64,000 nucleotides of DNA from Brachybacterium halotolerans (GTDB lineage Bacteria > Actinomycetota > Actinomycetes > Actinomycetales > Dermabacteraceae): positions 689,963 through 753,962 of the forward strand of contig NZ_JAEDAJ010000001.1 of NCBI RefSeq assembly GCF_016623465.1. Reading direction: 5' to 3'. The notes below the pieces were generated by a model. It was not told where the DNA came from and did not search any database. It saw only the letters and a program-made list of their open reading frames with translations. Every line of letters begins with the position of its first letter. The first letter of the stretch is position 1. Made by a program: the position numbers and the translations under genes. This document shows, in pieces, positions 1 to 64,000 of this stretch.

Positions 1-2348
1 CCACGCTCCGCGACATCCTCGGGATCCTGCGCGACGCCTACTGCCGCACCGTGGGCGTGGAGTACATGCACATCGCCGATCCGGAGGAGCGCCTCTGGAT
101 CCAGGAGCAGTTCGAGTCGCCCAAGAAGCAGTACGACAAGGACCAGGTCACCCACATCATGGACCGCCTCAACGCCGCCGAGGCGTTCGAGACGTTCCTG
201 CAGACCAAGTTCGTGGGCCAGAAGCGCTTCAGCCTCGAGGGCGGCGAGTCCGTGATCCCGCTGCTGGACTCGATCCTCTCCGACGCCGCCCACGGCGACA
301 TCGCGGAGGTCTGCATCGGCATGGCCCACCGCGGCCGGCTCAACGTCCTCTCGAACCTGGCCGGCAAGAGCTTCGGCCAGATCTTCCAGGAGTTCGACGG
401 CTCCTCGGGCGGCCTGGGCTCGGGAGACGTCAAGTACCACCTGGGCACAGAGGGCACGTACACCGCCGAGGACGGCACCACCACCAAGGTGTACCTCGCG
501 GCGAACCCCTCGCACCTCGAGGCCGCGAACCCCGTGCTCGAGGGCATCGTGCGCGCCAAGCAGGACCAGCTCGAGCGGGTCACCGACTTCCCGGTGCTGC
601 CCATCCTGATCCACGGCGACGCGGCCTTCGCCGGCCAGGGCGTGGTCACCGAGACCCTGAACCTCTCGGAGCTGCGCGGCTACCGCACCGGCGGCACCGT
701 CCACGTGATCATCAACAACCAGATCGGCTTCACCACGCTGCCGGACTCCTCGCGCTCCTCGTTCTACTCGAGCGACGCCGCGAAGACCACGCAGCTGCCG
801 GTCTTCCACGTCAACGGCGACGACCCCGAGGCCTGCGTGCGGGTCGCCGAGATCGCCTTCGCCTACCGCGAGAAGTTCCACCGCGACGTGGTCATCGACA
901 TGATCTGCTACCGCCGCCGCGGCCACAACGAGGGCGACGACCCGGCCATGACGCAGCCGCTCATGTACAACCTCATCAAGGACCGCCCCTCCGTCCGCAA
1001 GCTCTACACGGACTCCCTCATCGAGCGCGGCGACCTCACCGAGGACGAGACCGGCGCCCTGGTGAAGAACTTCCAGCAGCACCTGGACCAGGCCTTCGCC
1101 GACGCCCGCAACGCCAGCAGCGAAGCCGACCCGAAGAACTCGGTGCAGGGCCTGGACCTGCCCAGCTCGCAGCACACCGGCGAGATCGTGGTGCCCTCGG
1201 CGACCGCCGTCTCCGCCTCGGTGCTCGAGCGCATCGGCGACGCCCACATGGCCGCCCCCGAGGGCTTCACCGTCTACCCGAAGCTCACGGGCCTGCTCGA
1301 GAAGCGCCAGGAGATGTCCCGCAGCGGCAGCATCGACTGGGCCTACGGCGAGCTGCTGGCCTTCGGCTCCCTGCTCATGGAGGGCACGCGCGTGCGCCTG
1401 GCGGGCCAGGACTCGCGCCGCGGCACCTTCGTGCAGCGCCACAGCGTGCTCATCGACTCCCTGAACCAGGACACGTTCACCCCGCTGCTGCACCTGAGCG
1501 AGGACCAGGCGCGCTTCAACGTCTACGACTCCTCGCTCTCCGAGTTCGCGGCGCTCGGCTTCGAGTACGGCTACTCCGTGGAGAGCCCGAACGCCCTGGT
1601 GCTGTGGGAGGCGCAGTTCGGCGACTTCGTCGACGGGGCGCAGACCATCATCGACGAGTTCGTCTCCTCCTCCGAGCAGAAGTGGGGACAGCAGTCCTCC
1701 GTGGTGATGCTCCTCCCCCACGGCTACGACGGCCAGGGCCCGGATCACTCCTCCGCCCGCATCGAGCGCTTCCTCGTGCTGTGCGCCGAGGAGAACATGC
1801 GCGTGGCGATGCCCTCGACGCCGGCGAGCTACTTCCACCTGCTGCGCCGCCAGGCCCGCACCGAGCCGCGCAAGCCGCTGATCGTCTTCACCCCGAAGTC
1901 GATGCTGCGCAACAAGGCCGCCGTGAGCTCCGTCGAGGACTTCACCTCGGGCACCTTCGAGCCCGTGCTCCCGGATCAGACCGTGGACCCCTCGAAGGTC
2001 AAGAAGGTTCTGCTGACCAGCGGGAAGTTCTACTGGGAGCTCGTCGCCGCGCGGGAGAAGCAGGGGATCGACGACGTCGCGATCGTGCGCCTCGAGCAGT
2101 ACTACCCGCTGCCGGAGGAGGAGCTGCGCGAGACGCTCTCCGCCTACCCCGATGCCGATCTCGTCTGGGTGCAGGAGGAGCCTCTGAACCAGGGCGCCTG
2201 GGGCTTCATGGCCCTGAACTTCCCTGCCGCTGTGGGGCGTACCCTGCAGGTCGTGGCGCGACCGGCCTCCGCCTCGCCGGCCACCGGGTCCGCCAAGACC
2301 CACAAGGCCGAGCAGGAGACCCTGGTCGCGCAGGCACTGCAGAACTGA
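1..2348 (+). CDS. kgd: Multifunctional 2-oxoglutarate metabolism enzyme (Kgd/SucA type), C-terminal part
   Basis: The reading frame enters from outside the window and ends at a TGA at 2346-2348, leaving about 781 residues. It covers the thiamine-diphosphate-dependent E1/decarboxylase half of 2-oxoglutarate dehydrogenase, which acts in the TCA cycle in the cytoplasm. Recognisable stretches are GMAHRGRLNVL, the HLEAANPVLEG segment, HGDAAFAGQG, the ThDP/Mg-binding INNQIGFTT region and YRRRGHNEGDDP, followed by the transketolase-like C-terminal domain with LLPHGYDGQGPDHSSAR. In actinobacteria the full protein is about 1,200-1,270 residues with a lipoyl-transferase-like N-terminus, which would lie upstream. 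An SGNH-like gene follows 12 nt downstream, probably in the same transcript. Confidence 0.96.
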   Translation, partial: TLRDILGILRDAYCRTVGVEYMHIADPEERLWIQEQFESPKKQYDKDQVTHIMDRLNAAEAFETFLQTKFVGQKRFSLEGGESVIPLLDSILSDAAHGDIAEVCIGMAHRGRLNVLSNLAGKSFGQIFQEFDGSSGGLGSGDVKYHLGTEGTYTAEDGTTTKVYLAANPSHLEAANPVLEGIVRAKQDQLERVTDFPVLPILIHGDAAFAGQGVVTETLNLSELRGYRTGGTVHVIINNQIGFTTLPDSSRSSFYSSDAAKTTQLPVFHVNGDDPEACVRVAEIAFAYREKFHRDVVIDMICYRRRGHNEGDDPAMTQPLMYNLIKDRPSVRKLYTDSLIERGDLTEDETGALVKNFQQHLDQAFADARNASSEADPKNSVQGLDLPSSQHTGEIVVPSATAVSASVLERIGDAHMAAPEGFTVYPKLTGLLEKRQEMSRSGSIDWAYGELLAFGSLLMEGTRVRLAGQDSRRGTFVQRHSVLIDSLNQDTFTPLLHLSEDQARFNVYDSSLSEFAALGFEYGYSVESPNALVLWEAQFGDFVDGAQTIIDEFVSSSEQKWGQQSSVVMLLPHGYDGQGPDHSSARIERFLVLCAEENMRVAMPSTPASYFHLLRRQARTEPRKPLIVFTPKSMLRNKAAVSSVEDFTSGTFEPVLPDQTVDPSKVKKVLLTSGKFYWELVAAREKQGIDDVAIVRLEQYYPLPEEELRETLSAYPDADLVWVQEEPLNQGAWGFMALNFPAAVGRTLQVVARPASASPATGSAKTHKAEQETLVAQALQN

Positions 2349-2360
2349 CGAGGAGACGAC

Positions 2361-3038
2361 GTGGAACAGCCCGCCCCCCGCTCGGTCCCGGTCCAGCGGA
2401 CCGTCCCGGCCAGCCCCGCCCCCGCGAGCGACAGGCCGATCCGCCTGGTGGCCCTCGGCGAGGAGCTCCTCGCCGGCGTGGGCGACGCACGCGCGCTCGG
2501 CTGGCTCGGCCGGGCCGTCGCCAAGGAGCAGGGGCCGAGGCCGCGGGTCGAGCTGTACACGAGCGCGGTGCCGTCGGAGACCTCGGCAGATCTCTCGGAG
2601 CGCTGGGACGAGGAGGTGCGTCTGCGCACCGACGCCGAGGGCCTCGCCCAGGGCACCGTGGAGCACCGCGTGGTGCTGGGCCTGGGCGGCGGGGACGTCG
2701 ACGCCGGCATCTCGCTGGCCCGTTCGCGTCTGAACCTCGCCAAGGTCCTCGACGGTCTCGAGCGGCTGCGGATCCCGGCGTTCGTCGTCGGCCCGCCGCC
2801 GAGCGCCGATCGCGCGCGCACCGCCGCCCTCGTCGAGCTCTCCGGGGCATTCGACGACGTGTGCGCCCGGCGCCGCGTGCCCTACGTGGACACCGTGCGG
2901 TCCCTCGAGGGGCACGAACAGTGGACATCGGACCTCGCCCGCGGCGGCGCCGACCACCCCGGGCAGACCGGCTACGGCCTCATGGCCTGGCTGGTCCTGC
3001 ATGGTGGCTTCGGTCGCTTCCTGGGCACCTCCGACTGA
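2361..3038 (+). CDS. SGNH/GDSL-fold protein lacking the nucleophilic serine
   Basis: A 225-residue cytoplasmic protein with the block layout of SGNH hydrolases. Block I reads ALGEELLAGVGD where GDSL enzymes have GDS plus a serine nucleophile. A glycine-rich GLGGGDVDAG sits at block III, and the C-terminal GADHPGQTGYGLMAW resembles the DxxHP block V that supplies Asp and His. The first glutamate replaces Asp of GDS and the second replaces Ser, so ordinary esterase chemistry is unlikely. The first 25 residues are Pro/Ala-rich and probably disordered. It starts 12 nt after kgd, with a GAGGAGACGAC ribosome-binding stretch, so it is probably co-transcribed. The fold call is moderately sure and the function is unknown. 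Confidence 0.72.
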   Translation: MEQPAPRSVPVQRTVPASPAPASDRPIRLVALGEELLAGVGDARALGWLGRAVAKEQGPRPRVELYTSAVPSETSADLSERWDEEVRLRTDAEGLAQGTVEHRVVLGLGGGDVDAGISLARSRLNLAKVLDGLERLRIPAFVVGPPPSADRARTAALVELSGAFDDVCARRRVPYVDTVRSLEGHEQWTSDLARGGADHPGQTGYGLMAWLVLHGGFGRFLGTSD

Positions 3039-3101
3039 ACCAGCCGATCCCCTGTGACAGAATGCTGAGGTTGTCTGTCCGGGCGAAGGAAGGAGAGCGT
3101 G

Positions 3102-3176
3102 ATGAGCAAGCGCGGTCGCAAGCGCCGGTCCCGTCGCAAGAACGGCGCCAATCACGGCAAGCGTCCCAACACCTGA
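3102..3176 (+). CDS. 50S ribosomal protein bL37 (24 aa)
   Basis: A 24-residue, extremely basic peptide starting MSKRGRKRRSRRKNGANHGK and ending RPNT. It closely matches the short actinobacterial ribosomal protein bL37, first seen in mycobacterial 50S structures, which ends in the same ANHGKRPN motif. A GGAAGGAGAG Shine-Dalgarno sequence lies 6-7 nt before the ATG. The gene sits tail-to-tail with rsrA-sigR, the arrangement I recall for mycobacteria next to sigH/rshA. It is followed by a strong hairpin at 3241-3276. It is easily missed because of its size, but sequence and context agree. Confidence 0.88.
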   Translation: MSKRGRKRRSRRKNGANHGKRPNT

Positions 3177-3240
3177 GGCGCGCTCGTGCAGCGTGAGGGA
3201 GAGCCGATCCGTCGGCCCCGACACGCGGCATCCCGAGCAT

Positions 3241-3276
3241 CGACGAGGCCCCCTCCATCCGGAGGGGGCCTCGTCG
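3241..3276 (+). terminator. Rho-independent-type hairpin after bL37
   Basis: A perfect 15-bp inverted repeat (CGACGAGGCCCCCTC and its complement) with a 6-nt loop lies 64 nt after the bL37 stop. There is no long T tract, as is common in high-GC actinobacteria. It may also serve the convergent rsrA transcript. Confidence 0.7.
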
Positions 3277-3340
3277 CATCTGGGGCCGGCTCGGCCGAGG
3301 TCGGCGGGGATCGGCCCCGCTCAGCCCCGGTCGGCCCGGG

Positions 3341-3664
3341 TCAGCCCAGGGTGTCGCGGCGCACCGTGGTGGAGCGGAAGGTCGCGCCGTCGGGTCCGTG
3401 CTCGACCTCGAGGCGCTGGTACTCCACGCTGCGGTACTGCACGCTGATGCGCTCGCGCAGGGTCTGCGGGGCGGTGTCCTTCGCGCAGCAGCGCCGCACC
3501 AGGTCCTTCATGGCGCGCAGGCGCTCGAGCTCGTCGGCGCACTCCGGGCAGTCCTCGGCGTGGCGCGTCATGCGCTCGACCACGTCGCGCGGGAGCTCGC
3601 CGTCCAGCGCCTCCTCGAGACCGAACCTCAGGTCGCGGCGGGTCTCGTCATGCTCCTCGGTCAT
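3341..3664 (-). CDS. rsrA: Mycothiol-system anti-sigma factor RsrA
   Basis: A 107-residue zinc-binding anti-sigma factor of the ZAS family. The redox centre HAEDCPEC matches the H-x3-C-x2-C motif, and a further CC pair follows at about residues 59-60. In the family, thiol oxidation forms disulfides, releases zinc and frees SigR to activate thiol-stress genes. The ATG overlaps the sigR stop by 4 nt, so the two are translationally coupled and made in balance. The C-terminal half, ending VRRDTLG, is variable in the family. No other function fits. Confidence 0.93.
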
Positions 3665-4455
3665 CGTCCCTCCTCCCCGTCATCTGCTCCGTCCCGCAGG
3701 AACCCGCTGCTGCGCGCGTAGTCGCTCAGCGCTTCGCGCAGCTGGCGGCGTCCGCGGTGCAGTCGGGACATGACGGTGCCGATCGGCGTGTCCATGATCT
3801 CGGCGATCTCCTTGTATGCGAAGCCCTCGACGTCGGCGAGGTAGACCGCCATGCGGTAGTCCTCACGCAGGTCCTGCAGGGCCGTCTTCACCGCGGTGTC
3901 GGGCAGGCGGTCCAGCGCCTCGGCCTCGGCCGAGCGCAGACCGCGGCTCGAATGGGACTCGACCTCCGCGAGCTGCCAGTCCTCGACCTCGTCGGTCCAC
4001 GACTCGCGCGGCCGACGCTGCTTCTGCCGGTACGACGAGATGTACGAGTTGGTCATGATGCGGTACAGCCAGGCGCGCAGGTTCGTGCCCGGCGTGAAGC
4101 GGTCGCGCGCCCGCAGCGCCTTGAGGTAGGTCTCCTGGACCAGGTCCTCGGCGTCCTGGGGGTTGCGGGTCATGCGCAGGGCGCCGCCGTAGAGCGAGTC
4201 GAGGTGCGCGAGCGCCTCGGCCTCGAAGTCGAAGTCCCCGGGCGCCGTGTCCTCGGGGGCGGCGCCGGGGGCTCGGTCGCCGTCGTGATCAGTGGTGGTC
4301 ATCAGGCTCCACGGTACGGCACCGGTCGGTGCGAGGACGGTCGTGCGCGAGGTCCCGCGCAGGCGGGACGGGGCCGACGGGACGGCGGGCGGCGCGGTCG
4401 GCACCGGGGTCGGCATCGGGGCCGACGGCGGTCGCGTCCGCAGGCACGTGGTCAT
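3661..4455 (-). CDS. sigR: ECF sigma factor SigR/SigH (oxidative and thiol stress), with a long isoform start
   Basis: A group IV RNA polymerase sigma factor. Region 2 contains [17 protein letters not shown] and region 4 contains [20 protein letters not shown], both typical of SigR/SigH. I chose the ATG at 4455 because GAGAGGAGAGAGCCG, a strong Shine-Dalgarno sequence, precedes it; this gives 264 residues. A second in-frame ATG at 4302 (MTTTDHDGD, weaker GGAG 4 nt upstream) would give a 213-residue protein of the usual family size. The 51-residue Pro/Thr/Arg-rich extension recalls Streptomyces SigR', which is made from an autoregulated promoter. A SigR-type promoter lies about 100 nt upstream at 4551-4576. 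Downstream it overlaps rsrA by 4 nt. Confidence 0.9.
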
Positions 4456-4550
4456 CGGCTCTCTCCTCTCCCGGCGGCGCGGGGCGCGCTGGTGCGAACG
4501 GTGCGGACGGGCCGTCCGTTCGAGCGCGCCCCGCAGGGTCCGGTCCTTGC

Positions 4551-4576
4551 AACGCGCACCGAGGCTCGACTGTTCC
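4551..4576 (-). promoter_or_regulatory. SigR-type autoregulatory promoter of sigR
   Basis: Read on the minus strand, GGAAC (4576-4572) is separated by exactly 18 nt from GTT (4553-4551). The SigR/SigH consensus is GGAAT-N18/19-GTT. Transcription would begin roughly 7-10 nt further on and give a leader of about 85 nt before the strong start at 4455. Self-activation is well known for this sigma factor family; here it is inferred from the motif alone. Confidence 0.65.
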
Positions 4577-4673
4577 CCGGTGGCCGGACGCACGGGGCGG
4601 GGTGCGCGATAGGCTGGTCACAACGCCGGGCCGCGCCCGGCAGAGTCCATCGAACCCGAGACGTGAGGACACC

Positions 4674-5327
4674 ATGTCGCTCATCCGCCGCATCGCCCGC
4701 CCTGCTCTCGCCGCCCCTTTCATCTTCGAGGGCGTGCGCACCGCGATCTCCCCCGAGCGTGAGATCGAGGTCGCGCCCTCCGCCTTCGCCCAGGTCGACA
4801 AGGCCCTCGAGAGCTCGTCGGCCCCCGCCTTCGTCGACTCGCGCACCGTGCTGCGCGCCACCGGCGCCGTCGCCGCCGTCGCGGGCCTCGCCTACGCGAC
4901 CGGCCGTGCGCCCCGCACCGCGGCCGGCGTGCTGCTCGTGACCACGAGCGTGGGCCTGGCCGGGCGCAAGAAGGTCTGGCAGCTGCGCGGCGAGGAGCGC
5001 ATGGACGAGATCAAGTCGATCCTCGCCGACGTCGGCCTGCTGGGCGGCGTGATGATCGCGGTGCTGGACCGCGAGGGCCGCCCGTCGCTGGGCTACCAGT
5101 GGGGCCAGTTCGTCGAGCGCAGCCAGAAGAAGGCCGCCGCCACCCAGCGCGACCTCGAGAAGAAGGCCGATCGGCTGACGAAGAAGGCGGGCAGCTCCTC
5201 GGGCTCTCTCTCGAAGAAGGCGAGCAAGAAGGCCGACGAGCTGAGCAAGAAGGCCTCGATGAAGGCCGACGAGGTCGCCAAGCAGGCCAGGAAGTCCACC
5301 GAGAAGCTCGCGGACCAGCTCGGCTGA
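4674..5327 (+). CDS. DoxX family membrane protein with Lys/Ala-rich tail
   Basis: A 217-residue protein. The first 150 residues resemble the DoxX family: a start MSLIRRIARPALAAPFIFEG, hydrophobic helices near residues 60-75, 80-98 and 118-132, and GRKKVWQLRGEERM between them. From about residue 150 the chain becomes a charged, probably helical tail of repeated KKAxxKADEL-type units, such as SKKASKKADELSKKASMKAD. The tail looks like a cytoplasmic coiled coil or an electrostatic membrane or nucleic-acid contact. DoxX proteins have been linked to thiol and oxidative stress, and this one is divergent from sigR, but no role is proven. The start has GTGAGGACACC upstream, and aroA begins 3 nt after the stop. 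Confidence 0.8.
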   Translation: MSLIRRIARPALAAPFIFEGVRTAISPEREIEVAPSAFAQVDKALESSSAPAFVDSRTVLRATGAVAAVAGLAYATGRAPRTAAGVLLVTTSVGLAGRKKVWQLRGEERMDEIKSILADVGLLGGVMIAVLDREGRPSLGYQWGQFVERSQKKAAATQRDLEKKADRLTKKAGSSSGSLSKKASKKADELSKKASMKADEVAKQARKSTEKLADQLG

Positions 5328-5330
5328 TCG

Positions 5331-6653
5331 ATGTCGGAGGTCACCTGGACCGCCCCCGTCGCGGGCAGTCCCGTGGACGCGCTCGTGCGCGTGCCCGGTT
5401 CGAAATCGCTCACGGCCCGCTGGATGATGCTCTCGGCGATCGCCGACGCCCCGACCGCGCTCACGGGGGTTCTGGTCTCCCGTGACACGCGTCTGATGCG
5501 CGATGCCCTCGAGCGCCTGGGGGCGACCCTGAGCGTCGAGGGCGAGGCGCTGCGAGTCACCCCGATCCCACCGCCCGCGGAGCATGCCGAGGGGCCGGTC
5601 GAGATCCACACGGGTCTCGCGGGCACCGTCATGCGCTTCGTCCCCCTGCTCGCGGCCCTGCACCACGGCGACGTCTCCTTCACCGGGGACGAGTCGGCGC
5701 TGCTGCGGCCCATGGGGCCGGCGATCCAGGCGCTGCGCTCACTCGGCGTCGAGGTCACCGAGACGGGCGAGCCCGGGCATCTGCCGTTCGTCGTCCACGG
5801 ACGCGGGCGCCTGGCCGGCGGGAGCATCGACGTGGACGCGTCGGCCTCGAGCCAGTTCATCTCGAACCTGCTGCTGGTCGGCGCGCGCTGCGAGCAGGAT
5901 CTGCAGGTGCGGCACGTCGGGGATTCCCTGCCCTCGCTCCCCCACATCGAGATGACGATGACGGAGATGCGCCGCGCGGGCATCGACGTCTCCCACAGCC
6001 AGGAGGCCGACGGCACCCACGTGTGGACCGTCCGCTCCGGGCCGATCGCCTTCGGCGACGTGCGCATCGAGCCCGACCTCTCCAACGCGGGCCCGTTCCT
6101 GGCCGCCGCGCTGGTCGCCGGCGGGGAGATCGAGATCGCCGACTGGCCCCGTCGCACCGACCAGCCGGGCGACGCCTTCCGCACCCTGCTCGCCCGCATG
6201 GGCGGGGAGTTCTGGCGCGAGGACGAGGACGTGTGTGTGCGCGGCACCGGCGTCATCCACGGGATCGACGCGGACCTCTCGGCGACCGGCGAGCTGACGC
6301 CCACGATCGCCGCCCTCGCCGCTCTCGCGGACTCCCCCAGCCATCTGCGCGGCATCAAGCATCTGCGCGGCCACGAGACCGACCGCATCCATGCCCTCGC
6401 CACGGAGCTCTCGAAGCTGGGCTGCCGCACCGTCGAGCACGAGGGGTCCCTCGAGATCCATCCCGGGCCGCTCACCGGCTGCGAGTTCGAGACCTACCAG
6501 GACCATCGCATGGCGACCGCGGGCGCGATCATCGGCCTCCGCGTGCCGGACGTGCGCGTGGTCGACGTCGCCACCACCCAGAAGACCCTCCCGGACTTCG
6601 TGGGCATGTGGCTGGCCATGCTGCACACCGACGAGGCGGGCGAGGCGCGGTGA
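5331..6653 (+). CDS. aroA: 3-phosphoshikimate 1-carboxyvinyltransferase (EPSP synthase)
   Basis: A 440-residue enzyme of the shikimate pathway that transfers the enolpyruvyl group of PEP to shikimate 3-phosphate in the cytoplasm. Diagnostic stretches are PGSKSLTARWMMLSAIA near the N-terminus, GLAGTVMRFVPLLAAL with the LAGTxxRF motif, SSQFISNLLLV, and the C-terminal GHETDRIHALATEL followed by YQDHRMATAGAIIGLR. The length fits the family. It starts 3 nt after DoxX and its stop overlaps the GTG of rsgA by 4 nt, giving an aroA-rsgA pair common in actinobacteria. Confidence 0.96.
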   Translation: MSEVTWTAPVAGSPVDALVRVPGSKSLTARWMMLSAIADAPTALTGVLVSRDTRLMRDALERLGATLSVEGEALRVTPIPPPAEHAEGPVEIHTGLAGTVMRFVPLLAALHHGDVSFTGDESALLRPMGPAIQALRSLGVEVTETGEPGHLPFVVHGRGRLAGGSIDVDASASSQFISNLLLVGARCEQDLQVRHVGDSLPSLPHIEMTMTEMRRAGIDVSHSQEADGTHVWTVRSGPIAFGDVRIEPDLSNAGPFLAAALVAGGEIEIADWPRRTDQPGDAFRTLLARMGGEFWREDEDVCVRGTGVIHGIDADLSATGELTPTIAALAALADSPSHLRGIKHLRGHETDRIHALATELSKLGCRTVEHEGSLEIHPGPLTGCEFETYQDHRMATAGAIIGLRVPDVRVVDVATTQKTLPDFVGMWLAMLHTDEAGEAR

Positions 6654-7693
6654 GTCGCCGGATCCGCGACCTGGACGAATCCGACGTCCGGATCCGGCCC
6701 AATCGCCGCGGCTCGCGGCCGCGCACGAAGATCCGCCCGAGCCACGACGACGCGGTCCCGGCGTTCGTCACCGCGGTCGATCGCGGGCGCTGGCGCACCG
6801 TCGTCGGCTCCGGAACGGCCGACGAGCACGTGGTCACCGCGATGCGGGCCCGAGAGCTGGGCCGCACTCCGATCGTGCCCGGCGACGTGGTGGGTCTGGT
6901 CGGCGACACCAGTGGGACGGAGGGATCGCTCGCCCGCATCGTGAAGGTGCACGAGCGCTCCTCGTTCCTCCGGCGCAGCGCCGACGACGACGACCCGACG
7001 GAGCGCCCCCTGGTCGCGAACGCCGACCTCATGGTGATCGTCACGGCGCTCGCGGACCCCGAGCCGCGCGGCGGCATGATCGACCGCTGCCTGGTCGCGG
7101 CCTGGGTCGCCGGGATCGACGCCCTGCTGTGCCTGACGAAGTCCGACCTGCGCGAGCCCGCCGGTTTCCTCGCCCAGTACGCGCCGCTGGGCGTCGAGCA
7201 CGTGGTCACGCACCTGGACGCGGAAGGGCGCGTCGTGGGCGTCGAGGAGCTCGCCGCTCACCTGCACGGCCGCACGAGCGTGCTCATCGGACATTCGGGC
7301 GTGGGCAAGTCGACCCTGCTGAATGCCCTGGTGCCGGGCGCCGATCGGGCGACGGGCCACGTCAACGACGTCACCGGCCGCGGTCGCCACACCTCGTCCT
7401 CGGCGCTCGCGCTGCGCCTGCCCGACCAGTCGGGATGGGTGATCGACACCCCGGGCGTGCGGTCCTTCGGGCTCGGGCACGTCTCCCCCGAGGAGCTGCT
7501 CGAGGCCTTCGCCGATCTCGCCCCGCTCGCCGAGGAGTGCCCGCGCGGCTGCACCCACGCCGCCGACGCCCCCGACTGCGCGCTGGACGCGGCGGTCGAG
7601 GAGGGGCGCGCGGGTTCGGCCGGACCGGAGCGCCTGGCCTCCTACCGCCGCCTCGACGAGGCGCTGCGCCGCAACGACCCGTGGGACGCGTGA
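6650..7693 (+). CDS. rsgA: Ribosome small-subunit-dependent GTPase RsgA
   Basis: A 347-residue circularly permuted GTPase that helps mature the 30S subunit. The permuted order is visible: the G4 element TKSD comes first, then G1 GHSGVGKST, then G3 DTPGVRSFG. An OB-like domain precedes them, and a C-terminal zinc knuckle of the form CPRGCTHAADAPDC follows. The GTG start at 6650 overlaps the aroA stop by 4 nt (GTGA), so the two are translationally coupled. The N-terminus is rich in arginine (DLDESDVRIRPNRRGSRPR). The linkage to aroA is typical for the phylum. Confidence 0.95.
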   Translation: MSRRIRDLDESDVRIRPNRRGSRPRTKIRPSHDDAVPAFVTAVDRGRWRTVVGSGTADEHVVTAMRARELGRTPIVPGDVVGLVGDTSGTEGSLARIVKVHERSSFLRRSADDDDPTERPLVANADLMVIVTALADPEPRGGMIDRCLVAAWVAGIDALLCLTKSDLREPAGFLAQYAPLGVEHVVTHLDAEGRVVGVEELAAHLHGRTSVLIGHSGVGKSTLLNALVPGADRATGHVNDVTGRGRHTSSSALALRLPDQSGWVIDTPGVRSFGLGHVSPEELLEAFADLAPLAEECPRGCTHAADAPDCALDAAVEEGRAGSAGPERLASYRRLDEALRRNDPWDA

Positions 7694-7792
7694 GCACGGC
7701 GGTGCTGAACCCGGCGGTCGTGGGCGCGGCGGTCGTGAGCACGGCGTGGGCGGTGCCGGGAATCGGGGCGCGCAGGCCGTAGGGTTGGGCGC

Positions 7793-8584
7793 ATGTCCTC
7801 TCGATTCGCCGATGATCTGCGGCTCGCCCACGTCCTCGCCGATGCGGTCGATCAGCTCACCATGTCCCGCTTCAAGGCCCAGGACCTCACGGTCGAGACC
7901 AAGCCGGATCTGACGGAGGTCACCGACGCCGACACCGCGGCGGAGGAGCTCGTGCGCGCCCAGCTCGCCCGCTCCCGCTCGCGCGACCAGGTGATCGGCG
8001 AGGAGTTCGGCTCCACCGGCCACTCCCCCCGCCAGTGGATCATCGACCCGATCGACGGCACCTCGAACTTCGTGCGCGGAGTGCCCGTCTGGGCGACGCT
8101 CATCGGCCTCGTCGAGGACGGCGAGACCGTTGTCGGCCTGGTCTCCGCGCCCGGGCTCTCGCGCCGCTGGTGGGCGGGATCCGGGACCGGCGCGTGGACG
8201 GGCACACGCCTCAACGCGGCGACGAAGATGCAGGTCTCGGACGTGCGGAACATCAAGGACGCCTCACTGTCCTACTCGTCGCTGCACGGGTGGGCGGATC
8301 TGGACCGGCTCCCCCAGATGCTCAACTTCATGCAGCGCTTCTGGCGCACCCGCGCCTACGGCGACTTCTGGTCGTACATGCTGCTGGCCGAGGGCGCGGT
8401 CGACGTCGCGACCGAGCCCGAGCTCAAGCTTCACGACATGGCCGCGCTCGTCCCGATCGTCACGGAGGCGGGCGGCCGCTTCACCTCGCTCGACGGCGAG
8501 GACGGTCCCTTCGGCGGCAACGCGGTGGCCACCAACGGCCACCTGCACGAGGAGACGCTCGAGGCCCTCGCCGCGCGCGACTGA
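7793..8584 (+). CDS. hisN: Histidinol-phosphatase, inositol-monophosphatase fold
   Basis: A 263-residue Mg-dependent phosphatase of the IMPase superfamily. The first metal motif is around residue 70 (IGEEFG), the second is WIIDPIDGTSNFVRG, and the C-terminal LKLHDMAALVPIVTEAGG replaces the usual WDxAAG motif. These features match HisN, which removes phosphate from histidinol phosphate in histidine biosynthesis of actinobacteria. It follows rsgA by 99 nt with no gene between. Other IMPase-type activities, such as inositol or CysQ-like, cannot be fully excluded, but the sequence reads as HisN. Confidence 0.9.
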   Translation: MSSRFADDLRLAHVLADAVDQLTMSRFKAQDLTVETKPDLTEVTDADTAAEELVRAQLARSRSRDQVIGEEFGSTGHSPRQWIIDPIDGTSNFVRGVPVWATLIGLVEDGETVVGLVSAPGLSRRWWAGSGTGAWTGTRLNAATKMQVSDVRNIKDASLSYSSLHGWADLDRLPQMLNFMQRFWRTRAYGDFWSYMLLAEGAVDVATEPELKLHDMAALVPIVTEAGGRFTSLDGEDGPFGGNAVATNGHLHEETLEALAARD

Positions 8585-8723
8585 CGCGTCGCGCCGAGGG
8601 GTCCGACGCGCGGGCCGCCGGAGCGTGTCCGCGCACCCGGCCGATACGATGGTCGGGTTGTCCACGCGCTGCGCGGTCCGCATCCGTGCGCGCACGTCCC
8701 GTACACCGCGAAGGACCTGACCC

Positions 8724-9944
8724 ATGACGATCAAGCGCGTCGCACTGCTCACCGCCGGCGGCTACGCCCCCTGCCTCTCCTCCGCCGTGGGAGGACTGAT
8801 CGAGCGCTACACCGAGCTCGTGCCCGACGTCGAGATCATCGCCTACAAGCACGGCTACTGGGGCCTGCTCTCCGGCGAGAAAATCATCGTGGACGACGAG
8901 GTGCGCAAGCACGCCGGGATTCTCCACAACTACGGCGGCTCCCCTATCGGCAACTCCCGCGTGAAGCTCACCAACACCGCCGACCTGGTCAAGCGCGGGC
9001 TCATCCAGGAGGGCGAGGACGCCCTCGAGGTCGCGGCGAACAAGCTCAAGGCCGACGGGGTGGACGTGCTCCACACGATCGGCGGCGACGACACCAACAC
9101 CACCGCCGCGGACCTCGCGAAGCACCTCCACGACAACGGCTTCGACCTGCAGGTCGTGGGGCTGCCCAAGACGATCGACAACGACATCGTCCCGATCCGC
9201 CAGTCCCTGGGCGCGAAGACCGCAGCCGAGCAGACCAGCGTCTTCGCCCAGAACGTCCTCGCGGAGCACGGCTCGAACCCACGCATGCTCATCATCCACG
9301 AGATCATGGGCCGCTCCTGCGGATACCTCACAGCGCAGGCCGCCGATTACTACCAGCAGTGGCACGCCCAGCAGCAGTGGCTTCCCGGCATCGGCCACAC
9401 GCCCGAGCGCTGGGACGTGCACGCCGTGTTCCTGCCCGAGATGAAGCTCGACATCGACGGCGAGGCCGAGCGCCTGAAGGCCGTCATGGACACGGCCGGC
9501 TGCGTGAACATCTTCCTGTCCGAGGGCGCCGGCATCCCCGAGATCGTCGCCGAGATGCAGGCTCGCGGCGAGGAGCCGGAGAAGGACCCCTTCGGCCACG
9601 TCAAGCTCGACACCATCAACCCCGGCCAGTGGTTCGCGAAGCAGTTCGCGGAGCGCCTGGGCGCGGAGAAGGTCATGGTGCAGAAGTCGGGATACTTCTC
9701 GCGCTCGGCCAAGGCGAACGCGGAGGATCTGCGCCTCATCAAGTCCATGACGGACCTCGCCGTGCAGGTCGCCCTCGAGGGCGGCACCGGCGTGATCGGG
9801 CACGACGAGGAGCGGGGCGATCTGCTGCGCGCGATCGAGTTCGAGCGCATCGCCGGCCACAAGGCCTTCGACATCTCCCAGCCCTGGTTCGGTGAGATCA
9901 TGGCGCGCATCGGCCAGGACGTCGAGCCCGTCGAGGACCACTGA
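8724..9944 (+). CDS. pfp: Pyrophosphate-dependent 6-phosphofructokinase
   Basis: A 406-residue phosphofructokinase. The phosphoryl-donor site reads GGDDTNTTA and the substrate motif reads PKTIDNDI; Asp in place of the second Gly of GGDG and the Lys of PKTIDND are markers of enzymes that use PPi rather than ATP. The N-terminus LLTAGGYAPCLSSAVGG and EIMGRSCGYLTAQAA are also family motifs. The enzyme converts fructose 6-phosphate to fructose 1,6-bisphosphate reversibly. A candidate -10 element TACGAT lies near 8644. No other glycolytic gene is adjacent. Confidence 0.93.
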   Translation: MTIKRVALLTAGGYAPCLSSAVGGLIERYTELVPDVEIIAYKHGYWGLLSGEKIIVDDEVRKHAGILHNYGGSPIGNSRVKLTNTADLVKRGLIQEGEDALEVAANKLKADGVDVLHTIGGDDTNTTAADLAKHLHDNGFDLQVVGLPKTIDNDIVPIRQSLGAKTAAEQTSVFAQNVLAEHGSNPRMLIIHEIMGRSCGYLTAQAADYYQQWHAQQQWLPGIGHTPERWDVHAVFLPEMKLDIDGEAERLKAVMDTAGCVNIFLSEGAGIPEIVAEMQARGEEPEKDPFGHVKLDTINPGQWFAKQFAERLGAEKVMVQKSGYFSRSAKANAEDLRLIKSMTDLAVQVALEGGTGVIGHDEERGDLLRAIEFERIAGHKAFDISQPWFGEIMARIGQDVEPVEDH

Positions 9945-10248
9945 GCAGGCTCTCCCGTCCATGAGCCGGCGCGGCCGGCTGCGCGCTCGTCGTCCCCCTG
10001 CACGGCGGGCGCGCGTGCTGTCCGCGGGCCCTGCTGACGTCGGTTTTCGCGTCGGCGACGTCCCGTTCGATCTCAAGGCCCGTCCGCGCCGAGGAGCATT
10101 CGGCAATTGCTGTGCGGCGGCGATGGGCTCGATCCACGAGGAGGCGTCCGCGCCCATCGCAGGGATGATCAGGGCCACGAGCGGTCGAGCAGCGTGCGGG
10201 GGCCGCGCGCGTCGCGGTCGGTCGACGCGAGCCGACGAGCGGGGCCGC
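9945..10248. other. Intergenic region, no gene assigned
   Basis: About 300 nt between pfp and the converging SGNH gene. Both strands have open frames, but their composition is Arg/Ala-rich and I recognise no family, start signal or RNA. A minus-strand stretch around 10178-10090 reads like a short protein fragment but carries no usable evidence. Confidence 0.4.
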
Positions 10249-10899
10249 TCAGCGCCTCGGGTCCACCGTCGCGAAGGCCTCGAGCCAGGCGTCGGCCAGC
10301 AGGCGGTGCCCCGCGATCGTCGGGTGCACGCCGTCCTCGGCGATGGTCGCCGGGGTGTGACCGGCGGCGTAGGCGCGCTCCAGCAGGTGCTCGGTGTCCA
10401 CGACGGGGTGGCCGAACTCGCGGGCGAGCGCGCGGATCCGCGCGACCTTGGGGTCGAGATCCTCGTGATAGCAGGCCTTCTCCTCGTCGATGTCGGTGAC
10501 GAACGGGAGGATCAGCAGCACGGGCACGCCCGGTCGTGCACCCGAGAGCTGATCGAGCAGATAGCGGTACCCGGCCTCGAAGTCCTCCACGGAGGTGGGG
10601 TCGTCGCTGTCGAAGCGGCGCCAGGTGTCGTTCACGCCCACGTAGACGGTGACGACGTCGGGCGCGAGGTCCAGGCAGTCAGGACCGAAGCGTGCCACCA
10701 GGTCCGGCACGCGGTTCCCGCCGATCCCCGTGTTCAGGACCTTCGCCTGCGGCTCATGGGCCGCGAAATGCTCGGCAATCAGCCGAACGTATCCGAATCC
10801 GAGGTGCTCCAAATCCTCGCGACGTCCGGCGTCGGTGATCGAGTCCCCGACGAAGACGAGAGTGCGGGCCGTAGATCTGCCGTGCTCAAAGGCATCCAT
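10249..10899 (-). CDS. SGNH/GDSL hydrolase
   Basis: A 216-residue single-domain esterase-type hydrolase. All four blocks are present: FVGDSITDAG with the nucleophilic Ser, NTGIGGNR with the block II Gly, VGVNDTWR with the block III Asn, and DGVHPTIAGH with the catalytic Asp and His. There is no signal peptide, so it is probably cytoplasmic. It resembles rhamnogalacturonan acetylesterase or lysophospholipase-like members; the substrate cannot be told from sequence. It lies 33 nt downstream of the ECF fusion gene in the same direction and may be read through from it. In contrast to the 2361-3038 protein, this one keeps a complete catalytic set. Confidence 0.9.
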   Translation of the reverse strand: MDAFEHGRSTARTLVFVGDSITDAGRREDLEHLGFGYVRLIAEHFAAHEPQAKVLNTGIGGNRVPDLVARFGPDCLDLAPDVVTVYVGVNDTWRRFDSDDPTSVEDFEAGYRYLLDQLSGARPGVPVLLILPFVTDIDEEKACYHEDLDPKVARIRALAREFGHPVVDTEHLLERAYAAGHTPATIAEDGVHPTIAGHRLLADAWLEAFATVDPRR

Positions 10900-10932
10900 G
10901 CCTCGATTCTTCCAGAGGGCGGAGGAGAATTC

Positions 10933-13095
10933 TCAGTCGACGCGGAAGTTGCTCGAACGGATCGCACCCAGTTCACCCGTGGACGGGTCCCAGTAGGCGA
11001 TCCCGATCGTGTGCTCGCCGTGATCGAGGCAGAGCCATGCGTGGTGGTGCTCCCGTCCTGGACTATCCGTGATCTCCTCGGAACCGTCGACGATGAACCT
11101 GAATTGTTCACCCCGTTGCTTCGATACGGCGACGTGCACCGAGGTGCCGACTCTGCTCGCTGTGCTGCACGACCCTTGCCCTGCGACCCTAGACCCGTCC
11201 CTCGGGCTGCTAATTCGTGGGGCGTCGTAGGTGAGGAGTTCCGAGCGTGCGCTCGCCTCCGATGCGACTCCATCGACTTCCTGCACCGCCGTGTACCAGG
11301 TGCTCGAGCCGGCCTCCGGCGGTTCGGGGGTCAGCGCCCAGGTACCGTCATCATCCACCGTGCCGTAAGCGACGTCCTTCCCGCTCTGGTCCTGCAGCCT
11401 GACGGAGGCACCCGGCTGCCCCGTCCCGGTGATGTGAGCACGTACCAGCACCGTGTCGTCGCTGTTCCACGGGTCGATGCTGGGCGCACCAGGCCGCTCG
11501 GCGACGTTCGTGGTCGGCGCGACAGGCGTCGTCGTGGTCGGCGCGACAGGCGTCGTCGTGGTCGGCGCGACCGAGGGCGTCACCGAGGATGTACCGGAGT
11601 CCTCTGTGCCGCCGTCTGCGCGAGGCTCCGCTTCGGCGCTGGATGACTCGGGCGGAACGTCCGTGGAGGGTGCCGATGCCCGGGCAGAGGCTCGCAGCGA
11701 TCCACTCGGAGAAGAGCTCTGGGCGCTCGGCGTCTGCGTCGAGGGCTCCACGGGCTGCGGCGTCTCCGTGTCCGGACGCAAGGGGTCGCCCTCTGCGAGG
11801 GACGGCCCTGATGATGCGGCCCTCCGTGCGGGATCTTGCTGCTCGGCGGGCGATGCGGACGGCGGTGACGAGGCGGCTGTGGAGACATCAGGATGTGAGC
11901 CGACCCCATCATGTGGCTGCGAACGTGTGGTCTCGGACGAGCCGCTCGGCTCGGGAGCCGCAGGGCTCGTCGGGCTCATGTCGGATGAATCGACGGACGT
12001 CCTCTCCGAGCCGGGGCTCATGGACGTCGTCGCCGCCTCCGCCGCGGGAGGCCCGGTACGCGTCGATCCGACCATATGGACCGCGAGGACGATGCCCCCG
12101 AGCACGAGTGCCGAGATCGCAGCCGCGGCGACCCATCCCCCGGAAGCGCCCGCACCCGCGAGAGTTGTGCCCGACGAAGAAGCCGGACCGGTGCTCGACG
12201 ACTGTCCGGCATAGCCAGCAGTCGTCTCCGACGGGTCCACGGGCACCGCGGACCCTGCCTCCGCAGCGACCGCAGTGTGAGCTGCGCCGACCCTGATGAT
12301 CTCCCGCAGGCCCTCCAGCAGCGGCGCCGAGCCGAGGAGCGCTGGAAGCAGGACCGCTCGCGGCCGATCGGACAGTCGTTCCAGCGCGACCAGTACCGGG
12401 CGGCACTGCTCGCATCCGGAGGCGTGCTCGAAAGCCGCGTCGTGGATCCTGGCCCCGTCCGGCTCGAGGAGTGCTCCCCGGGCATCTCGGCAGCTGGCGG
12501 CAGCCGTGGGTTCGGAATTGACGCGGATCCACGCGGCCCTCAGCCCCTCGCGGGCGCGACGAGCCAGCTGGGCGACGGAGTTCGCGCCCAGCTGGAAGTG
12601 CGCGGTCAGGGCTCGAGGCGGGACGCCCTCGACCTCCGTCATCCAGAGGATCTCGCGCCATCGGTCCGGCAGCGATGCGAATGCCGACGCGAGGAGATCA
12701 TGATCCACCAGCGCTTCCACGTGGTCCTCGACGGGGGCGCTCGCCTCATCGACGAGTGCGCTTCCAGCGTCCTCGAGGGGTTCGACGCGCTGCGAGCGAC
12801 GGCTCCGATCGATGGACTCGTTGCGCACGGTCCGCAGGAGGTACGGCAGGAATCGTCCCGTAGGGCCCTGACCGGTCTGCAGAGAGTCGAGGATCCTGAG
12901 GAAGGCCTCATGGACCACATCCGGGGCATCCTGTGCTGCGCCCCAGCGCTGCGCGACCGCTTGCGCCTCGTCACGATGTCGAAGGTAGAGCTGCGCATAC
13001 GCAGCAGATGCCCCAGCGCGCACGTCCCGCACCAGCTCCTCGTCGCTGGCTCCCCCGCGGGCGCGCGCGAGATCATGCGGGCCGTGCTCGGTCAT
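10933..13095 (-). CDS. ECF sigma factor fused to zinc-finger anti-sigma-like, transmembrane and extracellular domains
   Basis: A 720-residue chimera. Residues about 20-90 form sigma region 2 (DAPDVVHEAFLRILDSL) and about 135-190 form region 4 (SLPDRWREILWMTEVEG then a helix-turn-helix). A ZAS-like HASGCEQC motif follows near 215-230, a single membrane helix (WVAAAAISALVLGGIVLAV) near 320-340, then a 200-residue Pro/Ser/Thr-rich stalk with VAPTTTTP repeats. A C-terminal beta-rich region of about 160 residues (GQPGASVRLQDQSG and VSKQRGEQFRFIVDG) looks Ig-like. The sigma part should be cytoplasmic and the tail outside. I placed the start at 13095 (MTEHGPHDLARA, GGGGGGACGATCG upstream). ECF proteins with such C-terminal extensions are known in actinobacteria; the trigger is unknown. 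Confidence 0.85.
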   Translation of the reverse strand: MTEHGPHDLARARGGASDEELVRDVRAGASAAYAQLYLRHRDEAQAVAQRWGAAQDAPDVVHEAFLRILDSLQTGQGPTGRFLPYLLRTVRNESIDRSRRSQRVEPLEDAGSALVDEASAPVEDHVEALVDHDLLASAFASLPDRWREILWMTEVEGVPPRALTAHFQLGANSVAQLARRAREGLRAAWIRVNSEPTAAASCRDARGALLEPDGARIHDAAFEHASGCEQCRPVLVALERLSDRPRAVLLPALLGSAPLLEGLREIIRVGAAHTAVAAEAGSAVPVDPSETTAGYAGQSSSTGPASSSGTTLAGAGASGGWVAAAAISALVLGGIVLAVHMVGSTRTGPPAAEAATTSMSPGSERTSVDSSDMSPTSPAAPEPSGSSETTRSQPHDGVGSHPDVSTAASSPPSASPAEQQDPARRAASSGPSLAEGDPLRPDTETPQPVEPSTQTPSAQSSSPSGSLRASARASAPSTDVPPESSSAEAEPRADGGTEDSGTSSVTPSVAPTTTTPVAPTTTTPVAPTTNVAERPGAPSIDPWNSDDTVLVRAHITGTGQPGASVRLQDQSGKDVAYGTVDDDGTWALTPEPPEAGSSTWYTAVQEVDGVASEASARSELLTYDAPRISSPRDGSRVAGQGSCSTASRVGTSVHVAVSKQRGEQFRFIVDGSEEITDSPGREHHHAWLCLDHGEHTIGIAYWDPSTGELGAIRSSNFRVD
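11511..11571. repeat. 24-bp in-frame tandem repeat in the stalk of the ECF fusion
   Basis: About 2.5 copies of the unit TGGTCGGCGCGACAGGCGTC plus GTCG encode repeated VAPTTTTP in the minus-strand protein. The unit length is a multiple of three, so copy-number change would lengthen or shorten the stalk without a frameshift. Confidence 0.8.
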
Positions 13096-13409
13096 CGATC
13101 GTCCCCCCGGAGTCCCCACCGGGCCCGTCGCATCTCCTTGCCCACCGGAGCATCCGCGACGTGATCCGGGTACGCCGCGCATACGGACTCACCGTAAGTG
13201 CACAACCGTCCGGCTGTCTGTCCGAATTGCGAACGTCACACCCGCAGCGACCGAGATTCGGGGCCGTGGCGCAGGCCTGCCGCCGCTGTGGCGCAGGCCT
13301 CTCGAGAACCGGGCGCACGGCGCGTCATAGTTTCCCTCGATGTGCGTGGTAAGAGCAGCACGGGCGCAGAAGCACCGCCCACCGACGAGTATCGAAAGCA
13401 CGGTCGAGC

Positions 13410-13604
13410 ATGGACAACATCGAGATGACGGATGCCGACGGCGACAGCGTGACCCTCCAGGTCCGCGAGGACGGCACCTGGATCACATGCACCACCACGG
13501 ACGGCGAAGTGACGGTGGGGCCGCTTCCAACGAGCGTTCTCCAGGTCGCCGTGGCGAAGGCGGGCGTCTTCAGCGCGACCCAGCAGGACTGCCACGCCCG
13601 CTGA
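13410..13604 (+). CDS. Small hypothetical protein (64 aa)
   Basis: A 64-residue acidic protein starting MDNIEMTDADGDSVTLQVRE with a regular beta-strand-like pattern (ITCTTTDGEVTVGPLP, then a short helix VLQVAVAKAGVFSA). The composition is balanced and unlike a shadow frame in GC-rich DNA. The upstream GAAAGCACGGTCGAGC is a poor ribosome site, so translation is unproven. It is divergent from the ECF fusion gene with about 315 nt between the two starts. I do not recognise the family. Confidence 0.5.
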   Translation: MDNIEMTDADGDSVTLQVREDGTWITCTTTDGEVTVGPLPTSVLQVAVAKAGVFSATQQDCHAR

Positions 13605-13902
13605 GGCAGGAGACTCAGGAACCGGAGATCGACTCTCAGGACGGGCGCTTCGCTGCGCTCGTCCGAGGACACTGTGGTGACTCAGCCCGAACGAAGAGGT
13701 CGTTCCCGGCGCGGTCGCGCTCGCGTGGGCCGCCTTCTCGTGTCCCGATCGATCTGAAGGCGCCCCGCAGGGTACGCACAGCGGACCCTGGACCGGAGGC
13801 GGCTCACTCTGCTGCCCACCGCGGCCGCGGAGCGCCCCGACCGTCTCGCCTGAGTCCCGGGGACGAGACGGCACCGCGACCATCTCCCTCACGGCAAAGG
13901 AA
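13605..13902. other. Intergenic region before the tRNA-associated island
   Basis: About 300 nt of moderately GC-rich sequence between the small hypothetical gene and the hairpin at 13903. I see no credible coding frame, RNA gene or clear promoter in it. Confidence 0.4.
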
Positions 13903-13939
13903 AGGGCCCCTGCCTGGTGGATCACCAGGCAGGGGCCCT
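13903..13939 (-). terminator. Terminator hairpin behind the left att copy (ancestral tRNA terminator)
   Basis: A perfect 17-bp inverted repeat (AGGGCCCCTGCCTGGTG and complement) with a 3-nt loop is followed on the minus strand by a T-rich stretch. It lies only 4 nt beyond the left copy of the tRNA 3' end. It was probably the original terminator of the initiator tRNA before the island inserted. Confidence 0.8.
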
Positions 13940-13943
13940 CATG

Positions 13944-13980
<37 letters not shown>

Positions 13981-14175
13981 ATCGAGCGTCGCCTGGTCGA
14001 CCCGACGACCCCGGCACGCCCCGACGGAGCCGAGGCGCTGGACTCCATCGTGGATACAGCGCTCACCGAGTACTGCTCGGGCAACCTCAACGGCGATCAG
14101 GTGGCCGACTTCCTGGCCGAGTGTGGCGTGCGGGTCGGCGCTTCAACGGGCGCGCCAACGAGCGGTGGTCGTTGA
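13981..14175 (+). pseudogene. Truncated frame at the left island end
   Basis: The plus-strand frame reads IERRLVDPTTPARPDGAEAL, then a helical segment LDSIVDTALTEYCSGNLNGD, and stops at 14173-14175. It has coding-like composition but no start: upstream it runs into the att repeat. A GTG inside could start a short peptide. It looks like the C-terminal remnant of an island gene cut at the integration or deletion boundary. No family is recognised. Confidence 0.4.
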
Positions 14176-14214
14176 CGCGCCCGTTGGCGCGGCGGCTCGT
14201 GGGTCAGCAGAACG

Positions 14215-14523
14215 TCAGCCGGGAAGCGGGCTAGCTCCTACCCACTGGGCAACTAGATCGCTCATGACGGTCGATGTGTCACCGGAGCCGACGAACTCTC
14301 CTTGGCCCGAGTAGAAGCACACCGTGTCGAGGTAGTTGGACTCTCGAGCCAGCCATTGTTTCGCAAGGTCAGACCCACACCACCAGTGCAAGACCACCTC
14401 ATGCCTGGGCAGTGCAGGGTCCTCAGGGGAACTGCGGAGCCTGATTTGTAAAGCTTCGACATTCGCCCCGGTGTCCTCTGCCTCGACCGAAACGAGGCGA
14501 CCAGATCCGGATTCGCTATGCAT
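14215..14523 (-). CDS. Island hypothetical protein (102 aa)
   Basis: A 102-residue soluble protein, MHSESGSGRLVSVEAEDTGA at the start and a Trp-containing middle (HEVVLHWWCGSDLAKQWL). GAGGAGCTCGCTGA, a good ribosome site, precedes the ATG and lies inside the end of the upstream secreted-protein gene, 12 nt after whose stop this one begins. The two are therefore likely co-transcribed and coupled. I recognise no family. Codon use is less GC-biased than in the chromosomal neighbours, consistent with acquired DNA. Confidence 0.65.
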   Translation of the reverse strand: MHSESGSGRLVSVEAEDTGANVEALQIRLRSSPEDPALPRHEVVLHWWCGSDLAKQWLARESNYLDTVCFYSGQGEFVGSGDTSTVMSDLVAQWVGASPLPG

Positions 14524-14535
14524 TCAGCGAGCTCC

Positions 14536-14922
14536 TCAGCACTTCGCGGGTGCGGCGGCGGGGGCAACTTCGAGTTTGTCGATCATGAGCTTCGCTCCTC
14601 GATCTCGGACCATCACCTGCCAGTACGGCTTCGGCTTGGGACATCCGACCGGCTGGTACTTCCAGCACGCCGTGTCCGGACGCTTGACCCAGTCCACGTG
14701 GTCAATCAGCCAGGTTCTGCGACGCTCGCAACCAGCGGCAGAAGTGATGTGGTTGCCATCGTAGGCGACCCACGTCTGCTGGGCTGCCGCGTCGGTCGCC
14801 TGCGGTGCCGACGAGGCGGGTTCGTCCCCAGCTGCAAACGCCTGACCGGGCAGCGCCATTACGAGCACTGCAAAAACAATCGCGACGGCTCTTCTCGCTG
14901 AGAGGGAAGTAGCGCTCTTCAT
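14536..14922 (-). CDS. Small secreted cysteine-containing protein
   Basis: A 128-residue precursor. The N-terminus is a clear Sec signal peptide: charged MKSATSLSARR, hydrophobic AVAIVFAVLVMALPG, and a likely cleavage after AFA. The mature part of about 100 residues contains four Cys (around CERRRTW, DTACWKY, VGCPKP and the final AKC) that could form two disulfides. A second possible ATG lies 12 nt upstream at 14934. It is divergent from the plus-strand operon, with a very short shared promoter region (14923-14952). No known domain is recognised. As cargo of an island, an exported toxin, inhibitor or surface protein is possible, but this is speculation. Confidence 0.65.
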   Translation of the reverse strand: MKSATSLSARRAVAIVFAVLVMALPGQAFAAGDEPASSAPQATDAAAQQTWVAYDGNHITSAAGCERRRTWLIDHVDWVKRPDTACWKYQPVGCPKPKPYWQVMVRDRGAKLMIDKLEVAPAAAPAKC

Positions 14923-14952
14923 TGAGATATCCATTCTAGAAGGAGAACAGGG

Positions 14953-15345
14953 ATGTGGTGTACACCACGTGCAGAGACTATGGCTGTCCGCGCCAAGGAG
15001 CAAGGCGCTGCGTGGAGCAATCTCGACCGCGCCCGAGCCGAAGCCGAGGACGCCGCCACCATCGCGCACCCGCCCATCAGGCGTGAGGACGGGAGCTCCT
15101 ACGGCTCCGATGAGCACATCGCTTACCGGCGGGGGTTCATCGCCGGTGCCGAGTGGCAGGCGTCCCTCCCGCCGACCGACGTCGAGCTCGAGGACGCGAT
15201 CGAGGATCGGCTCTACGACGCGGGCCTCGTCCGGTCGTCTGTCGATCCCGAGGGTGATCCCGTCGCGACGGTGGACGCCCCGCTGGTCGAGGTCGTGCGC
15301 GCCGTCATGGACGCCTTGACCGCCGCGAGGGAGACCCAGCGATGA
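14953..15345 (+). CDS. Phage-like hypothetical protein (130 aa)
   Basis: A 130-residue protein with a strong AAGGAGAACAGGG ribosome site. It contains AYRRGFIAGAEWQA and a helical C-terminus (VEVVRAVMDALTAARETQR), a layout common among small actinophage early proteins, where RGFxxGAEW-type segments recur. A later ATG (MAVRAKEQGAAW) is a possible alternative start. It is the first of four genes whose starts overlap the previous stop by 4 nt. Function is unknown; small phage-type accessory protein is the best description. Confidence 0.7.
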   Translation: MWCTPRAETMAVRAKEQGAAWSNLDRARAEAEDAATIAHPPIRREDGSSYGSDEHIAYRRGFIAGAEWQASLPPTDVELEDAIEDRLYDAGLVRSSVDPEGDPVATVDAPLVEVVRAVMDALTAARETQR

Positions 15346-15509
15346 AGAACCCAGCATGCGCGATCGGCCTCCACTGGTGGAGGTTCACCCGGCACCGCCC
15401 CGCGCTCATGCCCGTGCAGCGGTGCGCGTGGTGCGGCGCGGGGCGGTGCGACTTCACCGGGGAGACCTGGACACCAGAGCAGTACCGAGGGGAATGGGGA
15501 AGCCGATGA
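15342..15509 (+). CDS. Small Trp/Cys-rich protein, possible zinc-binding (55 aa)
   Basis: A 55-residue basic peptide beginning MKNPACAIGLHWWRFTRHRP. The core CAWCGAGRC has a C-x2-C-x4-C spacing that, with the earlier Cys and His, could bind one zinc ion. Its ATG overlaps the previous stop (ATGA) and its own stop overlaps the next start, so coding is strongly supported despite its size. Short Cys-rich proteins of this kind are frequent in actinophage genomes. No function is assigned. Confidence 0.7.
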   Translation: MKNPACAIGLHWWRFTRHRPALMPVQRCAWCGAGRCDFTGETWTPEQYRGEWGSR

Positions 15510-15826
15510 CCACCGAACCGACCGAGCTGCGCGAAAAGATCGCGCGGGCGCTGGAGGCCGAGGGGCTGCACCCGAACCCCGACCAGTACGACTCCAGCAT
15601 CCACGGCTGGCGGTGCGAGAACCCGGATATGTACGGCCCGTGCACGTGCTTCCAGGAGTGCGTGGATGCCGTGCAGGCAATCGTGCGGGAGGCGCAGGCC
15701 GAGGTCCTCCGCGACGCCGCCCAAGCGATCGAGGACAGCGACAAGGCCCTGCCCGACCTCGCCATCGCCACCGCCGTCCGCTCCCTCCGGTTCCGCGCAG
15801 ACGACCTGACCGAGGGGGACCGATGA
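15506..15826 (+). CDS. Phage-like hypothetical protein (106 aa)
   Basis: A 106-residue protein starting MTTEPTELREKIARALEAEG. A Cys-containing middle (GWRCENPDMYGPCTCFQEC) is followed by a long helix. The pattern of an N-terminal short helix, Cys motif and helical tail recurs in small actinobacteriophage proteins of unknown role. It is coupled by ATGA overlaps on both sides. An isolated long helix from about residue 55 to 90 (VDAVQAIVREAQAEVLRDAA) may mediate oligomerisation. Confidence 0.7.
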   Translation: MTTEPTELREKIARALEAEGLHPNPDQYDSSIHGWRCENPDMYGPCTCFQECVDAVQAIVREAQAEVLRDAAQAIEDSDKALPDLAIATAVRSLRFRADDLTEGDR

Positions 15827-16035
15827 GCCTCGCGAAGCCCACGCCCTACGGCAACGCCGAAGACCTCGCCATGTTCAACCGGTCCCTCGTGGCGCAGCTC
15901 CGGAAGGAGCGGGCCACGATCCAGCGCGTCCGCGCCCTCCACGAGCACCGCGCCCCCGAGTCCCCGTACGTCGAGTACTGCGAGCACTGCGGGGCCGACT
16001 GGCCGTGTCAGACCGTGCGGGTGCTCGACGCCTGA
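15823..16035 (+). CDS. Phage-like small protein with CxxC-type C-terminus (70 aa)
   Basis: A 70-residue protein, last of the four-gene coupled run. It begins MSLAKPTPYGNAEDLAMFNR, has a basic helix (LRKERATIQRVRALHEH) and ends in CEHCGADWPCQTVRVLDA, a C-x2-C-x5-C motif that often forms a zinc-binding end in phage small proteins. The ATG overlaps the previous stop. Function is unknown. Confidence 0.7.
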   Translation: MSLAKPTPYGNAEDLAMFNRSLVAQLRKERATIQRVRALHEHRAPESPYVEYCEHCGADWPCQTVRVLDA

Positions 16036-16131
16036 TCCCACCCGGCCCACCAAGCCCGTCCCGGATGTCCGACCCGCGGGTGATGATGGGGGCTCGCGCA
16101 CCTCGGTGCACCACCACAACACGGAGGACTC

Positions 16132-16620
16132 ATGCTCTACCTCTTGGCCCCGCCCTACCAGCTTCACTGGACGCCCCAGCCGGAATCGTGGATCGACCTC
16201 GCGAAGGAGCACGGCACCGACCTCGGGCAGATCGACTGGGCCCCGGCCGAGGAGCCGCACTCCCCCAGCATCGTCGTCAGGCTCGCGCTCCGATATGGCA
16301 CCGAGTGCTCTCGCGGGATCGTGCTCCCTGCGTGGACACTCAGCCAGGCGGAGAAGCCGGTGTAGCTTGCCGCGCTCACCGGTCAGCTGCGGGAGTCCTC
16401 GGCACGGATCGCAGAGTCCAACGATCCCCTGATGGAAGCCGTCATCCCCGGGTGGACGAAGTACAACGCCGAGCAGGATCGCGAGCTCGACGCCAGCATG
16501 AAGGAGTCGATCGCTCGAGCTCAGGAGGACGCCGACGAGCTCCTGTCGGCCCCGGAGCTTCCCCACCTCGTGAGCATGTGGCAGCGGATGGGGGGCATCG
16601 CGCCCGCGCACGCGGACTGA
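16132..16620 (+). pseudogene. Island gene split by an in-frame amber codon
   Basis: An ATG at 16132 with a strong ACGGAGGACTC ribosome site opens a 77-codon frame (MLYLLAPPYQLHWTPQPESW at the start) that ends at TAG 16363-16365. The same frame continues without another stop for 84 codons, reading a helical, coding-like TGQLRESSARIAES, then MEAVIPGWTKYNAEQDREL, to TGA at 16620. This is best explained by a single nonsense change in one 162-codon gene. An internal ATG at 16432 could still express the C-terminal 62 residues. No family is recognised. Confidence 0.6.
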
Positions 16621-16672
16621 ATCAATTCCCGGCCTTTAACCGGCCCTGGACGCATTCTCGCCCGAAAAGCGA

Positions 16673-16710
16673 AAGGCCCCTCACCGGTGAAACACCAGGT
16701 GAGGGGCCTT
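16673..16710 (-). terminator. Terminator hairpin of tRNA-fMet, brought by the island
   Basis: A 13-bp stem (AAGGCCCCTCACC and complement), with a small GGTG/CACC inner stem, lies 7 nt beyond the tRNA 3' end on the minus strand. It resembles the hairpin at 13903-13939 beside the left repeat. It may also stop the plus-strand island transcripts. Confidence 0.75.
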
Positions 16711-16715
16711 CTCTT

Positions 16716-16791
<76 letters not shown>

Positions 16792-16982
16792 TCGACATGC
16801 TCAACTCTAGGACACCCCTGATCCGGAGTCCAGCCAGGAGGGCGGGAACGTGTGCCATGACACGTCGCTGCGCTTCGACGGTCCTGGTCACAGGCGAGTC
16901 CGAGCAGCCAGGGCGACTCTCCGCCCCGCGTCGGCCGGCCCAGACGCGCGCGGGGCCGGCCGACGTGTTCACGGTCTCCGGA

Positions 16983-19900
16983 TCACCCTTCGTCGCCGTC
17001 GCTCGCGCCCCCGCCGTCGCTCGCCGCGCCGCCGGAGCCGGAGCCCTCGATCTCGCTGTTGGCGTCGACCGCCCGCTGCAGAGCGTCGGAGAGCTCGTCC
17101 TGCGCCGTGCCGTAGGCGTTCCAGTCGCCCTGCTTCATCGCGGCGTCGGCATCCTTGGTGGCCTGGTCCATGTCCTTCAGCGCCTGATCCAGACGCTGCT
17201 GGGCGGTGCCGCCGGCCGTGTCCGACCCCGCGTCGCCGGAGTCGCCCGAGTCCTTCGAGGCGCCCGACGCGTCGCTCTTGTCGGCCTCCCCGCTCTCGGT
17301 GTCCACGGAGCCCGAGACCACATCACTCTGGTCGCTCTGGACCTCCGCGTCGCCCGCGTTGGCACCCGAGTCGCCCTCGAAGACCTTGTCGAGGGCCTCG
17401 TCGAGCGTCGGCGCGAAGCCGATCTTGTCCCCGAAGGAGACCAGCACCAGCTGCAGCAGCGGGTACTGGGTGCCGCCGCCTGCGGACGAGGACTGGATGT
17501 AGACGGGCTGGACGTAGAGCAGACCGCCGCCCACGGGGACCGTGAGCAGGTTGCCGTTGATGACCTCGGAGTTCCCCGACTTCAGCAGGTTCAGCGCCTG
17601 CGAGACGTTGGGCTCGGCGTTGAAGGTGGCCTGGACCTGCCCAGGGCCGTTGACCGGGTTCGTCGTCGGCAGCACCAGGAGGTTCATCTTGCCGAAGGTC
17701 TTGGCGGGGTTGCCGGCCTTGTCCCCTGTCTCCGAGTCCACCGCGAGCAGGCCCGTCATCACGTTCTGCCCGCTCTGCCCCTGATAGGGGATGTAGTTCG
17801 AGGACAGGGTGAAGCGCGGGGACTCCTCCCCCGGCATCTGCATCGTGAGGTAGTACGGCGGCTGCGGGGCCTGGGTGCCCTTGGAGCCGTCGGCGTTGGT
17901 CGATGCCTTCGCCGTCGGGTCCGGCGAGACCTGCCAGAAGTCCTGCTGGCCGAAGAACTCGTCGGCCTCCGTGACGTGGTACTTCGCGAGGATCTCGCGC
18001 TGGGCCTTGAAGTAGTCGGCCGGGTAGCGCAGATGGCTCATGAGGTCGCCGGAGATCTCCGAGGCCGGCTTCAGCGAGTCCGGGAACACCTGCTGCCAGG
18101 ACTTGAGGATCGGGTCCTCGGTGTCCCAGGTGTACAGGTTCACGCTGCCGTCGAAGGCGTTGACGGTGGCTTTCACGGAATTCCGCATGTAGTTCGCGTG
18201 GGCATCCTGGTAGTTGCCGCTCGCGTCCTCCTCGGCGGTCTTGGAGTCGACCGTGGCGGAGTCCAGGTTCTGCTTCGTCGAGTACGGGTAGGCGTCGGTG
18301 GTCGTGTAGCCGTCGATCACCCACACCATCTGTCCGTCCACGACCGCCGGGTACATCTCGGAGTCCAGCTGCAGGAACGGCGCGACCTCCTTCACGCGCT
18401 CCTGCGGCTGACGGTCGTAGAGGATCTGCGAGTCGGAGTTGACGTAGCTGGAGATGACGATGTTGGGGTCGCGGAACTTGATCGCGTACAGCAGGCGGTT
18501 GAAGAAGCTGCCGACCTTCGGTCCGCCGTCACCGGTGAAGGTGTTGTTGTGCTGGGCGCCCTCGTTCTTCTCGTCGGTCCCGGTCTGGTAGTCGAACTCC
18601 TCGGGCTCCGAGCCCTCGGGTCCGCCGACGATCGAGTAGTCCGGGGAGTGGCGGCCGAAGTAGACGCGCTCCTCGAAGTCGCCCAGCTCGCCCTTGCCGG
18701 GGACGCCGGACTGCAGGAAGTCGGGCTCGCCGTCGGAGTTGCGCTGGTTGCCGTAGGCGGCGGCGAGGCCGTAGCCGTGCGTGTAGACGATGTGCCGGTT
18801 GACCCAGCCGCGGCTGTCGAGGTTGAACTTGTCCGGCCGCAGCTCGCGCACACCGATCACGGTGTCCTGGAGGCGGTCGTCGATCGTGTAGCGGTCCACG
18901 CTGAGCACCTGGTCGAAGCCCCAGTACTGGCGGTTCGCCTCGCGCTGCTCGAACGTCGGGGAGACGATCGAGGGGTCCAGCAGCCGGATCTGCGCGGTCG
19001 TGTCGGCGTCCTCGCGCAGGGCGCCCGCCTCGGCCGTGGTGGACGCGGAGTACGAGGTCTCGGTGACGTCGTCGACGTTCCACGCGGTGCGCGTCGCCTC
19101 GATGTTGCGCTGGATGTAGGGCTGCTCGAGGGCGCGCTCGTTCGGGGTCACCTTGAACTGCTGGATGGCCCACGGGTAGGCGGTGCCCACCACGAGGGTG
19201 GAGAGCACCATCAGGCCTGCGCCGACGGCGGGGATCCGCCAGTCGGCCCGCCAGATCCAGAGCACGAAGAGGGCCGCGACGATGACCGCGGCGATCGCGA
19301 GGATCGTCTGGGCGGGCAGGATCGCGTGGACGTCCGTGTAGGAGGCGCCGTCGAAGCGGTCGTGCTCGCCGGTGAGCATGCCGTAGCGGTGGAACCAGTG
19401 GCCCACGCCCAGCAGCAGCACGTAGACGGCGGCGAGGATCCCGAGGTGGCGACGCGCCGTCGTGGTGACCTCGAGGCCGCTCTCCTGCGTCCAGCTGATC
19501 CCGCCGTACACGAAGTGCCCGGCCACGGCCGCGACCGCGGAGACCAGCACCATGAACTGCAGGAACGAGATGATCATCGTGATCACCGGCAGCGTGAACA
19601 CGTAGAAGCCGACGTCCAGACCGAACACCGCGTCGGTGCTGCCGTAGGACTGGGGGTGCAGGAACAGCTGCACGTCCTGCCAGCGTCGGGTCGCGGCGAG
19701 ACCGGCGAAGGCGCCGATGACGACGGGCGCGACGATCGTGATGCCGCGGCGCAGCGGGTCCACGGCCGCGCGGAACTGCTCCATGGCCTCCTGCTCGCGC
19801 GTCACAGGCGGGTAGACCGGCCGGCGCGTGTAGGTCAGGCGCAGGGAGAAGAACAGCGGCACCGCGAACACCAGGAAGCCGATCAGGAACAGGAGCCCCT

Positions 19901-20123
19901 GCGTCAGCCAGCGCGTGGTGAGCACGTCGGTGAAGCCGATCTGGTCGAACCAGAGGAATCTGGTCCATACCGCGGAGGCGATCAGCAGGAGGATCACGAG
20001 GAGCGCGAGCACGCCGATCGTGATCGAGAGCGGGGAGATGCGGCGACGCCTCCCCGACGAACCGGCACCGGCCGGCTGTGGTCGGGGTCGGGGCTGGTCG
20101 CCGAGCGGTGCGGAGAAGCTCAC
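16983..20123 (-). CDS. UPF0182 family membrane protein
   Basis: A 1,046-residue protein of the actinobacterial UPF0182 (COG1615) family. The first 330 residues carry about seven membrane helices, starting SPLSITIGVLALLVILLLIA. A very large extracytoplasmic region follows, with conserved segments such as HIVYTHGYGLAAAYGNQR. The tail beyond about residue 930 is rich in Asp, Ser and Gly, with a helical QQRLDQALKDMDQATKDAD. I chose the GTG at 20123, which has AGAGGACCCC upstream, over an earlier ATG. It is divergent from a PPA1309-like gene, a neighbourhood conserved in many actinobacteria. The biochemical role is unknown. Confidence 0.92.
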   Translation of the reverse strand: MSFSAPLGDQPRPRPQPAGAGSSGRRRRISPLSITIGVLALLVILLLIASAVWTRFLWFDQIGFTDVLTTRWLTQGLLFLIGFLVFAVPLFFSLRLTYTRRPVYPPVTREQEAMEQFRAAVDPLRRGITIVAPVVIGAFAGLAATRRWQDVQLFLHPQSYGSTDAVFGLDVGFYVFTLPVITMIISFLQFMVLVSAVAAVAGHFVYGGISWTQESGLEVTTTARRHLGILAAVYVLLLGVGHWFHRYGMLTGEHDRFDGASYTDVHAILPAQTILAIAAVIVAALFVLWIWRADWRIPAVGAGLMVLSTLVVGTAYPWAIQQFKVTPNERALEQPYIQRNIEATRTAWNVDDVTETSYSASTTAEAGALREDADTTAQIRLLDPSIVSPTFEQREANRQYWGFDQVLSVDRYTIDDRLQDTVIGVRELRPDKFNLDSRGWVNRHIVYTHGYGLAAAYGNQRNSDGEPDFLQSGVPGKGELGDFEERVYFGRHSPDYSIVGGPEGSEPEEFDYQTGTDEKNEGAQHNNTFTGDGGPKVGSFFNRLLYAIKFRDPNIVISSYVNSDSQILYDRQPQERVKEVAPFLQLDSEMYPAVVDGQMVWVIDGYTTTDAYPYSTKQNLDSATVDSKTAEEDASGNYQDAHANYMRNSVKATVNAFDGSVNLYTWDTEDPILKSWQQVFPDSLKPASEISGDLMSHLRYPADYFKAQREILAKYHVTEADEFFGQQDFWQVSPDPTAKASTNADGSKGTQAPQPPYYLTMQMPGEESPRFTLSSNYIPYQGQSGQNVMTGLLAVDSETGDKAGNPAKTFGKMNLLVLPTTNPVNGPGQVQATFNAEPNVSQALNLLKSGNSEVINGNLLTVPVGGGLLYVQPVYIQSSSAGGGTQYPLLQLVLVSFGDKIGFAPTLDEALDKVFEGDSGANAGDAEVQSDQSDVVSGSVDTESGEADKSDASGASKDSGDSGDAGSDTAGGTAQQRLDQALKDMDQATKDADAAMKQGDWNAYGTAQDELSDALQRAVDANSEIEGSGSGGAASDGGGASDGDEG

Positions 20124-20269
20124 GGGGTCCTCTGGGAGAGTCGTGGGATGAACACCGCACCGGGGCTTCATCGCCGGGTGGAGGAGACGCCGCTCCGGAT
20201 ACAGTGTGTGGCCGACCGCGTGCAACGGTGGCCCTCCCATCTTGCCAGGTCTCCCCTGGAAGGATTGTG

Positions 20270-20815
20270 ATGAGTGAGACTCCCCGTGGGGCCGATGCCC
20301 CGCACGACGACCTCGACCCCGCGCAGGCGGCCCTGGCCGGCGTGCTCCTGGAGGTGCTGCGCCACCTCGAGGAGCCGACGCTCGAGCGCGTCCATTGGTT
20401 CGCCCTCCTGCGCAGCGCTCAGCTGCTGGCCGAGCAGCCGGGGCTCGCGGCGCTGCTGGGCGATGACGTGGCGCTGAGCCTGGCCCAGGACTCCCGGCAC
20501 CTCACCCCCGTCGAGCTCGACGACGTGCCCGCGGATTCCGATCCCCTCTCCTCGCTCTCGGCCCTCGCGTGGCCCGAGGGCATCACGGGTCTTGCCGCGT
20601 GCTTCGACCTGAGCGCCGCGCAGCGCGAGGAGCGCGCCCCCGAGGACTCGCTCCCCACGGGCGCCGGCAGCATGCGCGCGGCGGTCGCCGCCCTCGAGGA
20701 CGGCACCATGTTCTGCGCGGTGCGCCGCGAGGGCCACAAGGAGGTCACGCTCGGCGCGCAGCTCCTCCCCGATGTCGTCGCGGCGATCCGCGAGGCCGTC
20801 ACCGGGGAGGAGTGA
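20270..20815 (+). CDS. PPA1309 family protein
   Basis: A 181-residue soluble protein matching the actinobacterial PPA1309 family. Family-like stretches are VHWFALLRSAQLLAEQPG, the LSSLSALAWPEGITGLA segment, and GSMRAAVAALEDGTMFCAVR near the C-terminus. AAGGATTGTG precedes the ATG. It is divergent from UPF0182, with about 150 nt between starts, the usual arrangement. The function is not established. Confidence 0.85.
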   Translation: MSETPRGADAPHDDLDPAQAALAGVLLEVLRHLEEPTLERVHWFALLRSAQLLAEQPGLAALLGDDVALSLAQDSRHLTPVELDDVPADSDPLSSLSALAWPEGITGLAACFDLSAAQREERAPEDSLPTGAGSMRAAVAALEDGTMFCAVRREGHKEVTLGAQLLPDVVAAIREAVTGEE

Positions 20816-20840
20816 GCCCGGTCCGCTGCGGGGACCCGGT

Positions 20841-21425
20841 TCAGAACGGAGCGTCGGCGCCACCCGCTCCCTGACCGGCGAGCTGCCTGCTCTCGTCCTC
20901 CTCCGGCCCTGCGCCGTCCGAGGAGCCCTCGGGCTGCGTGACGGCGGGCGCATCGTCCCCGTCGTCGCCCACGAACCCGCCGAGGGGCCGCACCAGGGAG
21001 TGCTGCCCATCGGGGAAGACCTCTCCGGTGGTGACGTCGACCGGCGGATCGTCGTGGCGCTGTGCGCGCGTCATGTGCGTGGTGCCGAACACGAGATCGT
21101 GGCCCACCGCATCCGCGCGCACCTGCATGCTGCGACCCTCGGAGCCGTCCTCCCATGTCCACTCGGAATAGCTGAGGCGGCCGGTCGCGATGACCGGGTC
21201 GCCCTTCTTCACCGAGCGCAGCATGTTCCTGCCCAGCGCCTTGGTGCCGTAGATGTTGAAGAAGTCCGGGGTGGCGGCGTCCTTGAAGTCGTCGGTCCCC
21301 TTGTCGTAGTAGCGGCGGTTCACGGCGATCCGCACCATCACGGTCGGCTCGCTCTGGTTGTTCGTGACGTGGGCGTCGCTCGTGGCGTTGCCGCGGACGG
21401 TGACGTAGACATCCCTCATGCTCAT
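20841..21425 (-). CDS. ssb: Single-stranded DNA-binding protein
   Basis: A 194-residue SSB with one N-terminal OB fold (residues 1-115; VYVTVRGNATSDAHVTNN, then SVKKGDPVIATGRLSYSEW) and a long Asp/Glu/Gly/Pro-rich tail. The tail ends GAGGADAPF rather than the canonical DDDIPF, keeping only the terminal Pro-Phe; this suggests a second, non-replicative SSB paralogue. The ATG at 21425 has AGGAAGGAACCCGCC in front. It is not near rpsF/rplI, where the main actinobacterial ssb usually lies. The final residues normally bind partner proteins. Confidence 0.9.
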   Translation of the reverse strand: MSMRDVYVTVRGNATSDAHVTNNQSEPTVMVRIAVNRRYYDKGTDDFKDAATPDFFNIYGTKALGRNMLRSVKKGDPVIATGRLSYSEWTWEDGSEGRSMQVRADAVGHDLVFGTTHMTRAQRHDDPPVDVTTGEVFPDGQHSLVRPLGGFVGDDGDDAPAVTQPEGSSDGAGPEEDESRQLAGQGAGGADAPF

Positions 21426-21656
21426 GGCGGGTTCCTTCCTCAGAGGCGGGGCTCGGCCCGCCGTCGGCCCTCTGCCGACTCCCCCAGAGTTCCCAGCAGC
21501 GTTGCCGTCCGCCACGGTCGCGGCAGGAATGGGGAAAACCGCCGATGGGGAGGACCCGCAGGTTCGAGGTGCGAACGTTGTGCCGTGAGCGGGCGGGGGC
21601 GTCGGCCGGCGCATCGGCTCCTCCGCCGGCACCGCCGAGTCCAGGAGACATGAAGA

Positions 21657-21696
21657 GACCGGCGGCCGACTCCTCATCAGGAGCAGGCCGCCGGTC
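21657..21696 (-). terminator. Hairpin downstream of superoxide dismutase
   Basis: An 11-bp stem (GACCGGCGGCC and complement) encloses a nested CTCCT/AGGAG pair. It lies about 80 nt past the superoxide dismutase stop. The rest of the 352-nt gap 21426-21777, between the ssb start and this gene's end, shows no gene; it should contain the ssb promoter. Confidence 0.7.
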
Positions 21697-21777
21697 GAGC
21701 TGATCGCTCGCCCACAGACGCAGCGCCGGTGCTCGGGCGCCCGCGCGGGGGTCAGCGGGTCAGGTGGGTCGAGGCGC

Positions 21778-22404
21778 TCAGGCGCCGGGGTTGACCAGGC
21801 CCTTCGTGCTGCGCGCGTTCTCGAACCGCGCCTGGACATCCGCCCAGTTCACGATGTTCCAGATCGCCTTCACGTAATCGGCCTTCACGTTCTGGTAATC
21901 CAGGTAGAACGCGTGCTCCCACATGTCCAGCTGGAACAGCGGCACCGTCGCGACCGGGATCCCGTTCTGCTGATCGTAGAACTGCTCGATCACCAGGTTC
22001 CCCTCGATCGGCTCATACGCCAGGATCGCCCAGCCCGACCCCTGGATCCCCAGGGCCGCCGCCGTGAACTGCGCCTGGAACGCATCGAACGACCCGAAGT
22101 ACTCGTCGATCGCGCTCGCCAGCTCACCCGTGGGCTTGTCCCCGCCCTCCGGGGAGAGGTTCTTCCAGAAGATCGAGTGGTTCGTGTGACCACCCAGGTT
22201 GAACGCCAGGTCCTTGGACAGCTGGTTGATCGCACCGAAATCGTTCGCCTCGCGCGCCGCCGCCAGCTTCTCCAGCGCCGTGTTCGCGCCCTTCACGTAC
22301 GTCGCATGGTGCTTGTCATGGTGCAGCTCCATGATCCGGCCCGAGATATGGGGCTCCAGCGCCGCGTAGTCATAATCGAGATCGGGAAGCGTGTACTCCG
22401 CCAT
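21778..22404 (-). CDS. sodA: Superoxide dismutase (Mn/Fe)
   Basis: A 208-residue cytoplasmic enzyme converting superoxide to hydrogen peroxide and oxygen. Metal ligands are visible: His in [11 protein letters not shown], His in [10 protein letters not shown], and Asp and His in [23 protein letters not shown] is also a family motif. The length is typical. The start at 22404 ([13 protein letters not shown]) has GGAAGGG about 10 nt upstream; an ATG 9 nt earlier is possible. Metal choice is not certain, but Mn-type residues dominate. It is single-gene, with a hairpin about 80 nt downstream. Confidence 0.97.
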
Positions 22405-22614
22405 GAGGTTCATCCCTTCCATTCGAGGTCGCGGGGACCGCAGACGGGTCCCGCCGTGTCCTCCATCCTGCCACGTCGGCCCTGCATGCGGGCAGGACGC
22501 GTTCACACAGGATCCGCGGTCGACGCGGGCCCCACCGTCTGTCGGCAGCGCGCGCGCCGGCCCCGTCTCCGACGCCCGGCCCCGTTCGTCGGGCAGCCTT
22601 GCGAGAATGGCCCG

Positions 22615-25600
22615 ATGGCGAGCGCACGAGGTGCTGATCGGGGCAGCGGCTCCGGCACGGGGACCGATGCCGGGACGGACCTCGCCCCGGCGTCGGCCGC
22701 CTCTGCGGTGCCCGAGCGCTTCTCGCCCGCGACCCGCGCCTGGTTCACCGAGGCGTTCGCCGCGCCCACGCCCGCACAGCAGGGCGCCTGGGAGGCGATC
22801 GGCCGCGACGAGGACACGCTCGTGGTCGCCCCGACCGGATCGGGCAAGACCCTCGCCGCTTTCCTCACCGCGATCGACGATCTCGCCTTCGGCCGCGACG
22901 AGCGCCCCGGGGCCACCTCCGTCCTCTACGTCTCCCCGCTCAAGGCGCTCGGCGTCGACGTCGAGCGGAACCTCACGTCCCCGCTGGTGGGGACGATGCG
23001 CGCCGCTCAGCGCCTCGGGCTCGCGCACCGCGAGCTGCGGGTGGGCGTGCGCACGGGGGACACCTCTCCCGCCGAGAGGCGGCGTCTGCTCAGCCGCCCG
23101 CCGGACATCCTCATCACGACCCCCGAGTCGCTGTTCCTCATGCTGTCCTCGTCCGCGCGCGAGACCCTCGCCGGCGTGCGCACCGTGATCGTCGACGAGG
23201 TCCACGCGGTCGCGGGCACCAAGCGCGGCGTGCACCTCGCGCTCTCCCTCGCCCGGCTCGACGCGATGCTCGAGCATCCCGCGCAGAGAATCGGGCTCTC
23301 GGCGACCGTGGAACCGGTCGACGAGGTCGCCGCGTTCCTCGGCGGGGCGGGCCGACGGGGCGGGGAGGTGCAGGTGGTGCGTCCGCCGTCGGCCAAGACC
23401 TGGGACATCGGCGTGCGCCTGCCCGTGCCGGACCTGTCCGCGATCGACCCGCCCGCGGACGCGGTCGACGAGGACGACGTCTCGGGGACGATCTGGCCGC
23501 ACGTGGAGCGGGCCGTGCTCGCGGAGGTCCTCACCCATCGCTCGACGATCGTGTTCACGAACTCCCGTCGCCAGGCCGAGCGCCTGACGTCGAAGCTCAA
23601 CACCCTCCACCGCAGGCAGGTCGTCGGCGACGAGGCGGCCCGCGTGCTCGGGGCCGAGGCGGACTCCGATCTCGTGGCCCGTGCACCCGAGGACCTCGCC
23701 GTCTCCCCCGATGAGGTCGAGGACGTGGCCCGTGCGCACCACGGCTCGATGTCCAAGGAGATCCGCGCGAGCATCGAGGACCAGCTGAAGTCCGGGGCGC
23801 TGCGCTGCGTGGTGGCGACCTCCTCCCTCGAGCTCGGCATCGACATGGGGTCGGTGGACCTCGTGATCCAGGTGGAGACGCCGTTCAGCGTCTCGAGCCT
23901 TCTGCAGCGCATCGGCCGGGCCGGGCACGACGTCGGCGCGACCTCGCAGGGGATTCTCCATCCCCTCCATGCCTCCGACGTGCTGCGCGCGGCGGTCACC
24001 GTGCACGAGGCCGTCGAGGGTCGCATCGAGCCGCTCGCGGTGCCCCGCAACACCCTGGACGTGCTCGCCCAGCACACCCTCTCGGCGGCCCTCGCGGAGG
24101 ACCTGGACGTCGAGGACTGGTTCGACCTGGTCCGCGAGGCCCATCCCTACCGCTCGCTGCCGCGCTCGGCCTACGACCAGACGATCGACCTGCTCGCCGG
24201 CCGGTACCCCTCGACCGCCTTCTCGGAGCTGCGGCCGCGGCTCGTGCACGACCACGAGTCCGGCACCCTGCAGGCCCGGCCCGGTGCGCAGCGGCTCGTG
24301 GTCACCAGCGGCGGCACCATCCCCGACCGGGGCCTCTACCCCGTGCACCTGGTCGCGGCCGAGGGGGACACCCAGCCGCGCCGGGTGGGCGAGCTCGACG
24401 AGGAGATGGTCTACGAGTCCCGCCGCGGGGACGTCATCACGCTGGGCACCTCGAGCTGGCGGATCGAGGAGATCACCGCCGACCGCGTCACCGTCTCCCC
24501 CGCCTTCGGCCTCACCGGCCGCATCCCCTTCTGGCACGGCGAGGGCGCTGGGCGGCCGGCGACCCTGGGCCGTGCGATCGCGAGCATGCAGGCCGAGCTC
24601 GCGGCCCTCCCGGACGAGACCGCCCGCGAGCGCCTGGGCTCCCTCGGCCTCGACGAGAACGCGCGCGGCGCCGTCGTCGACCATCTCGCCGAGCAGCAGC
24701 AGGCCACCGGGGTCGTCCCCGGCCCGGACCAGCTGGTGATCGAGCGCTTCCTCGACGAGCTCGGCGACTGGCGGGTGGTGCTGCACTGCGCGCTGGGCCA
24801 GCGGATCACCGGGCCGTGGGCCCTCGCCGTCGGCGCCCGCGTCGAGGAGCGGTACGGGCTGGACGGCCAGGTGATGGCGGCCGACGACGGCATCGTGCTG
24901 CGCATCCCCCACGGCGAGGAGCCTCCCGGGGCGGACCTGTTCGTGTTCACGCCCGAGGAGATCGAGGAGGAGGTGCGGCGGCTCGTCGGCACCTCCGCCC
25001 TGTTCGCCGCCAGGTTCCGCGAGTGCGCTGCCCGGGCCCTGCTGCTGCCGCGCCGCGACCCGCGCTCGCGGGCGCCGCTGTGGCAGCAGCGCCAGAGGGC
25101 CGGCCACCTGCTCGAGGTGGCCCGCCCCTATCCGCAGTTCCCGATCATGCTCGAGGCGGCGCGGGAGTGCCTGCAGGACGTCTACGACCTCCCCGCCCTG
25201 GTCGAGCTCATGCGCGGGGTCGCCGGGCGCCGCGTGCAGGTGCGGGAGGTCGAGACGGACTCCCCCTCGCCCTTCGCGCGGTCCCTGCTGTTCGGCTACC
25301 TCGCCCAGTTCATCTACGACACCGACGCCCCGCTCGCCGAGCGCCGCACCGCCGCCCTCGCCCTGGACCAGTCGCTGCTCGCGGAGCTGCTGGGCAGCGT
25401 GAGCCTGCGGGAGCTGCTCGACGCGCGCGTGATCGAGGACGTCGAGCGCCGCGCGCAGGGCCTCGACGGGGAGCATCCGCTGCGCGGCGCCGAGGACGCG
25501 GCCGACGCCCTGCGCCGCCTCGGCCCGCTCACGCTCGCGCAGATCGCCGCGCGGCTCGCGGAGTCGGACGACCCCGCGGGTGACCGCGCGGAGGACCGCG

Positions 25601-27462
25601 CCGCCGAGATCGGCCGCGAGCTGTTCGACGCGCGCCGCGCCGTCGCCGTGCGCATCGGCGGCGTCGAGCACCTGGCCGCGATCGAGGACGCAGGACTCCT
25701 GCGCGACGCGCTCGGGGCCGCGCTGCCGCCCGGGATCCCCGAGGCGCACCTGGCCGCCGTGCCGCGGGCGGTCGCGGACCTCGTCTCGCGATGGGCGCGC
25801 AGCCGCGGCCCCTTCGCCCCGTCGGACCTCGTCGACGCCTTCGACCTGGCACCCGGGGTCGCGCGCACGGCGCTCGAGCAGCTCACTGCCGAGCGGATCC
25901 TCCAGCAGGGCGAGTTCACCCCCGGCCGCGAGGGCGAGGAGTGGGTGGACGCCCAGATGCTGCGGCGCATCCGCCGGGCCTCCCTGGCCGCCTCGCGCAA
26001 GGACATCGCCCCCGTCCCCCACCCCGTCTACGCGCGCTTCCTCTCCGACTGGCAGCACCTGCCGGCGCGGCGCCCCGACGGGCGCCGGGCCCGGGCCGAC
26101 TGGCGAGGGGCCGATGGCCTGCTCTCGGTGATCGACCAGCTCGCGGGCGTCTCCTTGCCGCTGAGCGCCTGGGAGACCCAGATCCTTCCCGCGCGCCTCC
26201 CGGACTTCTCCCCCGCCGTCCTCGACGCCGCCTTCGCCTCCGGCGAGGTGGTCTGGTCCGGGCACGGCCGGCTCGGTGCGGCCGACGGGTGGGTGCGCCT
26301 CCATCTGGCCGACGCGCTCCCCCTGGGCCTGGATGCGGGGGCCCTCGAGGAGGCAGTGGCCGCGCTCGTCGAGGGATCGCTGCCCGCCCGCGTGCTCGCG
26401 CTGCTGCGTGCGACCCCGGGCGCGCTGCGCCACGGCGAGATCCTCACCGCGCTCGCGAGCGACGCAGAGGACGAGGCGGGCGAGGCCGCCCGCCCGCAGG
26501 ACGTGCACGAGGCCCTCTGGGACCTCGCCTTCGCAGGTCTCGTCACCAACGACTCCTTCGAGGCGCTGCGGACCTATGCGCTGGGTCCCGCACCGTCCCG
26601 CGGCGCGGGACGCTCCGGAGGCGCCGGCCGCTCGAGCCGCTCGCGTCCGCTCACCCGGCGCGGGGCGGCGCGGCTCTCGGCGGCCATGATGCGGCAGGGC
26701 GCCGCCGAGCCGTCGCAGCTGGTCACCGGGCCGGTCGGCGCAGGGCGCTGGTCGGCGCTGCGAGTCGAGGCGGTGGAGCCCTCGGCCCGGTCCGCGGCGC
26801 TCGCGACGCTGCTGCTCGACCGCCACGGCGTCCTCACCCGCGGAGCGATGGACGTGGAGGACGTGCCCGGCTCCTTCGCGGGCGTCTACCGGGTGCTCTC
26901 GGCGCTCGAGGAGGCCGGCAGCTGCCGGCGCGGCTACTTCGTGGACGGCCTCGGCGCCTCCCAGTTCGCGCCCGTGGAGGCCGTGGACCTGCTGCGCGAC
27001 CGCGAGCACGAGGCGGAGGCGCGGCGGCACGCGGTCCCGGATGCGCGCGACGACACCGCCGGGCCCCCGACCCTCGTGCTCGCCGCGACCGATCCGGCGA
27101 ACCCCTATGGCGCCGCCCTTCCCTGGCCGGCCCTGCCGATCGCCCCGCCCGAGGGGACGACCGCACGGCCCGCGCGCCGCGCCGGGACGCTCGTCGTCCT
27201 CGTCGACGGGGAGGTGGCCGCGTTCGTGGAGCGCGGCGGGAAGAGCCTGCTGTGGTGGGCCGGCGAGGACGCCACGCCGCTGGTGGCCGAGCAGCTCGCC
27301 CGCGCGATCCGTGACGACTCCCTGCTGCCGCAGCTGCAGGTCGAGCGGATCGTCGGGCACGGGCTCGAGGACACGGAGGTCGCCCATGTGACCCGGGCGC
27401 TCGTCGACGCCGGCTGCTACCGCTCACCGCGGTCGCTGCGCCTGCGCGCGGGAGGCCGCTGA
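22615..27462 (+). CDS. lhr: ATP-dependent helicase Lhr
   Basis: A 1,615-residue DNA repair helicase of the long Lhr type. Residues 1-450 form the superfamily-2 core: Walker [13 protein letters not shown], motif [15 protein letters not shown] (DEVH), motif III LSAT, motif [12 protein letters not shown] and motif [13 protein letters not shown]. The winged-helix and beta-barrel domains and the long C-terminal region follow. In mycobacteria Lhr is DNA-damage inducible. The stop overlaps the ATG of the next gene, a Nei2 glycosylase, by one base, matching the known Lhr-Nei2 pairing. The ribosome site is weak, so the exact ATG (22615) is less sure. Confidence 0.95.
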
Positions 27463-28451
27463 TGCCCGAGGGCGACACCGTCTTCCGCCAGTGCCGGATC
27501 CTCCACGAGGCCCTCGCCGGCGCCGAGATCACCCGCAGCGACCTGCGGGTGCCTGCCGCCGCGACCGCGGACCTGCGCGGCTGGAGCGTGAGCGAGGTGG
27601 TCCCGCGCGGCAAGCACCTGCTGCTGCGGCTGCTCCCTCCCACAGGGCCGGGCGCGCCCACCGGCCCGGGCACGTCCACTCATCCGGGCACGTCCACCCG
27701 GACGGCAGAGCCGCTGACCCTGCACAGCCACCTGATGATGGACGGGATCTGGCACGTCGACGGGGTCTCCCTGCGCTCGAGCGACACGAGCGCCGGCCCG
27801 CGTCCTCGGCACACCGCCCGCGTGGTGCTCGAGGCGATCCGGGTCGACGGCCGCGAGGTCCGCGCGGTCGGGTACGACGTGAAGCAGGTGCGCCTGCTGC
27901 GCACGGCGGACGAGGGCGAGCTCATCGGCCACCTGGGCCCCGACCTGCTCGACCCCGACTGGTCCGAACAGCTGCGTGCGAGGGCGCTCGAGAACCTGCG
28001 TGCACGCCCCGAGCGGCCCGTGGGCCTCGCCCTCCTGGATCAGCGGAACCTCGCCGGGATCGGCAACATCTATCGCTGCGAGCTGTGCTTCCTGCATCGG
28101 GTCCACCCCTCGGCCCCGCTACGCGAGGTCGCGGACCTGCCCGGCATGGTCGATCTCGCGCGGCGCCTGCTCACCGTGAACACAGGCCGTGCGGTGCGGA
28201 TGACGACCGGCGGGATGATGGGCCGACGCGGCGATCTGTGGGTCTACGGGCGGGCCGGGGAGCCATGCCGCCGCTGCGGCGCGCGCATCCAGCGCGGTGA
28301 ACTGCTCGAACCGGAGATCCAGGGCTCCGAGGGACGCGTGATCTTCGCGTGCCCGCGCTGCCAGGCCGGCGCATCGGAGAAGAGCTCACGGCGAGGACAG
28401 GGCGCCGCGGCAGGCTCCCGAGGGTCGCGGGGGCGCGGGTTCAGGACCTGA
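27462..28451 (+). CDS. nei2: DNA glycosylase/AP lyase, Nei2 type (Fpg/Nei family)
   Basis: A 329-residue bifunctional base-excision enzyme that removes oxidised bases. The N-terminus MPEGDTVFR provides the catalytic Pro2 and Glu3. The helix-two-turn-helix region contains LLDQRNLAGIGNIYRCE, and a C-terminal zinc finger has paired CRRC and CPRC cysteines. A Pro/Gly/Thr-rich insertion (about residues 65-85) and a basic Ser/Arg/Gly tail after the zinc finger are extra to the family. It is coupled to lhr by a one-base TGATG overlap and should act with it in repair. Its end overlaps the converging next gene by 11 nt. Confidence 0.93.
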   Translation: MPEGDTVFRQCRILHEALAGAEITRSDLRVPAAATADLRGWSVSEVVPRGKHLLLRLLPPTGPGAPTGPGTSTHPGTSTRTAEPLTLHSHLMMDGIWHVDGVSLRSSDTSAGPRPRHTARVVLEAIRVDGREVRAVGYDVKQVRLLRTADEGELIGHLGPDLLDPDWSEQLRARALENLRARPERPVGLALLDQRNLAGIGNIYRCELCFLHRVHPSAPLREVADLPGMVDLARRLLTVNTGRAVRMTTGGMMGRRGDLWVYGRAGEPCRRCGARIQRGELLEPEIQGSEGRVIFACPRCQAGASEKSSRRGQGAAAGSRGSRGRGFRT

Positions 28452-29475
28452 CGAGCCCCTGGGCGATCATGCTGCGTCCGGCGTCGAGAATGGCGTCCTG
28501 TGCGGGCCGCGGCTCCCAGCCGAGCTCGCGGGCCGCCTTCTCGTGCGAGGCGCGCTTGGCGACGCCGAGGTCGGCGACGATGGCGCGCATCTGCCGGGAG
28601 AACAGCCCTGCGATGTGCACCACCGCGTTGGGCAGCGAGCGCGTGGGGACCTTCGCGGCGGCCTCGCCGAGGTGCTCGCGCAGGATCCGTGCGACCTCCT
28701 GCATCTCGAGCGCCGGCCCGTCGGACAGCAGGTACCTCTGCCCCGCGGCCGACGGGGTCTGCAGCGCGAGCACATGGGCGCGGGCGACGTCGCGCACGTC
28801 GACGATCGGGAAGAACAGGTGCGGGCTCGCCGGGATGGCGCCCTGCAGGAGGCTCAGGACCACGTGATTGGCGCCCGAGGCTCCCGCGCTCAGCAGCGGG
28901 CCCATGACGGCGACAGGCAGCATGGTCACGAGCTCCGGGGCGCCCGGCTCGCTGCGGGCGAACTCCCAGGCTGCCTGCTCGGCGAGGGTCTTCGAGCGGG
29001 CGTAGGCGTCGGCCCCGGGCCCGTCGAGCACCGTCCAGTCCTCCTCGGTGAAGACCCGGCCCGTGTCGGCGTGCCCCCAGCTCACGGCGTGGAAGGCGGA
29101 GGTGAGGATCACCCGCTCCACCCCGGCGTCGCGGGCCGCGCGCAGCACCCGCAGGGTGCCCTCGCGGGCCGTGGCCACGAGCCGGGCCTCGTCCTCCACG
29201 TGACCCGGCATGACCGGGGAGGCGACGTGGAGGACGGCGTCGACGCCGTCCAGGGCGCGCTCCCAGCCGTCGTCGGAGGTGAGGTCCGCCGCGGCGAACT
29301 CGAGGTTCTCACCACGGGTGAGGCCGGCCGCCTCGAGCTCGGAGCGCACGCGCGCCTCCTTCTCGAGGGAGCGCATCGTGGCGCGGACCCGGTGCCCCTC
29401 GTCGAGCAGCTGCAGGAGACAGTGGCCGGCGATGAATCCGGAGCCGCCGGTGACGAGGATGCGCTGTGCCGGCAT
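28441..29475 (-). CDS. NAD(P)-dependent epimerase/dehydratase-like reductase (extended SDR)
   Basis: A 344-residue Rossmann-fold protein of the extended SDR group, similar to dihydroflavonol reductase-like enzymes. The nucleotide motif is VTGGSGFIAGHCL, the catalytic region is around DAYARSKTLAEQAAWEF (YxxxK), and TSAFHAVSWG supplies the Ser area. Substrate is unknown, probably a small carbonyl compound. The ATG at 29475 has GGAGGCCACC upstream; another ATG at 29487 overlaps the stop of the nucleoside hydrolase (TGATG). The two are thus one transcript. Confidence 0.87.
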   Translation of the reverse strand: MPAQRILVTGGSGFIAGHCLLQLLDEGHRVRATMRSLEKEARVRSELEAAGLTRGENLEFAAADLTSDDGWERALDGVDAVLHVASPVMPGHVEDEARLVATAREGTLRVLRAARDAGVERVILTSAFHAVSWGHADTGRVFTEEDWTVLDGPGADAYARSKTLAEQAAWEFARSEPGAPELVTMLPVAVMGPLLSAGASGANHVVLSLLQGAIPASPHLFFPIVDVRDVARAHVLALQTPSAAGQRYLLSDGPALEMQEVARILREHLGEAAAKVPTRSLPNAVVHIAGLFSRQMRAIVADLGVAKRASHEKAARELGWEPRPAQDAILDAGRSMIAQGLVRS

Positions 29476-29486
29476 GGTGGCCTCCA

Positions 29487-30458
29487 TCAGGCGTCGAGGG
29501 GTGCGACGGTCTCGAGGAACAGTCGGGCGACAGCATCCTCCTGCGCCCCGAGAACCACCTGCACGTGCTTCCCTGTGTCCGCGAGCCCGTGCTCGGCGTC
29601 CTCTCCGGGACCGCGTCTGCGGTCGACGACGGTCTGACCCCGTGCAGGGCCGGCCGCCGTCTCCACACGCACCGGCAGGGTGCGGATGTCCATGAGATCG
29701 GGGGCGACGAGCGAGCAGACGGCGCCGGCGTCGCCGATGCGCGCCGCCTCCGGACCTCCGGGCAGGCCGTCCTCGTCGCGGAGCCAGAAGTCCAGCAGCT
29801 CGCCGAGCGCAGTGGTCAAGGGGTCGGTGCTCGCCGCGAGCCGCGCCACGGACTCCTCGTCGAGCCCCACCCGGTCGAAGACGTCGAGTCCGTACATGCG
29901 CACGGGCAGCTCGCTCTCGAAGACGATGCGCGCGGCCTCCGGGTCGTGCCACACGTTGAACTCGGCGACCGCGGTCGCGTTCCCGACCGAGGCGGAGCCG
30001 CCCATCAGCACGATGTCCTGCAGCCGTGCCGCGGTCTCGGGGTACATGCGCAGCAGCAGCGCGACATTCGTGAGCGGCGCGAGGGCGACCAGGGTGAGGG
30101 GTTCGCGAGAGTCCTCGATCGTCCGGCGCATGAGCTCCACGGCGTGCAGATCGGAGACGGGACGATCACTGTGCGGGAGCAAGATCCCGCCCAGTCCGTC
30201 GGCCCCGTGGGCCTGCGCAGCATCGCGCGGCGCCTCGAGAAGGGGCCGGGAGGCCCCGGCCGCGACGGGCAGGTCCCGCGGGGCGCCGAGCGCGTCGAGC
30301 ACCCGGCAGGTGTTCTGCAGGACGCGCGGCAGCGGCACGTTGCCGTCCACGCAGGTCACCGCCCGCACATCGATGTCCTGGTGGCGCACGGCGAACATGA
30401 TCGCCATCGCGTCGTCCACGCCGGTGTCGACGTCGAGCAGGATGTGATGGGTCGCCAT
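29487..30458 (-). CDS. Nucleoside hydrolase (inosine-uridine preferring type)
   Basis: A 323-residue hydrolase that cleaves the N-glycosidic bond of ribonucleosides. The N-terminal LLDVDTGVDDAMAI holds the calcium-binding DxDxGxDD motif. LTLVALAPLTNVALLL, VLMGGSASVGNATAVAEFN and FNVWHDPEAARIVF are also conserved. The C-terminal Asp/His region is altered compared with classical enzymes (TVVDRRRGPG). It probably serves nucleoside salvage in the cytoplasm. A reductase gene follows with overlapping stop and start codons. Confidence 0.9.
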   Translation of the reverse strand: MATHHILLDVDTGVDDAMAIMFAVRHQDIDVRAVTCVDGNVPLPRVLQNTCRVLDALGAPRDLPVAAGASRPLLEAPRDAAQAHGADGLGGILLPHSDRPVSDLHAVELMRRTIEDSREPLTLVALAPLTNVALLLRMYPETAARLQDIVLMGGSASVGNATAVAEFNVWHDPEAARIVFESELPVRMYGLDVFDRVGLDEESVARLAASTDPLTTALGELLDFWLRDEDGLPGGPEAARIGDAGAVCSLVAPDLMDIRTLPVRVETAAGPARGQTVVDRRRGPGEDAEHGLADTGKHVQVVLGAQEDAVARLFLETVAPLDA

Positions 30459-30620
30459 CGGGACCTCCAGGGGATGCGGGCACAGGCGCGGGGACGGGCG
30501 CGGGGACGGGGTTCACTGTCCCACGTCATGCGCCCGCTGCGCGTCAGGTGCAGAGGCTCGTGCTGGATAGACTGGTCGGCGCATCCGCACCGGTGCGCCG
30601 AGCACCCGGCTCGGATGCAC

Positions 30621-30693
<73 letters not shown>

Positions 30694-30715
30694 CCCGACT
30701 CGTTCCGCGGAGAAT

Positions 30716-31204
30716 TCAGACACCGACGCGATGACCCGCCAGATGCTCCTCGAGCACCTCGGTGACCAGCGCGTGCTCTACCTCGTCGCTCACGCCCGAG
30801 GCGACGGCGACTCCCACCTGGGTGGCGCCGATGCGGATCGGCACCGCTCCCCCGCTGAAGGTGAACTCCAGCGGGTCGAGCCCCAGGGCGGGCGTCGGGG
30901 CGTCGATGCCCACGGATCGCCAGCGCAGGCGCACGAGCTGCGAGCTCGCGTCATAGCGGCGCACGACGTTGACCTTGCGCAGCATCCAGCCGTGGTTGTC
31001 GGCGGTGGTCCCGGCGAGCGCGCCGTGGAAGACGAGCTGCTGGCCCAGCCACACGGAGCACGCGATGGTCTGCTCGCGCTCGCGGGCGAGGTCCATGATC
31101 CTCGCGCCCACGTGCAGCGCGTCGTCATGGGCGAAGCGGTCGAAGCGCAGGCGCGCCTCCTGGGCCTGCAGGGCGATGATCTCGTCCTGGATGTCGCCGG
31201 GCAC
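30716..31204 (-). CDS. UPF0303/heme-degrading-domain protein
   Basis: A 162-residue protein of the UPF0303 group within the GlcG/HbpS fold. It has the family opening QAQEARLRFDRFAHDDALHVG, a GQQLVFHGALAGTTADNHGW centre with a likely ligand-contacting His, and FTFSGGAVPIRIG near the end. A GTG at 31204 with GAAGGAGACCACC upstream gives a normal family length; an earlier ATG would add 27 atypical residues. HbpS-like proteins bind heme, but heme binding here is only a family inference. It may be in one transcript with the LacI regulator upstream. Confidence 0.82.
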   Translation of the reverse strand: MPGDIQDEIIALQAQEARLRFDRFAHDDALHVGARIMDLAREREQTIACSVWLGQQLVFHGALAGTTADNHGWMLRKVNVVRRYDASSQLVRLRWRSVGIDAPTPALGLDPLEFTFSGGAVPIRIGATQVGVAVASGVSDEVEHALVTEVLEEHLAGHRVGV

Positions 31205-31295
31205 GGTGGTCTCCTTCGGTGGGACGGGTCGATGTGCGGGTACGTCGATGTGCAGGTGAGTCGGCCGGCTCTGCCGGACGACCACTGATCGCCGT

Positions 31296-32363
31296 TCAAC
31301 GAGACGGCGCGGGTCCCGTCGAGGAGCGGACGGCGAGCTCTGCGAGCGTCGCCTGGTCCTCGGCGGGCGCCTCCGGGTGCTCGAGACGGCGCTCGATCGC
31401 GGCGAGGGTCGCCCGGGCCGTGCGGTCGACGTCCTGGTGGACGCTCGTGAGGTCGACGTACGAGAGGGCTGCGACGCTGCTGTCGTCGTAGCCGGTCAGG
31501 GATACGTCCTCGGGGATGCGGAGGCCCGCCCGCACGAGGGCGCCGAGCATCCCGGCGCCGCAGTGATCGCTGCATCCGATGACGGCGGTGGGCAGGCGCT
31601 CGCGTGCGAGCAGGGTCCGGACCGCGAGGGCGCCGTCCTCCTCGCCGAAGCCGACGCCCAGCACGTCGATCTGTGCGTCGAGCCCCGCCGCGTGCATGGC
31701 CTCGCGGTAGGCGTCCGCACGGTCGGTGCCCACGCGTCCGCCCGCGCCGCCCGCGTAGGCGATCTCCGTGTGGCCCAGCCCGTGCAGGTGCTCGACGAGC
31801 AGGCGGAGCCCGGTCGCCTCGTCGGTGCGGACGGCATCGAGGAGGCCCCCGTCGGCCCCGAGGTCCGGCGCCCGCTCCCCCAGCCAGACCACGGGCATCG
31901 CGGCGATCGCGCTGCGCAGCGCGGGCGAGTGCGGATCGGGGTTGTAGCAGGCGAGGGCCTCGACCCGGTGCTCGAGCAGCTCGGTGACGACGACCTCGGT
32001 GGTGCGCAGCTCGCTCACGGGTCCCAGGACCACGTCGAAGCCCTGCTCGGCGGTGACCTCGAGGATCCGCTCGACGACCTGCAGCTCGAAGGTGTTCGCG
32101 GCCGCGTAGAGCACGCCGATCAGCCGGCTGCGCCGCTGGCGGAGAAGCCGCGCCGAGGCGTTGCGCCGGTAGCGTAGGGACGCGGCGGCCTCGAGCACCT
32201 TCTCGCGCGAGGCGGAGCTCGGACCCGCCTCGCCCCGCAGCACGAGGGAGACCGTCTGCTGGGAGACGCCCGCGCGCGCGGCGACATCCTTCATCGTCGG
32301 CGCAGCCCGCCCCTGTCCGCCGTCCGGATTCTCCCCGCCGGGGCTCGACCCCCTGGCGACCAT
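31296..32363 (-). CDS. LacI-family transcriptional regulator
   Basis: A 355-residue repressor. The DNA-binding domain is near residues 23-75 (TMKDVAARAGVSQQTVSLVL with the helix-turn-helix, then a hinge helix ASARLLRQRRS). The periplasmic-binding-protein-like effector domain follows (LIGVLYAAANTFELQVV, GYDDSSVAALSYVDLTSVHQ). The first 20 residues are Gly/Pro-rich and outside the usual fold. It starts 14 nt after the stop of the oxidoreductase gene and is probably co-transcribed with it. The likely operator is the palindrome pair at 33447-33469, ahead of that gene. The effector is probably a sugar or sugar derivative. Confidence 0.92.
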   Translation of the reverse strand: MVARGSSPGGENPDGGQGRAAPTMKDVAARAGVSQQTVSLVLRGEAGPSSASREKVLEAAASLRYRRNASARLLRQRRSRLIGVLYAAANTFELQVVERILEVTAEQGFDVVLGPVSELRTTEVVVTELLEHRVEALACYNPDPHSPALRSAIAAMPVVWLGERAPDLGADGGLLDAVRTDEATGLRLLVEHLHGLGHTEIAYAGGAGGRVGTDRADAYREAMHAAGLDAQIDVLGVGFGEEDGALAVRTLLARERLPTAVIGCSDHCGAGMLGALVRAGLRIPEDVSLTGYDDSSVAALSYVDLTSVHQDVDRTARATLAAIERRLEHPEAPAEDQATLAELAVRSSTGPAPSR

Positions 32364-32376
32364 CCCTGGCCCGCCC

Positions 32377-33408
32377 TCAGGCGCCCGCGGCGATCTGCCG
32401 GCGCACCTCATCGATCGTCGCCATCACGGAGACGATCTCCTCGTGCGGATGCACCGGCGATTCGACGAGGCCCTCGCCCACGAACTGCGCGAAGGCCGTG
32501 GCCTGGTAGCCGAGCCCGTCGTGCAGCTCGCCGCCGGTCCCGTCGGTCCAGGTCGCGATCTCGTCGCCCCCGATCGAGCCCAGCACGAGCCGCAGGCCCG
32601 TCGGCCCGAAGAAAGGGCTCGCGACCTCGAGGCGCCCTGCGCTGCCGTGGATCGACGCCTCGACCGGCAGGGAGGCGAGCAGGGAGGTGGAGAGCACGGC
32701 CTGTGCGCCGCCCTCGGTGTCCACGAGGATGTTCGCCGCGGCGTCCACGCCGGTCCCGGCGACGGCGCCGATCGCGGAGATCGCGCTCGGCCTCCCGATG
32801 ACCGAGGAGGCGAAGGAGACCGGGTAGACGCCCGCGTCCAGCATCGCGCCGCCGCCCAGCTCGGGGCTCCACAGCCGGTGCTCGGGGTCCATGGGCATGA
32901 CGAAGCCGAAGTCGGCGCGCACCAGGGAGACGTCTCCCAGGGCGCCGGCGTCGAGGACCTGGCGGATCACGTCGGCCTGCGGGAGATAGCGGGTCCACAT
33001 GGCCTCGGTGACCAGCACCCCGGCGGCGCGACCGGCGTCGAGGATCTCACGGGCTTCCCCGGCGGACATCGCGATCGGCTTCTCGATGAGCACGTGCTTC
33101 CCGGCGGCGATCGCGGCGAGCGCCTGCTCTCGGTGGAGCGGATGCGGGGTCGCGATGTAGACGACGTCGACGTCGTCGTCCTCGAGCAGCGCGTCGACGT
33201 CGGGATGGACGGTGGGGATGGCGTGCTCGGCGGCGAAGTCGCGGGTCTTCTCGGCATCTCGCGCTGCGACCGCGACGACCTTCTGCTGGGTGCGGGCCGC
33301 GATCCCGCGCACGAACTTCGCGGCGATGCCCGTTCCGATCACGCCCCAGCGGAGGGACGGCACGGAGGCCGGGTCCAGGAGGCGAGGGGCGGGCAGCGAG
33401 CAGGTCAT
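32377..33408 (-). CDS. Gfo/Idh/MocA-family oxidoreductase
   Basis: A 343-residue NAD(P)-dependent sugar or polyol dehydrogenase. The Rossmann motif is WGVIGTGIAAKFVRG, the conserved active-site motif is HVLIEKPIAM with the EKP lysine, and the second domain contains GGGAMLDAGVYPVSFA. Reaction is probably oxidation or epimerisation of a sugar, inositol or trans-dihydrodiol-type substrate. A strong GGAGGATTCCC site precedes the ATG. It leads a LacI-regulated unit, with palindromic operator-like sites 39-61 nt upstream. Confidence 0.9.
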   Translation of the reverse strand: MTCSLPAPRLLDPASVPSLRWGVIGTGIAAKFVRGIAARTQQKVVAVAARDAEKTRDFAAEHAIPTVHPDVDALLEDDDVDVVYIATPHPLHREQALAAIAAGKHVLIEKPIAMSAGEAREILDAGRAAGVLVTEAMWTRYLPQADVIRQVLDAGALGDVSLVRADFGFVMPMDPEHRLWSPELGGGAMLDAGVYPVSFASSVIGRPSAISAIGAVAGTGVDAAANILVDTEGGAQAVLSTSLLASLPVEASIHGSAGRLEVASPFFGPTGLRLVLGSIGGDEIATWTDGTGGELHDGLGYQATAFAQFVGEGLVESPVHPHEEIVSVMATIDEVRRQIAAGA

Positions 33409-33446
33409 GGGAATCCTCCGTCGGGGGTGCCGTGCGCTCCGTGCGC

Positions 33447-33469
33447 AACGCGCGTTTGGTACGAACCAA
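33447..33469. promoter_or_regulatory. Probable LacI-family operator: two abutting CG-centred palindromes
   Basis: AACGCGCGTT (33447-33456) is a perfect palindrome, directly followed and overlapped by one base by TTGGTACGAACCAA (33456-33469), whose five-base arms are inverted. Both have the central CG step typical of LacI-family operators. They lie just upstream of the oxidoreductase ATG, where a repressor would block its promoter. Confidence 0.65.
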
Positions 33470-33640
33470 GAACGTGGTGGAGACACTAGCCCGCGACAGC
33501 GGAGGGACACAAGGGATGTCCGGGGAGGACGGCGGGGATCGCGGCCGGGGACCGTGCGGAGCGCACCTGGCTGCTGGAGTCGTCTCCCGACTCGACGCGC
33601 GGCGTTCCGTCCCTGCCGCGACCAGGATATCTCCCCCACC

Positions 33641-33660
33641 GGGGCTTGCGGCAAGGCCCC
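33641..33660 (+). promoter_or_regulatory. Rifamycin-associated element (RAE)-like inverted repeat
   Basis: The 20 bases GGGGCTTGCGGCAAGGCCCC form an inverted repeat (GGGGCTTGC and a near complement) 64 nt before the start of the rifampicin-monooxygenase homologue. From memory this matches the RAE described upstream of rifamycin-inactivating genes in actinobacteria. A plausible promoter overlaps it: TTGCGG inside the element as -35 and CAGAAT at 33671-33676 as -10, with 19 nt between. Confidence 0.8.
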
Positions 33661-33723
33661 CTCGGCCCGCCAGAATGCTCGCTCGCGGCCGGATGCTCCG
33701 GCTGCAGAGGGGCGGAGGCGCAC

Positions 33724-35253
33724 ATGGTGGACGCACGGATGGACGAGGACGTTCACGACGTGCTCGTGGTCGGCGGCGGGCCGACGGGCATGATGCTCGC
33801 GGCCGAGCTGCGGCTGCAGGGCATCGACGTGGTGGTGCTCGAGAAGGAGAAGGAGCCGAGCCGCCTCGTGCGCTCGCTCGGCCTGCACGCCCGCAGCATC
33901 GAGATCCTGGACCAGCGGGGGATCCTCGAGCGCTTCCTCGCGGAGGGGACGGTGTACCCGGGCATCGGTCGGTTCGCCGGGATCCCGTCGGCCAGCTCCC
34001 CCGAGCTCGACACCGCTCACGGGTACACGCTCGGCATCCCGCAGCCTGTGACCGATCGTCTGCTCGAGGAGAGAGCGCGCGAGCTCGGGGCCGACGTGCA
34101 ACGCGGACGCGAGGTCGTCGACATCGCCCAGGGCGCGGAGTCCGTGGATCTCGTCCTCGCCGAGGGCGAGCACGTGCGCGGACGCTGGGCGGTCGCATGC
34201 GACGGCGGACGCAGCCGCGTGCGGGGCCTGCTCGGGATCGGCTTCCCGGGCGAGGCGGCCGACCACGAGTGGCTGCTCGGGGAGATGGAGGTGACGGCCC
34301 CGGCCGAGGAGGTCGCCGCCGTCTCGGAGCGCGTGCGGCGCGAGCACCGCGGCTCAGGGATCGGCCCGTCCTCGAATCCGGGGCTCCACCGGGCCGTCGT
34401 CCCCGCGGAGGGCGTGGCCGAGGACCGCACGGAGGGGCCGACGTTCGAGGAGTTCCTCGAGCGGCTGCGCGCCTTCGTGGGCACCGACTTCGGCGGCCAC
34501 TCCCCCGTCTCGCTCACCCGCTTCACCGACGCCACGCGGCTCGCCGAGCGCTTCCGCAGCGGCCGAGTGCTCCTCGCGGGGGACGCCGCGCACGTGCACC
34601 CGCCGCTGGGCGGCCAGGGGCTGAACCTCGGCATCCAGGACGCCTTCAACCTGGGGTGGAAGCTCGCCGCGGTCATCGCGGGGCAGGCCCCACCCGCGCT
34701 CCTCGACAGCTACGAGGCGGAGCGGCGCCCGGTCGCCGCCGACGTCCTGACCACCACGCGCGCGCAGAGCGTGCTGATCTCCGGCGAGCCCGGCGCACTC
34801 GCCCTGCGGCGTGTGCTCGGCGAGCTGATGGACCTCCCGGAGGTGGACCGGCTGCTGAGCGAGAAGATCGCCTCGCTCTCGATCCGCTACGACCTCTGGC
34901 CCGGCGGTGAGACGCCGAGCGGCATCGTCGGCCGCAGACTGCGGGACCTGCCCGTGAGCTCCGGGCGTCTGTTCGAGCGGATGCGCGAGGGCAGGTGGAC
35001 GCTGCTCGATCCGTCCGGCGCCTTCGACGCCGAGCGGTGGTCGGATGCGGTGGTCCATGTGGTCGAGCCCGTCGAGGACCTCCCCGCGCCCGCCGTTCTG
35101 CTGAGGCCCGACGGGCACATCGCCTGGGCCGCCACGGCGCCGGCGCTCGACGGCCCAGGACGGCCCGCCGCGCAGTCCTCACCCGACCCCTCGAGCCCGG
35201 AGCCCGACCCCTCGACCCTGGAGTCGGTGCTCGAGCACTGGCTCCCGCGGTGA
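33724..35253 (+). CDS. rox: Rifampicin monooxygenase-like FAD-dependent hydroxylase
   Basis: A 509-residue class A flavin monooxygenase closely resembling Rox/RIFMO. The FAD motif is VLVVGGGPTGMMLAAELRL, the middle contains LLGEMEVTAP and VVPAEGVAEDR, and the second FAD motif is LLAGDAAHVHPPLGGQGLNL. A thioredoxin-like C-terminal domain ends with VLLRPDGHIAWA. Rox enzymes hydroxylate rifamycins and linearise the ansa bridge. A weakly conserved Ser/Pro/Glu tail (about residues 480-509) is extra. Start 33724 has GGAGGCGCAC; MDEDVHDV at 33739 is an alternative. The RAE-like site upstream supports a rifamycin-inducible role. Related phenol hydroxylases are the alternative. Confidence 0.88.
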   Translation: MVDARMDEDVHDVLVVGGGPTGMMLAAELRLQGIDVVVLEKEKEPSRLVRSLGLHARSIEILDQRGILERFLAEGTVYPGIGRFAGIPSASSPELDTAHGYTLGIPQPVTDRLLEERARELGADVQRGREVVDIAQGAESVDLVLAEGEHVRGRWAVACDGGRSRVRGLLGIGFPGEAADHEWLLGEMEVTAPAEEVAAVSERVRREHRGSGIGPSSNPGLHRAVVPAEGVAEDRTEGPTFEEFLERLRAFVGTDFGGHSPVSLTRFTDATRLAERFRSGRVLLAGDAAHVHPPLGGQGLNLGIQDAFNLGWKLAAVIAGQAPPALLDSYEAERRPVAADVLTTTRAQSVLISGEPGALALRRVLGELMDLPEVDRLLSEKIASLSIRYDLWPGGETPSGIVGRRLRDLPVSSGRLFERMREGRWTLLDPSGAFDAERWSDAVVHVVEPVEDLPAPAVLLRPDGHIAWAATAPALDGPGRPAAQSSPDPSSPEPDPSTLESVLEHWLPR

Positions 35254-35352
35254 CCTCGGGGTGCCCGGATCCGCGTCCTGACGCCTAGCGTGGGGGCGAG
35301 GGCCGGATCGCCGAGCCCTCGCCCATCCACGAGGACGTCGGAGGTCCAGGCC

Positions 35353-36429
35353 ATGAGCGATGCATCCACCCCCATCACCGCGAGCGCGACGATCGCGACA
35401 TGGCTCGAGCACCCCCGCGGCGGCCCCGTGCTGCGCGCCTTCTTCGAGCACAGCGGCACCAGCCCGGACTCCCTCGGCCCGGCGCTCGACATGCCGCTTC
35501 GGCAGCTCGTGCCGCTGAGCCGCGGGCAGCTCCCCCAGAGCGCCCTCGACGACATGGTGCGCGCCGCGAACGACGGGGAGATCCCCGCGGAGGCGGACGC
35601 AGGCGTCGCGGCGGACGGGGCGGACCGGGCCGACCGGGCTGACCGGGCTGACCGGGCTGACCGGGCCGACGCATCCTCCGGCCGCTTCGCAGGCCGCACG
35701 GTCGTGGTCACCGGCGCCGCCGGCGGCATCGGCCGGGCGACGGCCGAACGGCTGCTCGCCGAGGGCGCGCGCGTGGTCGCGACCGACATCTCCGCCGAGC
35801 GCCTCGAGGCGCTCGCGGCCGAGATCTCTGACGCGCACGCGGACCGGCTGGTCACGGTCGTCGGCGATCTCGGCTCCGCGCAGACGATCGACGCGATCCT
35901 CGCCGCGGCCGGCGAGCGCGTCGACGCGCTCGCGAACGTCGCCGGGATCAACGACGACTTCTCCGCGATCCACGAGGTCAGCGACGAGATGTGGGCGAAG
36001 GTGCTCGCGGTGAACGTGGGCGGTCTCGTCGCCCTCACACGGGCGGTCACCACCCGGATGCTCGAGACCGGGGGCGGCTCGATCGTGCACGTCGCGAGCG
36101 AGGCGGGACTGCGCGGCTCGGCCTCGGGCGTCGCCTACACGGCCTCCAAGCATGCGGTCATCGGGATCACCCGGTCGATGGCCTTCATGTACGCGAAGAA
36201 GGGGATCCGCACGAATGCCGTCGCGCCGGGCGCGGTCGCGACGGGCATCCCGATGCAGCCGGAGATCGCGCCCTTCGGCAGCGCCCGGCTCGAGGAGGCG
36301 CGCGGGAACATCCCGTCCCTCGCCACGGCCGAGCAGCTCGCCTCCTCGATCCTGTACCTGCTCTCCGAGGACGCCTCGAACGTCAACGGCGCGGTGCTCG
36401 CGTCCGACGGGGGCTGGTCGGCGGTGTGA
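35353..36429 (+). CDS. SDR oxidoreductase with an unusual N-terminal extension
   Basis: A 358-residue protein. Residues about 115-358 form a classical short-chain dehydrogenase: cofactor motif TGAAGGIGRATAERL, NVAG, catalytic Ser in VASEAGLRGSAS, and YTASKHAVIG with the Tyr and Lys. It ends NGAVLASDGGWSAV. Residues 1-80 form a small helical domain containing MPLRQLVPLSRGQLP, which recalls the tail seen on some GH3 beta-glucosidases (from memory, unsure). A low-complexity linker of repeated (D)RA units follows. Substrate is unknown. A GGAGGTCCAGGCC site precedes the ATG. Confidence 0.85.
   Translation: MSDASTPITASATIATWLEHPRGGPVLRAFFEHSGTSPDSLGPALDMPLRQLVPLSRGQLPQSALDDMVRAANDGEIPAEADAGVAADGADRADRADRADRADRADASSGRFAGRTVVVTGAAGGIGRATAERLLAEGARVVATDISAERLEALAAEISDAHADRLVTVVGDLGSAQTIDAILAAAGERVDALANVAGINDDFSAIHEVSDEMWAKVLAVNVGGLVALTRAVTTRMLETGGGSIVHVASEAGLRGSASGVAYTASKHAVIGITRSMAFMYAKKGIRTNAVAPGAVATGIPMQPEIAPFGSARLEEARGNIPSLATAEQLASSILYLLSEDASNVNGAVLASDGGWSAV
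35623..35667. repeat. 9-bp tandem repeat encoding the Arg-Ala-Asp linker
   Basis: Five copies of GACCGGGCT/C encode repeated Asp-Arg-Ala between the N-terminal domain and the Rossmann domain of the SDR. The unit is a multiple of three, so slippage would change the linker length but not the frame. Confidence 0.85.
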
Positions 36430-36459
36430 CGGGACGCCGGGTCCGGGTCTCCGTCCGGG

Positions 36460-37053
36460 TCACAGCAGCAGGGCGATGATCGCGCCGATCACGAGGACGG
36501 CACCCGTGAAGGCCGGGATCGCCCAGTCGCCCGGCGTCGCCGACGGGCCGGCGCCTCCGCGCAGGGCCGCGGGGGCGTCGGGCCCCGCCCCGGCGAGCGC
36601 GTCGGCCCGACGGTCCGCGAGTCGGCACACCACGAACAGTCCGATCGCGAGGACCCCCGCGAGGACCATGTACAGCGGGGTGCGGTAGAGCCACCAGTAC
36701 GGGGAGAAGTGCACGATCGTCACCGCCGCGAGGACGATCGGGACCTGCCGGTGCGCGCGGCGCAGGATCAGGTAGATGAGGATCGGCAGCGCGAACACCT
36801 GGGAGACGGCGAGCGCCGTGGACAGCTCGTCGAGCAGCGAGTCCTGGGGGCGCGGTCCGGCGGCGGTCAGGGCCATCAGGCCGAAGGCGATCGGCAGGGC
36901 GATCACCCCCTGCAGCAGCACCGCGTACGCGCCCGCGCGCTGCCCGCGCCATCGCCAGACGCCCGCCGCGAGCAGCCAGGTGAGGCCGTAGGCGAGGAGG
37001 AAGGCGAAGCCGTGGTGGTTGACGGTCGCGAGCTGGCTCAGATCCGTATCCAT
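36460..37053 (-). CDS. Integral membrane protein, possibly DUF7010-like
   Basis: A 197-residue protein with about six membrane helices (for example FLLAYGLTWLLAAGVW, VLLQGVIALPIAFGLMAL, FALPILIYLIL, PLYMVLAGVLAIGLFVVC and a C-terminal AFTGAVLVIGAIIALLL). The motif IVHFSPYWWLYRTPLY with aromatic and His residues is distinctive. The overall pattern recalls small DUF7010-type membrane proteins, but I am not certain. It lies between an SDR gene and the thiamine operon and is transcribed from its own start with no clear partners. Confidence 0.65.
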   Translation of the reverse strand: MDTDLSQLATVNHHGFAFLLAYGLTWLLAAGVWRWRGQRAGAYAVLLQGVIALPIAFGLMALTAAGPRPQDSLLDELSTALAVSQVFALPILIYLILRRAHRQVPIVLAAVTIVHFSPYWWLYRTPLYMVLAGVLAIGLFVVCRLADRRADALAGAGPDAPAALRGGAGPSATPGDWAIPAFTGAVLVIGAIIALLL

Positions 37054-37103
37054 GCCGACGGTCTACCAGGGTCGGCGCCCGCCGTCCCCGGGTCCGTGCG
37101 AGG

Positions 37104-37874
37104 TCAGGACATCTGTCGTGGGGCACCTCGTGACGCCGGTCCCTGATCGCTCTCTAACCCGGCCAGCACCTCGCGGATCACGGCCGCGGGGTCGCTCGCG
37201 CCCATGATCGCGCGCACCAGGGCGACCCCGGCGACACCGGTCGCGGCGAGCGCGGGGACGTCGGCGGGCGTCACGTCGCCGATCGCGACGATCGGCAGGC
37301 GCGTGTTCGCGAGCAGCGTCCGGTAGCCGTCGATGCCCAGCGGCGTGCGACCCGAGTCCTTCGTGGGCGTGGGCCGGAAGGGACCGGCGCCCACGTAGTC
37401 CAGCAGCTCCGCCTGCGCCTCGGCGGACTTCACGAGGTCGAGGGTGCCCGTGGTCAGCCCGATGATCGCGTCCGGGCCCAGCAGCGCGCGAGCCGCGGTG
37501 ACGGGCAGGTCGTCCTGGCCGAGGTGGACGCCGTGCACGTGCGCGCCGCGCGCCCGGGCGGCGAAGGCGACGTCCGCCCGGTCGTCGACCAGGACCCGGC
37601 ACGCGGGAGCGACGGAGCCGACCGCACGGGCCACCGCGGTCACGAGACCGAGCAGCTCACGGGCCTCGAGCCCCTTCGCACGGACCTGGACGATGCCCGC
37701 GCCGGCCGCGGCGGCGGCAGCCGCGGTCTCCACGGTGCGGCGGTCGCTCCCGGAGGTCACGAGGTAGCAGCGCAGGTCGAGCGGCGCCGGGGCCGCCCCG
37801 TCTCCGTCCAGGCCCGGGTGGTCGTGGGCGTAGTCGTGGCCGTGGTCCCGATGGTGATCATGGGGCAGGGTCAT
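37104..37874 (-). CDS. thiE: Thiamine-phosphate synthase with His-rich N-terminus
   Basis: A 256-residue enzyme joining HMP-PP and thiazole phosphate to thiamine phosphate. TIM-barrel motifs are present: VQVRAKGLEARELL, HLGQDDLP, GAGPFRPTPTKDSGR (phosphate-binding loop), and AIGDVTPADVPALAATGVAG. The first 30 residues are unusual: MTLPHDHHRDHGHDYAHDH is rich in His and Asp and could bind metal. The ATG overlaps the thiM stop by 4 nt. It is the last gene of a riboswitch-controlled operon (MFS transporter, thiM, thiE). Confidence 0.94.
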   Translation of the reverse strand: MTLPHDHHRDHGHDYAHDHPGLDGDGAAPAPLDLRCYLVTSGSDRRTVETAAAAAAAGAGIVQVRAKGLEARELLGLVTAVARAVGSVAPACRVLVDDRADVAFAARARGAHVHGVHLGQDDLPVTAARALLGPDAIIGLTTGTLDLVKSAEAQAELLDYVGAGPFRPTPTKDSGRTPLGIDGYRTLLANTRLPIVAIGDVTPADVPALAATGVAGVALVRAIMGASDPAAVIREVLAGLESDQGPASRGAPRQMS

Positions 37875-38818
37875 CGGTCCTCCTCGGCGGTCTGCAGGGC
37901 GTGCTCGCCGATCTCGTCCAGGGCATCGAGCAGGGCGGTGCGAAAGGCACCGGGCCGCGGCGCGCACCGAGCGGCGCGCTCCCCCGCGACGTCGAGCCAC
38001 ACGGTCGCGGCGTGTGCGGCGTGTGCGGCGCGAGCGACACGAGCTGCGAGGTCCGATGGCCCGACGGGCGGATCGGGGGGCCCGATCCTCTCCACCGCGA
38101 CGAGGCACGCGGCGGTGAGCGCCCCGAGCAGGCAGCCGGTGCCGGTCACGCGCGTGAGCAGCGGATGGCCCCGTCGGACCTCGATCCCCGGTGTGCCGTC
38201 CTCATCGGAATCACCCGTTCCTGCACCTGCACCTGCACCTGCACCTGCACCTGCACCTGCACCGACGATCCGGTCGACGGGACCCGAGACGGCCACCGCC
38301 CCGCCGGTGAGGGCGACGATCTCGCGGGCGGCGCCCCGAGCGCTCTCAATTCCGTCGCTCGCGTCGGCCCCGCGTCCGCCGGACCCTCCGCGCAGCGCGA
38401 GGACCTCCGAGGCGTTCCCGCGCACCACGTCCGGACGCAGCCCCACGAGCTCGCGGGCGAGGGCCGTGCGCACGGGCGCGCGCCCGATCGCGGTCGGATC
38501 GAGCACCCAGGGGTGACCGGCCGCGATGCTCGCGGCCACGGTCGCGGGAATGCCCGACATCGCATCGGTGCTGAGGGTCCCGAGGTTCACCAGCAGCGCG
38601 TCGGCCGCTCCGGTGACCACGGGCGCCTCGGCCTCCGTCTCCGTCATCATCGGGCGCGCGCCGGCGGCGAGCAGCCCGTCCGCCACGATGCCCATCGACA
38701 CCGTCGCGGTGAGGCAGTGGACGAGCGGCGGGCACCGGCGCACCTCGGCGATCACCGGGGCGACCGCGCGCAGGTCCGCATCGTCGCCGTGCTCGTGCGG
38801 ATGCTCGTCGTGGCTCAT
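37871..38818 (-). CDS. thiM: Hydroxyethylthiazole kinase
   Basis: A 315-residue salvage kinase phosphorylating 4-methyl-5-hydroxyethylthiazole. It has PLVHCLTATVSM near the N-terminus, ARPMMTETEAEAP, WVLDPTAIG, RGNASEVLAL and the anion-hole motif VTGTGCLLGA. Two features are odd: an N-terminal MSHDEHPHEHGDD tract, and a run of seven Gly-Ala pairs (about residues 187-200) encoded by a hexanucleotide repeat. It overlaps the transporter upstream and thiE downstream by 4 nt each. With thiE and no thiC/thiG here, the operon is aimed at salvage of thiazole and HMP. Confidence 0.93.
   Translation of the reverse strand: MSHDEHPHEHGDDADLRAVAPVIAEVRRCPPLVHCLTATVSMGIVADGLLAAGARPMMTETEAEAPVVTGAADALLVNLGTLSTDAMSGIPATVAASIAAGHPWVLDPTAIGRAPVRTALARELVGLRPDVVRGNASEVLALRGGSGGRGADASDGIESARGAAREIVALTGGAVAVSGPVDRIVGAGAGAGAGAGAGAGTGDSDEDGTPGIEVRRGHPLLTRVTGTGCLLGALTAACLVAVERIGPPDPPVGPSDLAARVARAAHAAHAATVWLDVAGERAARCAPRPGAFRTALLDALDEIGEHALQTAEEDR
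38221..38262. repeat. Hexanucleotide microsatellite (CTGCAC)7 inside thiM
   Basis: Seven perfect copies of CTGCAC on the plus strand encode the Gly-Ala run of ThiM. The unit keeps the frame, so slippage would vary protein length only. Confidence 0.95.
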
Positions 38819-40224
38819 CGCCCACTCCCGCGGCCGTCCCGTGAGGCAACGGCATCGAGGTCCCGATCGATCTCAACCGCCGACAGCCGCGGCCCGAGCG
38901 CCGCGCCGAGGACGAGGAGGATCCCGCCGAGCACGAGCAGCGCGAGCACCGCGGCGCGCGGCCCGAGCAGCGCCGAGAGCCAGGGCAGGTAGAACGGGTA
39001 GAGCGCGGGAAGGATCAGCGAGAGGCTGTAGCCCATCCCGTAGCCCGTGGACCGCACCGACGTCGGGAAGCGCTCGGAGAGGTAGGCGGAGACCGGCCCG
39101 TACGCGGCGACGGTGACGACCTGGAGCGCCGCGGCGAGCACGGCCGCACCGGCCAGAGTGCTCGAGCCCACCGCCGTCCACCACAGCACCGGGCCCAGCA
39201 CGGTCGCCGCGATCCCCCACCCGATGAGCAGTCGGCGCCTGCCGGTGCTCGTGGAGAGATGCCCGGCGAGCGCCATCGCGAGCGCCTGCGCGCATGAGGC
39301 GATGCCCATCGCGACCGAGACGCTGGTCGCCGGAAGGCCCGTGTCCTCGCCGAGCTGGGCGGTGAGCATGATGACGGTCGTGTTCGTGAGCAGCCACAGC
39401 CCCGTCATCAGGGTGAAGACCTGCCAGAAGGCGCACGCCCAGCGTCCGCGCAGCATGGCCGCGATGCCCGTGACGGCGGGCTCGTCCTTCGGCTCGGGCC
39501 CCTGGGGCCGCTCGCGCTCGCGCCGGGCGATCGGCGCGTCGACCACGCGCCGTCGGTAGTAGACCAGCATGCCGAGGGAGGCGAGCGCCCCGAGCACGAA
39601 CAGCGCGCGCCAGCCCCAGGCGGCATAGGCGTCGGGCCCCAGGACCAGCAGCAGCGCGGCGGTCGCGAAGGCGATCGCGGCCTGCGCCCACGGCGCCATC
39701 GAGAGGATGAGCCCGCTCATGATGCCGCGCCGTCGCGGGGCCGACCATTCCATGGCCAGGGGGATCGCGGCCGAGTACTCGCCGGCCACGAAGATCCCGC
39801 CGAGGAAGCGCAGGCAGAGGATCAGACCGATCGTCCCCGCACCCAGCAGCTCATGGGTGGGCAAGGCGGCGATCAGCAGGGCGCAGGCGGCCGTGCCGGT
39901 GATCGCGACCTTCGTGGTGCGCGTGCGCCCCAGGCGGTCCGAGATCCTGCCGAAGACCATGCCGCCGACGGGCCTGCCCAGCATCATCGCGATGACCACG
40001 ATCGCTCCCGTGGTGGCGGCGATCCCCGGGCCCGCGACGACGGCGAGCGCCGGGGTCAGCGCGGTGAGCGGCAGGAACACGTGGACGTTGTCGATGAAGT
40101 TGCCGACCACCCCGGCGCGCAGTGCGGCGCGGCCCTCGGGCGGCAGCTGCGGCGTCGGCCCCGCCGGCGGCGGGTGGGCCGCGGCGGCGGTCGTGGTCGG
40201 GCTCTCGGGCAGACGTGACCGCAT
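38815..40224 (-). CDS. MFS transporter under TPP-riboswitch control, candidate thiamine-precursor importer
   Basis: A 469-residue 12-helix major facilitator resembling the metabolite:H+ symporter branch: motif A GRISDRLGRTRTTK, then FVAGEYSAAIPLAMEWSAPR after helix 4. The N-terminal 30 residues and C-terminal tail are cytoplasmic-like. The substrate is not visible from sequence, but a TPP riboswitch directly upstream and ATGA coupling to thiM suggest uptake of thiamine, hydroxyethylthiazole or HMP. I chose the ATG at 40224: GAAGGGATGTCCGCC precedes it, whereas the ATG at 40233 has no spacer from the SD. Confidence 0.88.
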   Translation of the reverse strand: MRSRLPESPTTTAAAAHPPPAGPTPQLPPEGRAALRAGVVGNFIDNVHVFLPLTALTPALAVVAGPGIAATTGAIVVIAMMLGRPVGGMVFGRISDRLGRTRTTKVAITGTAACALLIAALPTHELLGAGTIGLILCLRFLGGIFVAGEYSAAIPLAMEWSAPRRRGIMSGLILSMAPWAQAAIAFATAALLLVLGPDAYAAWGWRALFVLGALASLGMLVYYRRRVVDAPIARRERERPQGPEPKDEPAVTGIAAMLRGRWACAFWQVFTLMTGLWLLTNTTVIMLTAQLGEDTGLPATSVSVAMGIASCAQALAMALAGHLSTSTGRRRLLIGWGIAATVLGPVLWWTAVGSSTLAGAAVLAAALQVVTVAAYGPVSAYLSERFPTSVRSTGYGMGYSLSLILPALYPFYLPWLSALLGPRAAVLALLVLGGILLVLGAALGPRLSAVEIDRDLDAVASRDGRGSGR

Positions 40225-40227
40225 GGC

Positions 40228-40303
40228 GGACATCCCTTCGTCAGTGCGAACTGCATCAGGTTCCACGGGTGTGATCTCAGCGCGCGCGGCGCACCCCGTG
40301 TCC
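40228..40303 (-). promoter_or_regulatory. TPP riboswitch (THI element)
   Basis: On the minus strand the conserved core is complete: CACGGGGTGC, then CTGAGATCACACCCG, then GAACCTGATGCAGTTCGCAC, ending CTGACGAAGGGA. P1 can form between GGACA (40303-40299) and TGTCC (40232-40228). The P1 3' side lies next to the GAAGGG Shine-Dalgarno sequence, so TPP binding should repress translation of the transporter-thiM-thiE operon. Confidence 0.93.
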
Positions 40304-40369
40304 GGCTCGCCAGTATTCCAGAGCCGCCGACGGGGCCGCGGCGCCGTCCGCGGCGACTACCCTTGCCAC

Positions 40370-42292
40370 GTGAGCACTTCGAACCGTGGAACCGCCGACC
40401 GCATCGTCTGGGTCGACTGCGAGATGACCGGACTGGACAAGGAGAAGGACGCGCTCGTCGAGATCGCCGTCCTGGTCACCGATGGTGACCTCAACATCCT
40501 CGGGGAGGGCGTGGACGTGGTCGTCAGGCCCCCGGCCGAGGCGCTGGAGCAGATGGGCGACTTCGTGCGCACCATGCACACGAACTCCGGGCTGCTGGAG
40601 GAGCTGGACGCGGGCATCACCCTCGAGGCCGCGCAGGAGCAGTGCCTGGCCTACGTGCGCGAGCACTGCCCGGAGGCCGGCAAGGCGCCGCTCGCGGGCA
40701 ACTCCGTGGGCACCGACCGCGTGTTCCTCGACAAGGACGTGCCGGAGTTCGCAGCCTGGCTCTCCTATCGCACGATCGACGTCTCGAGCCTCAAGGAGCT
40801 CGCCAAGCGCTGGTTCCCCCGCGTCTTCTACAACACGCCCGCCAAGCACGGGGGCCACCGCGCCCTCGCCGACATCCGCGAGTCCATCCAGGAGCTCAAG
40901 TACTACCGCGAGGTGCTGTTCGTGGCCGACCCGGGGCCGACGACCGCGCAGGCCCAGGCCGCCGCGCGCACCTTCGAGCTCACGGCCGACGGCGAGAGCG
41001 CCGACGGGTCCGACGACGCGGCCGCAGGCGCCGCGGGCTCCTCCGCACCGGCGGTGCCCTGGCTGCAGCGCGCCACCCATCGCACCTGGCTGGACTCCGA
41101 GGGCGAGGAGCTGCTCGTCTTCGGCGCCGAGTCGCTGCGGGAGGACGGCGGCTTCGGATGGCTCGACGAGGACGGCGAGCTCGACGGCGACAAGCCGGCC
41201 GAGCTCTGGGTGACCTGCCGCATGACCCACTGCTTCGCGCTCGCCACGATGCTGGGCAGCCCCGAGTACGGGCGCTTCGTGGACCACGGCATCGAGTCCC
41301 TGCGCACCGTCTTCAGGGACGAGGAGCACGGCGGCTGGTTCTCGAAGATCGCCGGGGAGACCGTCATCGACGACGCCAAGGAGGCCTACGCGCACGCGTT
41401 CGTGGTGCTCGCGGCCGCCTCCGCGACCGCCGCCGGACGCCCGCACGCCGCGGAGCTGCTCGAGGAGGCCCTGGGCGTCCTCGACGAGAAGTTCTACGAC
41501 GAGGAGGCGGGGATGAGCGTGGACACCTTCGACCGCGCCTTCGCCGTCTGCGAGGAGTACCGGGGCATCAACGCGAACATGCACACGACCGAGGCCCTGC
41601 TCGCCGCGGCCGACGTCACCGGGGAGCGCCGCTGGCTGGACCGGGCCGTGGGCATCATGACCCGGGCGATCGACGAGTTCGCGCGCGAGCAGGACTGGCT
41701 GCTGCCGGAGCACTTCGACACCTCGTGGAACCCGATCCTCGACTACAACGAGGACAAGCCGGCCGACCCGTTCCGCCCCTACGGCGCGACCGTCGGCCAT
41801 TGGCTCGAGTGGTCCCGCCTGGTGCTGCACGGGCGCGCCGCGCTGCTCGCGAAGGACGGCGAGGCACCCGAGTGGATGCTCGAGGCCGCGAACGCCCTCA
41901 TGGGCAGGGCCGACGACGCCTTCGGCATGGACGGCGAGCCCGGCTTCCCCTACACGGTGGACTGGGACGGCACGCCCGTGGTGCACGAGCGCATGCACTG
42001 GGTCGCCGCCGAGGCGACCGCCGCCGCGGCCGCGATGTTCCAGGTGACGGGCGACCGGAAGTGGGCCGACCGCTACCAGGCCTGGTGGGAGTACGTCAGC
42101 GAGTTCCTGCTGGATCCCGAGCGGGGCAGCTGGCACCACGAGCTGGACCGGCGCAACCAGCCCCAGGCGCGCACCTGGGAGGGCAAGCCGGACATCTACC
42201 ACGCCTACCAGGCCACGCTCATCCCGCGACTGCCCGTCACCCCGACCATGGCCGCCGCGGTCCGCGACGGCCTGGTCGACGAGATCGGCTGA
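40370..42292 (+). CDS. orn: Oligoribonuclease fused in frame to an AGE-family epimerase/isomerase
   Basis: A single 640-residue frame. Residues 10-200 are a complete DEDDh oligoribonuclease: WVDCEMTGL (Asp16, Glu18), GNSVGTDRVFL, and HGGHRALADIRESI with the catalytic His and Asp. It normally destroys 2-5-nt RNAs and linear c-di-nucleotides. After an Ala/Asp/Ser-rich linker (about 200-225) comes a full alpha/alpha-barrel N-acylglucosamine 2-epimerase-like domain: LREDGGFGWLDEDG, VTCRMTHCFALATML, HTTEALLAA and MHWVAAEATAAAA. There is no stop or ribosome site between them. The GTG start lies at 40370 and the upstream region is divergent from the riboswitch operon. Confidence 0.86.
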   Translation: MSTSNRGTADRIVWVDCEMTGLDKEKDALVEIAVLVTDGDLNILGEGVDVVVRPPAEALEQMGDFVRTMHTNSGLLEELDAGITLEAAQEQCLAYVREHCPEAGKAPLAGNSVGTDRVFLDKDVPEFAAWLSYRTIDVSSLKELAKRWFPRVFYNTPAKHGGHRALADIRESIQELKYYREVLFVADPGPTTAQAQAAARTFELTADGESADGSDDAAAGAAGSSAPAVPWLQRATHRTWLDSEGEELLVFGAESLREDGGFGWLDEDGELDGDKPAELWVTCRMTHCFALATMLGSPEYGRFVDHGIESLRTVFRDEEHGGWFSKIAGETVIDDAKEAYAHAFVVLAAASATAAGRPHAAELLEEALGVLDEKFYDEEAGMSVDTFDRAFAVCEEYRGINANMHTTEALLAAADVTGERRWLDRAVGIMTRAIDEFAREQDWLLPEHFDTSWNPILDYNEDKPADPFRPYGATVGHWLEWSRLVLHGRAALLAKDGEAPEWMLEAANALMGRADDAFGMDGEPGFPYTVDWDGTPVVHERMHWVAAEATAAAAAMFQVTGDRKWADRYQAWWEYVSEFLLDPERGSWHHELDRRNQPQARTWEGKPDIYHAYQATLIPRLPVTPTMAAAVRDGLVDEIG

Positions 42293-42300
42293 TTCAGCCT

Positions 42301-42330
42301 GGCGGCGCCGCCCTCACATGCGGCGCCGCC
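42301..42330. terminator. Bidirectional hairpin between convergent genes
   Basis: GGCGGCGCC and GGCGCCGCC form a 9-bp stem with a 12-nt loop, located 8 nt after the Orn fusion stop and just before the convergent kinase-fusion stop. It could end both transcripts. Confidence 0.65.
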
Positions 42331-42331
42331 C

Positions 42332-43306
42332 TCAGCCCCGGTCGAGGGCGGCGTCGAGGCGCTCGATCTTCCCGTCGAGCTCGCCCTCGTGCCCGGGGCG
42401 GATATCGGCCTTGAGCACGAGGGAGACGCGCGAGCCGAAGCGGCCGGCCTCGGCCGTCGCGCGTCGCACGACGTCCATCACCTCGTCCCAGTCGCCCTCG
42501 ATCTCGGTGAACATCGAGCTGGTGCGGTTCGGGAGCCCGGACTCCCGGACCACGCGGACGGCGGCGGCGACGGCGTCGTGGACGCTCGCGGCGTCGGATC
42601 CCTCGGCGAGGTCGCGGGTGAGGCCGGGATCGGAGGGCTCACCGGTGGGCTGGACGGAGAAGGCGATGATCATGCCCCCACTGTTCTCCCCCATCGGCCC
42701 GCGGGCAAGCGCATCATGCGCTGACGACGGCCCGCGGCTCCTCGAGATCCACTCCCGCAGCCGCGAGACCGTGTCCACGACGGGTGTCCCGGTCGTGTCG
42801 ATGACCTCGACCTGCCACGCGCGCGGCCTCCCGGCGGGAGGCAGCCAGCGCTCCCATCGCATGCCCGGCTCGCCCGTCGCGACGATCACCTCGGGGGCGT
42901 GGGCGGGGTCCGCGGCGTGCCGCCGGTGCCAGCGAGCCCATCCCAGGAACGCGTCGACCTGCGTCGGCGACCACGTCCCGGGATCACGGGCCGCCAATCG
43001 GCGTCGGCGCACCTCGTCCGCGACGTCGAGGAGGCACACCGCCGCGCGCAGGTCTGCGACTTCCGGGACCGCCAGCAGTTCGCCGATCGGCGACTGGCCC
43101 GTGAGCAGCAGGTCCACACCGTGTTCCTCGAGCCGGATCGCCTCGCGCACCCACCAGCGCAGTTCGCGCTGGCGCCAGGCGGTGTCGGCATCGCTCGGCA
43201 CGCCGCGCTCGTCGCTGTCGTGGACCACGAGGCGCGGAAGATCAGCGCACGAGAAGGCCGCCGTGGTCTTCCCGGAGCAGCTGGAGCCGGTCACGAGCAG
43301 GAGCAT
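42332..43306 (-). CDS. P-loop nucleotide kinase fused to MTH1187-type thiamine-binding domain
   Basis: A 324-residue frame. Residues 1-190 are a small P-loop kinase or ATPase with Walker A GSSCSGKTT at the N-terminus (MLLLVTGSSCSGKTTAAF) and helical lid regions. Residues 212-324 match the MTH1187/YkoF-like thiamine-binding family (MIIAFSVQPTGE, SSMFTEIEGDWDEVMDVVRR). No stop separates the two, so translation from 43306 must run through. An internal ATG at 42673 could also make the 113-residue domain alone, but its ribosome site is weak. The substrates are unknown. A fusion is unusual; a missed frameshift in the sequence would be the alternative. Confidence 0.75.
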   Translation of the reverse strand: MLLLVTGSSCSGKTTAAFSCADLPRLVVHDSDERGVPSDADTAWRQRELRWWVREAIRLEEHGVDLLLTGQSPIGELLAVPEVADLRAAVCLLDVADEVRRRRLAARDPGTWSPTQVDAFLGWARWHRRHAADPAHAPEVIVATGEPGMRWERWLPPAGRPRAWQVEVIDTTGTPVVDTVSRLREWISRSRGPSSAHDALARGPMGENSGGMIIAFSVQPTGEPSDPGLTRDLAEGSDAASVHDAVAAAVRVVRESGLPNRTSSMFTEIEGDWDEVMDVVRRATAEAGRFGSRVSLVLKADIRPGHEGELDGKIERLDAALDRG

Positions 43307-43318
43307 GCGGCGAGCCTG

Positions 43319-43561
43319 TCATGACGAGGCGGGATCCGGCTCCTGCTTTTCGGGCCTCTGCGACAGGGCCGGCCTCACCCCGCGATGGGCGGCCGCATCC
43401 CTCTCGGCATCGAGCCGACGGTGGGCCTCGATCACGCCCGCGCGCACCGCGGACCGGATCACCCAGTACGCGACGACAGCGACCGTCACCCAGAACATCA
43501 CGAAGACCAGCAGCATGAGGATCTCCCACCCTGCGAATCCTCCCCCGTCGACCGCTCCCAT
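43319..43561 (-). CDS. Small single-span membrane protein
   Basis: An 80-residue protein with one membrane helix near residues 12-38 (WEILMLLVFVMFWVTVAVVAYWVI) followed by a charged cytoplasmic tail (HRRLDAERDAAAHRGVRP). GGGGGAGCACAC precedes the ATG. It ends 12 nt before the kinase-fusion start and probably shares its transcript. I do not recognise the family; short proteins of this shape are common in actinobacteria. Confidence 0.65.
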   Translation of the reverse strand: MGAVDGGGFAGWEILMLLVFVMFWVTVAVVAYWVIRSAVRAGVIEAHRRLDAERDAAAHRGVRPALSQRPEKQEPDPASS

Positions 43562-43757
43562 GTGTGCTCCCCCTCGTCTGTCCGCCGGCTCGTGGGCCGA
43601 CTGCTCCATCGGGCCCGGAGTCCTCCGGACCGATGCCCCAGTCTGCCGTGCCGGCGAAGTGCAAGGCGTCTCACAGCGAGAACCCCCGTCCGAGGGTGCG
43701 GAGCAGGGCCGACGCCCGGTATGCTTGCTTCTCGTTGCGGTCCTCGGAGCGCACATG

Positions 43758-43833
43758 GTGGTCGTAGCTCAGTAGGTAGAGCTCCTGGTTGTGGTCCAGG
43801 CGGTCGCGGGTTCAAATCCCGTCGATCACCCCA
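43758..43833 (+). tRNA. tRNA-His (GTG)
   Basis: A 76-nt cloverleaf with encoded CCA: acceptor GTGGTCG paired with CGATCAC, discriminator C, anticodon loop TTGTGGT with GTG, T-arm GGTTCAAATCC. The preceding base 43757 is G, as expected for the G-1 that pairs with C73 in tRNA-His. A terminator follows at once. Confidence 0.95.
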
Positions 43834-43837
43834 AGAA

Positions 43838-43861
43838 ACGCCCTGGTGACAGGGCGTTTTT
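43838..43861 (+). terminator. Terminator of tRNA-His
   Basis: A stem ACGCCCT/AGGGCGT with a 6-nt loop is followed by a T6 run, a textbook intrinsic terminator starting 5 nt after the tRNA CCA. Confidence 0.9.
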
Positions 43862-44646
43862 TCTGTCCGGAGGGTTATCCGGACATCGTCGTTGACACCA
43901 GCGGCGCCCAGCGAGCCGATGCACCCGCCGCACCGCACCCCGCTCTCATGCGACGCCGCCTCTCCCGCCTCCCACTGCAGCCCGCCACTGCCCGCCGCTG
44001 CCCGGGAATCATTCGAATCTCGATGGATTGGATTCATGATCGTTGCGCGGGAGATACCCCGCACCCATTCTCCGAACCCCTCGACCCGCGTGCGCACCGC
44101 GATCCGCCCTCACCCGGGCTTTATTCTTCCTCCATATCTCCCGTCAATTCACTTACCGTTCGTCCGCATTCCGTTCACCGCCCGTACACCTGACGTACCG
44201 TGCCCGTTCCCTCAGCCGGTGAAGTCGACCACGGATCCCCGTCCGAGCCTGTTCCGCGCACCTCGCCGGGCCAGAAACCAGCACCCGTCGATGCCGGGTC
44301 GCGACGCCGCGACCTGCACGCCATGGCCGCCGATGTTCCTCACCTGGGGTGATACCGCGTTCGCCCACCGCACCCGACGGCGGCCCGCCCCGCGATCACC
44401 GGCCCCGCACCCCGCCCTCGCCGCCCGTCCGCCGCGGTGGCCCCCGTCGGCCTGCGGGATCTCGCCAACACACCGACGCGACACGACCGATTTCCCGCGG
44501 CGATGCTGGGCTAGACTCGCCGCAAGCATTTCGGTCGCCCGCCCGGAACAACGAACGCATCGAATTCACGGGCACACGCACGAAATGCATCACAGACTCC
44601 AGGCGTCACCTCCTGCAGCAAGCGATGAGAGGCAAGGATTCACCAG
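43862..44646. other. Long intergenic region before the pyruvyltransferase-nitroreductase gene
   Basis: About 785 nt, visibly richer in A and T in places (for example 44020-44160). Plus-strand open frames here are Pro/Arg/His-rich and look non-coding. No second copy of the tRNA-His 3' end was seen. It presumably carries the promoter and a long leader of the gene at 44647. Confidence 0.45.
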
Positions 44647-47235
44647 ATGACCGATCCGAAGCAGACATTCGACGTCGCCGTGTGCGGTTGGTGGTACGGG
44701 AAGAACTACGGGTCGATCCTCACGTACTACGGCCTGAACCGAGCGATCGAGAACCTCGGCCACTCGGTGCTCATGGTCCACGAGCCCCTGGGCTACAACG
44801 GCTTCCGTGTCGAGTGGCCGGACGACATCGTCTCGATGCAGTTCGCCGAGCGCGTCGGCTACCACACCACCCAGCAGATGCACTTCACCGAGCTGCCGCG
44901 CCTGAACGAGCGCGCGCGCACCTTCGTGGTGGGCAGCGATCAGCTGTGGAACCCGCTGATCGGCCGCGTGAACAGCGATCTCTTCCTGGACTTCGTCTCC
45001 GAGCAGAACAACCGCGTCGCCTACGGCACCTCCTTCGGGAACCGCGGCACGAAGAAGTTCACGCCCGAGTTCATCGCCACCCACGCCGCGCAGCTGCAGC
45101 GCTTCAAGGCGATCTCCGTGCGCGAGGGCTATGCGGTGGACACCGCGCGCGACATCTTCGGCGCGAAGGCCTCGCTGGTCGTCGACCCGGTCTTCCTGCT
45201 CCCCCGCGAGCACTACGACGAGCTCGCCGCGAAGGCCACGGTCGCCCCCGAGGGCGAGTACCTCAGCGTGTTCTTCCTCGACCCGACCGAGGAGAAGAAG
45301 GCCGTCGCGCAGGGCATCGCGGACAAGCTCGGCCTCGAGATCATCCGCGTGATCCCGAACCCTGACGACGGCATCGAGCACTGCCGGACCCTGTGGGCCG
45401 ACGAGCCGCGCGCCCAGATCCTCGACGAGGACCGTCCGGAGAACTTCCTGCGCACCTACCAGGACGCGGAGTACGTCGTCACCGACAGCTTCCACGGCTC
45501 CGCCTTCGCGGCGATCTTCGAGAAGCCCTTCTCCTCGATCTTCAACACCAAGCGCGGTGCGGACCGCTTCAAGAACCTCATGAGCTCGCTCGGCTTCGAC
45601 GAGACGCGGCGCGTGCGCGAGACCGACTCCCACGAGGACATCGCCGCGAACCCGAACGTCACCCGCGAGATCGACTACTCGACCGCCCGCGACTACATCA
45701 GCTCCGGCCGCGAGTCCTCGATGGCTTGGCTGAAGGACGCGCTGGACCCGAGCACCACCGGCTCCGCCGCGCTCTACCCGCGCCAGAAGCTCACGCTCAC
45801 GGCGCCGGAGTTCGCGACCGGCGGCTCCGGCTGGAAGATCGCCCGTCGCGGGAAGCAGACCCGCCTGCGGGTGGCTCGCGACGGCGCCGTGCTGGGCAAC
45901 CTGGTGTGGACCGATCTGCCGGAGCCGCTCGTCGCGGGCTCGGCCTACCAGCTGCGCATCGATTGGACGCCGACTACCGACGCCAAGAAGGTCAACATCC
46001 ACGTGCGCAACCCCGAGTCGACGCGCTTCCGCGTCGTCGGCGCCGTGAACGTCGAGGGCGCACGCGGCCAGGCCCGCACCGACACGCTCACCTTCACGGT
46101 CTCCGAGCCCGGGTTCACCCAGTTCATGCTCGGCGGCGTGCACTTCACCGGCCGCCGTGCCGGGGCCGACATCCGCAGCATCGAGATCGAGCGGATCCCC
46201 ACCGGCGCCCTCGCCGCGCAGGCCCCGGCCAAGCGCAAGGGCGGCGCCCCCGCGGGCGGCTTCTCCGCCCAGGCGAAGGCGCTCGCGCTCAAGGACTCCG
46301 AGCGCCAGGTGCGCTCCTTCGGCCACGCCCGCTCGGCCGACGGGGTCTCCGGCGCCCAGGCGCGGATGATCTTCCACGCGCACGCCATCGAGAAGGGGCT
46401 GAGCCGCAGCAACTTCCGACCCGGCTTCGGCGGCCGCGCGGTCCCGGGCCTCGCCAAGGAGATGAACGCCTGGCTCGCCGCGGATCGTGACACCTCGGAC
46501 GAGTTCCTGCAGAGCTCGGCCGCCGTGATGAAGGCCTACTTCGATCGCCATGATCAGCTCGGCACCGACGTCTCGCACTTCCGTCAGCTGTTCTCCGAGG
46601 CAGCCCAGGCACTCATCGACGGCACCACCCATTCCGAGGGCGGCGTGCTGCCGGCCGGGCAGGTCCGGGAGCTCGTCGGCGAGGTGGAGAACGAGGACGC
46701 GGAGCGCAGCTTCCTGGACGTGGTCTACGGCCGCCGCAGCGTGCGCGAGTACACCTCCGAGCCCGTGAAGGACGAGGAGATCGCGCGCGCGGTGCAGATC
46801 GCGATGCAGTCGCCCTCGGTCTGCAACCGCCAGGGCGCGAGGGTCCACCAGTTCGAGGACCCCGACGTCATCAAGAAGGTGCTGGACATCCAGGGCGGCT
46901 TCGCCGGCTACGAGATGCCGCCCAGGCTGCTGCTGGTCTCCGCGGACCTGGACGCGTTCCTCTTCGCGCCCGAGCGCAATCAGCCGTTCGTGGACGGCGG
47001 GCTGTTCATGATGTCGCTGCTGCTGGGGCTCACGCAGGTGGGTCTGGGCTCGGTGCCGCTGAACACGGCGATGGGCACGGAGAAGGAGACCAAGATCCGC
47101 GAGCTCATCGACATCCCGGACCACGAGGTCTTCATCTCGTTCATCGGCGTGGGCCACTTCGACGAGAACGTCCTGGTGCCCCGTTCGAAGCGCACCGGCG
47201 TGCAGCGCGCGCTGGTCCAGCACAAGGACGCCTGA
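44647..47235 (+). CDS. Polysaccharide pyruvyl transferase-nitroreductase fusion
   Basis: An 862-residue multidomain protein. Residues 1-330 match polysaccharide pyruvyl transferases, with GKNYGSILTYYGLNRAIENL, VGSDQLWNP, VDPVFLLPREHY and TDSFHGSAFAAIF. Residues about 375-520 look like a beta-sandwich carbohydrate-binding region. A helical segment (MIFHAHAIEKGLSRSNFRPG) leads to a nitroreductase domain from about residue 690 (YGRRSVREYTSEPV, MQSPSVCNRQGARVH, then GLTQVGLGSVPLN). No signal peptide is evident, so it should be cytoplasmic. The nitroreductase-like part may use FMN. No other glycan genes are near. The function is unknown. Confidence 0.85.
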   Translation: MTDPKQTFDVAVCGWWYGKNYGSILTYYGLNRAIENLGHSVLMVHEPLGYNGFRVEWPDDIVSMQFAERVGYHTTQQMHFTELPRLNERARTFVVGSDQLWNPLIGRVNSDLFLDFVSEQNNRVAYGTSFGNRGTKKFTPEFIATHAAQLQRFKAISVREGYAVDTARDIFGAKASLVVDPVFLLPREHYDELAAKATVAPEGEYLSVFFLDPTEEKKAVAQGIADKLGLEIIRVIPNPDDGIEHCRTLWADEPRAQILDEDRPENFLRTYQDAEYVVTDSFHGSAFAAIFEKPFSSIFNTKRGADRFKNLMSSLGFDETRRVRETDSHEDIAANPNVTREIDYSTARDYISSGRESSMAWLKDALDPSTTGSAALYPRQKLTLTAPEFATGGSGWKIARRGKQTRLRVARDGAVLGNLVWTDLPEPLVAGSAYQLRIDWTPTTDAKKVNIHVRNPESTRFRVVGAVNVEGARGQARTDTLTFTVSEPGFTQFMLGGVHFTGRRAGADIRSIEIERIPTGALAAQAPAKRKGGAPAGGFSAQAKALALKDSERQVRSFGHARSADGVSGAQARMIFHAHAIEKGLSRSNFRPGFGGRAVPGLAKEMNAWLAADRDTSDEFLQSSAAVMKAYFDRHDQLGTDVSHFRQLFSEAAQALIDGTTHSEGGVLPAGQVRELVGEVENEDAERSFLDVVYGRRSVREYTSEPVKDEEIARAVQIAMQSPSVCNRQGARVHQFEDPDVIKKVLDIQGGFAGYEMPPRLLLVSADLDAFLFAPERNQPFVDGGLFMMSLLLGLTQVGLGSVPLNTAMGTEKETKIRELIDIPDHEVFISFIGVGHFDENVLVPRSKRTGVQRALVQHKDA

Positions 47236-47288
47236 GGCGCGCGGAACCACCGCCCCTCCGGGGCCTGGGCAGGTGGGAGGATGCCCCG

Positions 47289-47708
47289 ATGGACACCTCC
47301 CCCGCCTTGGTCCCGGAGCTCATGGTCGAGGACCTCACGCGCAGTCTGCGCTTCTGGGTCGAGGAGTGCGGCTTCTCCGTCCGCTATGCGCGCCCCGAGG
47401 AGGGCTTCGCCTACCTCGAGCTGGCGAGCGCCCACGTCATGCTCGATCAGCGCGGCATCGGCCGCGACTGGGTCACCGGGCGGCTCGATCCCCCGCTGGG
47501 CCGGGGCATCAACCTGCAGATCGGCGTCCCGGACGCGGAGTCGCTGGCGCAACGCCTGGTGAGGCGCGGCGTGGAGCTGTTCCTCCCTCCCGAGACCCGC
47601 TGGTACCGCATGGGAGTGCAGGAGGCGGGAGTCGTGCAGTTCCTGGTCCAGGATCCCGACGGCTACCTGCTCCGCTTCCAGTCCTCCGTCGGGAAGCGGA
47701 CGGTCTAG
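47289..47708 (+). CDS. VOC-family protein, bleomycin-resistance-like
   Basis: A 139-residue vicinal-oxygen-chelate protein with the paired beta-alpha-beta-beta-beta modules (ELMVEDLTRSLRFWVEECGF, then VVQFLVQDPDGYLLRFQ at the end). The layout matches bleomycin-resistance dihydroxybiphenyl-dioxygenase-like proteins that bind rather than degrade the drug. GGGAGGATGCCCCG precedes the ATG. Its end overlaps the convergent mvaS stop by 4 nt. Substrate is uncertain. Confidence 0.87.
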   Translation: MDTSPALVPELMVEDLTRSLRFWVEECGFSVRYARPEEGFAYLELASAHVMLDQRGIGRDWVTGRLDPPLGRGINLQIGVPDAESLAQRLVRRGVELFLPPETRWYRMGVQEAGVVQFLVQDPDGYLLRFQSSVGKRTV

Positions 47709-48883
47709 GCGGTCGCCACGTACTTCCGCGCGCCCTCCTGGACGCCCGCGAAGCGGAACGGCGCCGTGGTCACGCGCGGGGTCTCGACGTCCTCGTCGCT
47801 GCCCAGCAGGCGCTCGTGCAGCTCCTCGTACTCGGCGACGGTCACGGGGACGCGCTCATCCAGGGCCGCTCGAGTCGCCGCGGCCCGCTCGGGACGTGCG
47901 TACCCGGGCTGGACGGTGCCGGTGAGCATCTCCCCCGCACTGCCGGAGCCGTAGCTGAACAGGCCGATCCGTCGACCCCCGAGCCCGTCGCGGTGGTCCA
48001 GCAGCGCGGCGAGGCCCGCCCACAGCGAGGCGGTGTAGGTGTTGCCGAGACGGCGGTCGTAGACGGCGCCCTGCTCGAGCGCCTCGGGGTCGAGACGGCC
48101 GCCGGTGTGCTGGTCGAGGAAGCGCTGCGCCTTGACGGCCATCTTCGTGAAGGGCTGGTGGTAGACCACGGCGTCGAGCTCGTCGACGCCGGGGCCGCCC
48201 TGCGCCTGCAGGTCGTCCCACGCTCCCAGCAGCGCGTTCTTGTAGGCGCTGATCGAGAGCCTGCCGTTCACCAGCGCGGTCGTGGAGTCGTTCGGGCGCC
48301 AGAAGTCGTCGACGTCGGCCGAGTAGACGCCGGAGACGGGGTCGATCGCGAGGAGCGCCGGGTCGGCGGCGATCAGCAGCGCGACGGCGCCGGCGCCCTG
48401 GGTGGGCTCGCCGGAGGTGCCCAGGCCGTAGCGGGCGACGTCGGCGGCGATCACGAGGACCTTCTCCTGGGGCCGACGGGCCACGATACCGATGGCCGTC
48501 TGCACGGCGGCCGCGCCCGCGTAGCAGGCCTGCTTGAGCTCGACGGAGCGCACCGAGCTCGGCAGGCCGAGCAGTCCGTGGACGATCACCGCACCGGACT
48601 TGGACTGGTCCACGCCGGACTCGGTCGCGAACAGCACGGTGCGCAGGCCCTCGGTCCCGGTGCGCGCGAGCAGCCGCGAGGCGGCGGAGGCGCCCAGGGA
48701 GACTACGTCCTCGTCGGCCGCGACCACGCCCATCTCGTCCAGGCCGATGCCGCGCGTGTACTTCGCAGGGTCGACGCCGCGCGCCTCGGCGAGCGCGCCG
48801 AGGTCCAGGACGTGATGGGAGGCGGCGAGCTCGAGGTCCTCGATGCCGATGCTGGTGCTGGTGGATTCTCCGGTGCTGGTCAT
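47705..48883 (-). CDS. mvaS: Hydroxymethylglutaryl-CoA synthase
   Basis: A 392-residue thiolase-fold enzyme condensing acetoacetyl-CoA with acetyl-CoA to HMG-CoA, the first committed step of the mevalonate pathway. GIGLDEMGVVAADED supplies the catalytic Glu, VELKQACYAGAAAVQ the Cys nucleophile, and YHQPFTKMAVKAQ the His. It is the last gene of the six-gene mevalonate operon and its start overlaps the mvaA stop by 4 nt. Confidence 0.95.
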   Translation of the reverse strand: MTSTGESTSTSIGIEDLELAASHHVLDLGALAEARGVDPAKYTRGIGLDEMGVVAADEDVVSLGASAASRLLARTGTEGLRTVLFATESGVDQSKSGAVIVHGLLGLPSSVRSVELKQACYAGAAAVQTAIGIVARRPQEKVLVIAADVARYGLGTSGEPTQGAGAVALLIAADPALLAIDPVSGVYSADVDDFWRPNDSTTALVNGRLSISAYKNALLGAWDDLQAQGGPGVDELDAVVYHQPFTKMAVKAQRFLDQHTGGRLDPEALEQGAVYDRRLGNTYTASLWAGLAALLDHRDGLGGRRIGLFSYGSGSAGEMLTGTVQPGYARPERAAATRAALDERVPVTVAEYEELHERLLGSDEDVETPRVTTAPFRFAGVQEGARKYVATA

Positions 48884-49980
48884 GAGCGCGGTGCCTTCCT
48901 CCGCTCGAGGCGACGATGGGCCGTCATCAGCTCACCCTGGTTGGTCTGGGCGGCCAGCAGCGAGAGCTCGCCGCAGAGCACGCTCGCGGCGATCAGCGCC
49001 GCCAGCCGGCGCGAGTTCGCGCCGGGCTCGCGCTCCTCGCGGCAGCCGAGGCGCTCCATCGCGTAGTCGACGTGCGGGAGGTCCTTGCCGTTGCCCACGG
49101 TGCCGACGATCAGGTGCGGGAGCGTGCACGAGAAGTACAGCCCCTCCTCGCGGACCTCGGCGTGGGTGAATCCCTGGGAGCCCTCGACGATGTTCGCGGC
49201 GTCCTGCCCGGTCGCGAGGTAGAAGGCGAGCAGCATGTTCGCGTAGTGCGCATTGGCCGAGCGCAGGGCGCCGGCGATCGTGGACCCGATCCAGTCCTTG
49301 CGCACCACCAGGTCGGTGATCCGCTCGGCGGTCGAGCGCAGCTGCTTCTCGACGGTCTCGTGCGGGATGAGGATCTCGGCGACGACGCTGCGGCCGCGGC
49401 CCAGGACGCCGTTGACGGCGGTGGCCTTCTTGTCCGAGCAGAAGTTCCCGGAGATCGATCCGTACTCGATCCCCAGGTCCCAGGAGAGGATCCGCTCCAT
49501 GAGCTGCTCGGAGGCCTGCGTGACCATGTTGTGGCCCGAGGCGTCGCCCGTGGTGAGCGCGAAGCGCGTGAACAGCAGGTTCCCGACGATCTCGGGGTGG
49601 ATATCCTCGAGACGGGCGAAGCGGGACCCCGAGGAGACGACCTCGCGCAGCTCGTCGACGCGCTCGGCGATGACCTTCGACGCCTCGAAGGCGGTCGCCG
49701 CGTCGGGAGCGACGAACAGCGTGGAGCGGGTCATCCGCTCCTCCAGCACGGTCGCGCGGATGCCGCCCTCGACCAGCCGGGAGATCCGCGCCCCGCGGCC
49801 GACGGACGGCCACAGCGGGGTCTCGTAGGTCGCGAGCGGCACCTCGATCTCCCCCTCGACGGCGTTGCCGCTCATCCGCAGGGGGCCGACCCAGCGGGTG
49901 GGGATCTGCGTGGTGGGCGCGGGCGCAGCGGGGGCAGATGCAGTGGTGGCGGATGCGGTGGGTTCGGGCTCGGTGCTCAT
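48880..49980 (-). CDS. mvaA: 3-hydroxy-3-methylglutaryl-CoA reductase
   Basis: A 366-residue HMG-CoA reductase of the short class I type, reducing HMG-CoA to mevalonate with NADPH. The family motifs EGGIRATVLEERM, TGDASGHNMVTQASE with the DAxGxNMV motif, GNFCSDKKATAVNG with the catalytic Lys, and TGQDAANIVEGSQGF are present. The N-terminal 30 residues are low complexity (Ala/Pro/Thr). It overlaps fni upstream and mvaS downstream by 4 nt each. Confidence 0.95.
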   Translation of the reverse strand: MSTEPEPTASATTASAPAAPAPTTQIPTRWVGPLRMSGNAVEGEIEVPLATYETPLWPSVGRGARISRLVEGGIRATVLEERMTRSTLFVAPDAATAFEASKVIAERVDELREVVSSGSRFARLEDIHPEIVGNLLFTRFALTTGDASGHNMVTQASEQLMERILSWDLGIEYGSISGNFCSDKKATAVNGVLGRGRSVVAEILIPHETVEKQLRSTAERITDLVVRKDWIGSTIAGALRSANAHYANMLLAFYLATGQDAANIVEGSQGFTHAEVREEGLYFSCTLPHLIVGTVGNGKDLPHVDYAMERLGCREEREPGANSRRLAALIAASVLCGELSLLAAQTNQGELMTAHRRLERRKAPRS

Positions 49981-51128
49981 CGCTGCTCCTGGGGGTCGGA
50001 GGGATCGTCGGTGGCGCGGGCGGAGCGGTGCGCGAAGGCGCCCGCGTCGATGCCGCGCAGGGTGCAGAACTCGCGCAGGCGCCCGCGCACGAGCACATCG
50101 GTGCCCGTGAGGCCCGCTGCCGTGCGGGCGCCGAGCAGGGCCGCGAGCTCGCGGGTGTGGTGCTGCCAGGAGCCGATGAGCTCGACGAGCCCTTCGGGCC
50201 CGCCCTCGACCACGGCCTTGAGGAAGGAGCCGGCGACGCCGACGGCGCGGGCGCCGAGCGCGAGGGCCTTGACGACGTCGAGGGGGTCGCGGACACCGCC
50301 GGAGGCGAGCAGCGTCATCCCGCCCAGCTCGCCCTGGTGGGCGCGGGCGTCCAGCAGCGCGGCGGGCGCGGACTGGCCGAAGCCGGTGAGATACGAGTAG
50401 TCGCGGCCGGGGCGGCGGTCGTTCTCGATGGCGAGGAAGTCCGTGCCGCCGCGTCCTGAGACGTCGGCCCAGGCCACGCCGATGGATGCGAGGTCGGCGA
50501 GGGTGCGGGCGCTGAGCCCGAAGCCGACCTCCTTCACGAGCACCGGCACCTCGAGCGCCGCCACGATCTGCTCGATGCCCCGCAGCCACGAGGAGAAGTC
50601 CGGGCTGCCCTCGGGCATGACGGTCTCCTGCACGGCGTTGACGTGCACCTGGAGGACGTCGGCCTGCAGCAGGTCGACGGCGCGGCGGGCGTCCTCGACG
50701 CTGCGGCCCACGCCGATGTTCGCCATCACGAGGCCGTCGGGGTTCTCGCGGCGGATCACGCGGAAGGCGTCCGCGGCGGACTCGTCCTCGAGGGCGATGG
50801 AGACGGAGCCGCAGCCCATGGCGGTGCCGGTCTCGCGCGCGGCGATCGCGAGCTGCTGGTTGATGCGCCCGGTGGACTCCGTGCCGCCGGTCATGCCGTT
50901 GATGTAGAACGGGGCCGCCACGGTGCGGCCGAACAGCTCGATGCCGAGGTCGACCTCCGGCAGGCTGACCCCGCCGAGCGCGTGGTGGAGAAACTCGAGA
51001 TCGTCGAACTCGGTGGTGCGCTTCCCACCCTGCCACTGCGCGGTGGCGAGGCGCACGTGGTCCTCCTTGCGCTCGCGGCGTCCCGCGGCGTCGGCGTCGG
51101 GCCTCGGCCCGTCGGTCCCCGCGCTCAT
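49977..51128 (-). CDS. fni: Type 2 isopentenyl-diphosphate delta-isomerase
   Basis: A 383-residue FMN-dependent isomerase interconverting IPP and DMAPP. Family motifs: RKEDHVRLA, PFYINGMTGGTE, VHVNAVQETVMPEG, VLVKEVGFGLS and VSGRGGTDF. TIM-barrel enzyme, cytoplasmic. It lies between pmk and mvaA with ATGA overlaps on both sides, matching the gene order of the Streptomyces CL190 mevalonate cluster. Confidence 0.95.
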   Translation of the reverse strand: MSAGTDGPRPDADAAGRRERKEDHVRLATAQWQGGKRTTEFDDLEFLHHALGGVSLPEVDLGIELFGRTVAAPFYINGMTGGTESTGRINQQLAIAARETGTAMGCGSVSIALEDESAADAFRVIRRENPDGLVMANIGVGRSVEDARRAVDLLQADVLQVHVNAVQETVMPEGSPDFSSWLRGIEQIVAALEVPVLVKEVGFGLSARTLADLASIGVAWADVSGRGGTDFLAIENDRRPGRDYSYLTGFGQSAPAALLDARAHQGELGGMTLLASGGVRDPLDVVKALALGARAVGVAGSFLKAVVEGGPEGLVELIGSWQHHTRELAALLGARTAAGLTGTDVLVRGRLREFCTLRGIDAGAFAHRSARATDDPSDPQEQR

Positions 51129-52222
51129 CGCACGGCCCCCGCGGTGTCCGCGGTCTGCGGGAGGTGGGGGCGCAGATCGAGGCGCAGGATGTCGTGCTCG
51201 CGCCAGGTGGCGAGCACCGCGTCGTCGCTCACGTCGCCGGGCAGGAGCATGATGCCGCAGTCGCCGCCGCCCGCCCCGGAGGGCTTGCCGGCGGCGCCGC
51301 TGGCCTCGGAGAGGTCGCACAGGGTGCGCAGCTGGTCGGTCTCGATGGTGGTGCCGCGCAGGCGTCCGAGCTTCTGGAGCAGGCGGCGGCAGCGGCGGAT
51401 GATCTCGAGCATCGTCGCGGGGTCGCTGTCCCAGGCGGCGACGAGCTCCTCGACGGCGGTGCGGGAGTCGTCGAGGAACCGGGCGTAGTGCGCGTCGAGG
51501 TCGTCCTCGCTCATGCGCACCCGGTCCACGAGCCTCTCGGTCGAGGCGGGAGAGCCGGTCCAGCCCACGAGCAGGCGCAGCGCGGTGAGGTCCGGCAGCG
51601 GACGCACCGTGCACACGTCCCATTCGGGGGCGGTGAGCACCTCCGCCACCGGGACGGCGTCGCTGAGGGCGAGCAGCCGCGCCCGGTCGGGCGCGGTGTA
51701 GGCGATCCACCCGCCGAAGGTCGAGGCCGCGAGGTCTCCGCCGGAGGCCTTCGGGGCGACGTGGATGGTCGCGAGCAGCGCGAGGCGGAAGCGCTCCATC
51801 GCGGTGAGCCCGAGTCCGTAGAACCGATCGAGCGCGTCGACGACGGCGACGGTGACGGCGGCCGAGGACCCCAGCCCGAACTTGCGACCGCTGGAGTCGT
51901 CCAGCTCGGAGTCGATGTGCAGGTCGAAGTAGCGCGGGTCGAGTCCCCGCTCGGAGCGCAGGCGCTCGAGGATCGTGATCGCCGCGGTGACGTAGTCGAA
52001 GGGGCTGTGGTCCACCACGATGGTGTCGCCGTCGGCGTCGCGCACCCAGGTCACGGGGCCGTGCCCGTAGCGGCTCGAGTGGACGCGTCCCATGCCGATC
52101 GCCTCGGTGAGGCGCACGGTGAGGTAGCGGTCGACGGCCACGAGGATCGCGGGATGGCCGGGCTCGACCACGGCGTACTCGCCGGCGATGTAGAGCTTGC
52201 CGGGGGCGCGGGTCTCGATCAT
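51125..52222 (-). CDS. mvaK2: Phosphomevalonate kinase
   Basis: A 365-residue GHMP kinase making 5-diphosphomevalonate. The N-terminus RAPGKLYIAGEYAVVEPGHP, the ATP loop FGLGSSAAVTVAV and C-terminal SGAAGKPSGAGGGDCGIML are the three GHMP motifs, and the opening reads as a phosphomevalonate rather than a mevalonate kinase. It overlaps mvaD and fni by 4 nt. Confidence 0.92.
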   Translation of the reverse strand: MIETRAPGKLYIAGEYAVVEPGHPAILVAVDRYLTVRLTEAIGMGRVHSSRYGHGPVTWVRDADGDTIVVDHSPFDYVTAAITILERLRSERGLDPRYFDLHIDSELDDSSGRKFGLGSSAAVTVAVVDALDRFYGLGLTAMERFRLALLATIHVAPKASGGDLAASTFGGWIAYTAPDRARLLALSDAVPVAEVLTAPEWDVCTVRPLPDLTALRLLVGWTGSPASTERLVDRVRMSEDDLDAHYARFLDDSRTAVEELVAAWDSDPATMLEIIRRCRRLLQKLGRLRGTTIETDQLRTLCDLSEASGAAGKPSGAGGGDCGIMLLPGDVSDDAVLATWREHDILRLDLRPHLPQTADTAGAVR

Positions 52223-53214
52223 CGCTCGCTCCCGTCCGTCTCGGCCGCATCGACCGTCGCGTCCACGAGGTGCGCGCCGGGCCCGGGGCCGACGATCCGG
52301 ACGCTGCCGTGCGCGGAGACCGCCCGGGCGACCGTCTCGGCGTCCGCGGGCGTGGTCAGCACGCACACGTTGGGGCCGGCATCGGCGGTGGGGTGGGCGA
52401 CGACGCCCTGGGCCCGCAGCGCGGCGGCGGTGTCGAAGACGGCCACGCTCGCGGGCGCGAGGTACCGCACGGGCGGCTCGCTCGAGGCGATGACGGCGTG
52501 CATGCGCAGGGCATGGGACTCGGTGATCTCGCCGATCCGGGTGAGGTCCCCGGCGCCGCACGCGCACACCATCTCCTCGAGGGTGCGGGCGGTCGAGGTG
52601 ATCCAGGCGTCGTAGAACGGCGAGGTCGCGGCCGTGCGGCGCATGCCCTCGCGGCTCGAGACGGCCTTCTGTGCGCCGTCGACCGTGACGATCACCAGGC
52701 GCAGGTCCGGGGCGTCGATCTGCTCGGCGTAGGAGGTCTCGTCGTCGGTCCCCGCGTGCCAGACCGCATAGCGGTCGACGACGGAGCGGCAGGCCGAGCC
52801 GGAGCCGCGGCGGGCCAGGCGGCTGAGCGCGCGCTCGTCGAGCGCGAGCCCGAAGGCGCGGGAGGCGGCGAGGGCGAGGGCTGCGAATCCCGAGGCGGAG
52901 GAGGCGAGGCCCGCGGCGGTGGGCGCCTCGTTCACCGAGTCCACGCGCGCACGCTCGCTCGAGCCGGAGAGCTCGCGCACGTGGTCGAGGAACCGCGTGG
53001 TCCGGGCGAGGGCCGTTCCGGTCGCCTGCGTGCCGTTGAGGACGAAGGAGTCCTCGTCGGCCTCCGGGTCCAGAGTCACCGTGGTCGTCGTGGCGAAGGC
53101 GTCGAGGGTCATGGACATGCTGCCGGCGACGGGGAGGATGAGCTCCTCGTCGGCCTTGCCCCAGTACTTCACGAGCGCGATGTTCGGGTGCGCGCGCGCT
53201 GTCGCCGTTCTCAT
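52219..53214 (-). CDS. mvaD: Diphosphomevalonate decarboxylase
   Basis: A 331-residue GHMP-fold enzyme turning diphosphomevalonate into IPP with ATP. It carries HPNIALVKYWGKADEEL, NEAPTAAGLASSASGFAALA and SGSACRS, with a C-terminal DAGPNVCVL. The usual catalytic Asp region is present around SREGMRRTAATSPFY. It overlaps mvk and pmk by 4 nt each. Confidence 0.94.
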   Translation of the reverse strand: MRTATARAHPNIALVKYWGKADEELILPVAGSMSMTLDAFATTTTVTLDPEADEDSFVLNGTQATGTALARTTRFLDHVRELSGSSERARVDSVNEAPTAAGLASSASGFAALALAASRAFGLALDERALSRLARRGSGSACRSVVDRYAVWHAGTDDETSYAEQIDAPDLRLVIVTVDGAQKAVSSREGMRRTAATSPFYDAWITSTARTLEEMVCACGAGDLTRIGEITESHALRMHAVIASSEPPVRYLAPASVAVFDTAAALRAQGVVAHPTADAGPNVCVLTTPADAETVARAVSAHGSVRIVGPGPGAHLVDATVDAAETDGSER

Positions 53215-54173
53215 GCGGTCTCCACCGTGGTCTGCCAGGTGCGGGTCGCGCCGGCGTCCCGCAGCATCGTCTCAAGGTCCGCGGCGCGGGCCGCGTCGGG
53301 AGCGAGGGCGAGCACGCAGCCTCCGCGCCCTCCCCCGGTGAGCTTCGCGCCCGCCGCGCCGGCCCCGCGGGCCGCGCCGACGAGGCGGTCGAGGGTCGCA
53401 TCGGACACCTCGAGCTCGGTGAGCAGGGAGTGCGCCTCGTCCATGAGCGCGCCGAGCGCGGGGACGTCGCCGGTGGCGAAGCGGTCGAGGGACTCCTCGA
53501 CGATGCCGCCCAGGCGGCCGATGATCCCGTCGACACGGCTCGGGAAGGTCTCGCGCAGCTCGCGGACCGCGCCGACGGCCTCCGCGGTCGAGCCCTCGTG
53601 GCCGCTGTCGGCGAGGACGAAGGTGAGCGGCGCGCCGACGGGGACGGGGGTGACCTCCCCGCCGCGGAAGCGGATGGGCACGTCGGACGCGACGGCCCTG
53701 CCGTCCAGTCCGCTCGAGCGGCCGTGGGCGATGGTCTCGGCGGCCATGACGACGTCGTGGACGACCTCGGGATCCAGGGGCGTCTCGGTGAGGTCGCCGA
53801 TCGCGCGGGCGATGCCGGCGGCCACGGCCGCGCTCGAGCCGAGCCCGCGCTCGAAGGGGATCGCCGAGTCGATCTCGACGTCCAGGCCGATCGGCGCCGA
53901 GGTGGTGAGCGCGAGGGCAGCGTGGATCGCGGTGACCAGGGGGTGCAGGCGCTGCGGGGCATCGGCCGCGGAGCCGGTGAACAGGGCGCTGCGCAGGTGG
54001 AGCTGTTCGTCGGCGCGCTCGGTGACGCGCACGGTGAGGTCGAGCGCATGCAACGGGACGGCGATCGCGGGCGTGCCGTACACGACGGCGTGCTCGCCCA
54101 GCAGGATCGATTTCGCGTGGGCCCGTCCGATGCCGGTGCGCGCACCGTGCACGCTCGTGCGCGCTGGGTTCAT
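53211..54173 (-). CDS. mvk: Mevalonate kinase
   Basis: A 320-residue GHMP kinase phosphorylating mevalonate. The motifs are AHAKSILLGEHAVVYG, ERGLGSSAAVAAGIA and GAKLTGGGRGGCVLAL. It is the first gene of the operon: GGGGAGAGGCGAGG precedes the ATG at 54173, and its stop overlaps the next start. Upstream (54174-54415) I see no gene, so the operon promoter probably lies there. A separate same-strand reductase gene ends at 54416. Confidence 0.94.
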   Translation of the reverse strand: MNPARTSVHGARTGIGRAHAKSILLGEHAVVYGTPAIAVPLHALDLTVRVTERADEQLHLRSALFTGSAADAPQRLHPLVTAIHAALALTTSAPIGLDVEIDSAIPFERGLGSSAAVAAGIARAIGDLTETPLDPEVVHDVVMAAETIAHGRSSGLDGRAVASDVPIRFRGGEVTPVPVGAPLTFVLADSGHEGSTAEAVGAVRELRETFPSRVDGIIGRLGGIVEESLDRFATGDVPALGALMDEAHSLLTELEVSDATLDRLVGAARGAGAAGAKLTGGGRGGCVLALAPDAARAADLETMLRDAGATRTWQTTVETA

Positions 54174-54415
54174 CCTCGCCTCTCCCCGCTGCCTGGTGGG
54201 TTGCCGGCCGACCTCCGGCCGTGCGCCAGGATACGGCGCGCCGCCCCGGGCCCGCCCGCTGCGGTGGGCCTGCTCACCTGCACGCTCACCTGCACGGACG
54301 TCGAGGGAGGACATGCGTCGATTCTGGCACGCGCCTCGCCGCCCCGAGCGGGGTTCCTGGGCCGGGCGTGCGAAGGTTCTGTGAACACCCCGGCACAGTC
54401 GCCGGAGGGCTCGCC

Positions 54416-55312
54416 TCACATGCGCGACCAGCCGGGGGTCGAGGGGCCGATGAGAGGGCGCCAGCCCGTCTCGGACATGAAGCGCACGGAGCTCACGCGC
54501 AGGCTGCGGCGCTGGACGTCGAGCCGGGTGCCGACGACGGCCTGCGCGATCTCGGGGTAGAACTTCGCGGGACCCTTGGCCTTGGCCTCGGTGCCGAGGT
54601 CCTTGGCCCAGCGGCCGCGGGTGATCGGCTCCCCGCCCACGTTGTAGAAGCCGCTGCGCGCGCCGAGGGCGGCGACGAAGGCGCGGCCCGCGTCGCGATG
54701 GTGCAGCAGGGTGATGTAGCTCTCGGGCCGGCCCAGCAGGATCTGGTCGCCGCTGCGGGTGGCCTTGAGCGTGTGCGTGGTCTGCGGGTCGCGGCCGAAG
54801 AGCTGGCCGAGGCGCAGGATCACGGCGCTGCGCCCGCCGGTCGCGAAGTCGACGGCCGCGCGCATCTCGCGCACTCGCGGGCGGAAGGCCTGGTTGCGGA
54901 CGGACAGCGGCTCGTCCTCGCCGATCCACTCGTCGCCGTTGTCCGGGTAGAGGAAGATCGTGGACTCCTGGACCAGGCGCTGCACGCCCGCCTTCTGCGC
55001 GGCCGAGGCGATCGCGACGGAGGCCTCCATGTGCAGCTTGTCGTCCTCGCGCCAGGCCAGCGGGCGCATGGCCGCCATGCCCTTCGGGACGTGGGCGAGG
55101 GTGTTCACGACCACGTCGTGGCCCGCGAAGACGTCCTCGAGGGCGGCGGCGTCGAAGACATCGGCGACGACCGCGGAGGCGCCGCGGCCCTCGACCACGG
55201 GGATGCCGCGCTCACGGCGGGTCACCCCCGTCACCTCGTGGCCCGCGGAGACGAGCGCCTCGACCGCCTCCTGCCCCAGAACGCCGGTGGCACCGGTGAC
55301 GGCGATCTTCAC
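54416..55312 (-). CDS. NAD(P)-dependent epimerase/reductase (atypical SDR)
   Basis: A 298-residue Rossmann protein. The cofactor motif is VTGATGVLGQEAVEALV. The HDVVVNTLAHVPK segment and RLVQESTIFLYPDNGDEW occupy the usual active-site region. The C-terminal part is RRSLRVSSVRFMSETGW-like. It resembles UDP-sugar epimerase or isoflavone-reductase-like proteins, and the substrate is unknown. I chose the GTG at 55312 because AAGGAGATCGGCT precedes it. It is 242 nt upstream of mvk in the same direction, so it might be unlinked to the mevalonate operon. Confidence 0.85.
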   Translation of the reverse strand: MKIAVTGATGVLGQEAVEALVSAGHEVTGVTRRERGIPVVEGRGASAVVADVFDAAALEDVFAGHDVVVNTLAHVPKGMAAMRPLAWREDDKLHMEASVAIASAAQKAGVQRLVQESTIFLYPDNGDEWIGEDEPLSVRNQAFRPRVREMRAAVDFATGGRSAVILRLGQLFGRDPQTTHTLKATRSGDQILLGRPESYITLLHHRDAGRAFVAALGARSGFYNVGGEPITRGRWAKDLGTEAKAKGPAKFYPEIAQAVVGTRLDVQRRSLRVSSVRFMSETGWRPLIGPSTPGWSRM

Positions 55313-55493
55313 AGCCGATCTCCTTCCGCAGGTCGCATGTCGCGTCGTGCGCGGATCGTCCGGATCGAGAGCCCTCGAGCGGATCGAGCCTGCGCAGGTC
55401 GAGTCTAAGTGATCCTGCACCGCTCTCCCGATCCGCGGCTGGGAGCGGCGTGCACGCGACCCGGACAGGGTTCGCGAGGACGATGGGAACGAC

Positions 55494-55525
55494 GAAGCCC
55501 CCGCGGCATGTGCGACGGGGGCTTC
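55494..55525 (-). terminator. Terminator of tRNA-Lys
   Basis: A 9-bp stem (GAAGCCCCC and complement) lies just beyond the 3' end of tRNA-Lys on the minus strand, 9 nt away. Confidence 0.75.
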
Positions 55526-55534
55526 TCGATCGGG

Positions 55535-55608
55535 TGCGCCATCAGGGACTCGAACCCCGGACCCGCTGATTAAGAGTCAGCTGCTCTAACCAACTGAGCT
55601 AATGGCGC
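55535..55608 (-). tRNA. tRNA-Lys (CTT)
   Basis: A 74-nt cloverleaf without encoded CCA: acceptor GCGCCAT paired with ATGGCGC plus A, D-arm AGCTCAGTTGGTTAGAGC, anticodon loop ACTCTTAAT with anticodon CTT, T-arm GGTTCGAGTCC. No repeat of its 3' end was found. Confidence 0.95.
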
Positions 55609-55738
55609 CGACGAACAAAAACATTACCCCGCTCGGGTCCGAGCGCAAAACCGGAGGCCACGCCCTGTGAGCGAGCAAACAGGAAGCGGCCCGGCCGGGC
55701 GCACCGCGCGCCGGCCGGGGCCCCCCGCCCGCGGGAAA

Positions 55739-55828
55739 GGGGGGCACCGCCCCCCGGGGGGGGGGCCCCCCGCCGGGGGGGGGGGGGGCGCGCCCCGCCC
55801 CCCCCCCCCCCCGGCCCCCCCCCCCCCC
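55739..55828. repeat. Extreme G/C homopolymer tract
   Basis: Within 90 nt there are runs of G10 (55756-55765), G14 (55775-55788), C15 (55798-55812) and C14 (55815-55828) with shorter runs around them. The G and C runs could pair into a long hairpin. The rest of the 330-nt gap 55609-55938 shows no gene. Both a true secondary-structure element and a base-calling or assembly artefact are possible. Confidence 0.85.
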
Positions 55829-55938
55829 ACGGATCGACGGTCGGGGGCGACGGTCGGGTGCGACGAGCCGGTGCGGCGGGCCGGGCGCAGCGGGCCCTGT
55901 GCGACGGTGAGCTGCGGCGGGCCGGGCGCGGCGCCGGG

Positions 55939-56949
55939 TCAGCTGCCCAGGGCCTTCTCGATCTTGTCGGGGAGCTGCTTGAGCGCGTACTCCTGGGCGA
56001 GCACGGTGCCCAGGGAGAAGGCGCTCTGGAGGTCGCCGTTCACGACCACGTCGCGGCCGTCGGCCACGGCGGGGATCTGGTTCCACTGCTTGTCGTCGGT
56101 GATCTCGGTGGTCTCGATGTAGATCGGGAAGGCGACGATGAGGTCGGCGTCCAGCTCGTCGAGCTGCTCAGCAGAGATCGAGACGGAGAACCCGGAATCA
56201 CCGGTGGGCAGCGCCGCGATCTTCTTGGACTGCGTGAATCCGAGGTTCTGGAGGAAGCCCAGGCGGGTCTCGCCTTCGATGTACGCGCCCCACCCCTCGG
56301 AGGTCCTCGTCGCGACCGTCACCGACTTGCCCTTCCAGTCGGGGTGCGCGTCGGCGACCTTCGAGAACTTCTCGTCGAGGCCCTTCTGGAGCTCGTCGGC
56401 CTTCGCGGTAGCGCCGAGCGCCCGGCCGATCATCGCGAGCTGCTCCTTCGGGGAGCCCAGATAGTTCGCGCCATCCTTCGGGACGCCCACGGTGGTCGCG
56501 ATCTGGGAGAGGCGCTTGTAGCGATCCTTGTCGCCCGAGCTCTTGACGTCCAGAATCAGGTCCGGCTCGAGCGCGGCGATGGCCTCGAAGTCGGGCTCGA
56601 GGGTCTCGATGATCGTGGGGGCCTTGTCGTACATGCCCTTGGCCCAGGGCCCGACGCCCTCGCCGCCGAAGGCGATCCAGTCGGAGGCTCCCACCGGCTG
56701 CACGCCGAGCGAGAGCGCCGTCTCCGCGTCGCCCCAGCCCAGCGCGACCACGCGGGTGGGCTTCTCGGAGACCTCGACGTCACCGAACAGGGTGGAGATG
56801 GTGACGGGGAACGCGCCGTCGGCCCCGCCAGCGTCCGAGCCCGACCCCGAGCCCGAGGAGCTCGAGTCGTCGGACCCGCCGCAGGCGGCGAGCAGGCCGA
56901 CGGACCCGAGGGCGAGTCCGGTCGCGAAGAGGGAACGGCGTGTGAGCAT
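55939..56949 (-). CDS. Iron-siderophore ABC transporter substrate-binding lipoprotein
   Basis: A 336-residue precursor. The signal peptide ends in the lipobox LAAC (MLTRRSLFATGLALGSVG at the start), followed by a Ser/Gly-rich linker. The helical-backbone binding-protein fold is visible in PTRVVALGWGDAETALSLGV and EAIAALEPDLIL, features of class III siderophore receptors such as FepB/FecB. It should be anchored outside the membrane. GGAGGCCTCTCG precedes the ATG. It is divergent from two permease genes across a DtxR-like box, so iron repression is likely. Confidence 0.9.
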   Translation of the reverse strand: MLTRRSLFATGLALGSVGLLAACGGSDDSSSSGSGSGSDAGGADGAFPVTISTLFGDVEVSEKPTRVVALGWGDAETALSLGVQPVGASDWIAFGGEGVGPWAKGMYDKAPTIIETLEPDFEAIAALEPDLILDVKSSGDKDRYKRLSQIATTVGVPKDGANYLGSPKEQLAMIGRALGATAKADELQKGLDEKFSKVADAHPDWKGKSVTVATRTSEGWGAYIEGETRLGFLQNLGFTQSKKIAALPTGDSGFSVSISAEQLDELDADLIVAFPIYIETTEITDDKQWNQIPAVADGRDVVVNGDLQSAFSLGTVLAQEYALKQLPDKIEKALGS

Positions 56950-57012
56950 CGAGAGGCCTCCGGGTGGGAGTGGACACAGGGGACGCTCGCGCAGTCGGGC
57001 GCGAGTCATAAC

Positions 57013-57031
57013 AAAGGTTAGACTCACCTCA
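57013..57031. promoter_or_regulatory. DtxR/IdeR-like iron box
   Basis: AAAGGTTAGACTCACCTCA matches 14 of 19 positions of the IdeR/DtxR consensus TTAGGTTAGGCTAACCTAA. It lies between the divergent binding-protein gene (start 56949) and the permease operon, and overlaps a possible TAGACT -10 for the plus strand. It should repress both directions when iron is available. Confidence 0.78.
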
Positions 57032-57034
57032 GCT

Positions 57035-57169
57035 GTGCGCCCAGTCCCCGACGGCGCACTTACCGCACGTCACATCCAGTCCGACCCGCGCATCCGCCGC
57101 GCGTCCCGCATCCTGTGGGACCGCATCGACCCGATCGCCTCCCGCGAGGTGACGGTGCCCGAGGCGTGA
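57035..57169 (+). CDS. Possible leaderless small protein (44 aa)
   Basis: A GTG at 57035, 3 nt after the iron box and about 11 nt after a TAGACT -10-like hexamer, opens a 44-codon frame: VRPVPDGALTARHIQSDPRI and then a helical RILWDRIDPIASREVTVPEA-type end. It has no ribosome site, as expected for a leaderless transcript. It ends 22 nt before the first permease. Coding looks plausible, but no family is known to me. Confidence 0.35.
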   Translation: MRPVPDGALTARHIQSDPRIRRASRILWDRIDPIASREVTVPEA

Positions 57170-57191
57170 GCGCCGCCGATCCGGAGGCACC

Positions 57192-58403
57192 ATGAGCAGT
57201 CCCGCCGCGGCGCCCTCCGCGCGCGCCCCGCGCTCCGGTGCTGGCGCTCCGCGCGCGGGCGGCCACGCCACTCGCTCGGGCGGCGGGACCACGGAGCGCG
57301 CCGCCGACAGGACGGGGCGGCACCCGTCCCCCGGCGCGGCGCGTCGCGCTCCCGCGACCCATGGCGCGCGCCCCGCCCTCCTGATCGCCGCGGTCCTCGT
57401 GATCCTGCTGGCGCTGTGCGTCGCCTCCCTCGCGATCGGGTCCCGCCCGGTCCCGCCGAGCACGGTGCTGCGTGTCCTGCTCGACACGGTCACCCACCTC
57501 GGCGGCGGCGGATCGGGCGCCCGCGCGGGGTCCCTCGGCCTGAGCGTCCAGGACTACGCGGCCGTCAGCGACCTGCGGCTGCCGCGCACGGCGATCGCCC
57601 TGCTCGCCGGGGCCGCGCTGGGCCTCGCCGGAGGCCTCATCCAGTCGCTCACCCGCAACCCCATGGCCGAGTCGGGGATCCTGGGTCTGAACGCCGGCGC
57701 GGCCTTCGCGGTCGCCCTGGCGATCACGGTCCTGGGGATCACCTCGCCGGCGGGCTTCGTCTGGTTCGCGCTGCTCGGCGCGTTCGTGGGGACGGTCGCC
57801 GTGTGGCTGATCGGCACGGCCGGCGGCATGGTCTCCCCCGAGCGGCTCACCCTCGCGGGCGTCGCCCTGGGCGCGGTCCTCGCCGGCATCACCTCGGCGA
57901 TGCGGCTGACGAACCCGCAGCGGTTCTCGGCCCTGCTGGTCTGGGAGAGCGGCGATCTGTCCCAGCGCGGATGGTCCCTCGTGGTGCCTGCGCTCCCATT
58001 CCTCGCGATCGGCGTGGTCCTCGCCCTGCTGCTCGCGCCGGGCATGAACCTGCTGGCCCTCGGCGACGACCTCGCGGTCGCGGCGGGCGCCCACCTGCTG
58101 CGGATCCGTGTGCTCATGGTGCTCGCGATCACCCTGCTCGCGGGAGCGGCGACGGTGATGGCCGGACCGATCTCCTTCGTCGGCCTGATGGCCCCGCACG
58201 TGGCCCGGTGGATCGTCGGCCCCGATCAGCGCCGGCTGCTGCCGCTCGCGATGGCGATCTCCGCAGCAGTCATGCTCGTGGCCGACGTGCTGGCGCGGGT
58301 GATCCTCTGGCCGAGCGAGGTCCCCGCCGGGATCGTCGCGGCCGTCGTCGGCGCCCCCGTGCTCATCGTGCTCGTGCGCCGGACCCGAGCGAGCGGCCTG
58401 TGA
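57192..58403 (+). CDS. Iron-siderophore ABC transporter permease (FecCD family), first
   Basis: A 403-residue BtuC/FecCD-type permease with a 60-residue Ala/Arg/Gly-rich cytoplasmic N-terminus and about ten membrane helices. The family motifs GAALGLAGGLIQSLTRNPMA and GPISFVGLMAPHVARWIVG (ATPase-coupling loop) are present. The next permease overlaps by 4 nt. No ATP-binding subunit gene is visible in the window. Confidence 0.93.
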   Translation: MSSPAAAPSARAPRSGAGAPRAGGHATRSGGGTTERAADRTGRHPSPGAARRAPATHGARPALLIAAVLVILLALCVASLAIGSRPVPPSTVLRVLLDTVTHLGGGGSGARAGSLGLSVQDYAAVSDLRLPRTAIALLAGAALGLAGGLIQSLTRNPMAESGILGLNAGAAFAVALAITVLGITSPAGFVWFALLGAFVGTVAVWLIGTAGGMVSPERLTLAGVALGAVLAGITSAMRLTNPQRFSALLVWESGDLSQRGWSLVVPALPFLAIGVVLALLLAPGMNLLALGDDLAVAAGAHLLRIRVLMVLAITLLAGAATVMAGPISFVGLMAPHVARWIVGPDQRRLLPLAMAISAAVMLVADVLARVILWPSEVPAGIVAAVVGAPVLIVLVRRTRASGL

Positions 58404-59536
58404 GCACCGCGTCCGCCTCCCCCGACGCGCCCGCCGGCCGCTCCGGATCCGCCGACCCGGTCGCCCGGCGCCGACGCGACGAGCGCCGCCGGGACCGCAT
58501 CGTCCTGGGTGCCCTGGTCTTCGCGACGCTGGCGATCGCCCTGCTCGCCCTGTACCTGGGAAGCTCCTCCGTGATCTTCTCCGACACCCCGCACGGCACG
58601 CTCGGCGGCCTCCTCGAGGCGCTGCGCGGCGATGGCCCGCGCGCGATGATCGTGCGCGAGTGGCGACTGCCGCGGGTGGTCGCGGGCCTCGCCTTCGGCG
58701 CGGCGCTCGGCGCCTCGGGCGCGATCTTCCAGACCCTCACCCGCAACGCCCTGGGCTCGCCCGACGTCCTCGGCTTCTCCACCGGCTCCTACACGGGCGT
58801 CCTGGTCGCGACCGTGCTCCTGGGCGCAGGCGGACTCGCCTCGAGCGACAGCGCGCTCGCGCAGGCGGCGGCCTCCCTGGGCGAGACCGGCGGAGCCCTG
58901 CTGGGCGGGATCGGCGCGGCGATCCTCGTCTACGTGCTCGCCTACCGGGACGGGATCCAGGGGTTCCGCCTGATCATCGTGGGCATCGCCATCGCCGCGA
59001 CCCTCTCGAGCGTCAACACGTTCCTGCTGCTGCGGGCGAAGGAGGAGGTGGCGATGGCGGCGAGCATCTGGGGAGCCGGCTCCTTCGACCTCATGTCCTG
59101 GCCCGCACTGCTGCCCGCCCTCGCGGTCCTCGTGCTGCTCACGCCCGCGGTGATCGCATCCGTCCCGGTGATCCACCAGCTCGAGCTGGGCGACGACACC
59201 GCGGCCATGCACGGCGTGCGCGTGGAGCGGGCGCGCCGCATCGTGCTGCTCATCGCCGTCGCCCTGGTGGCGGTGTGCACGGCCGTCGCCGGCCCGATCG
59301 CCTTCATCGCGCTGTCCGCGCCGCAGGTCGGCCGGCTGCTGGTGCGCCGCCCGGGCATCCCGATCCTGCCGGCCGCCCTCGTCGGCGCGCTCCTGCTCAC
59401 CTCGGCCGACGTCGCCTCCCAGCAGCTGCTCCCGCAGACCGTCCCCGTGGGCATGGTCACCGTGGTCCTGGGCGGGGTGTACCTCGTCGCGCTCCTGCTC
59501 GCGCAGTCCGCGCGCTCCCTGCGCCGACGGGTGTGA
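58400..59536 (+). CDS. Iron-siderophore ABC transporter permease (FecCD family), second
   Basis: A 378-residue partner permease of the same family, with GAALGASGAIFQTLTRNALG and GPIAFIALSAPQVGRLLVR. It starts at a GTG overlapping the first permease's stop (GTGA), so the two are made together and would form a heterodimer channel. The N-terminal 40 residues are charged and cytoplasmic. The ATPase must be supplied from elsewhere. Confidence 0.93.
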   Translation: MSTASASPDAPAGRSGSADPVARRRRDERRRDRIVLGALVFATLAIALLALYLGSSSVIFSDTPHGTLGGLLEALRGDGPRAMIVREWRLPRVVAGLAFGAALGASGAIFQTLTRNALGSPDVLGFSTGSYTGVLVATVLLGAGGLASSDSALAQAAASLGETGGALLGGIGAAILVYVLAYRDGIQGFRLIIVGIAIAATLSSVNTFLLLRAKEEVAMAASIWGAGSFDLMSWPALLPALAVLVLLTPAVIASVPVIHQLELGDDTAAMHGVRVERARRIVLLIAVALVAVCTAVAGPIAFIALSAPQVGRLLVRRPGIPILPAALVGALLLTSADVASQQLLPQTVPVGMVTVVLGGVYLVALLLAQSARSLRRRV

Positions 59537-59594
59537 GGCACCCGTCCCACTCGCTCACTGCCCACGTGGAGGACTGATCGTTAGGGTCGGATCC

Positions 59595-60539
59595 ATGCCC
59601 ATCGACGACCTCCTGCCGCAGCTGTCCGCCCCGGCCGACGAAGCGACCACCCTCATGGGGAGCCTCGTGGAATGGCTCCTGAGCCATGGCGTGCGCATCC
59701 TGGTGATCATCGTGGTCGCCGCCCTGATCTCGACCATCGGCACCTGGCTGATCAAGCGCTTCGTGAACACGATGATCGACTCGTCGACGAAGATCTCGAC
59801 CGTCGCCGGATCCGTCGTCAAGCGCGACGACCGCTCGGCGAAGCTCGCCCAGGCCCGCCGTGCGCAGCGCGCGACGACGCTCTCGAACGTCGCGCGCAAC
59901 GTGTTCACGATGGTGGTCTGGGCGATCGCCCTGGTGATGGTCCTGGACCAGCTGGGGCTGAACGTCGCCCCCGTCATCGCCTCGCTCGGCGTGCTGGGGC
60001 TGGCCGCCGGCATCGGCGCGCAGAACATCATCAAGGACGTCGTCTCCGGCGTGCTCATGCTCTTCGAGGACCTCGTGGCCGTGGGCGACGTGGTGGACCT
60101 CGAGTACGCCAGCGGCACCGTGGAGAACATCAACCTGCGCACCACGCAGGTGCGCGCCCTCGACGGCTCCCTGTGGACCGTGCGCAACGGCGAGGTCATC
60201 CGCGTGGGCAACATGTCCCGCGGGTTCTCCAACGCCGTGGTCGTCCTGGACATCGACCACGCGGCCGACTACACGAAGGTCACCGAGATCCTCGACGAGG
60301 TCGGCGCGGAGTTCGGCGAGGACGAGCAGTGGAAGGAGCTGCTGCTGGGCCCCGTCACCGTCTCGGGCATGCTCGAGGTCGACGGCGCGAGCTACCAGCG
60401 CCGCGTCGTGGTGCGCGTCGAGCCCGGCCAGCAGTGGACCATCGAGATGGAGCTGCGCCGGCGCATCCGCCTGGCCTTCCGCGAGGCCGACATCGACTTC
60501 GCGCTCCCCCGCTTCGGGGCCGTCTCCGCGGCCTCCTGA
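59595..60539 (+). CDS. MscS-type mechanosensitive channel protein
   Basis: A 314-residue membrane protein with three hydrophobic helices in the first 140 residues (including [20 protein letters not shown] and [18 protein letters not shown]) and the MscS pore/beta-domain region ([21 protein letters not shown], then [17 protein letters not shown]). It should open on membrane tension to release solutes. The upstream site is weak. It stands 58 nt after the second permease but is probably separate. Confidence 0.9.
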
Positions 60540-60586
60540 GATCATGGGCGGCGCGCACGCGGCCGCCCGAGAACCTGGAGCATTCC

Positions 60587-61156
60587 ATGACGATCCCCCT
60601 GCAGGGCCCCTCCTCCGATCCGTCTCGGGGCGGGTCGTCGGCCGGTCCGACGGCCCGCCCGACGGACGGTCCGACGGCCGCCCCCGCGACCGGCGGCGGC
60701 CCGGCTCCCGCATCGGCTCCGGCGCCCGCCCAGCGGCAGACGTTCTACGAGGCCGTCGGCGGTCACGAGGCCTTCGCGCGGCTCGTCCACCGCTTCTACG
60801 AGGGCGTCGCCGAGGACCCGGAGCTGCGCGCGATGTATCCCGAGGAGGATCTGGGGCCGGCGGAGGAGCGCCTGCGGATGTTCCTCGAGCAGTACTGGGG
60901 CGGTCCGAAGACCTATGGCGAGCGGCGCGGCCATCCCCGGCTGCGCAGGCGTCACGCGCCCTTCGCCGTCTCGCCCTCGCAGCGCGACGCCTGGCTGCGG
61001 CACATGCGCGCCGCGGTCGACTCCCTCGAGCTCGCGCCGATGCTCGAGGAGCCGCTGTGGGACTACCTCGAGCGCGCCGCCCACTCGATGGTCAACACCG
61101 TGGACGGCGGCGAGGCGCCGATGCCGGGAGCCGCGCTCCCCGGCCACATGGACTGA
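60587..61156 (+). CDS. glbO: Group II truncated hemoglobin
   Basis: A 189-residue protein: a 50-residue Pro/Ala/Gly/Ser/Thr-rich N-terminal extension, then a 2-over-2 globin. The globin part has [40 protein letters not shown] and [20 protein letters not shown] with the proximal His and the group II Trp. Likely role is O2/NO handling. GGAGCATTCC precedes the ATG. The extension is not usual for GlbO. Confidence 0.92.
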
Positions 61157-61210
61157 GCACCCCGGCTCGGTCCGGATCCGCCGGCGCCCCGGATCCGCCG
61201 ACGCCCCGGC

Positions 61211-62143
61211 TCAGCCCGGATCCGCCGCGCCGCGCGCCTGCTGGCGCATTCCCTCGAGGATGAGGTCGAGCCCGGCGCGGAACTGGTCGGCGTCGTCGTG
61301 GCCGACGAACTCCTCGATGATCGCGTGGATGTACGGGAACTCCTCGGGGTCCAGGTCCCGCCAGACCTGCGCATACTGCTCGAGACCGCTGTCGCGGTCC
61401 TCGAGGGTCGCCGCCAGCTCGGCGGGCGGCTCCTGGCCCAGATCGATCGCGGTGCCGATGACGAAGCCGAGCACCGTGGAGACCGCGTGGAACGTCTCGC
61501 GCGGCGCCATCCCCAGTCGCATCACCTGCTCGCCGAGCGCCTCGTAGGCACGCACCACGTGCGGTTGGGTCGAGCTGTCGCGCATCATGTAGCGGCCCGT
61601 CCAGGGGTGCTCGCGGATCGTGTCGAACAGGTCGACGGCGAGCGCACGCAGGTCCGCGAGCGGATCCTCCGACCCGGGCAGGTGGGCTGTGCGCTCGACG
61701 TACTCCGAGACGACCTGGTCGGTCGCGCGATCCAGCAGCTCGTCCTTGCTCGAGACGTACCAGTAGATGCTCGCGACGCCGCCGCCGAGTCGCGCGGCGA
61801 GCGCGCGAAAGGTCAGCGCCCCTTCGCCGTCGGCGTCGAGCAGGGCGATCGCCTCGGTGAGCACGGCCTCGAGCGAATGCGCCGTCCGCTGTCGACCGCG
61901 CTGGGGCCCTCGCCCGGTCGCCGGTGCACGCCCGGGACCGCGCCCGGGGCCACGTCCGCCGGAGGGACCCTGACCCGGGACTCCTCCGTGACCGCGCCGG
62001 CCTCGGGGATCACCGACTCCGCGAGGGCCCCCTGGTCCGCGAGGACCGCCCGGTCCGCGCGGATCACCGGGACCCTGGTGACCGCCGGGGCCTCCCGCGC
62101 CGCCCGGACCACGGCGACCCTGTGACGCACCAGCCATGCCCAT
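61211..62143 (-). CDS. TetR-family regulator with collagen-like N-terminus
   Basis: A 310-residue repressor. Residues 1-80 are a run of Gly-X-Y-like repeats rich in Gly, Pro and Arg (for example GPGGPRGPGGPRGVGDPRG). A TetR helix-turn-helix follows (SLEAVLTEAIALLDADGEG, then GGGVASIYWYVSSKDELLDR), and a TetR_C-type ligand domain ends the protein. GGAGGGAGGCG precedes the ATG at 62143. It is divergent from an MFS exporter over a repeat pair at 62188-62220, so it most likely represses that gene and itself. Confidence 0.88.
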   Translation of the reverse strand: MGMAGASQGRRGPGGAGGPGGHQGPGDPRGPGGPRGPGGPRGVGDPRGRRGHGGVPGQGPSGGRGPGRGPGRAPATGRGPQRGRQRTAHSLEAVLTEAIALLDADGEGALTFRALAARLGGGVASIYWYVSSKDELLDRATDQVVSEYVERTAHLPGSEDPLADLRALAVDLFDTIREHPWTGRYMMRDSSTQPHVVRAYEALGEQVMRLGMAPRETFHAVSTVLGFVIGTAIDLGQEPPAELAATLEDRDSGLEQYAQVWRDLDPEEFPYIHAIIEEFVGHDDADQFRAGLDLILEGMRQQARGAADPG

Positions 62144-62187
62144 CGCCTCCCTCCGCCTTGTGCTCGTGACGGTCCAGGTCTACCTTA

Positions 62188-62220
62188 TCGAACGTTGTTC
62201 CATTCTCGAACGTCGTTCGA
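62188..62220. promoter_or_regulatory. Operator pair for the TetR regulator
   Basis: Two related 15-bp sites: TCGAACGTTGTTCCA (62188-62202) and the perfect TCGAACGTCGTTCGA (62206-62220), centres 18 bp apart. They lie in the short region between the divergent tetR and MFS genes, at the position of a self-controlled regulator. Confidence 0.75.
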
Positions 62221-62242
62221 TACGACTCCCCAGGAGGTTCCC

Positions 62243-63757
62243 ATGACCACCACCCGACCGTCCGTCCCACCCGACGCCCCCGACGCGTCGACTCCGTCCA
62301 CCCCGACCGCCGCGCCCACCCCGTCGGCCCGCATCTATCCGAGCCTCCGCGCCGCCTGGCTGCCGATGCTCGCCCTGTGCCTCGCCTTCTTCGTCGAGAT
62401 GGTCGACAACACGCTGCTGAGCATCGCGCTGCCCACCATCAGCCGCGACCTGGGCAGCGGCACCACCGCCATGCAATGGATCACCGGCGCCTACTCGCTG
62501 ACCTTCGGCGGGCTCCTGCTGACCGCCGGCTCCGCGGCCGATCGCCTCGGCCGCCGCCGCGTGCTGCTCGTGGGCCTCGCCGTCTTCGGCCTGCTCAGCC
62601 TGCTGGTCGCCTTCGTCGAGACCACCGGCGAGCTGATCGCGCTGCGCGCCGCGCTCGGCATCGCCGCCGCGGCCATGGCGCCGATCACGAACTCGCTGGT
62701 CTTCCGCCTGTTCGACGACGACACCGTGCGCATGCGCGCCATCACCGTGATGATGATCGTGGGCATGAGCGGCTTCATCCTCGGCCCGCTGCTCGGCGGC
62801 ACCGCCCTGGCCCACGTGCGCTGGGAGTGGCTGCTCATGGTCAACGCCCCGATCGCCCTCATCGCCTTCATCGGCGTGCGCCGCGGCGTCGCCCCGGACC
62901 GTCCCGAGGACCTCACCACTGAGAAGCTCGATCTGCCCGGCTCGATCCTCTCCATCGCCGCCATCGGCCTGGGCTGCTTCATGCTCACCAGCGGCGTCGA
63001 GAACGGCTGGACCTCGCCGGCCACGCTCGGCTGCCTCGTGGGCTGCGTGCTCGCGATCGTGCTGTTCGTCCTGCGCGAGCGCACCGCCGCCTCCCCCATG
63101 CTGGATCTGCGCCTGCTCGCGACCGGCACCGTCCGCGGCGCGGCGCTCGCCCAGATCGGCACCTCGATCGCCATGGCCGGCGTCATGTTCGCCCTGGTCA
63201 TGCACTTCCAGTTCGCCTACGGCTGGTCCCCCGTGCTCGCCGGACTCGCGAACCTGCCGATGATCCTCACGATGCTGGTCGCCTCACCGCTCGTGGAGCG
63301 TCTGGTGGCTCGCTTCGGCCACCGCATCGCCTGCCTCGTGGGCGCGGCGAGCCTGTTCGTGTCCCTCGCGGGGATGGCCTGGAGCGTGGACCACGGCTAC
63401 CTGCCGATCGCGATCTCCATGGTCATCATGTCCTTCGGCCTGCGGATCGTCATGACCACCTGCGCGGTCGCCCTCATCGGCGGCATGCCCGAGGACCGCA
63501 CCTCCATCGGCGCGGCCCTGAACGACACCGCGCAGGAGGTCGGCACCAGCGTCGGCACCGCCGTGGTGGGCACCCTCATCGCCGCGCTCGTGACGGCGAC
63601 GCTGCCCGCCGGCACCTGGTCCGACGGCCTGGTCGCGTCCTTCTTCCACGGCGAGCGGATCACCTTCGCGATCCTCGCGGTCGCCGTCGGGATCATCGCG
63701 ACCGTCGGTGCGCTCACGCTCACCGACTCCCACGAGACCGACGAGCACCCGGCCTGA
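62243..63757 (+). CDS. MFS exporter of the DHA2 (EmrB/QacA) type
   Basis: A 504-residue, 14-helix drug:H+ antiporter-like protein: FVEMVDNTLLSIALPTISRDLG in helix 1 (motif D1-type), AADRLGRRRVLLVGL (motif A) and GFILGPLLGG (motif C). It probably exports toxic compounds and is controlled by the divergent TetR protein. CAGGAGGTTCCC precedes the ATG. The stop abuts the stop of the convergent thioesterase gene. Confidence 0.92.
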   Translation: MTTTRPSVPPDAPDASTPSTPTAAPTPSARIYPSLRAAWLPMLALCLAFFVEMVDNTLLSIALPTISRDLGSGTTAMQWITGAYSLTFGGLLLTAGSAADRLGRRRVLLVGLAVFGLLSLLVAFVETTGELIALRAALGIAAAAMAPITNSLVFRLFDDDTVRMRAITVMMIVGMSGFILGPLLGGTALAHVRWEWLLMVNAPIALIAFIGVRRGVAPDRPEDLTTEKLDLPGSILSIAAIGLGCFMLTSGVENGWTSPATLGCLVGCVLAIVLFVLRERTAASPMLDLRLLATGTVRGAALAQIGTSIAMAGVMFALVMHFQFAYGWSPVLAGLANLPMILTMLVASPLVERLVARFGHRIACLVGAASLFVSLAGMAWSVDHGYLPIAISMVIMSFGLRIVMTTCAVALIGGMPEDRTSIGAALNDTAQEVGTSVGTAVVGTLIAALVTATLPAGTWSDGLVASFFHGERITFAILAVAVGIIATVGALTLTDSHETDEHPA

Positions 63758-64000
63758 TCAGCCGCGGAACTCGAGCGGCTCGTCGGTGTACTGGTCCAGC
63801 AGCACGCGCACCTCGTCGCTCAGACGCGTCGCCCGCCCCTGCTCGCGCTCGACCACCACGATCGTGGTGCGCGCGCTGACGTAGGGGTAGGCGCCGTCCT
63901 GGTCGTCGGCCCGCAGCAGCCTGTAGTCCACGTCGAAGCTCGCCCCGCCCACGCGCGGCACCCACATCCGCACCAGCGCGCCCTCGCGCAGGTACTCGAT
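63758..64000 (-). CDS. Acyl-CoA thioesterase (4HBT hotdog family), C-terminal part
   Basis: The last 80 residues of a minus-strand frame that continues beyond the window. EYLREGALVRMWVPRVGGAS and DVDYRLLRADDQDGAYPYVS followed by ARTTIVVVE match 4-hydroxybenzoyl-CoA thioesterase-like proteins. The start is not in the window. It would hydrolyse acyl-CoA esters; substrate unknown. Confidence 0.8.
   Translation of the reverse strand: MEYLREGALVRMWVPRVGGASFDVDYRLLRADDQDGAYPYVSARTTIVVVEREQGRATRLSDEVRVLLDQYTDEPLEFRG

Follow-up and report, generated by a model that had tools for sequence, protein, structure and literature searches.

In well-studied cases, RNA decay is completed by a small free enzyme, oligoribonuclease (Orn). 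A 5'-phosphate cap (Ser, Tyr, Arg and Ser) together with a Leu wedge has been linked to dinucleotide preference (excerpt of PMC6613908), and the C-terminal tail helix of Mycobacterium smegmatis Orn packs on the partner subunit (excerpt of PMC9676404). YihS-type isomerases of the AGE superfamily are described as having a three-His active site (excerpt of PMC7762179). Here we describe a gene of Brachybacterium halotolerans in which the Orn domain is covalently tied to a sugar isomerase domain, an arrangement found genus-wide. Positions given below are those of the window, that is, the whole 64,000-nucleotide stretch of DNA that was analysed.

Two enzyme domains in one reading frame

The open reading frame at 40370-42292 (+) runs from GTG to TGA and encodes 640 residues without any internal stop. 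Pfam placed RNase_T at residues 13-175 and GlcNAc_2-epim at residues 260-615, both near the full profile and far over their cut-offs. The AGE superfamily profile PF07221 scored 373.9 bits against a cut-off of 23.4, and the NCBIfam Orn model NF003765 scored 248.8 bits against a cut-off of 106. An earlier sequence-only reading had proposed a complete Orn and a complete AGE domain in one stop-free frame; translation, Pfam and NCBIfam bear this out, and the two domains, each of them complete, are genuinely fused in frame.

Pfam, NCBIfam, PDB alignment and Foldseek delimit the oligoribonuclease domain to residues 9-190 (40394-40939, +). A C-terminal tail helix follows in the AlphaFold model (residues 192-202; 40943-40975, +), at about the site of the alpha-10 helix described for mycobacterial Orn (excerpt of PMC9676404). 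The next 27 residues or so (205-231; 40982-41062, +) form a variable Ala/Pro-rich linker, as judged by length, composition and low pLDDT, and the AGE-superfamily domain, YihS/D-mannose isomerase-like by Pfam, NCBIfam, alignment and Foldseek, occupies residues 232-636 (41063-42277, +). The model, built with 25 sequences, showed two confident domains besides the helix, with a mean pLDDT of 85.5 and a pTM of 0.65, and pLDDT fell below 50 at linker residues 212-227. Foldseek searches with this model retrieved the Orn/REXO2 structures 9f7m, 7wik and 6n6i for the Orn part and YihS for the AGE part.

The locus was present in 37 of 38 Brachybacterium genomes, and the fusion junction was in frame in all 37; the one genome without it, G026, is a 750-contig assembly that is 88% complete. 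Thirty-six junctions were read directly, and in the 37th (G015) the locus is split by contig ends, its first piece being stop-free over residues 2-422 and thus across the junction. Three of the 36 genus loci were incomplete beyond the junction, due to contig ends in G029 and G032 and a frameshift near residue 537, within the AGE part, in G027 (assembly 85% complete). Among nine genomes of five other genera of the family, one carried the fusion (G043, Helcobacillus massiliensis) and eight carried split genes (G038-G042 and G044-G046, of which G044 is Micrococcales bacterium 31B and G045 and G046 are Dermabacteraceae TAE3-ERU5 and ERU27). Recurrence of the fusion in related genomes, which the sequence-only reading had proposed to look for, was thus confirmed in the 37 genus loci and in Helcobacillus, and each of the six genera had orn and AGE either side by side or joined. 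Counts over 37 fused loci given below refer to 36 genus loci and the Helcobacillus locus. In these, the stretch from residue 190 to residue 232 measured 31-67 residues, its variable part being 27% Ala and 20% Pro.

Beyond the family, 79 loci were retrieved (56 Orn, 23 AGE), and none contained both genes within flanks of up to 4 kb at Orn loci and about 2.5 kb at the chosen AGE loci, less near contig ends; 20 of the 23 AGE loci were hand-picked, 15 for long open frames (G193 omitted) and 5 as top rows. In a draw of 396 genomes of the order, family included, no non-family row among the matches listed spanned both halves, the best of those listed being to AGE alone (4.4e-158, G368). A draw across the phylum gave a fusion-level score (1e-160) in none of 395 other genomes, the one of 396 that passed being the present genome; up to three candidates were scored per genome, so that a strongly diverged fusion could escape.

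The oligoribonuclease and AGE halves

The DEDDh residues D16, E18, D116, H163 and D168 were kept in 37/37 fused and 8/8 split loci, and the phosphate cap (S112, Y133, R134, S139) and wedge L22 in 37/37 fused loci. The position of the base-stacking Trp of Vibrio cholerae Orn and REXO2 is not Trp here, nor in either of the two aligned actinobacterial Orn chains. Searched with the fusion, the same genome yielded no further match at E values up to 10, and DHH-domain proteins of the RecJ or NrnA type were found in none of 47 family genomes as against 13 of 14 control genomes. Therefore, the Orn half is likely to be the main nanoRNase of the cell, as judged by searches for Orn and DHH-type enzymes. 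This reading is weaker for G020 and G044, since both carry a second Orn-like gene, at G020:C2:1707277-1707870 (39% identity to the Orn of the fusion) and G044:C13:382789-383301 (38%); the former reads through one TGA. Family models also recognised two further RNase_T-family proteins in the B. halotolerans genome.

The sequence-only reading had also named turnover of c-di-nucleotides as a process of the Orn half. This is not supported, as a search for GGDEF proteins, in a draw made up of this genus and of genomes of the order outside the family, found none in 29/29 genus genomes but some in 11 of the 16 others. Removal of pGpG is thus an unlikely reason for Orn in this genus, and a role in c-di-GMP metabolism was rejected on this count. 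Taken with the absence of DHH proteins, this makes RNA turnover, not c-di-GMP, the probable role of the Orn half.

In the AGE half, H405, H477 and H611 align with His 176, 248 and 383 of YihS, so that all three active-site histidines are present. They were kept in 37, 36 and 35 of the 37 fused loci, respectively; the absences reflect missing sequence in two loci, one at a contig end (L118) and one with a frameshift (L115). YihS chains matched the model with 42-43% identity (best-aligned chains) and a TM score of 0.97 by target length in Foldseek. We take Gln362 and Gln379 of YihS, numbered on the 2rgk row, to be the sulfosugar contacts at the sulfonate end. In the alignment these are His and Pro in the fusion, which makes sulfoquinovose a less likely substrate, and with both glutamines absent the AGE half is unlikely to be a sulfoquinovose isomerase. 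The D-mannose isomerase model NF051846 scored 495.7 bits, below its cut-off of 600, yet it was the best NCBIfam model for this half; it may work like a D-mannose isomerase, though it is not filed as a member of NF051846. A second, distant AGE-family protein is encoded in the same genome (G000:C19:126193-127254, 86.4 bits), and G015 holds an extra AGE-family stretch (G015:C286:4014-5186) that is 47% identical to the AGE part of the fusion.

In comparisons with the three closest relatives, dN/dS by simple counting was 0.025-0.074 in the Orn part, 0.075-0.141 in the AGE part and 0.17-0.38 in the linker. Against more distant sequences, where the method is less reliable, the values rose to 0.20-0.30, 0.29-0.48 and 0.43-0.83, respectively. 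These ratios indicate that both domains are under purifying selection.

Origin, expression and products of the fused gene

We consider it likely that one mRNA, probably leaderless, yields one 640-residue protein with two working enzymes, which arose by in-frame joining of orn and AGE. The N-terminal Orn domain would dimerise and cleave di- and short oligoribonucleotides; it would end in the tail helix, which in mycobacterial Orn is packed on the partner subunit, and pass through the loose linker into an AGE-type domain that would convert mannose, or a similar aldose, into the corresponding ketose and back. As helix 192-202 of the model sits roughly where the mycobacterial tail helix is found, the AGE domain would hang beyond the dimer clasp on a loose linker, an arrangement that would suit a chain whose two enzymes work independently. 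This explanation builds on the frame and its conservation, the kept residues, the selection and the split relatives, and from these it predicts both activities, dimerisation, a single uncleaved product and, as the main effect of joining, a fixed 1:1 ratio without any new activity.

The split relatives point to how the joining may have come about. AGE lies directly 3' of orn in 8/8 of them. The distance from the orn stop to the AGE start was 44 nt in G039, 39 nt in G038 and G041, 4 nt in G045 and G046 and 1 nt in G042, and the two genes overlapped by 4 nt in G044 (GTGA) and G040 (ATGA). A 5-6 nt Shine-Dalgarno (SD) match lay 5-8 nt before the AGE start in seven of the eight loci, and in the eighth (G040) AGGAGG lay 13 nt upstream of it. 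Close relatives with two separate genes, which the sequence-only reading had held, together with a frameshift or stop in resequenced DNA, to speak against a true fusion, do exist, in eight of the nine genomes from other genera; their AGE genes have starts of their own, and none of them represents a corrected read of the junction. We propose that the fusion goes back to an earlier orn-AGE pair, overlapping or with little space between the genes, in which an in-frame junction became fixed.

In trees of AGE, Orn+AGE and rpoB, each made from a subset of rows, the Helcobacillus fusion grouped not with Brachybacterium but with a split genus, g2, which we presume is probably Dermabacter. AU tests spoke against a single clade of fused rows, with p values of 0.048 for the AGE tree (built on 24 of the 37 fused rows with 8 split and 9 outgroup rows), 0.017 for the Orn+AGE tree (21 of 37 fused and 8 split) and 0.0026 for the rpoB tree (9 fused, 8 split and 6 outgroup genomes). 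The position of Helcobacillus beside g2 in all three trees requires two changes, either two separate fusions or a fusion followed by a fission, and one fusion without a later split was rejected; exact placement in the trees is less sure because of the long branches of G043, G044 and G040. The two histories are indistinguishable from these counts.

There is about an even chance that the fusion is neutral, that is, that two unrelated enzymes came together by chance and stayed joined because the Orn tail can accommodate an extension, each of them working without a functional link to the other. This overlaps with the explanation preferred above, which does not depend on a benefit. The split and overlapping pairs offer a ready mutational path to such an accident, the linker is variable and relaxed, and AGE and Orn stand apart in the 79 loci outside the family. 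Against it stand the adjacency or fusion of the genes throughout the six genera and the trees, which call for two changes that may both have been fusions; these are hints of a benefit, short of proof. An adaptive joining, in which the Orn dimer and an AGE oligomer form a defined assembly and one half, through its state (such as dinucleotide load or dimerisation), alters the other (sugar flux), the fusion having been selected twice, in Brachybacterium and in Helcobacillus, appears unlikely. A functional link of this kind, if true, would raise the importance of the fusion.

The hexamer TACCCT (40358-40363, +), which resembles a -10 element, lies 6 nt before the GTG start of the fusion. A TANNNT sequence 5-8 nt before the start codon was found in 44 of 45 family loci, as compared to 0.69 expected from mononucleotide shuffles, which suggests that the orn mRNA is probably leaderless in fused and split genomes alike. 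A scan of 40200-42500 for the full sigma-70 consensus and for terminators revealed no site. On the minus strand, a TPP riboswitch (RF00059, 59.1 bits, 40216-40308) precedes a divergent MFS transporter and a hydroxyethylthiazole kinase gene; on the same strand, downstream of the fused gene, is an ORF that codes for a thiamine-binding-protein domain.

The frame is indeed free of stops, as the sequence-only reading had stated; its further claim, that there is no internal ribosome site, cannot be made from the sequence, because the SD-like GAGGTG at 40910-40915 precedes by 6 nt an in-frame GTG at 40922 (V185; whole motif 40910-40924, +), a possible internal start. Initiation at V185 would give two products, the full fusion and a free AGE enzyme. 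Thirteen of the 37 fused loci carried the exact motif GAGGTG-N6-GTG, and none of the 8 split loci did. Among loci with EVxxV, it was seen in 13 of 25 fused loci against 6.6 expected from codon use, the rows being related and not independent, and in 0 of 4 split loci against 0.4 expected. In 25/37 fused loci, some in-frame start codon of the Orn tail or the upstream linker was preceded by an SD-like match of at least 4 nt. At the AGE boundary itself, the present gene has no SD sequence before an in-frame start; 23/37 fused loci had an in-frame start codon no more than 12 codons from the boundary, with an SD match of at least 4 nt in one of these 23 (L098). However, the exact motif is absent from 24 of the 37 fused loci, that of Helcobacillus included, the counts are phylogenetically dependent, and the same codons specify residues of the Orn domain. 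A second, AGE-only product is possible, the motif being a hint only, and we think it improbable that the gene makes two products in this way. Still less probable is that proteolysis at the Ala/Pro linker parts the enzymes after translation: the linker is of low confidence in the model and probably disordered, but its middle varies freely in length and sequence among the 37 loci. Weakest of all is an artefact, a sequencing or assembly error or a recently lost stop, which the sequence-only reading had considered and for which nothing in this genome speaks, the frameshift in the AGE part of G027 being the one irregularity among relatives; the same open frame in independent genomes, with junctions in frame in all 37 genus loci and Helcobacillus, rules it out.

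Comparison with known systems

The sequence-only reading knew of no such fusion, and our search of the open-licence literature agrees, as no earlier description of an Orn-AGE fusion was found there. Orn and AGE are each known kinds of enzyme; as far as this library shows, their joining is unreported. The fusion offers a test case for a link between RNA turnover and sugar metabolism.

The Orn half shares the DEDDh site, the phosphate cap and a C-terminal tail of the actinobacterial type with the Orn proteins of M. smegmatis (7wik, 227.6 bits in the PDB sequence search) and Blastococcus (9f7m, 228 bits), its best matches among solved structures. Those chains stop after the tail, at 210 and 219 residues, respectively, whereas the fusion continues with a 405-residue enzyme. 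The AGE half matches YihS of Salmonella and E. coli (2afa, 2rgk, 7ag4), an aldose-ketose and sulfoquinovose isomerase, over the whole domain, with the same fold and the three His aligned; YihS, however, is a free enzyme, and here AGE is part of a fusion. It also shares superfamily, fold and three-His site with the D-mannose isomerases, such as 5x32 of Marinomonas and the Pseudomonas geniculata AGEase (excerpt of PMC7762179). The orn-AGE pairs of the family (G038-G042 and G044-G046) resemble the fusion in having the same two enzymes in the same order, but differ from it in making two proteins, with AGE having its own start, the genes being up to 44 nt apart or overlapping by as much as 4 nt. 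Thus, the family provides a natural series, from gap through 4-nt overlap to fusion, of how neighbouring genes turn into one protein.
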